From IMG/VR virus record IMGVR_UViG_3300005253_000459, positions 1 through 23,702 of that record: a stretch of 23,702 nucleotides of DNA; one strand, written 5' to 3'. This DNA comes from a virus. This document shows, one piece after another, positions 1 through 23,702 of this stretch. Below the pieces are notes generated by a model, which ran no database searches, had not been told where the DNA came from, and worked only from the letters and a program-made list of their open reading frames with translations. The stretch's first letter is position 1, and each line of letters begins with the position of its first letter. Made by a program: the position numbers and the translations under genes.

Positions 1-1
1 G

Positions 2-766
2 AACCTAAACAGGCTACGCGAAGTCAATATGAAGGATGGCGCGTTGGTACGCAGAGTGGGTAATACCATCAAAGGTTTTCTGTCACCGTCATACCGGCGC
101 ATGGATGCTTCACCCGTTTTTGAGGCTTTCGTAAACAAGGCGGTGAGTTCGGGATTCGTTCCGTATCGTGGTATGAATACTGATTACCGCTACCAAATTT
201 CTTTCATCAAGCCGGAAATGATTGAAGTAGCCCCAGAGGAATTCGTAGTGTACGGTTTGAATCTAACAACCGGTGACTACGGCAGCCAGGCCATGCAGAT
301 TGAAATGCTTGTCCTGCGTATAGCCTGTGCTAACCTGGCAATAGGCTATGACCTATTGCGTAAGGTTCACTTGGGGAAACGTTTTGAGTGGGGCGATGGT
401 GAATCAGTTATCTTTTCGGAACGTACCCAGACGTTAGATTCAAAGGCCGTGGCCAGCGCGGTTGAAGATGTTGTCGGTGAATCCACCAAGCATGTTGGGC
501 TGCTTACCGATAAGATTCAAAGCAGTGCGCAGACCGAACCGGACGTAGCCAAGGTGCTTGCTAATATCCGCAAAAGCGGGTTCGGCAAAGAGATAGCCGA
601 GAAGATTAAGAACATCTACGAGACAGACACCGGCGTAGAGTTACTACCACAAAAGAAAACGACCTGGCGATTGGCTAACACCCTGTCTTTGATAGCCAAG
701 GGCATAGGCAATAAAGACAAACAGATTGACCTGGAAAAAGAAAGTTTCAAGCTACTGGCAGCGTAG
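2..766 (+). CDS. DUF932-family phage protein, 5' end outside window
   Basis: The reading frame is open from base 2, so the gene is probably cut by the left edge; the first ATG inside is at 29. The segment 'VGNTIKGFLSPSYRRMD' and the following 'ISFIKPEMIEV' and 'GLNLTTGDYGSQAMQIEM' patterns resemble the DUF932 (plasmid/phage-like protein) family, whose members often sit beside phage recombination genes. No catalytic motif is visible. The C-terminal third is Lys/Glu-rich and probably helical. Its biochemical role is unknown. Position just upstream of the RecT/nuclease block fits an early gene. The family call is from pattern memory, not a search. Confidence 0.7.
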   Translation, partial: NLNRLREVNMKDGALVRRVGNTIKGFLSPSYRRMDASPVFEAFVNKAVSSGFVPYRGMNTDYRYQISFIKPEMIEVAPEEFVVYGLNLTTGDYGSQAMQIEMLVLRIACANLAIGYDLLRKVHLGKRFEWGDGESVIFSERTQTLDSKAVASAVEDVVGESTKHVGLLTDKIQSSAQTEPDVAKVLANIRKSGFGKEIAEKIKNIYETDTGVELLPQKKTTWRLANTLSLIAKGIGNKDKQIDLEKESFKLLAA

Positions 767-777
767 TTTGTTTACCG

Positions 778-801
778 CGCGGGGCATTAAGTTGCCCCGC
801 G
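778..801 (+). other. GC-rich perfect hairpin between genes
   Basis: An 8-bp perfect inverted repeat (CGCGGGGC / GCCCCGCG) with an 8-nt loop lies in the 70-nt gap after the DUF932 gene. No T-run follows, so it is not a standard intrinsic terminator. It could act in mRNA processing, 3'-end protection of the upstream message or attenuation. Confidence 0.5.
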
Positions 802-836
802 AAGTAACCAAATTAAAAAGATTGGGGGTGATTGAA

Positions 837-1064
837 ATGATTAAAAAGGTATATCCTATCGTAGTAAATCCTAAAGGAACTAAATTTCTAATGGTGGAAG
901 ATATTAATAAAACCATACACACAATCGCGTCATTAGGTTTTTATGGCGTGGGTGTGGCTCAATACATCAGAAGAAACTGGCGTAGATTGAACTTAAAAAC
1001 TATTGAAGATATAAAACGGGTGTTTTATAAACAATTAGAATGGTATTTGAACCCTAAAGCATAA
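837..1064 (+). CDS. Hypothetical small basic protein (75 aa)
   Basis: I chose the ATG at 837 because GGGGGTG lies a few bases upstream; longer upstream extensions of the frame overlap the DUF932 gene and the hairpin. The product is rich in Lys, Arg and aromatic residues, with 'YIRRNWRRLNLKTIED' in the middle. No domain, membrane segment or Cys cluster is recognised. It lies in the early block between the DUF932 gene and another orphan, with a clear RBS, so it is probably expressed. Function unknown. Confidence 0.6.
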   Translation: MIKKVYPIVVNPKGTKFLMVEDINKTIHTIASLGFYGVGVAQYIRRNWRRLNLKTIEDIKRVFYKQLEWYLNPKA

Positions 1065-1095
1065 CCAAATATCCATAGAGAGGTGGTGATTCATA

Positions 1096-1368
1096 ATGAT
1101 AGTGAAACACTATGTGAGAGTGGCTTTTAAGAAAGCCGGCAAGCGCGTGCCTAATGGGTTTATTACATCCTTAGACACGTTTGTCCAGGCCGTAGTTGAC
1201 CACGCATCAGCCAATGGCGGTATAAGCAATGGTGATATAGAAGCCTTGGCCAGCCGGTCAAAAATGCCATTGCTGGGCAGGCACGTTCACGCAGCTATGG
1301 CGCAGTTAAACCCAATCAGTTCTGGCTTGCTATTAAGTAAGGCCAGGGAAGTGAAGAATGAAGAATGA
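1096..1368 (+). CDS. Hypothetical protein (90 aa)
   Basis: The ATG is preceded by GAGAGGTGGTG at suitable spacing. The 90-residue product starts with a basic stretch (VKHYVRVAFKKAGKRVP) followed by helical segments around 'TSLDTFVQAVVDHASANGG'. The basic start and helices would fit a small nucleic-acid-binding protein, but no family is recognised and this is inference only. It is followed after 18 nt by the next small gene, as expected for one early operon. Confidence 0.6.
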   Translation: MIVKHYVRVAFKKAGKRVPNGFITSLDTFVQAVVDHASANGGISNGDIEALASRSKMPLLGRHVHAAMAQLNPISSGLLLSKAREVKNEE

Positions 1369-1386
1369 AAGAGGGTGGTGATTAAT

Positions 1387-1569
1387 ATGGTTAATAAAGA
1401 GAGTTATACAAAAGAAGATTTGATTTCATTAGCTAAGAATTGTAAACGTTCAATAGAGGAAAGAACAAGAGATATAGTTTTTGCATCTACTTGGTATGTT
1501 AAACAACTTAATTATGACGAGGCTTATAAATTCGTAACGAAATACGGAATGATACATCGGGGAAAATAA
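1387..1569 (+). CDS. Hypothetical small protein (60 aa)
   Basis: The start is the ATG at 1387, about 9 nt after GGGTGG; the GTG codons at 1375 and 1378 lie inside the RBS itself. The product is charged and mostly helical, with no recognised motif. Within the gene, bases 1439-1450 (ATTGTAAACGTT) match exactly the promoter-proximal sequence at 1585-1596 downstream, possibly an operator-like repeat. Function unknown. Confidence 0.5.
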   Translation: MVNKESYTKEDLISLAKNCKRSIEERTRDIVFASTWYVKQLNYDEAYKFVTKYGMIHRGK

Positions 1570-1577
1570 AGTTTTCC

Positions 1578-1607
1578 TTGACAGATTGTAAACGTTTTGT
1601 TTATTAG
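1578..1607 (+). promoter_or_regulatory. Putative early promoter P1 for recT operon
   Basis: A perfect TTGACA (1578-1583) lies in the 69-nt gap before recT. The best -10 is TATTAG at 1602-1607 after an 18-bp spacer (4 of 6 consensus bases). The spacer contains the palindromic AAACGTTT. The pattern TCCTTGACA followed by a fixed G-T-x-A-x-C is shared with the promoters at 6018 and 20567, suggesting a common regulator. Confidence 0.6.
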
Positions 1608-1638
1608 TAATTAAATTCGGTAAGAAAGGAAGGTAACT

Positions 1639-2571
1639 ATGGCGAGAGCCAAAAACAAACCACGGAAACCCAAGAAACCTAACCCCACCCCAAAGGTCAA
1701 GCAGATAGAAGCTGCTCTGACCAAACCGGTAGACCCGTTGATGGAACTCAAGGATGTATTGACGGTTGATATGGTCAAGAAGTATATCTGCCCTACGGCT
1801 AACGATACAGAGATAGGGCTATTCCTGACCATAGCTAAGTCTTATAAACTCAATCCATTTAAGCGGGAGATTTATCTGGTGATTTATGATGGCAAGAACG
1901 GCAGAGAGGTTTCCGTCCAGGTAGGTTATGAGGTTTATCTTAAACGAGCAAGCCGAATCCCTGCCTATGCTGGGTTCAAGGCCTGGACTGAACCGAAAGA
2001 TGCTAAAATACCAGTCAAGGCTTGCGTCAAGGTATTCCGCAAGGACTGGAAAGAACCATTGGAACATGAGGTTGATTTTGATGAGTTTGTCAAGATGAGG
2101 TGGGATAAAGAAGCAAGGAGACTTGTCCCTACTAAGTTCTGGAAGAAGATGCCTAAGAGTATGATTAAGAAAGTGGTAATTTCTCAGGCGTTCCGCCAGG
2201 CGTTCCCTGACGAGATGGGTGGACTACCGTACATACAGGAAGAAATTCACCCCAAAGAAAACATCAAGGATGCCGAGGCTACGGTAACACCTGCCGAGAC
2301 CCATGTTAAGATGCCGGAACGCACGGACAAGTCTGTCAAGCCCAAGCCGGAAGCAAAGAAACCAGACCCACCTAAAGAACCGGCCAAGCCAGTGCAACCA
2401 GCAGTGAAGTATGTTTCACCTGGTCAGATTGAAACCTTAAAGGGTTTATGCGTGGCTAAGAACCTTGACCCTGATGAGATTGCTCATTCTTATTTCGGGG
2501 CAAATTCTGTTAAGACATTGCCGGCTAATAAGGCAGGTATGTTCATGAACGAGGTGAGCAAGATAAAATGA
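1639..2571 (+). CDS. RecT/Bet-family single-strand annealing recombinase
   Basis: Anneals complementary ssDNA during phage recombination and replication restart, normally with a partner exonuclease. Core residues about 35-215 carry the Bet/RecT pattern: 'NPFKREIYLV', 'VQVGYEVYLKRASR', 'PTKFWKKMPKSMIKK' and 'QAFRQAFPDEMGGLPY'. A Lys/Pro-rich N-terminal tail (KPRKPKKP) and a Pro/Lys-rich linker (about 220-260) flank it. The last ~55 residues, beginning 'YVSPGQIETLKGLCVAKNLD', look like a separate small helical domain. AAGGAAGG precedes the ATG at 1639. The stop overlaps the start of the nuclease gene (ATGA), the usual annealase-exonuclease pairing. Length 310 aa is slightly long because of the extra tails. 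Confidence 0.88.
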   Translation: MARAKNKPRKPKKPNPTPKVKQIEAALTKPVDPLMELKDVLTVDMVKKYICPTANDTEIGLFLTIAKSYKLNPFKREIYLVIYDGKNGREVSVQVGYEVYLKRASRIPAYAGFKAWTEPKDAKIPVKACVKVFRKDWKEPLEHEVDFDEFVKMRWDKEARRLVPTKFWKKMPKSMIKKVVISQAFRQAFPDEMGGLPYIQEEIHPKENIKDAEATVTPAETHVKMPERTDKSVKPKPEAKKPDPPKEPAKPVQPAVKYVSPGQIETLKGLCVAKNLDPDEIAHSYFGANSVKTLPANKAGMFMNEVSKIK

Positions 2572-3230
2572 AAGAAGTTAGGATAGTAAAAATAACTGAT
2601 ACTGATTATCAGTTCACCGAGAACAACGTGCCTTATGTTTATCCCAGGGTAACATCTATCATTAAAGAGTTCGGCATTAATGACCTAAGTAAAGTGCCAC
2701 CGGATGACCTTGAAAAAGGCAGGCAACTTGGTAGTGCCGTACATTCGATGATAGAACTCTACAATAAGGATTTCCTTAATGTGGATTCCCTTGATGTAAA
2801 ATTGCCACCGTATCTTGAAGGCTACAAGAAGTTCCGCGCCGAAGTGTCATGGGCTAAAGAATTTGAATCAACACCCCATGAACAAGAAGTTAAATTAATC
2901 GTGGAAACAGAAGACCCTGAAAACGACTCCACCGGTATTTTTATTTACTCACATAGGTGGGGTTTTGCTGGCACGCTGGACGATGTTTTTAAGCCTCAAA
3001 TAATAACTGATTACAAGAGCGGTGTTCTGGGTAAGGAAGGTATGAAAGCAGCAGCCTTGCAGACGGCAGCTTATTCTATCGGGTATAAAGAACTATACCG
3101 TAAATCTATCAAGAAAAGATTTACGGTGCATCTAAAACCAGGTGGGTACAAGATACATGAGTATAACCAAGAAAAAGATATGTACGATTTCTTGGCTCTT
3201 ATGACTGTCCATCACCTAAAAAGAAAGTAG
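2568..3230 (+). CDS. PD-(D/E)XK (RecB/Cas4-like) nuclease, RecT partner
   Basis: A probable exonuclease producing ssDNA for the annealase encoded just upstream, with which it shares an ATGA overlap. Motifs fit the PD-(D/E)XK superfamily: 'GSAVHSMIE' with H59, acidic 'HEQEV' near 105, 'GFAGTLDDV' with D138, 'ITDYKSG' with D148 and K150 (the D-x-K signature), and 'QTAAY' at about 165-169 (the QxxxY-type motif). No helicase motifs or Cas4-type iron-sulfur cysteines are visible. At 220 aa it is a minimal stand-alone nuclease. The fold assignment is fairly firm; 5'-3' polarity is inferred from the pairing. Confidence 0.82.
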   Translation: MKEVRIVKITDTDYQFTENNVPYVYPRVTSIIKEFGINDLSKVPPDDLEKGRQLGSAVHSMIELYNKDFLNVDSLDVKLPPYLEGYKKFRAEVSWAKEFESTPHEQEVKLIVETEDPENDSTGIFIYSHRWGFAGTLDDVFKPQIITDYKSGVLGKEGMKAAALQTAAYSIGYKELYRKSIKKRFTVHLKPGGYKIHEYNQEKDMYDFLALMTVHHLKRK

Positions 3231-3236
3231 GTACTA

Positions 3237-3956
3237 ATGGCTAAAGAAAGACAAAGGAGACCAGTATTGAGTATAACCCAGCAGGCCGAAATGTTTAAGA
3301 AGTTAAGCAACCCAGCAGTGAAATACGCCACGGATATTGTTATTAAGACACCGGACGTTTACGCGGAAGCTATGACCAAGGCGCAGGTCATCAACACCAT
3401 GATTAACCAAAGGAAAGAACGATTTGCGCCACTAATAACTGATGCCAAAAGCACCCTACAGGGGATACGTCAGTTAGAGGCAGATGTTCTTGAACCATTA
3501 AAGATAGCCAAGGCACGGTTAGCACCCAAGCTGTTGAAGTTCTCTGATGACCTGGAACTCAAAGCGGAAAAGGAACGGCTTAAGTTAGAGGCCGAGGCCA
3601 AGGCAAAGCAAGATAAGTTAGATAAAGCTGCCGAGAAGAAAGCGGAAAAGGCCAAAGACAAAGGTGACACCGATGGTGCGGAAAAGATAATGAACACAGT
3701 TCCGCAAGTTCCGGTTGCCCCGCCGAAGGTATTCGTACCAAAGGTTGGTCGTGCTTACAAGAAGGTTACCTACAAAGCCGAGGTTACCAATGCCAGGGAA
3801 TATATCAAACACGTGATGACACTACCCGACCCAGAGAATTATCTGCTGGTCAACATGAGACCGTTGAATGACTTATCAAAATCAACCGAGGGTAAGGCCG
3901 TTAAACCTGGTATTCGCTTCTTCAAAGACAAAACAATGGTTCCAGGGAGTGCATAA
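3237..3956 (+). CDS. Coiled-coil phage protein of unknown function
   Basis: A 239-aa protein with a long central heptad-like region (about residues 60-150), very rich in Ala, Lys, Glu and Leu, followed by a Pro/Val linker (VPQVPVAPPKVFVPKVG) and a C-terminal globular part ending near 'KPGIRFFKDKT'. Coiled-coil proteins of this size are common next to phage RecT/nuclease genes, where they are thought to be recombination accessories or structural scaffolds, but no family is identified. It starts 6 nt after the nuclease stop. Role inferred from position only. Confidence 0.65.
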   Translation: MAKERQRRPVLSITQQAEMFKKLSNPAVKYATDIVIKTPDVYAEAMTKAQVINTMINQRKERFAPLITDAKSTLQGIRQLEADVLEPLKIAKARLAPKLLKFSDDLELKAEKERLKLEAEAKAKQDKLDKAAEKKAEKAKDKGDTDGAEKIMNTVPQVPVAPPKVFVPKVGRAYKKVTYKAEVTNAREYIKHVMTLPDPENYLLVNMRPLNDLSKSTEGKAVKPGIRFFKDKTMVPGSA

Positions 3957-3957
3957 T

Positions 3958-4125
3958 ATGGCGTATTGGTGTAACCATCCTAAGAAACCGGCGCAAATAT
4001 CCAAGGGTAAAATCTTTGGCCATTGCCTAAAGAAAGGTTGCCGGTACGTGCTTAGACAAAAGCGCAGGCCTCGTAAGCCATTACTACAAAGGAAACAGTC
4101 AACCAAGATAAGGGTGTTAATATAA
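3958..4125 (+). CDS. Small basic zinc-finger-like protein (55 aa)
   Basis: The ATG at 3958 directly follows the upstream stop; upstream extension of the frame would overlap the previous gene, so this start is preferred. Potential metal ligands are 'WCNHP' at the N-terminus and 'HCLKKGC' near residue 22. The C-terminal half is strongly basic (RQKRRPRKPLLQRK), suggesting nucleic-acid binding. The stop overlaps the next start as TAATG. It is one of many Cys-rich mini-proteins in this genome. Confidence 0.5.
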   Translation: MAYWCNHPKKPAQISKGKIFGHCLKKGCRYVLRQKRRPRKPLLQRKQSTKIRVLI

Positions 4126-4466
4126 TGAAGAAACTAAAAGAATTGCCCGTGGCTTACATGGAAGATAAACTTATCAAGCTACCAAGTGAAATATATAAGG
4201 CCAACGAGGTAGCCATAGGCCTGCGCATCGAGAGGGATATGCTAAAGGCTAACTTGAAGCAAGCCAAGTCAATGATAGTAGCGAGCCGGAAGATGAAAAT
4301 GACCAAAGAACAACGCGCTGCCTATGCCGAATTAAGTACCAAGCAGTTGCAAACAGAAGCGATTGAGGCAGACGATAAGTACCGGCGGGCTATGGCTGCC
4401 CTGGATAAACTCAACAACGTGCTAAAGGTAATTTGTAAGATAGGGGAAATGAAGAAAAGCCAATGA
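4125..4466 (+). CDS. Hypothetical helical protein (113 aa)
   Basis: Translationally coupled to the gene before (TAATG) and the gene after (ATGA at 4463). The product is almost entirely charged/aliphatic helix, e.g. 'LRIERDMLKANLKQAKSM' and 'DDKYRRAMAALDKLNNVLK', with no Cys or membrane segment. It probably forms a coiled coil. No family is recognised. The tight coupling suggests it works with its neighbours. Confidence 0.6.
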   Translation: MKKLKELPVAYMEDKLIKLPSEIYKANEVAIGLRIERDMLKANLKQAKSMIVASRKMKMTKEQRAAYAELSTKQLQTEAIEADDKYRRAMAALDKLNNVLKVICKIGEMKKSQ

Positions 4467-4762
4467 TAGATGAAATAGTTTATCGGTTGCCCAAGGGCGT
4501 TAAGTTAAGCCAGCACCTACGCGAAGGGGCGATGGGTTATCTTAGGGTGGCCTATCTGGGCAATGATTATTATTTGCCTATCACCAAAAACGCCAAGAAG
4601 ATTTTCGGATTCAAAATTATCAAGGGTAAAATAGAACAAAGGGATTGGGAAACAAACACGAAGATGGCAGACTTTGCCCGTGATGTTGTAGGTGCTATAT
4701 TTCTTCAAGTCAGGGAATCAGTAGGCGATGAAATACGAGAAGGGATTAGAACGGGCAATTAA
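4463..4762 (+). CDS. Hypothetical protein (99 aa)
   Basis: Starts within the previous stop (ATGA). The N-terminal part alternates beta-prone segments ('YLRVAYLGNDYYLPIT', 'FGFKIIKGKIE'), and the C-terminal part is helical ('MADFARDVVGAIFLQVRES'). No catalytic motif or known domain is recognised. Unknown function within the early recombination block. Confidence 0.6.
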   Translation: MIDEIVYRLPKGVKLSQHLREGAMGYLRVAYLGNDYYLPITKNAKKIFGFKIIKGKIEQRDWETNTKMADFARDVVGAIFLQVRESVGDEIREGIRTGN

Positions 4763-4815
4763 TCTGCGGTTAATAAAGCAATTACCAGTACTTAAAAAAG
4801 AAAGGAAGGTAAAGC

Positions 4816-5082
4816 ATGAAACATAAACTAAAAGGGAATTATGAGAGGGAAAGAGAGGTTTGGCTTGATGGTGAACGGCTTGACCCGAAGCCAAGCCAGA
4901 AATATCACAATCACAGTCCTGATGGTTTTAATTGGGGCTATTTAGGTTCGGGATGCGCCCAATTAGCATTAGCGATAATGCTTAAATTAACAGGGGAAGC
5001 CGTTGGCTACCAAATGTTCAAAGAGAAGGTCATAGCAGGATTACCTCAAGGGGAATCTTTTGAAATAGAATTTGAATTATAA
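4816..5082 (+). CDS. DUF6166 domain protein
   Basis: AAAGAAAGGAAGG lies upstream of the ATG at good spacing. The protein has the DUF6166 signature in order: a D/E-G-x-x-L-D-P-K-P-S-Q-K stretch, then 'YHNHSPDGFNWGY' (residues 30-42) and 'GSGCAQLALAIMLKLTG' (44-60), with a C-terminal beta strand 'GESFEIEFEL'. This small domain is widespread in phages and mobile elements but has no established function. Length (88 aa) is normal for the family. Confidence 0.78.
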   Translation: MKHKLKGNYEREREVWLDGERLDPKPSQKYHNHSPDGFNWGYLGSGCAQLALAIMLKLTGEAVGYQMFKEKVIAGLPQGESFEIEFEL

Positions 5083-5102
5083 AAAAGAAAGGCAGGTGAG
5101 TA

Positions 5103-5384
5103 ATGAAGGAAGCGACTTGTAGCGCAACAGAATTTGTATGTAATTGGTGTGGAGTGATACTTGAAGATGGTAATGGCGCATCAAAAATAGATTGTGCTAA
5201 CTGCGACAATAATTTTAGTATAGACGATGAGATTATTTGTTGTGATGATGAATTGCCTCGCAGCAAAGAAAACCCAATAGGGGCTGATGAGGCTTTGCAC
5301 TATTGCAACGATGACTGCTATAAAGAACATCAAGAGAAAAGAGAACAATATTATAAGGATTTAGCTCAAAAGAAAAAGGTGTAA
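5103..5384 (+). CDS. Cys-rich acidic zinc-binding-like protein (93 aa)
   Basis: AAAGGCAGGTGAG precedes the ATG. Paired cysteines occur as 'CNWCG' (13-17), 'CANC' (about 31-34), 'CCDDE' and 'CNDDC' (about 68-72), enough for two metal sites. The C-terminal 20 residues are charged and helical (EHQEKREQYYKDLAQKKK). No named family is recognised. It sits in a run of small early genes and is followed after 2 nt by another zinc-ribbon gene. Confidence 0.6.
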   Translation: MKEATCSATEFVCNWCGVILEDGNGASKIDCANCDNNFSIDDEIICCDDELPRSKENPIGADEALHYCNDDCYKEHQEKREQYYKDLAQKKKV

Positions 5385-5386
5385 CC

Positions 5387-5938
5387 ATGCCCGAAGTTAG
5401 CCAAGACAAAAAGGTTAGTACGTGCCTCAAGTGCGGTGTAGAAATAACCGGCGTATACTATTGCCCTGATTGCGTAGCCATACTTGATAAAGCCCTGGCT
5501 GAGAAGAACGCAGCAGTAGAAAAGCATACGACCATAAGCCACGTTGACCTATCAGACATATTCAACCATACGGATGAAGAAGGTAATGAGTTGTTCTGCA
5601 ATACTTCTGGCAAGCTATACCTAAAGCTGGCCGGCGAAAAGACTTCCCGCATGGTCGGCAGCGTAGGTCGTAAAGGTGGCAGGATTAAATACATCAAGCC
5701 GGTCAAGGAAAAGAATAGGCATCGTAAGTCTAATAGCTGGGGTATATGCTGGGCAGTGCTTAATAAGATGCCGAATGATGGTGAGATAATATTCTATTCA
5801 CCAGAGGCAATCTATTCAATCGAGGTAGCCCGTGCCAGGGGTAAGGGGCAGTTCCTTTTCTTTAAGCGCGTGGGCTATGAAAAACAATTTTTCGTTCCGG
5901 TCAAGGACTGGACAATAGAAAGGTTAGGTAGTCAATGA
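5387..5938 (+). CDS. Hypothetical protein with N-terminal zinc ribbon (183 aa)
   Basis: An N-terminal four-cysteine ribbon ('CLKCG' at 13-17 and 'CPDC' at 26-29) is followed by a helix and then a beta-rich domain from about residue 60 containing 'SGKLYLKLAGEKTSRMVG' and several Lys/Arg stretches. The ribbon and basic patches suggest nucleic-acid or protein binding; no enzyme motif is seen. AAGGTG precedes the ATG. The stop overlaps a possible 14-codon ORF by ATGA. Function unknown. Confidence 0.6.
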   Translation: MPEVSQDKKVSTCLKCGVEITGVYYCPDCVAILDKALAEKNAAVEKHTTISHVDLSDIFNHTDEEGNELFCNTSGKLYLKLAGEKTSRMVGSVGRKGGRIKYIKPVKEKNRHRKSNSWGICWAVLNKMPNDGEIIFYSPEAIYSIEVARARGKGQFLFFKRVGYEKQFFVPVKDWTIERLGSQ

Positions 5939-5979
5939 AAACTCGCTGGACGAGAAAAGAATTAAACCATAGAATTTAA
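5935..5979 (+). CDS. Possible 14-residue coupled ORF
   Basis: An ATG inside the previous stop (ATGA) opens a 14-codon frame encoding a very basic peptide (MKTRWTRKELNHRI) that ends before the next promoter. It may be real, a remnant, or chance. The only support is the coupling arrangement. Confidence 0.15.
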   Translation: MKTRWTRKELNHRI

Positions 5980-6017
5980 GAGGGTATAATTATTTGCCAG
6001 GTTTTACTAAATAATCC

Positions 6018-6047
6018 TTGACAAGATGTCAACGCTTTATTTAATAT
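6018..6047 (+). promoter_or_regulatory. Putative promoter P2 for HTH/replication operon
   Basis: Perfect TTGACA at 6018-6023 with TAATAT at 6042-6047 after an 18-bp spacer. The spacer (AGATGTCAACGCTTTA) resembles that of P1 at the same positions. A 7-bp AT-rich inverted repeat (ATTATTT at 5989-5995, AAATAAT at 6009-6015) abuts the -35 and could be a protein-binding site. Transcription should begin near 6054, just before the HTH gene. Confidence 0.62.
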
Positions 6048-6077
6048 TAATAAATGATAAAAGAAAAGGCTAAAAAG

Positions 6078-6344
6078 ATGACAAAGACTATGGCTAATCA
6101 TCAGTTGGTAGAGGCTTGGTTGGCTATGAATGAACGCAGCCAGGCGTACTTAGCGAAGCACATCAAGGTCAATCCGGCCATCGTTTCGCGGTTCATGAAT
6201 GGTATGGACGTATCGGCAAAGGTGTTACTCAAGATGGCCGAGGTTACCAGGCTACAGTTAAGGATTGAGTTCTGCAAAGGCTGCGGTAAGGTTATTAATT
6301 TTACCCACCCGTGTCCGTGTTCAAGGAAAGGCGTTATCAGATGA
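6078..6344 (+). CDS. HTH regulator-like protein with C-terminal zinc motif
   Basis: I chose the ATG at 6078, which has AAAGG upstream; the ATG at 6054 lies at the predicted transcription start and would be leaderless. The 88-aa product has a helix-turn-helix-like segment, 'NERSQAYLAKHIKVNPAIVS' followed by 'RFMNG', with the spacing of Cro/cI-type domains. A C-terminal 'CKGCG...CPC' set follows. As first gene after P2 it may be a regulator of the shared operators, but no operator binding can be shown. It overlaps the next gene by ATGA. Confidence 0.55.
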   Translation: MTKTMANHQLVEAWLAMNERSQAYLAKHIKVNPAIVSRFMNGMDVSAKVLLKMAEVTRLQLRIEFCKGCGKVINFTHPCPCSRKGVIR

Positions 6345-7315
6345 GAGAGCAGCCATGGATTAAGGTCTGGCAAGAAAAGATTTTATCTTCCCAGAATCTA
6401 CGAGAACTTAATTTTACTTCCCATAGTTTATTCCTTCAACTTTTAATCCGTGTACGCCCATCGGGTAAGCTTCAAGGTATGTTGGTTTACCCCAAGGGCA
6501 AGCCCGTGGCCAATGAAAAACTGGCCAAGGATATGAAACTAAAGTTATGTTTATTCAATAACGCATTACAAGATTTATTAGACCGTGATATAGTTGAGAA
6601 CCAGACCTTCATTGCAAAGGACAAACAAATTTATCCCCTTCTATATTTAAGGAAATTCGAGGATTTACAGAAACGCAATAGAACCGATGGTGTTACGACC
6701 GTGTTACCAGAAGATGCCCCCGCACCGTCACAGGGGTGTAACAACACTGGAACAACTCAAAACCAACCCCTTGATACTAAAGGAGTTACGACTTCGGAAA
6801 CCCCTAAGAGAGAGAGTAAGAATGATATGAAGAAGAATAATAAGAATAGCATTTATCAGTCCCTCTTTAATTACTGGAATCTCCAAGAGATAGCCAACCA
6901 TAGAAAACTAACTAACAAGATGAAACGGTGTATCAATGGCCGGTTAGACGAAGGATTCACCGAGGCAGAAATCATGAGAGCCATAGCCAACTATGCCAAG
7001 ATATTAAAATCAGAGGAATACTGGTGGACACATAGGTGGACTGCTCTGACAGATTTTCTTAACCGCGGCATTGATAAGTTCAAGGATTGGAGTGTGGCGC
7101 ATATTAACTATCTTAAATCAGACAAGAAGTTGGCCAGCCTTAAGGATAAAAAGGAAGCGCAGTTTGAAGCAAGCCTGCATAAGATAATAACCGACTGCAA
7201 GAAGTGCGATGGCCAGGGAAGCATACATGGTGATGACGGAACGCATGAATGCTCATGCCGGAAACGGGTTAAGGAACTGCGGAAGGAACACAATGACATT
7301 AACAAAAAAGCGTAG
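6341..7315 (+). CDS. Putative phage replication organiser / DnaD-like protein
   Basis: The start is the ATG at 6341 (ATGA overlap with the HTH gene, AGGAAAGG upstream), giving 324 aa. The N-terminal ~110 residues look like a winged-helix domain ('WIKVWQEKILSSQNLRELNF' ... 'DLLDRDIVENQTF'). A Ser/Thr/Asn/Pro-rich linker follows, then a helical domain with 'YWWTHRWTALTDFLNRGIDKF', similar to the C-terminal region of many phage replication-initiation proteins. A C-terminal zinc motif 'CKKCDGQG...CSC' may bind DNA or helicase. No helicase or primase motif is seen, so host enzymes may be recruited. Family inferred. Confidence 0.55.
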   Translation: MREQPWIKVWQEKILSSQNLRELNFTSHSLFLQLLIRVRPSGKLQGMLVYPKGKPVANEKLAKDMKLKLCLFNNALQDLLDRDIVENQTFIAKDKQIYPLLYLRKFEDLQKRNRTDGVTTVLPEDAPAPSQGCNNTGTTQNQPLDTKGVTTSETPKRESKNDMKKNNKNSIYQSLFNYWNLQEIANHRKLTNKMKRCINGRLDEGFTEAEIMRAIANYAKILKSEEYWWTHRWTALTDFLNRGIDKFKDWSVAHINYLKSDKKLASLKDKKEAQFEASLHKIITDCKKCDGQGSIHGDDGTHECSCRKRVKELRKEHNDINKKA

Positions 7316-7460
7316 GGTTGTTGAGATACCTGCTAGGTGTCTCTTTTGTCCGTTTTGTTATGGCACTTGTCATTTGTATCGTAAGCGTTTTAATTGGGGT
7401 GAAATAGGCAAGCCTAAATTCTGCAAAGCAAAAAGTGTAACAATAAACGAGGTGGGATGA
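7293..7460 (+). CDS. Cys-rich mini-protein (55 aa)
   Basis: The start at 7293 (GGAAGGA upstream) overlaps the end of the replication gene by 23 nt. The product has 'CLFCPFCYGTCH' near residue 17-28 and another Cys later, giving five Cys and one His, suitable for one zinc site. Its stop overlaps the RusA-like start (TGATG at 7458-7462). Function unknown; probably a structural zinc protein or adaptor. Confidence 0.5.
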   Translation: MTLTKKRRVVEIPARCLFCPFCYGTCHLYRKRFNWGEIGKPKFCKAKSVTINEVG

Positions 7461-7954
7461 TGAGTAAAAGAGTATCAATAATGCCAAGCGAAAGCCCGTT
7501 GTCTTACCAGAAGAACGCGATACGAATTATAATCCCTGGTGAGGTTATACCCAGCAGTAATTCTTTTTATTCGATACACTGGGCAAGCCGTAAGAGATTA
7601 ATCAAGCAATGGTACGTCTGGTTAAGGCACTACAGTAAGCCGGAAGATTGGATTGAACAACCAAAGGTCAAATTTAATGTGTCGATAATAAGATATTCAC
7701 CGCGTTTGATTGAGGACTTGGCTAACTTAATACATAGTGCAGATAAGCTAATTTTAGATAACATCAAGAGCAAGGTTCTGCGCCGGTTACCTTTGGGGCG
7801 TAAGCTGAACGGCAAGCCAAGTTATAGCTTAAGGCCGTACATAACGACCGGCTTGATTTTCGATGATTCGGTTAACTATGTAGATTTTAAGTGCATCCAG
7901 ATTAAAACTAATACGAAGCACAAGAAGATGGAAATTATAGTTGAGAGGATTTAA
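7460..7954 (+). CDS. RusA-like Holliday junction resolvase
   Basis: Predicted to cleave four-way DNA junctions during recombination or packaging. I chose the second ATG (7460) because GAGGTGG is better spaced to it than to 7457. RusA-type features: an N-terminal beta strand with 'IPGEVIPSSNSFYSI', a basic segment 'WASRKRLIKQWYVWLRHY', acidic residues in 'EDLANLIHSADKLILDNIKS' (about 85-104) and 'GLIFDDSVNYV' (about 131-141), matching the usual Asp cluster plus DD motif. The spacing between the acidic clusters carries a basic insert. Position after the replication gene fits phage RusA. Confidence 0.68.
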   Translation: MSKRVSIMPSESPLSYQKNAIRIIIPGEVIPSSNSFYSIHWASRKRLIKQWYVWLRHYSKPEDWIEQPKVKFNVSIIRYSPRLIEDLANLIHSADKLILDNIKSKVLRRLPLGRKLNGKPSYSLRPYITTGLIFDDSVNYVDFKCIQIKTNTKHKKMEIIVERI

Positions 7955-7956
7955 AG

Positions 7957-8217
7957 ATGAATAGATGTGGTAAATGCGGTTTTCATTGGGAAGGTAATTC
8001 GCGTGTGAAGTGTCCTAATTGTATAGCCACCCCTATATATTTTGTTGAATATTATATAAGGGGTAGTGGGGCTTTACCAAAGAACCAACGATTTTCTGAT
8101 TTAGAAAAAGCGCGTAAATTTGCTAAGGATAAAAAAACACAAGGTAATATAGTAACCATATTGCAAGCCCAAGATAATCAAGAGATATGGCAGGCTAAAG
8201 GAATAGAGTTTTTATAA
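7957..8217 (+). CDS. Zinc-ribbon protein (86 aa)
   Basis: GAGGA precedes the ATG. The N-terminus is a compact four-Cys ribbon: 'CGKCGFHW' and 'CPNC' about 13 residues later. The remaining ~60 residues predict alternating strand and helix ('FVEYYIRGSG', 'DLEKARKFAKDKK', 'NIVTILQAQ'), similar to small adaptor domains, with no catalytic signature. Between the resolvase and the Gp37/Gp68 gene. Function unknown. Confidence 0.6.
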   Translation: MNRCGKCGFHWEGNSRVKCPNCIATPIYFVEYYIRGSGALPKNQRFSDLEKARKFAKDKKTQGNIVTILQAQDNQEIWQAKGIEFL

Positions 8218-8226
8218 GGAGAAAGT

Positions 8227-8949
8227 ATGGGAACTAATTCAAGTGTGCCATGGACAACCCATTCGTGGGGTTTGCATTACGGCTGCAAGAAGGTATCAAC
8301 CGGATGCGATAACTGCTACGCGGAACGGGACATGACCAGGTACGGCAAGGATTTTTATAAAGTTACGCGGGCAAAGGACGCTACCTTTTATAAGCCAGCC
8401 TTGTGGCATGAACCGGCTAAAGTATTCGTATGTCCATGGTCTGATTTCTTCATATTAAACGCGGACGAATGGCGACCAGAGGCCTGGCGTATAATCAAAG
8501 AGCATAAGCATCTAACATTCCAGATACTTACCAAGCGACCAGAACGGATAGAGAAATGCTTGCCGATTGATTGGGGCAAAGGCTATCCTAATGTCTGGTT
8601 GGGGGTAACGGTTGAAAGTATTGATTGCCTTAACCGTATTAATAAGCTGGCTGGAATACCGGCTATATCAAAGTTCATTAGTGCCGAACCGTTGCTTGAT
8701 GATTTGGGCGGGTATTTAAGAGACAATCCTATACGCTTAATGAGAACGGGTATAGAATGGATAATAGCCGGCTGCGAGAGTGGCCAGAACGTCAGAGAAA
8801 CCAAAATCGAATGGGTCAGAAACCTACGAGACTTCTGTATCAAGCATAACATAAAGTTCTTTTTGAAACAACTACGCAAAGAAGATGGTGGTTTAGTTGA
8901 GATGCCAAAACTTGACGGAGTTATATATGACCAGATACCGGAAAGATAA
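8227..8949 (+). CDS. Phage Gp37/Gp68 family (DUF5131) radical-SAM-like protein
   Basis: AAGGAG precedes the ATG. The family signature is clear: 'GCKKVSTGCDNCYAE' with Cys 20, 27 and 30, then 'VFVCPWSDFF', 'LTFQILTKRPERI', 'NVWLGVTVES', 'FISAEPLL' and 'WIIAGCESG'. DUF5131 proteins are related to the radical SAM superfamily and the Cys triad may hold an iron-sulfur cluster, though its spacing is not the classic CxxxCxxC. Their substrate is not established; proposals centre on nucleic-acid modification or repair. The 240-aa length is normal. It opens a block with a DNA methyltransferase and a true radical SAM enzyme. Confidence 0.85.
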   Translation: MGTNSSVPWTTHSWGLHYGCKKVSTGCDNCYAERDMTRYGKDFYKVTRAKDATFYKPALWHEPAKVFVCPWSDFFILNADEWRPEAWRIIKEHKHLTFQILTKRPERIEKCLPIDWGKGYPNVWLGVTVESIDCLNRINKLAGIPAISKFISAEPLLDDLGGYLRDNPIRLMRTGIEWIIAGCESGQNVRETKIEWVRNLRDFCIKHNIKFFLKQLRKEDGGLVEMPKLDGVIYDQIPER

Positions 8950-9262
8950 TACCGAGTACATAATCAGAACATTACCCCGACATTTCAGACGGGTATGGTT
9001 GGATATATGGCGACCGGCTGATTGCAAAAAGTGTTGCATAAGTATCGGCTTATACTTCATTGCCGTGTACCGTGGTTATGCCATAGACGAACCATTAGAA
9101 ACTATAGACCCGACCATGGTTGAGGTTAATTCAGTATGCTCGCATTGTGGTGGTAAGCATTGGTCAAACGTTGAAGTAAGTAAACACGGTGGCGGGTTTC
9201 ATAGATTAGAACGTAGGATTTGTAAACGATGTGTGAAATTAGCAGGCAGGAAAAAATCTTGA
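8927..9262 (+). CDS. Zinc-binding-like hypothetical protein (111 aa)
   Basis: The ATG at 8927 has ACGGAG upstream and overlaps the Gp37/Gp68 gene by 23 nt. Cys motifs are 'CKKCC' near residue 33, 'CSHCGGKHW' near 71 and 'CKRC' near 98; the last two could form a ribbon. Aromatic/basic N-terminus ('RHFRRVWLDIWR'). It ends in TTGA, overlapping the next mini-gene. No family recognised. Confidence 0.55.
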   Translation: MTRYRKDNTEYIIRTLPRHFRRVWLDIWRPADCKKCCISIGLYFIAVYRGYAIDEPLETIDPTMVEVNSVCSHCGGKHWSNVEVSKHGGGFHRLERRICKRCVKLAGRKKS

Positions 9263-9378
9263 AGTTAGTATTCAAATGTCAGACGTGCGGTGCGGAAGAA
9301 ATGCGTCCGTGTACGCCTGATGACCCGTGCTGTAAATCGTGCGGGGGGAAACTTAAACCGGTGAGACGTGAAGATTAG
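9259..9378 (+). CDS. Zinc-ribbon mini-protein, TTG start (39 aa)
   Basis: A short gene between the upstream stop and the methyltransferase. TTG at 9259 overlaps the previous stop (TTGA) and AGGCAGG lies about 7 nt upstream. The protein is a minimal four-plus-Cys ribbon: 'CQTCG', then 'CCKSCGG', ending in a basic tail. The stop is immediately followed by the methyltransferase ATG at 9379. The tight packing and intact ribbon support it being real. Confidence 0.5.
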   Translation: MKLVFKCQTCGAEEMRPCTPDDPCCKSCGGKLKPVRRED

Positions 9379-11043
9379 ATGGAACTAAATAAAATACACC
9401 AAGGCGATACGCTGGTCGTATTAAAGACTATGCCGGATGATTATGTTGACTGCGTTATGACCAGCATACCTTATTGGGGACTTAGAGACTATGGCGTAGA
9501 AGGTCAATTAGGATTAGAGAAAACACTTACTGAATATATAGACAAGACGCTATTGATTACTGCCCAGCTTAAACGAGTGCTTAAACCGACTGGTGTGCTG
9601 TATTGGAATCATGGAGATTGTTACGGTGGCAATCCAGCGTCTGGTACGCAATCCGGGATAGGACAAAGAGGAAGCATTAAAAGACAACCTAAAAATGGTA
9701 TTATTCCCAAATGCCTATCGATGCAAGGCTACCGTCTAATCCTGCGTATGATAGACGAGCAGGGTTGGACACTACGCAACACTATCATATGGAATAAGCC
9801 GAACCATATGCCATCATCAGTTAGGGATAGATACGCTAATGGATACGAACCTGTCTTTATGCTGGTAAAACAACAGAAATATTGGTTTGACCTGGATGCG
9901 GTGAGGATACCACAGCTATTCTCCGATGATACAAATAGACCAAGTGGCAAAGTAAGGTCGACTGGCCGAATAGAAGGGGCAAGATTTGCTGGTGGACAAA
10001 GGATATTAAATTCCGCAGGTAAGAACCCAGGCGATGTCTGGACGATAACAACCCAACCATTCCCCGAAGCCCACTTTGCCACCTTCCCAGAAAAGCTATG
10101 CGAGAAGCCGATACTATCAAGCTGTCCTCAATGGATATGCCAGAAGTGCGGTAAGGCGAGGGAGAGGATTAGCGAATATGGATTAGATATTCACCATTAT
10201 CAAAAAGATAGACCAGTAAAAATGACGAACTGGGATACATTTCCAATGGCCAGAGGAACAAAAACCGTTAATACCATCGGCTGGACAGACTGCAAGTGCA
10301 AAAACTTGACATGTGCGGTATGTAACGCTATAATATCAGACAAGGAGGTAAAAGAATATGCCACACAAAGATTACGAAAAGAGAAAGGAATACCAAAGAA
10401 ATTACTGGAGGGAACATTACAGGGGCAAGCACACAAAGAAATATCCTTTGAAAACCTGCGTGATTTGTGGGAAAGATTTTTACGGAAGGAAATCCCAGAA
10501 GTGTTGCAATCGGAAATGCGGGGTTCAGTGGCAAATCAAGCGAGGGCGGCACAATGCCTTCCCCAAGGGCAAGCATTCCCCAAATTACAAGGGCGGGACA
10601 TTCAACAAGAACGGGTACAAAATAATACTAATTCAGGGGAAAAGATTAATGGAGCATCGGTGGATAATGGAAAAGCACATCAAACGAAAATTACAAGCAT
10701 GGGAAGAAGTTCATCACAAGAACGGCAAGAAAGCCGACAACAGGATACAGAACTTAGAGATAGTTCAGAAGAAAACCCATCAAGGGAAAATGCTTTGTCC
10801 TTTATGCAACGGGTGGTTCAAGATAAAATAAGATGTTCTAAGTGTAAATCTGCTATAAAACTAATTCCCGCCGGCTGGAACGCTGGCATAGTCCTTGACC
10901 CGTTTGCTGGTGCTGGCACAACCTTAGTCGTAGCCAAGAAGCTACACCGTAACTATATAGGTATAGAACTTAATCCAGAGTATATTAAATTAGCTGAGAA
11001 GCGGTTGTACAATACGATAGTAAACCAGGAATTGTTTGAATGA
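9379..11043 (+). CDS. Beta-class DNA methyltransferase (N4-C or N6-A), interrupted by nested HNH gene
   Basis: Transfers methyl from SAM to an exocyclic base nitrogen in DNA. Motif IV is near the N-terminus (TSIPYW, residues 28-33) and motif I near the C-terminus (DPFAGAGTT, 507-515), the permuted beta order. Motif IV is unusual: most relatives have S/T-S-P-P-Y. A zinc-like 'CQKCG' and 'DCKC' (305-307) precede the interruption. Residues about 309-495 are a low-complexity Gln/Arg/Ser/Glu-rich stretch produced by reading the nested HNH gene in another frame; without it the enzyme would be about 365 aa, normal for phage enzymes. 'WNAGIVLDPFAGAG' then resumes normally. Overlaps the ParB-like gene by 8 nt. 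Target site unknown. Activity depends on whether the insert is tolerated or removed. Confidence 0.85.
   Translation: MELNKIHQGDTLVVLKTMPDDYVDCVMTSIPYWGLRDYGVEGQLGLEKTLTEYIDKTLLITAQLKRVLKPTGVLYWNHGDCYGGNPASGTQSGIGQRGSIKRQPKNGIIPKCLSMQGYRLILRMIDEQGWTLRNTIIWNKPNHMPSSVRDRYANGYEPVFMLVKQQKYWFDLDAVRIPQLFSDDTNRPSGKVRSTGRIEGARFAGGQRILNSAGKNPGDVWTITTQPFPEAHFATFPEKLCEKPILSSCPQWICQKCGKARERISEYGLDIHHYQKDRPVKMTNWDTFPMARGTKTVNTIGWTDCKCKNLTCAVCNAIISDKEVKEYATQRLRKEKGIPKKLLEGTLQGQAHKEISFENLRDLWERFLRKEIPEVLQSEMRGSVANQARAAQCLPQGQAFPKLQGRDIQQERVQNNTNSGEKINGASVDNGKAHQTKITSMGRSSSQERQESRQQDTELRDSSEENPSRENALSFMQRVVQDKIRCSKCKSAIKLIPAGWNAGIVLDPFAGAGTTLVVAKKLHRNYIGIELNPEYIKLAEKRLYNTIVNQELFE
10306..10334 (+). promoter_or_regulatory. 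Perfect consensus promoter inside methyltransferase gene
   Basis: TTGACA (10306-10311), a 17-bp spacer and TATAAT (10329-10334): exact consensus in both hexamers at optimal spacing. It lies at the left edge of the inserted segment, 23 nt before the HNH start codon. Transcription would start near 10341, leaving a very short leader that holds just the Shine-Dalgarno. The sequence ATGTAACGCT next to the -10 resembles the spacer of promoter P2. Confidence 0.78.
10358..10831 (+). CDS. HNH homing-type endonuclease nested in methyltransferase gene
   Basis: A free-standing endonuclease of 157 aa in the +1 frame relative to the enclosing methyltransferase. It has a strong RBS (AAGGAGGT, 10342-10349) and its own consensus promoter. 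Domains: basic N-terminus, zinc-finger-like Cys at 34, 37, 50 and 54, a 'GTFNKNGYKIILIQGKR' strand region, then the HNH core 'EEVHHKNGKKADNRIQNLEI' with H119, H120, N128 and N132 and the final His at about 141. This is the HNH_3 type common in phage homing endonucleases. A final 'CPLC' lies at 147-150. It probably cleaves near its insertion site in uninterrupted alleles, promoting its own spread; the target is inferred. All key residues look intact. Confidence 0.88.
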   Translation: MPHKDYEKRKEYQRNYWREHYRGKHTKKYPLKTCVICGKDFYGRKSQKCCNRKCGVQWQIKRGRHNAFPKGKHSPNYKGGTFNKNGYKIILIQGKRLMEHRWIMEKHIKRKLQAWEEVHHKNGKKADNRIQNLEIVQKKTHQGKMLCPLCNGWFKIK

Positions 11044-11752
11044 AAGGAAGCAGGCTAACGTGAAAAAAAAAACCAAGAAAGCTAAAGCGAAATTAGCAAT
11101 CCCTAAAATGCGTTTAGAGCAAGTGCCTCTAAACAAATTGCTTGAGTGGAAGCAGAACCCTAGGGAAAATAATGAAGCAGCCGGTAAGTTATCAAAACTT
11201 ATCGAGGCGCATGGTTACCGTGTGCCTATCATAGTTGATAAGAACAAAGTAATCCGCGCCGGTCATACCAGGCTCAAGGCATTAAAGAGAAGCATTCCGG
11301 TAGACGAACACAAGAATACCAAGATACCCGTGTTAATCCAGGAATTCAAAAACGATAAGGAAGCTGTTGCCTTTTCAATAGCGGATAACCGTAGCGCGGA
11401 ATGGAGTTTGTGGGATTTGGAAGGGTTGAGCAAGGTAATGAATGATTTGCTTAAAGACGATAAGAATTTATTATTCTCTACCGGTTTCACGGCAGCAGAA
11501 ATAAGCAGCCTGATGCCGGACGTAGACCTGGCTGGTATAGAGGCAAGCCTTAAAGACACCCCGCCGGAATTGGCAGACCCAGATATTACCGGTGATTCGG
11601 ATAACAAAGCAGAATATATTATCGTTAAGTTTGATAGCGATTCGGAATACAAGGCAGTCAAAAAAGCATGGGGCATGAAACCGCACAGCAGGGTAATCGA
11701 ATATCAAAACCTGCTCAAAATATTAAGGCTTAAAAAAAGACAATGCATCTAA
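11036..11752 (+). CDS. ParB-like nuclease/CTPase-domain protein
   Basis: The ParB/Srx-like N-terminal domain is visible: 'LLEWKQNPRENN' (N41-P42-R43), 'KLIEAHGYRVPIIVD' and 'VIRAGHTRLKALK' (about 72-83). A C-terminal region of about 120 residues rich in Asp/Leu follows, with no second ParB HTH. Phage proteins of this kind often adjoin or fuse to DNA methyltransferases. The start could be ATG 11036 (8-nt overlap with the methyltransferase) or GTG 11060, which has GGAAG upstream. Its stop overlaps the FkbM gene by 10 nt. Role is inferred to be DNA binding or modification rather than segregation, since no ParA is present. Confidence 0.8.
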   Translation: MNERKQANVKKKTKKAKAKLAIPKMRLEQVPLNKLLEWKQNPRENNEAAGKLSKLIEAHGYRVPIIVDKNKVIRAGHTRLKALKRSIPVDEHKNTKIPVLIQEFKNDKEAVAFSIADNRSAEWSLWDLEGLSKVMNDLLKDDKNLLFSTGFTAAEISSLMPDVDLAGIEASLKDTPPELADPDITGDSDNKAEYIIVKFDSDSEYKAVKKAWGMKPHSRVIEYQNLLKILRLKKRQCI

Positions 11753-12408
11753 GAGATAATACTTCTGACCAAAAGGTTTATCGGGAAATATTCATCAAGA
11801 AAGTCTATGAGAAACATGGGTTCAAAATTGATTCGGGCGAATCATGGATTGACCTGGGTGCTTATATAGGGTTTTTTTCTGCTTATGCCCAATCCCGTGG
11901 TGCGATTATCAAGAAAATATATGAACCTTTCGCTGAGAACATCCCGTTTATTAAAGACAATCTTAAGCAAAGCTGCGAGGCTATAATACCTAAATGCGTT
12001 ACAGCCAGGGGTGATGGCAAGCAAGCCTTTTATATCTGCAAAGACGGGAACTACCAGAGGAATACAACTATCAATCATTACAAACGCAAGGAAATGATTA
12101 CGAGATTGGTAGATAGCGATGCATTCGGTGATATTCTTTTTGATGATTGCTGTGTGAAAATGGATATAGAAGGAAGCGAATTGGCTATTATAGACGAATG
12201 CCATCCAACCTTCAAAAAGATAAACAAGATGGTTTTAGAGTATCATACCGACAAGGATAATTTATTAGAGAATTATTATCGGCGGGTTAAGATACTTGAG
12301 AAGTATTTTGCTTATGTTAAGTATGATAGGTTGAAACAGAAGGATGGTTCAACCAGAGGCGCATTAAAGATATTTCCCAGTGGGCGTTTAATCTATTGTT
12401 GTAATTAA
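11743..12408 (+). CDS. FkbM-type SAM-dependent methyltransferase
   Basis: Class I methyltransferase. The SAM-binding motif is 'WIDLGAYIGFFS' (35-46); the FkbM hallmark 'VKMDIEGSE' lies around residues 139-147, followed by 'MVLEYH'. FkbM enzymes methylate hydroxyl groups on sugars, polyketides or lipids, so a phage copy could modify a glycan, a nucleotide derivative or a product of the neighbouring radical SAM enzyme. It overlaps the ParB-like gene by 10 nt and has little Shine-Dalgarno, suggesting coupled translation. 221 aa is a normal core length. Substrate unknown. Confidence 0.8.
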   Translation: MHLRDNTSDQKVYREIFIKKVYEKHGFKIDSGESWIDLGAYIGFFSAYAQSRGAIIKKIYEPFAENIPFIKDNLKQSCEAIIPKCVTARGDGKQAFYICKDGNYQRNTTINHYKRKEMITRLVDSDAFGDILFDDCCVKMDIEGSELAIIDECHPTFKKINKMVLEYHTDKDNLLENYYRRVKILEKYFAYVKYDRLKQKDGSTRGALKIFPSGRLIYCCN

Positions 12409-12410
12409 TC

Positions 12411-13706
12411 ATGAAATTAAAGTATTATTATTCACCAAGATGGACTGGTGAGATTTTGGATTGTAGTCTACCGATGACTTTTGATACGTATAATAAGTGC
12501 AGTTATAATTGTCTATACTGTTTCAGTTACTTCCAAAAGAGCCATTCGTTAGGCAGGGGTGGTGTTCGTTCCGGCAAGCACAACTACCAGGGTGTTACTA
12601 CGCCGACCACGTGGGTGAATCCAGAGGTAATCAAAAGGCTATTTGCATTAGACCCAAAGATGTCGAAGTCAATGCAGCAGTTCTATCCGTATATAATCAA
12701 AAGGAATACAATGCAATGGGGTGGGCTGGCTGACCAGTTCGATGAATATGAACGTAAGCACGGTATAACATTAGAGTTATTAAAAGTCTTTAGGTCACTT
12801 AAGTACCCGTTATGCTTTAGCACTAAGGCGGTGTGGTGGACAAAAGACAAACGGTATACTGATTTATTCAAGAAGCAGGACAACTGGAATACCAAGTTCA
12901 GTATAATTAATCTCGATAAGTATATGTCACGGAAGATAGAAAAGGGAGTTCCGTCACCGCAGGCCAGGCTTGAAGCCATGAAAACAGTAGCCGGCTTAAA
13001 CAAAGGCGGGGTGACTTTAAGACTTAGGCCGTTTATAATCGGATTGTCGGATAAGCATGATGAGTACTTAAAACTGATTGCGGAAGCGAAAAATCACGGG
13101 GCAACGGCGGTCAGTACCGAGTTCTTTTGTCTGGAACTAAGGGCTGACGAAAGACTGCGCGGTAGATATAACGAAATGTCCGAGGCAATAGGGGTAGACA
13201 TATTCAAGTATTATAGGCTTAATTCAAAAGGTAGCGCGGGTTACTTAAGGCTGAACAGAGATATAAAGAGGCCGTATATAGTTAAGATGTATAACTTGTG
13301 CAAGGCGTTAGGGTTACGGTTTTATGTTAGTGATGCTCACTTCAAAGAGTATTGTCATAACGGTAGCTGCTGCGGATTACCGGAATCGTTTAATTATAAT
13401 AGAGGGCAGTTTACTAATGCGTTAATGATAGCCAAGGCCAAGGGTGAAGTAAGATATTCGGATATAAAAACCGAAGTGTTAGAGTTATTCGATTTTCCTT
13501 TTATCAAGGCAGCCGGTTTCAATACAAGCACTACGGTTAATAGAGCCAGGCGGGATAATCAAAAGATGACTGATTACGTTAGAGAAGCCTGGAATAACCC
13601 CAAGAGTAAAAAAAGCCCGTATAAGTATTTCGGCGGGGTTCTAATCCCGACCGGATTAGATGAGAACAAAGACGTGGTGTATAAATATGTCGGTGAAAAA
13701 GTATAA
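12411..13706 (+). CDS. Radical SAM protein
   Basis: Contains the classic CxxxCxxC cluster 'CSYNCLYC' (Cys 30, 34, 37), which binds a 4Fe-4S cluster and SAM. Upstream 'MTFDTYNKC' and the later 'YPLCFSTKAVWW' and 'LRLRPFIIGLSD' fit a partial TIM barrel of the kind seen in spore-photoproduct-lyase-like enzymes. A second Cys group, 'YCHNGSCCGL' near residue 320-329, could hold an auxiliary cluster. The 431-aa protein is longer than a minimal SPL-like enzyme. No Shine-Dalgarno is evident; the start lies 2 nt after the FkbM stop, implying coupling and a joint task. The reaction is unknown. Confidence 0.85.
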   Translation: MKLKYYYSPRWTGEILDCSLPMTFDTYNKCSYNCLYCFSYFQKSHSLGRGGVRSGKHNYQGVTTPTTWVNPEVIKRLFALDPKMSKSMQQFYPYIIKRNTMQWGGLADQFDEYERKHGITLELLKVFRSLKYPLCFSTKAVWWTKDKRYTDLFKKQDNWNTKFSIINLDKYMSRKIEKGVPSPQARLEAMKTVAGLNKGGVTLRLRPFIIGLSDKHDEYLKLIAEAKNHGATAVSTEFFCLELRADERLRGRYNEMSEAIGVDIFKYYRLNSKGSAGYLRLNRDIKRPYIVKMYNLCKALGLRFYVSDAHFKEYCHNGSCCGLPESFNYNRGQFTNALMIAKAKGEVRYSDIKTEVLELFDFPFIKAAGFNTSTTVNRARRDNQKMTDYVREAWNNPKSKKSPYKYFGGVLIPTGLDENKDVVYKYVGEKV

Positions 13707-13724
13707 AATAAAGGTAGGTAAATA

Positions 13725-14180
13725 ATGAAAAAGTTTAATTCTTATAGGCAGACAAAAGTTAATTGGGGGAAAAGCCAAGCGAATATATGCAAGCTGTTGG
13801 GAAGATTCAATATTACCGATACGAGGTTTACGTTTCTACAAAGCCAAAACAAGCTAATTTGTGAATTCAATTATCCAACTGAAATCAAGGAGAAACCAGT
13901 TAATATTGGGATAAGGATTATTATACCAGTGCCAGAATCAAAAGACACCGAACAGGCAAAGAACCAAATCCATAGGGCGTTATATTATTATCTTAAGTCA
14001 AAGTTTGAGGCGTTAGAATTCAATCTGGTTGAGTTCACCCAAGAGTTTATGCCTCATATTGTTTTGTTTGATAAGAAAGGAGTTTCAAGGACAGCATACG
14101 AACTGTTTGAACCTCAATATAAAAAGAATCTATTGACGGGGAATCAGTCAGAAATAAAATTAATTGGAGACGGGAAATAA
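13725..14180 (+). CDS. Hypothetical phage protein (151 aa)
   Basis: AAGGTAGG precedes the ATG. The product starts 'WGKSQANICKLLGRFNITD' and contains a beta-rich middle ('NKLICEFNYP', 'NIGIRIIIPVP') followed by a helix ('AKNQIHRALYYYLKSKFEAL'). Proteins of similar layout often occur just before phage terminase genes, but I know of no assigned function. No Cys cluster and no membrane segment. Confidence 0.6.
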   Translation: MKKFNSYRQTKVNWGKSQANICKLLGRFNITDTRFTFLQSQNKLICEFNYPTEIKEKPVNIGIRIIIPVPESKDTEQAKNQIHRALYYYLKSKFEALEFNLVEFTQEFMPHIVLFDKKGVSRTAYELFEPQYKKNLLTGNQSEIKLIGDGK

Positions 14181-14212
14181 CTTGAATCGGATAGCATTAA
14201 GGCATAATTAAT

Positions 14213-14734
14213 GTGGCAAAGACTAAACCTAAGACATATCGTAAGCATAACTGGCGTGCTATTCGTGACTTATATATCACAGGGGAAATGTCTTTACGGG
14301 CTTTGGCCAGACGGTTCAATGTTGACCCAGGGCAAATATCTATCAAGTCCAGAAAAGAAGCATGGGAAAAAAGACGTAAGGTTCACCAGGATAGAATATC
14401 ATCAAAATTCCAGCAGAAGTCAGCACTTGATACGCTGGACAGGCTTGAACGTAATAAGAAATTGGTATTACACGGCATTGGAACTGTCCTTGCAGGTATT
14501 AAAAAGGGTACGGTCAAGCCGACCCTGGCAGACCTGGACAGGCTTATCCGGCTTGATGAGTTCCTACACGGTAACAAGCCACCAGGCGAAGGTGAAACAC
14601 TGGAAGAACTGTTTGCACGCCTTACTAAAATCAGGATACAGGAACATAAAGAAGCACTTAAACTTGAGAGGCCTGCACTGCAGTTGCCGGTGATTGATGC
14701 CAAGGTAGTAGACGATGACGGAAAAGACAAATAA
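14213..14734 (+). CDS. Terminase small subunit-like HTH protein
   Basis: Starts at GTG 14213; the ATG at 14211 is in another frame and reads a different, non-convincing product. The N-terminus holds a helix-turn-helix (about residues 14-42: 'AIRDLYITGEMSLRALARRF' then 'NVDPGQIS') as in phage terminase small subunits that recognise pac/cos DNA. Long helices ('LDTLDRLERNKKLVLHGIG', 'LADLDRLIRLDEFLHG') could form the oligomerisation domain, and an acidic tail may contact the large subunit. TerL lies about 1.5 kb downstream with five small genes between, which is farther than usual. Function inferred from motif and context. Confidence 0.68.
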   Translation: MAKTKPKTYRKHNWRAIRDLYITGEMSLRALARRFNVDPGQISIKSRKEAWEKRRKVHQDRISSKFQQKSALDTLDRLERNKKLVLHGIGTVLAGIKKGTVKPTLADLDRLIRLDEFLHGNKPPGEGETLEELFARLTKIRIQEHKEALKLERPALQLPVIDAKVVDDDGKDK

Positions 14735-14948
14735 TAATCTGGATTATACTAACACCATGTCTATGATTAGGCTCTGCATGGTCGAGGGTTCTAAAAGAAG
14801 TGAGCATACCCGTGAATGGTTGCAGGAACATATAAAGCACGCCAAGAGATACCATATTAACGTAACCGGTAGTCAAGAACACAAGCTGATTAAGTTAGAC
14901 CTGGCGTGCCAGTGCGGTGAGCATTATACTATTAAAATAAGCGAATAG
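14715..14948 (+). CDS. Hypothetical protein (77 aa)
   Basis: Overlaps the TerS-like gene by 20 nt. The product has a helical centre ('TREWLQEHIKHAKRYHI') and a C-terminal 'LDLACQCGEHYTIKIS' with a CxC pair. No family recognised. Small and Cys-containing like its neighbours; function unknown. Confidence 0.5.
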   Translation: MTEKTNNNLDYTNTMSMIRLCMVEGSKRSEHTREWLQEHIKHAKRYHINVTGSQEHKLIKLDLACQCGEHYTIKISE

Positions 14949-14961
14949 AAAGGTGGTAATG

Positions 14962-15324
14962 ATGGCGAAGTGTATTAAATGTGGAATAGAAATAAGCGGT
15001 AAAACATGGAGATGTAGGCCATGCGAGTTGGGTAACAAACCAACCCCACCCAAGCCAGACAAAGGGATTAAGGGGGTGTTGAAGAAGTTATTTTGTGTTA
15101 ACTGTGATTCACACCATAATCAAATATGCGACAGTGATGAGATTTGTGGTTTCTCCAAAGAATATATAGACAAAGCCCAAGCCGACATAATGGCTATGGC
15201 GTTGCCTGTGCTTGAGGGTGCTGTTGAACTTTATGATGATAGGGTAGATTTAGCCAACGCCTTTGTTGACGGCTTTAATGAGGCTGTAACTAAAACCAGA
15301 CAATGCCTTGAGGGGAAGGGTTAA
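14962..15324 (+). CDS. Zinc-ribbon hypothetical protein (120 aa)
   Basis: I chose the ATG at 14962 because AAAGGTGGT (14949-14957) serves as its RBS; GTG 14953 lies within that RBS. The N-terminal ribbon is 'CIKCG' and 'CRPC', and a second Cys set ('FCVNCDSHHNQICDSDEICG') lies at about 45-63, so two metal sites are possible. The last 55 residues are an acidic amphipathic helix region. Coupled to the next gene (TAATG). Function unknown. Confidence 0.58.
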   Translation: MAKCIKCGIEISGKTWRCRPCELGNKPTPPKPDKGIKGVLKKLFCVNCDSHHNQICDSDEICGFSKEYIDKAQADIMAMALPVLEGAVELYDDRVDLANAFVDGFNEAVTKTRQCLEGKG

Positions 15325-15662
15325 TGAAAAACCTAAATAGCTTAAACCATTCACGCGGTTCGTTGCATGGTCAACGGGGCGATGAACACAACGGGGTATT
15401 TAATATCAAGATTGACGGGAAGGCTTATACCATTGTGGCCAGTAACGGTGGTGAGTGGGAACACGTATCGGTATCAAACAAGAAGCACGTACCAAGCTGG
15501 CGTATCATGTGCAGGGTCAAGGATATGTTCTTTGAATCTGATGAAGTAGTTATGCAATTGCATCCAGCCAAAAGGAATTACGTTAATATCCACGAGAATT
15601 GCCTGCACCTATGGCGTCCACTTGCAGCCGGCATACCCGTACCACCAGCAATATTCGTATAG
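15324..15662 (+). CDS. DUF7694-like phage protein
   Basis: GAGGGGAAGGG precedes the ATG, which overlaps the previous stop. The pattern 'GGEWEHVSVS', 'PSWRIMCRVKDMFFESDEVV', 'QLHPAKRNYVNIHENCLHLW' and a final proline-rich 'GIPVPPAIFV' is characteristic of small phage proteins grouped as DUF7694. These are common in phage early or accessory regions; no molecular function is established. Length (112 aa) is normal. Confidence 0.72.
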   Translation: MKNLNSLNHSRGSLHGQRGDEHNGVFNIKIDGKAYTIVASNGGEWEHVSVSNKKHVPSWRIMCRVKDMFFESDEVVMQLHPAKRNYVNIHENCLHLWRPLAAGIPVPPAIFV

Positions 15663-15675
15663 AAGGGGGCGATAT

Positions 15676-15870
15676 ATGATTACAGTAACAAGGAATCCAG
15701 ATAAAGGCACAGGGATGGCGGTATGCCGTATGTGTGATTATGGGAAGCCCAGGGTATATTATTATACAATCTATGTTAGCAGAAAAGATGCCTCAATTAA
15801 CGGGCTTTATCTATGCGGGACTTGTTTAAGAAAATTACGTAGAAAACTTAACGCTATGGCTATCAGATAG
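15676..15870 (+). CDS. Zinc-finger mini-protein (64 aa)
   Basis: The ATG at 15676 has AGAAGGGGGCG upstream; the longer frame from 15622 overlaps the DUF7694 gene and lacks an RBS. The protein has 'CRMCDYG' and 'CGTCLRKLRRKL', giving a four-Cys site with a basic C-terminal helix, consistent with nucleic-acid binding. Function unknown. Confidence 0.58.
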   Translation: MITVTRNPDKGTGMAVCRMCDYGKPRVYYYTIYVSRKDASINGLYLCGTCLRKLRRKLNAMAIR

Positions 15871-15885
15871 AAAGGATGGGGGACG

Positions 15886-16074
15886 ATGGATAGACAATTT
15901 CATTATAGAACCTTTTACGATGATGAATTTAGACTTGGGGCAAAAAGAGCATGGCAGAAGTTAGAATATCACATTGAGGAATTATCCGAGTATTTGAACG
16001 ATGTCAGATATACTATTGTACACGAATGTTCAAACTGCAATAAGATTAAAGTACTTTTGCATTATATAGTATAG
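15886..16074 (+). CDS. Hypothetical small protein (62 aa)
   Basis: AAAGGATGGGGG precedes the ATG. The product is aromatic and helical ('RAWQKLEYHIEELSEYLND') and has a single 'CSNC' pair near residue 48-51, so it may dimerise around a metal or be a degenerate ribbon. No family recognised. Confidence 0.5.
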   Translation: MDRQFHYRTFYDDEFRLGAKRAWQKLEYHIEELSEYLNDVRYTIVHECSNCNKIKVLLHYIV

Positions 16075-16086
16075 AAAGGAAACCCA

Positions 16087-16206
16087 ATGACCGACAAAAA
16101 AGCTGACATACCCGCTGACAAGTATTGCCCACGATGTAGCGTTGACTACACCAAGACTACGTTATTAAAATGCCCGCGGTGTAGGTATAAGCTGGAAGAA
16201 GTATAA
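16087..16206 (+). CDS. Zinc-ribbon mini-protein (39 aa)
   Basis: Starts at ATG 16087 after AAAGGAAACCCA. It encodes little more than a four-Cys ribbon: 'YCPRCSVDY' and 'KCPRCRYKLEEV'. The stop overlaps the TerL start (TAATG at 16204-16208), so it is translationally coupled to the large terminase and may assist it or another packaging factor. Confidence 0.55.
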   Translation: MTDKKADIPADKYCPRCSVDYTKTTLLKCPRCRYKLEEV

Positions 16207-17750
16207 TGCTCAAGGCTAAAAACGTCAAGACCTACGAAGGCTTAACCAATTCATTACGTTATATTCAAAGGCTATTATATATCCGTAACAAGACGGGTAT
16301 CATCAGGCCGTTCTACCTGAACCGATTACAAGTACTTTATTACCGGTTGAAGCAGATAGCTATCAAGGCAGGTAAAAAGGCCAGGTTCTTGGTTCTAAAG
16401 TTCCGGCGCGGGGGCATCACTACGTTTGAACAGGGCTTAAGTTTTCATCTGGCTGCTACCGTGCATAACCAAGAGTTGGTTACCCTGGCACATGATAAAG
16501 AAAGCACCGAGAAGATATTCAGAATATCGCAGTTGTTTTACCGTAAGCTACCAGAAGAAATCCAGCCGGAACGATTCACCGAGCATAAGCAGGAATTAAA
16601 CTTCCCGTTACTCAATTCATTATTCTACATAGGCACGGCCGGTAATAAGAGTTTTGGTCGAGGCCAGACTATTCAGCGTGCGCATGGCAGCGAGGTTGCC
16701 AGGTGGCGCGGTAGCAACCAGGATATTAATGATTTGATAATAGGCTTGACCGAGGCAGCAAGTCACGGTGAAGTAGTATTAGAAACCACACCCAAAGGCG
16801 TGGGCGGGTGGTTTCACCAGACCTGGGAAGAAGCAAAAAAGGGTGGCAACGATTGGACACCGATATTCCTGCCCTGGTTCTTAGACCCGCTTAACATGAT
16901 ACCGCTATTGCCTAAAGAGGAAATGATTGCTAATGAAGGCGAACAGGCATTCATGGCTATGGTTAAACGAGATTGGAAGATGGACATATACGCCGAGCAG
17001 ATTAAATGGCGCAGGGATAAGCAGCATGGGCTTAAGGGTTTATTCCCACAAGAGTATCCAGAGGACGATGTAACCGCGTTCCTGGTTACCGGTATAAACT
17101 TCTTTGACGTAACCAAGGCCAGGGATTTGGTAAAACGATGTAAACGGCCTATCGAGGTTAGAGACGGTGGCCACACAGTCATTTGGAAGCGACCAGAGGC
17201 CGGCCACCGGTACGTTGCCGGCGGGGACGTAGGTGAAGGTCTACCCCATTCAGATTATTCCGGCACGGGCATCCTGGACGCAGTAACTTGTGAGCAGGTG
17301 GCCTGTCTACATGGCCGGTGGAAGCCGGAAGTGTATGCCAATAAATCTGTTAAGCTATGTGAGGAATACAACCGTGCCTTATTCGGTATCGAGGCTAACA
17401 ACCATGGGCATAGCGCATTGAACACGGCCAAAAATACTTTACACTACACCAGACTTTACTATCATAGTGATTATGACCAGGACGGCAAAGTCAAATCTAA
17501 ATTGGGCTATCAGACTACGGTCAAGACCAGGCCTATTCTACTTGACGATTTATCAACCGCATTGGATGATGGCCACATGATAATAAACGATACGGGTTTC
17601 CTAAGTGAGTGTTTAACCTTTCAAGATAACGGTTCAGGCAAATACGAAGCCATGGAAGGCTACCACGATGACCGGATATTCATGTGGGGTATTGCCTGGC
17701 AGCTACGCAAGCAAAGGTTCGGCGCAGAGCCGAGGGTGAGCATGGTATGA
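16206..17750 (+). CDS. Terminase large subunit (TerL)
   Basis: ATP-driven DNA packaging motor and genome-cutting nuclease. The ATPase half has a degenerate Walker A 'KFRRGGITT' (65-73) where most relatives have a GKT/S-type end, then 'LAHDKESTEKIF', 'NKSFGRGQTIQRAHGSEVARW' split around the Walker-B-like region, and coupling motif 'VVLETTPKGV'. The RNase-H-like nuclease half has 'YVAGGDVGEG' (about 337-346), 'GIEANNHGHS' (about 398) and 'YHDDRIFMWGIAW' (about 485-497), the three acidic positions expected. 514 aa is a normal length. It is coupled to the ribbon gene upstream. The nuclease half resembles the Terminase_6C type. Confidence 0.9.
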   Translation: MLKAKNVKTYEGLTNSLRYIQRLLYIRNKTGIIRPFYLNRLQVLYYRLKQIAIKAGKKARFLVLKFRRGGITTFEQGLSFHLAATVHNQELVTLAHDKESTEKIFRISQLFYRKLPEEIQPERFTEHKQELNFPLLNSLFYIGTAGNKSFGRGQTIQRAHGSEVARWRGSNQDINDLIIGLTEAASHGEVVLETTPKGVGGWFHQTWEEAKKGGNDWTPIFLPWFLDPLNMIPLLPKEEMIANEGEQAFMAMVKRDWKMDIYAEQIKWRRDKQHGLKGLFPQEYPEDDVTAFLVTGINFFDVTKARDLVKRCKRPIEVRDGGHTVIWKRPEAGHRYVAGGDVGEGLPHSDYSGTGILDAVTCEQVACLHGRWKPEVYANKSVKLCEEYNRALFGIEANNHGHSALNTAKNTLHYTRLYYHSDYDQDGKVKSKLGYQTTVKTRPILLDDLSTALDDGHMIINDTGFLSECLTFQDNGSGKYEAMEGYHDDRIFMWGIAWQLRKQRFGAEPRVSMV

Positions 17751-17794
17751 AGAATCATAAGCCGAGAATAAAATTGAAAGTAAAACCTAAATAA
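17747..17794 (+). CDS. Possible 15-residue basic ORF coupled to TerL
   Basis: ATG inside the TerL stop (ATGA) opens a 15-codon frame encoding a highly basic peptide (MKNHKPRIKLKVKPK). It ends just before the RBS of the next gene. Support is only the overlap and location. Confidence 0.2.
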   Translation: MKNHKPRIKLKVKPK

Positions 17795-17808
17795 AGGAAG
17801 GGGAATAT

Positions 17809-18051
17809 ATGTTAAGAAAGTTAATGATGAGATTAGGTGAATATGAACCATTTCCGTGTTATAGATTAACTAAGAGTAGGTTTGCTTTTATTGAAAGAAT
17901 CAGATGGTTTTTTATTAAGCCTTTTTGTATAAGGGTTAATAAGGCATGGAATATTTCTATATACGATTGTTGGTATATAAGAAAATGTAAACAGACAAAA
18001 GGTTGCTTTGGGGGTAAAGCAAATAATATCCCTAAGTGGAGAGGTCGTTAA
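17809..18051 (+). CDS. Hypothetical basic aromatic protein (80 aa)
   Basis: AAAGGAAGGGG precedes the ATG. The product is rich in Arg, Lys, Phe and Trp ('FAFIERIRWFFIKPF', 'DCWYIRKCKQTKGC'), with five Cys but no regular CxxC. The hydrophobic patch is too interrupted by Arg/Lys for a clear membrane segment. The stop overlaps the next start (TAATG). Unknown function. Confidence 0.5.
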   Translation: MLRKLMMRLGEYEPFPCYRLTKSRFAFIERIRWFFIKPFCIRVNKAWNISIYDCWYIRKCKQTKGCFGGKANNIPKWRGR

Positions 18052-18260
18052 TGAGTTTAGCATACGGCCACATCAGGATTGATTACGAACCGCATCCAGG
18101 GTCTACTATCCAGAACGTTTGTAACGAGGTCACCGCGCTATCAAAGAAGAAGAACGTTGTCGTTGAGTTTGTGCTTAATGGTGTACGGTTGAAGGCATAC
18201 CCGATTACAGAACCAAGTGACCTAATGGATAAGTACCATGAAGAAATTGAAGATAACTGA
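18051..18260 (+). CDS. Hypothetical protein (69 aa)
   Basis: The ATG at 18051 overlaps the previous stop and has GGAGAGG upstream. The pattern of a helix ('TIQNVCNEVTALSKK') then strands ('VVVEFVLNGVRLKAYP') and a C-terminal 'DLMDKYHEEIEDN' resembles small phage proteins of unknown function with a conserved 'F-x-x-N-G-V' core. It overlaps the sigma gene by 23 nt. Confidence 0.55.
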   Translation: MSLAYGHIRIDYEPHPGSTIQNVCNEVTALSKKKNVVVEFVLNGVRLKAYPITEPSDLMDKYHEEIEDN

Positions 18261-18777
18261 TTACCTTGGCCTGGTGAAGTATCACGCAGGCAGATTATTC
18301 CGGCGTACCCCAGCCAACGTTGCCTATGATGATTTGTTCGCAGCCGGACTTGTTGGCCTGAACGATGCTATAAAGAAATACGATGTTAAGAAGAACGATA
18401 ACTTTAAGGCGTATGCTACCGTAAGGATTTGTGGTGCTATGATTGATGAGATGCGGGAAATGTCTTGGCTGACAAGATGGTATAGTGATAAGCATAAAAA
18501 GACAGGTTTCGCTGTTAGGGAAATGCTTACTTATAGCATGGTGTTTGAAAATCCGGTATCGGTAACTAAGCAAGGATATATGTTAGGCTTGTCGGCTGAC
18601 CTTGAGAGGTCGTTTAATAAGTTAAGTATGAGAGAAAGAACTATCTTACGGATGTATTACCATGATGGAATTATTATGAAAGATATTGCTAAACTATTTG
18701 GTATAACCGAGGCAGCGATAAGCCAGGCTCATAAACGGGCTGTTGGAAGCCTTAAACTAATGATGCGTGCGGGGTAA
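18238..18777 (+). CDS. Phage-encoded sigma-70 family factor (FliA/SigB-like)
   Basis: Directs RNA polymerase to selected promoters. Region 2: 'YDDLFAAGLVGLNDAIKKYD' (25-44), 'FKAYATVRICGAMIDEMRE' and 'MSWLTRW' (to about 81), the RIRGAMLDELR-type signature of FliA/WhiG/SigB factors. Region 4: 'LSMRERTILRMYYHDG' and 'MKDIAKLFGITEAAISQAHK' (about 127-170), a complete HTH. The region between is short and region 3 appears reduced. At 179 aa it is shorter than FliA (about 240 aa). Its place between TerL and the structural genes fits late-gene control, possibly of the portal region. No anti-sigma gene is seen. Confidence 0.82.
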   Translation: MKKLKITDYLGLVKYHAGRLFRRTPANVAYDDLFAAGLVGLNDAIKKYDVKKNDNFKAYATVRICGAMIDEMREMSWLTRWYSDKHKKTGFAVREMLTYSMVFENPVSVTKQGYMLGLSADLERSFNKLSMRERTILRMYYHDGIIMKDIAKLFGITEAAISQAHKRAVGSLKLMMRAG

Positions 18778-18778
18778 C

Positions 18779-18961
18779 GTGGCGAAGCGAAGAAAGAAAT
18801 GCAGAAAGCGCAATAGGCATAAGGAATACTTAATCGTGTGTGTCGAATGCGGTTCGGGCTTTTCTTTTTCAAGTAAGAAAAAGAAGAATTGGCTTTGTTC
18901 GTTTTGTGAAATAACGAGTGGTGGTAATAAACCGCCACCAGGAATAGGAATAAGGGGGTGA
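18779..18961 (+). CDS. Basic zinc-motif mini-protein (60 aa)
   Basis: Starts at GTG 18779, one base after the sigma stop; ATG 18767 in the same frame is an alternative with an 11-nt overlap. The protein has a very basic start (AKRRKKCRKRNRHKE), then 'CVECGSGFSFSSKKKKNWLC' with 'CSFC' following, a two-pair Cys ribbon, and a Gly/Pro tail. Likely a nucleic-acid-binding ribbon; function unknown. Confidence 0.5.
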   Translation: MAKRRKKCRKRNRHKEYLIVCVECGSGFSFSSKKKKNWLCSFCEITSGGNKPPPGIGIRG

Positions 18962-18970
18962 TTAAGTAAA

Positions 18971-19393
18971 ATGAAAAGGCTATTAGTATTATGTTTGTTA
19001 ATGGTATTCGTGTCTTGCGGTTGTACTAACGTATGGCGTGGCTTCTGGAATGAAATGACCGGTAAGGAGTCAGCCAGCACTAAAGCAGCCGAGGAAATAG
19101 CTGATACCGGCAAGGAAATTGCCGACAGTTATAATGAGGATGGCAAAATTGATTTTGCCAAGGTGCTTGAATTGGTCAATGAGGTTAAGTCCTTTGCGGA
19201 TGAAACCAAGAAGGAAAAAGAGGAAGCACCTACCACGGCAGGGTTGCTTGGTAGTATGTTGGCAATCGGTGTAGGCTCATATCTTGGTACACGTAAGATT
19301 CGTAAGTCACCGGCTGGTGCAGCGATTTATAAAGTGTTGATGTTTATACCAAAGCTGGTCGGGCTGGTCGAGGATATTAAGAAGAAGACATAA
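18971..19393 (+). CDS. Phage lipoprotein with second hydrophobic segment
   Basis: GGGGGTGATTAAG precedes the ATG. The N-terminus is a lipoprotein signal, 'MKRLLVLCLLMVFVSCGC', with lipid attachment at Cys16 or Cys18. A charged helical region (about 25-85) follows, then a Gly-rich hydrophobic segment 'TTAGLLGSMLAIGVGSYLGT' (about 87-106) and a basic C-terminus with a short amphipathic helix. Lipoproteins in tailed phages can serve as outer spanins, superinfection exclusion factors or host-envelope modifiers. The adjacent two-helix membrane gene at 19789 supports an envelope or lysis role. Which one cannot be decided. Confidence 0.68.
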   Translation: MKRLLVLCLLMVFVSCGCTNVWRGFWNEMTGKESASTKAAEEIADTGKEIADSYNEDGKIDFAKVLELVNEVKSFADETKKEKEEAPTTAGLLGSMLAIGVGSYLGTRKIRKSPAGAAIYKVLMFIPKLVGLVEDIKKKT

Positions 19394-19425
19394 CGTTATG
19401 TCCGGTCGGCATAGGCTGGCCGGAC
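19389..19425 (+). other. Palindrome plus stable stem-loop after lipoprotein gene
   Basis: A 12-bp perfect palindrome CATAACGTTATG (19389-19400) contains the lipoprotein stop codon. It is followed at once by an 11-bp stem with loop ATAG (19400-19425; GTCCGG pairs CCGGAC, with two G-U pairs inside). The downstream sequence is GTATTATAAT, not a T-run, so a classical terminator is unlikely. It may be an attenuator, an RNase site or a 3'-end stabiliser. Confidence 0.5.
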
Positions 19426-19459
19426 GGTATTATAATCGGTAAGGAAGGAAGGCACGATA

Positions 19460-19759
19460 ATGAGGATGTTAAAATTTAAGGACGAAGAGGGCAGTGTTAT
19501 CACTTCTGGTATTGTCACTTTGGTTAATTGGACTATGATGCCAGACGGTAATACTTATATATATGTGTGGTGTAGGCACTGGGAAGTAGTAACTGACAAG
19601 ATGATGCCACTTGATAATTTTCGTTCTTCTGAACATTGGCAACTGGCCGGATTGGTTAATGGGAATATTATGTTGTTTCTCCCTGGTTGTCAGGTCAAAG
19701 CGTGGGCTTATTCTGAAAACAAACCCAAAAGCCCTAACTGCTATGAGTTAAAACTATGA
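19460..19759 (+). CDS. Hypothetical protein (99 aa)
   Basis: AAGGAAGGAAGG precedes the ATG. The product is Trp/Met-rich and beta-prone ('YIYVWCRHWEVVTDK', 'NGNIMLFLPGCQVKAW') and ends with 'CYELKL'. No signal peptide, membrane helix or known domain. It lies between the lipoprotein and membrane genes. Function unknown. Confidence 0.55.
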   Translation: MRMLKFKDEEGSVITSGIVTLVNWTMMPDGNTYIYVWCRHWEVVTDKMMPLDNFRSSEHWQLAGLVNGNIMLFLPGCQVKAWAYSENKPKSPNCYELKL

Positions 19760-19788
19760 TACGCATTTTTAGGTAGGAAGGAAGGCTT

Positions 19789-20037
19789 ATGTCGAGAGTT
19801 AAGATAGAAATAATACGATTGATAATATTGGTTTTAATAATACCTGTTTTAATCTTCGGGACATGGTTACTTAAAAGGTGGGTCGGTTTTGAATGGGCAG
19901 TGTTACTATGGCTAATAGGAATACATCTGTCTATCTGGGAGTCTAAACAATATGAAAACAGAAGGAAGGCAATTACTGGTCAATCATTCAATGGTAATAG
20001 AGAGAGGCTTATCGAAAAGATATTAACCAGGAAATAA
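19789..20037 (+). CDS. Two-helix small membrane protein, holin candidate
   Basis: AGGAAGGAAGG precedes the ATG. Two hydrophobic segments are visible: 'IIRLIILVLIIPVLIFGTWL' (about 8-27) and 'WAVLLWLIGIHLSIW' (about 36-50), with a charged C-terminal tail 'NRERLIEKILTRK'. Small size, two helices and a basic cytoplasmic tail match class II holins, but no endolysin gene is adjacent within the window. Other small membrane roles (exclusion, inner spanin) are possible. Confidence 0.55.
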   Translation: MSRVKIEIIRLIILVLIIPVLIFGTWLLKRWVGFEWAVLLWLIGIHLSIWESKQYENRRKAITGQSFNGNRERLIEKILTRK

Positions 20038-20051
20038 GGAAGGAAGGGCTT

Positions 20052-20342
20052 ATGCCGGAAGAAGTTAAAGGAATCCCACCCACACAACTAACTGCCGTAT
20101 GGGCGAAGAGTTTAATTGGTCGAAGGATTCTTGCTAAACTTAGTCCCAAAAGAAATATTTTATATGAAACTAAAATCGTTGAAGTTTCACCAGCCGATAA
20201 ACATGTAAAGCTGGAACGGTTAGACGAAGGAGATAAAGGCACAGAATGGTTTGATATTAACAGGGTAGAAGTATATGAACTATTAGGTGACCTGCCTAAA
20301 CCACCAGCAACACCTACGCCGACCGAAGGTAAAAAGCCATGA
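20052..20342 (+). CDS. Hypothetical protein (96 aa), SH3-like barrel possible
   Basis: AAGGAAGGAAGGG precedes the ATG. The core alternates strands: 'GRRILAKLSPKRNILYETKI', 'KHVKLERLDEG' and 'TEWFDINRVEVYELLG', reminiscent of a small beta barrel. A Pro/Thr tail (KPPATPTPTEGKKP) ends the protein. Its stop overlaps the next gene by ATGA. Function unknown. Confidence 0.55.
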   Translation: MPEEVKGIPPTQLTAVWAKSLIGRRILAKLSPKRNILYETKIVEVSPADKHVKLERLDEGDKGTEWFDINRVEVYELLGDLPKPPATPTPTEGKKP

Positions 20343-20536
20343 CAAATCCTAAAGTGAGTGAGCAGGAAAAACTGATTATTGCCTTGACGAAATATGTGCA
20401 GGAAGAAATCAAAAGGCTGATGGCTAAAGGACACTACGGCAAGTTGATAATAGAATTCCAGGCTGGTAATGTTCCTTTTGTCAGGTCGGAAGATGTTAAG
20501 TCGGCCAGAGAAATCGTTAAACAGTATTACCCATAG
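20339..20536 (+). CDS. Hypothetical protein (65 aa), weakly DUF2292-like
   Basis: Starts within the previous stop (ATGA) with GAAGG upstream. A helix ('IIALTKYVQEEIKRLMAKG') precedes 'HYGKLIIEFQAGNVPFV', which resembles the 'YG-x-x-x-I-x-x-Q-x-G-x-V' core of DUF2292 proteins, and a short helix 'DVKSAREIVKQYYP' ends it. Function unknown. It is the last gene before the 20.5-20.8 kb gap. Confidence 0.5.
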   Translation: MTNPKVSEQEKLIIALTKYVQEEIKRLMAKGHYGKLIIEFQAGNVPFVRSEDVKSAREIVKQYYP

Positions 20537-20566
20537 AATTATTTCTTCACATATTTTCTTTTTTCC

Positions 20567-20594
20567 TTGACAGGACGTAAGCTACGACCATAAT
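20567..20594 (+). promoter_or_regulatory. Putative promoter P3 of intergenic RNA
   Basis: Perfect TTGACA (20567-20572) and CATAAT (20589-20594, 5 of 6 consensus) with a 16-bp spacer. The upstream and spacer bases (TTTCCTTGACAGGACGTAAGC) match the pattern in promoters P1 and P2. The spacer contains a CGTA-AGC-TACG inverted repeat. Transcription would start near 20601. Confidence 0.65.
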
Positions 20595-20600
20595 TAAATT

Positions 20601-20806
20601 ATATGACATTAGCCCTTTACTTAAAGTTTGGGGTTTGTATAGGTTTCGGTCGCTGAACCCTTAATCAGCGACTAACATAATTATATATAAAGGTTATATG
20701 ACGTAAAGATAGTTGCCGATAGAATAGTAAGACCAATCACGCGGATAGCGGGAACACCGAGCCGAGTGACTAATACCATAACGGTATTTGTTGCTTGGCT
20801 TTTTTT
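20601..20806 (+). ncRNA. Candidate small non-coding RNA or portal leader (~205 nt)
   Basis: No convincing gene lies in this stretch; it runs from the predicted start of promoter P3 to a strong intrinsic terminator. Visible structure: an 8-bp perfect hairpin GTCGCTGA / TCAGCGAC (20649-20656 with 20665-20672), whose loop ACCC could pair with GGGT at 20631-20634 as a pseudoknot. The terminator hairpin ends it. The segment repeats part of its own upstream sequence (CGAC..CATAATTA..TTATATGAC). I recognise no tRNA, tmRNA, 6S or known riboswitch. It could be a trans-acting phage sRNA or an attenuating leader for the portal gene. The start coordinate is approximate. Confidence 0.55.
20760..20806 (+). 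terminator. Strong Rho-independent terminator
   Basis: AGCCGAG (20760-20766) pairs with CTTGGCT (20794-20800), continued by TGAC with GTTG, one T-T mismatch, and AATACC with GGTATT around loop ATAAC (20778-20782): 17 pairs in all including three G-U pairs. Seven Ts (20800-20806) follow. It ends 6 nt before the portal ATG, so transcription entering from upstream must read through to express the portal. Confidence 0.8.
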
Positions 20807-20811
20807 ATTAT

Positions 20812-22947
20812 ATGAAGAAGAAAAATAAAAAGGCTTCCCGAATCAAATCTATTATCCGGTATCGTAAACCCAGGCCGGATAAACCCACTCCACAACAGAC
20901 TGCGTATGTTGACCCGTTCTATGGTACACGCAAAGGCATAGGCACACTGCCGGCTGACTTATCCTTTTTCCAATCTCTGCGGTTAAGGTTGGAAGGCAGT
21001 AACGAAGTAACCAGGCCATACGAGCAGCACGCATGGGTCAGGGGTTGTGTCAATACCATAGCCAATAATATTTCTGGTGTGCCGTTCAAGCTGTTTACCG
21101 GTGAAACCAAAAACCCAAGCGAAGTTGAAACAGGCGAACTGTATGACTTGTTCCAGAACCCGAACCCGTTAATGACCAAGACGCAGCTATGGCAAGCGAC
21201 AATGATTTATCTGGAAATAAAAGGCGAATGTATCTGGCTCAAGGATATGCCCAAAGGCAAAGAGGATAATGTTGCTGTTGTTCCTTTAGGGATATATCCG
21301 AGAGACCCAGTGAACTTTGAGCCGATTGTTAAGAACGATGTATTCGTAGGCTGGATGTATAAGGATGGCAAGGAAGAAACTCCGTTGATGCTTGCCCAGG
21401 TAATTCAATTCAAATACTTCAATCCATATAATTATTATCGTGGTCTGTCACCGCTGTCTGCTGCCATGATGGGTGTCAATCAGGATTGGAACGCAGCCCG
21501 ATACAATTTAGCGTTCTTTGAAAACTCTGCTGACCCAGGTGGAATTATAACCTATGACCCAGGCGCGAACAAAGAAGGCCTGACCGATGAACAGCGTACT
21601 GCCATAAGAGAGAATTGGGAAAACCGGCACAAGGGGGCTTCACGGGCAAAACGAATTGCTATTTTAGAAGGTGGATTAAAATACCAGCAGACCGAGGTGA
21701 GCCATGTTGATATGCAGTTCCTTGACCAGCGCAAGTGGAATCGTGAAGAAATAATGATGGTTTACGGAGTTAATAAGTTTGCGATGACTATTTACGAGGA
21801 CTTAAACTTTGCCACGGCTAATGCTGCTGCAAAGCAGTTATGGATTAATACTTTAATTCCCAAGATGAATTATCTTGATGACGTATTAGAATCCAAGTTC
21901 TTTAAGTACATAGATAACGGGAAGGTATGGAGTGAGTTTGATACGTCAGACATAAAGGCCTTGCAAGAGGACTTCAATAAAAAGATTGAGACCGCGCATA
22001 AGATGTGGCAGATGGGATTCCCACCTAACGCTATTAATGATAGATTGGAATTAGGAATGCCGAAATTAACGTGGGGCGATACCGTATTTGTGTCTATTGC
22101 TCAAGTTCCGGCTGAAAGTTTATTAGGGGCAACACCTACATCAACAGAAGAAGAATCAATCAAAACAAAACAGAACACGGCTATAGACTATGATAAGTTC
22201 TGGGTCAAATACGTTGCGAAGATATTAGACCCGAATGAAAAGAAGTTCCAAAACAGAATGAAGTGGTATTTTTATAAGTTAAGGACAGACCAGCTTGCAC
22301 GGTTAGCTGATGCAGAGAAAACAATAAAAGCAGCCGTAGCCGAGAAGTCAATACATAAGGTAGAGGCTTTCGAGGTTGACAGCATCCTGTTTGTTGAGGA
22401 AGAATGGGACAAGAAACTGAAAACAGCGACCCGTCCGTTATACGAAAACATTATGATAGCTTCCGGCGAAGAATTAGCCAACGAGTTAGGTGGCCTGTTT
22501 CAGTTTGATTTGACTGACCCAGCTATGCTACGATTTATGAATAAGAGATTATCTAAAATAGTTGGGGTCAACGATACTATCAGGAAACAATTAAGACTAA
22601 CCTTGATGGATGGCATAGTAGCCAAGGAAACAATCGGCGAATTACAGAACAGAGTTAGAACGGTATTTAACTTTGCGTCAAACCGTTCATTGACTATTGC
22701 CAGAACCGAGACGGCCACGGCATCAAGTGGTACGAGATTTCTGGCAATGAAACAGGAAGGTATTGAATTTCATAGGTGGGTGACAGCGGGTGATGAACAC
22801 GTCAGAACGTTACACAGAAACCAAGGCATTGTTCGGGTAGGCCAGAAGTTCCCTAATGGTTTGCTTGCCCCGTCTGACCCTAATGGTAGTCCAAGTTTGG
22901 TAATAAATTGTAGATGTATCGCAGTAGCAACACAAAAAAAAGAATAG
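20812..22947 (+). CDS. Portal protein fused to Mu-F/SPP1-gp7-like head morphogenesis domain
   Basis: Forms the dodecameric portal for DNA entry. I chose ATG 20812 (711 aa); TTG 20788 in the same frame lies in the terminator hairpin, and neither has a Shine-Dalgarno. Portal features: 'AWVRGCVNTIANNISGVPFK', 'LFQNPNPLMTKTQLWQ', 'YRGLSPLSAAMMGVNQDW' and 'FFENSADPGGIITYDPG', typical of HK97/lambda-type portals (about residues 50-400). Residues about 600-711 add 'IARTETATASSGTRFLAM', 'WVTAGDEHVRTLH' and 'NCRC', the SPP1 gp7/Mu F head-morphogenesis signature usually encoded by a separate gene. The fusion explains the large size. Confidence 0.88.
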   Translation: MKKKNKKASRIKSIIRYRKPRPDKPTPQQTAYVDPFYGTRKGIGTLPADLSFFQSLRLRLEGSNEVTRPYEQHAWVRGCVNTIANNISGVPFKLFTGETKNPSEVETGELYDLFQNPNPLMTKTQLWQATMIYLEIKGECIWLKDMPKGKEDNVAVVPLGIYPRDPVNFEPIVKNDVFVGWMYKDGKEETPLMLAQVIQFKYFNPYNYYRGLSPLSAAMMGVNQDWNAARYNLAFFENSADPGGIITYDPGANKEGLTDEQRTAIRENWENRHKGASRAKRIAILEGGLKYQQTEVSHVDMQFLDQRKWNREEIMMVYGVNKFAMTIYEDLNFATANAAAKQLWINTLIPKMNYLDDVLESKFFKYIDNGKVWSEFDTSDIKALQEDFNKKIETAHKMWQMGFPPNAINDRLELGMPKLTWGDTVFVSIAQVPAESLLGATPTSTEEESIKTKQNTAIDYDKFWVKYVAKILDPNEKKFQNRMKWYFYKLRTDQLARLADAEKTIKAAVAEKSIHKVEAFEVDSILFVEEEWDKKLKTATRPLYENIMIASGEELANELGGLFQFDLTDPAMLRFMNKRLSKIVGVNDTIRKQLRLTLMDGIVAKETIGELQNRVRTVFNFASNRSLTIARTETATASSGTRFLAMKQEGIEFHRWVTAGDEHVRTLHRNQGIVRVGQKFPNGLLAPSDPNGSPSLVINCRCIAVATQKKE

Positions 22948-22959
22948 AAGGGGGATTAT

Positions 22960-23702
22960 ATGATTAAGAAAGAAAATCAAAAACCACCGGAGTTGGTAAC
23001 GAAATGTTTTAGAGCAGAGATTAAAGAGATAGACAAAGATAACCATACGGTAGTGGTTACCATGTCTAATCAAACGCTGGATAGTTACGGCGATATTATA
23101 GCTGCCGATGGTTGGAAAAAGCATTTAGGCAGATACAAAGCCCATCCCGTTTTATTAAGTTCTCATAATTATGGTAGCTTGCAGAATCAGATTGGCATAT
23201 CCGAGAAAACATTTGTCCAGGATAATGCATTAAAGGCCAGGCTAAAGTATTTTGTTGGTGCTGGCAATCAAGAAGCCGATTGGGGCTGGGCTTTAGCTGA
23301 ACGTGGTATTGCTGCTTATTCCGTAGGCTTTAGAGCCAAGGCGGTAAGATATTGGAATGAAATGACAGAGGAAGAACAGGCAGAAGCACGGATAAAATAT
23401 AACATACCTAAAAAGGCAACTCCGTTCAGGATTTTTCTTGAGCAGGAATTGTTAGAGAATTCCCAAGTAGTTATACCGGCCAATCCTGATGCGGTGCAAG
23501 AATCTCTTGCTAAAGGTATAGACGAGGCTATCGAAGTTAGAAGAAGAAAACCCAGGAAGCCCAAGAAGCCTAAACCCGCACCGGCTGAAGAACCTAAACC
23601 AGAACCTACCCCTGAACCAAAGCCGGAAGATACACCGAAGCCAGAAGAAACACCTGCGCCGGAAGCAACCCCTGAATCAGAAGCGCCACCAGAGCCTACA
23701 CC
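22960..23702 (+). CDS. HK97-family prohead protease, 3' end outside window
   Basis: Cleaves scaffold and capsid protein during head maturation. The ATG at 22960 has GAAGGGGG upstream, 12 nt after the portal stop. Conserved residues: 'LDSYGDIIAADGW' (about 40-52), 'LLSSHNYGS' with catalytic His69, and 'AAYSVGF' with Ser121, as in the HK97 gp4/U35 family. From about residue 190 a long Pro/Glu/Thr/Lys-rich repetitive tail begins (KPRKPKKPKPAPAEEPKPEP and so on) and runs out of the window; it may be a scaffold-like or linker region joined to the protease. No stop codon is reached, so the gene is partial. Confidence 0.87.
   Translation, partial: MIKKENQKPPELVTKCFRAEIKEIDKDNHTVVVTMSNQTLDSYGDIIAADGWKKHLGRYKAHPVLLSSHNYGSLQNQIGISEKTFVQDNALKARLKYFVGAGNQEADWGWALAERGIAAYSVGFRAKAVRYWNEMTEEEQAEARIKYNIPKKATPFRIFLEQELLENSQVVIPANPDAVQESLAKGIDEAIEVRRRKPRKPKKPKPAPAEEPKPEPTPEPKPEDTPKPEETPAPEATPESEAPPEPT

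Follow-up and report, generated by a model that had tools for sequence, protein, structure and literature searches.

A candidate phage small RNA from an RNA family linked to the PDC-M04 candidate defence system, and its possible role as a decoy antitoxin

Type III toxin-antitoxin systems (ToxIN, CptIN and TenpIN) and AbiF/RCd22 place an RNase-like protein beside a short pseudoknotted RNA that has its own transcription signals. The AbiF-associated ncRNA is a proven RNA antitoxin, which neutralises its toxin (PMC12373285). Solitary phage copies of a defence-system RNA, present without the proteins, have been described as pseudo-ToxI in PhiTE (PMC3475682) and as the Racr anti-CRISPR RNAs (PMC10651486). 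In phage P1, the genes rlfA and rlfB are non-essential (PMC10695390); RlfA is described as having an RNase H fold and as a relative of the NamA toxin (PMC3710099), and an RNase H fold is predicted for DUF3800 as well (PMC10910872). The candidate defence system PDC-M04, as listed in PADLOC (PADLOC-DB 2.0.0), consists of proteins only, and in the literature searched we found no RNA component of it described. Rfam holds ncRNA families named after DUF3800 genes (DUF3800-VIII, RF03075; DUF3800-I, RF02969; DUF3800-IX, RF02968). The DUF3800 RNAs were reportedly defined in a paper of 2017.

The RNA described here is encoded in an IMG/VR virus record (IMGVR_UViG_3300005253_000459), and the whole 23,702-nt stretch that was analysed is referred to as the window. 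Its kin are RNAs that lie beside the PDC-M04 genes, next to one subfamily of PDC-M04B (PDLC04359). Compared with type III systems, PDC-M04 has two proteins, DUF3800 and one with a predicted colicin D/RelE-like fold, and its RNA is usually a single unit without tandem repeats, placed 3' of the genes. The window RNA resembles pseudo-ToxI and the Racrs in being an RNA without cognate proteins, but the defence system is a different one, and here the RNA may function as a mimic. The P1 proteins RlfA and RlfB belong to the same families as those of PDC-M04, whereas the RNA motif beside rlfB differs from the window motif. Rfam DUF3800-VIII lies immediately 3' of the window-type motif in SPbeta and phi3T, and the Rfam DUF3800 families are distinct from it in that no Rfam model matches the motif.

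The window cassette and its RNA motif

The cassette in the window begins with a sigma70-type promoter (Table 1), one of the two best among 42 promoter-like sites between positions 12000 and 23702; its hexamers are the consensus -35 and near-consensus -10 that the preliminary description had pointed out. Transcription is predicted to start near 20601. The distance from the -10 element to the conserved motif is 17 nt, and the same spacing is found in a defence-locus copy from Sutcliffiella (L294). At the other end lies an intrinsic terminator, which a simple terminator scan missed because the stem is long and mismatched. The preliminary description gave it a 17-pair hairpin and seven Ts; the seven Ts are there, and 18 pairs with one mismatch make up the hairpin in the predicted fold. 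Only one place in the window combines a promoter with at least 11/12 matches and, 60-350 nt further on, a hairpin of 14 pairs or more with a T-run; none of 150 Markov-1 simulations produced such a combination.

No ORF of at least 30 aa is present on the + strand within 20567-20806, in agreement with the earlier statement that no good ORF separates the two signals, and the only ORFs overlapping the cassette are a 20-aa GTG ORF and a TTG-extended portal frame. The 207-nt transcript has a predicted folding energy of -59 kcal/mol, against a mean of -44.1 for shuffled sequences (z -3.4; 0/200 shuffles folded as well). From the sequence, we infer that the cassette would yield a non-coding RNA of about 207 nt. 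The segment between motif and terminator has no homologue in a blastn search against all loci gathered here (best E 0.3), and outside the conserved motif a blastn search against phages matched only a weak 30-nt terminator stretch of the window RNA.

Several other features of the window were recorded. The portal ATG (20812) directly follows the terminator T-run, with no Shine-Dalgarno sequence between them (20800-20814). A gene for a phage sigma70-family factor with regions 2 and 4 (18238-18777) lies between the terminase and portal genes. A DNA methylase gene (9379-11043) contains an HNH endonuclease ORF (HNH_3, E=3e-7; 10358-10831) in a different reading frame, and the methylase frame itself is open throughout the HNH insert.

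Table 1. Coordinates of the promoter, terminator and RNA elements in the window, and sites of a second RNA motif in other loci. R1 and R2 are the covariance models described in the text.
Feature	Sequence	Position	Strand	Details
Sigma70-type promoter	TTGACA-N16-CATAAT	20567-20594	+	11/12 consensus matches; -35 at 20567-20572, 16-nt spacer, -10 at 20589-20594
Conserved RNA motif (first 67 nt of RNA)		20608-20674	+	69.9 bits, approximate E=7e-19 (R2); 76.4 bits (R1)
Stem P1	GCCC/GGGU	20612-20634 (20612-20615 with 20631-20634)	+	changes on both sides in 4/4 outer pairs
Mini-hairpin inside P1	ACU/AGU	20619-20621 with 20625-20627	+	2/3 pairs changed on both sides (42 sequences)
Pseudoknot	GGU/ACC	20642-20659 (20642-20644 with 20657-20659)	+	paired in 100% of 42 sequences
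Hairpin P2	CGCUGA/UCAGCG, loop ACCCUUAA	20651-20670 (20651-20656 with 20665-20670)	+	4/6 pairs changed on both sides
Phage-specific segment		20675-20759	+	between motif and terminator; without detected homologue
Intrinsic terminator		20760-20806	+	hairpin 20760-20800, seven-T run 20800-20806
Second RNA motif, L002 (SPbeta)		4877-4965		
Second RNA motif, L357 (P1)		near 2990-3020	reverse	
Second RNA motif, L351		near 1895-1922		
Second RNA motif, L355		near 3720	reverse	

The motif consists of a 4-bp stem P1 containing an inner 3-bp hairpin, a linker (AAAGGUUU), and a 6-bp hairpin P2 whose loop takes part in a pseudoknot. Family members have in common the inner hairpin ACU-UAU-AGU, the linker CUACAAAGGUUU and the P2 loop ACCCGUAA. 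The window copy contains every pair of the family structure, has a single change in the linker (AUAGGUUU), and extends P2 by three pairs. In 19 sequences, 97% of the cells are paired, compared with 28-39% when the partners are slid. In 42 sequences, 97.9% of paired cells are kept, with many compensatory changes, and 12/16 pairs vary on both sides, a number reached in 0/500 shuffles; the counts for P1 and P2 lean towards the P1/P2 structure, to which A7 had been fitted, while the pseudoknot lies outside the model. Compensatory changes in the pseudoknot (UA to CG or GC, and GC to AU) account for five cells, for example GGC/GCC in L366. All four helices, including the pseudoknot, are supported by compensatory changes. 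The preliminary description had proposed both the stable internal hairpin (P2) and a possible pseudoknot, and it named the absence of covariation or a conserved ORF as grounds for abandoning its reading; both helices covary among homologues, and no conserved ORF was found. In seven homologues, the P2 hairpin with its U-run is itself the terminator.

Rfam 15 gave no match for the window, either at the gathering threshold or at E up to 10, and none for the motif in the defence-locus copies, which bears out the remark that the RNA could not be assigned to a known family. An earlier description of the exact motif may exist, preprints lying outside our literature search. We also considered a self-cleaving ribozyme or riboswitch; no known class matched, and linkage to defence genes fits the contexts better.

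Linkage to PDC-M04 and phage copies without its proteins

A search for distant DNA similarity matched about 54 nt of the RNA in SPbeta-group phages, where it lies between yonN and yonK (83% identical), and in the jumbo phage KLEB27-3 (79% identical). The SPbeta copy of the motif is at SPBc2 59471-59537, on the minus strand. Pattern scans of viral and bacterial contigs, together with the covariance model R1, brought the family to about 40 diverse members, with true members at 29 bits or more and chance matches at 24 or less. A second model, R2, was built solely from ten RNAs of PDC-M04 defence loci; it aligns to the window over its whole length (1-67) and also recovers all other RNA-only members. 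E-values from both models are approximate, and many members come from metagenome contigs without known hosts. Besides phages, the RNA occurs in bacterial chromosomes, in prophages and possibly on one plasmid; its surroundings include defence genes, tRNA clusters, lysis genes, gaps, a permuted tmRNA and the SPbeta yonN-yonK gap.

In Sutcliffiella (L294), Clostridium (L300, L308), a Latescibacterota MAG (L291) and prophages (L028, L287), the RNA adjoins two genes, one of them matching Pfam DUF3800 (E down to 1e-16) and the other coding for about 150 aa. PADLOC assigns the pair to PDC-M04A (1e-74) and PDC-M04B (3e-54). Seven clear members on bacterial contigs were found by a pattern blind to neighbouring genes; five of the seven adjoin DUF3800, and four of these also adjoin PDC-M04B. 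Of the bacterial copies, one (L319) is without a PDC-M04 neighbour, and in L307 the RNA is present with only a DUF3800 fragment and no PDC-M04B. Conversely, when viral contigs were searched with the PDC-M04B protein, the RNA was found in all five loci retrieved, at 53-250 nt; three were known from the RNA search and two (L365, L366) were new. L366 carries two tandem copies of the RNA, and on this contig the DUF3800 model fell short of E 0.001. PDC-M04B is rare (2/398 Bacillota genomes), and therefore the linkage with the RNA is not due to chance. A type I restriction-modification operon on a Phyllobacterium plasmid encloses PDC-M04, and the RNA there is convergent and has diverged (22 bits with R1, 31.6 bits with R2). 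The RNA is convergent to the PDC-M04 proteins in some loci, and it has its own strong promoter in 5/9 defence loci, where 0.36 would be expected. Both the RNA family and its linkage to PDC-M04 are well supported. The central idea of the earlier interpretation is supported, namely a dedicated small non-coding RNA transcribed from its own promoter to its own terminator; the link to a DUF3800 candidate defence system had been missed.

The closest structural match to the predicted PDC-M04B (pLDDT 87) is the colicin D tRNase domain (Z 5.7, a value that is not decisive alone; rmsd 2.8; 84 residues), followed by the RelE, YoeB, HigB and BrnT toxins, which is suggestive of an RNase of colicin D/RelE fold. 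Foldseek alone returned nothing for PDC-M04B below E 0.001. ToxN-like folds are absent from the fold-match lists, an absence that does not exclude a ToxN fold. Membership of the PBECR family was also considered; PDC-M04B had no Pfam, PHROG or NCBIfam match of weight. The DUF3800 model, built from five sequences, was poor (pLDDT 67). P1 RlfA and RlfB match the PDC-M04A and PDC-M04B profiles at 1e-95 and 1e-51.

The complete genomes of SPbeta, phi3T and KLEB27-3 carry the RNA without its cognate proteins, as our computational searches show. DUF3800 is absent from these three, from the complete genome of BUCT082 and from almost every other RNA-only viral contig that was searched; the only places where it was detected are four contigs carrying a PDC-M04 locus and one bacterial MAG. 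PDC-M04B is absent from SPbeta, phi3T, KLEB27-3 and 16 RNA-only contigs. Neither DUF3800 nor PDC-M04B (model PDLC04359) was found in the window record, a 23.7-kb fragment of a genome that could encode the proteins elsewhere. Of the 16 unpaired positions with a conservation of 90% or more among the defence-locus copies, the RNA-only copies also keep 13. Most RNA-only copies other than the window copy have no obvious promoter of their own.

Some RNA-only copies have other RNAs for neighbours. In L283, the intervening sequence of a permuted tmRNA gene (1721-1935; RF04321, 47.9 bits) holds a full copy of the motif (1767-1832). Large tRNA-carrying phages (L032, L051, L068, L329, L340) have further small RNA-like modules 3' of the motif, which end in a conserved type of terminator (CCCCNAGUAAG..ACUGCUNGGGGUUUUUU); these modules had no Rfam match in the loci scanned. 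The phage-like contig L295 has two skipping-rope RNAs (RF02924; 1514-1621 and 2311-2426) besides its RNA-only copy, and a different contig of the MAG from which it comes bears a complete PDC-M04 locus, RNA included. A second RNA motif consists of UAGCUCAUCUGCC..GGCAGAAGGAGC and a hairpin after it; this motif is convergent to PDC-M04B genes of another subfamily, namely P1 rlfB and genes in a Bacillota genome and on a Rhizobium plasmid. In SPbeta-type phages, the second motif lies just 5' of the motif described here, and Rfam DUF3800-VIII lies just 3'. We considered whether the SPbeta gap holds independent RNAs; only one terminator-like site was found there, and the elements are therefore modules of a longer stretch and not separate units.

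Candidate roles of the RNA

We propose, with a probability of roughly 0.55, that this RNA serves as antitoxin in a type-III-like protein-RNA system and that phages with the RNA only carry a decoy or substitute antitoxin. The 5' domain of the window RNA belongs to the family whose members accompany the PDC-M04 genes as their RNA component. Where the locus is complete, the RNA would bind one or both proteins and hold the RNase in check in the manner of type III RNA antitoxins, if the RNase is indeed toxic. In the RNA-only phages, including the window phage, the RNA may act as a decoy or substitute antitoxin against PDC-M04 of the host or of a rival phage.

The RNA could instead be an activator, guide or sensor of PDC-M04, with phage copies competing by forming dead complexes as the Racrs do (PMC10651486). 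This precedent, and the predicted RNase H fold of DUF3800 with its links to ncRNAs and Cas12a2 loci, give the idea some substance; we consider it rather unlikely, because PDC-M04B resembles RNase toxins of toxin-antitoxin systems in its fold match, and because an RNA with its own strong promoter in over half of the defence loci examined, at times convergent to the proteins, is what is expected of an antidote made in excess. A regulatory or structural RNA with a role in the phage itself, either a small RNA with mRNA targets or a component that serves tRNA/tmRNA clusters, which PDC-M04 has recruited or senses, appears quite improbable. RNA-only copies do lie within 500 nt of a tRNA more often than expected (7/30, against 1.6, the loci being partly non-independent), and one is placed inside a permuted tmRNA; but the protein-first search showed constant linkage to PDC-M04, the phage contexts are otherwise unrelated, and no conserved unpaired seed exists outside the structural core.

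Loss of function is also a poor explanation of the phage copies. If they were left over from PDC-M04 loci that had decayed, or had been spread as RNAs by recombination, we would not expect the conservation of pairs and unpaired positions described above, with its many compensatory changes, across diverse phages that have no protein remnants, nor a promoter and terminator on the window copy; even with one locus (L307) that keeps the RNA beside a broken DUF3800 gene, we hold this to be very unlikely. We give almost no weight to a leader attenuator or antitermination site controlling the portal and head genes, the alternatives raised in the preliminary description. The position of the window RNA directly upstream of the portal gene prompts the idea, and three homologues (L334, L328, L326) are near terminase genes, yet other homologues lie beside defence genes, tRNAs or lysis genes or in gaps, four relatives of the window's portal (L367-L370) lack the RNA, and P2 doubles as the terminator in several homologues. 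A BoxA-like antitermination sequence (GCUCUUUAC in L068) was likewise set aside, since such a function does not suit the contexts and several members use P2 itself as terminator.

The antitoxin and decoy reading can be widened. It is about an even bet that RNA decoys are widespread in phages, from SPbeta to the large tRNA-carrying phages, that they disarm the colicin D-like RNase of DUF3800 systems of the PDC-M04/RlfAB type, and that the 1.7-kb yonN-yonK gap of SPbeta is a composite of several such decoys. The RNA would supply the missing RNA component for PDC-M04 and for the long-unexplained rlfAB genes of P1, and it offers a possible reason for several 'DUF3800' RNAs that stand in Rfam without a known function. 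With the second motif taken into account, each PDC-M04B subfamily is predicted to go with a single RNA type, and RNA-only phages to carry mixtures of them. The 67-nt covariance model can be used to find more members in any phage genome, and the proposal predicts that phages of unrelated lineages would escape PDC-M04 by carrying the RNA alone.
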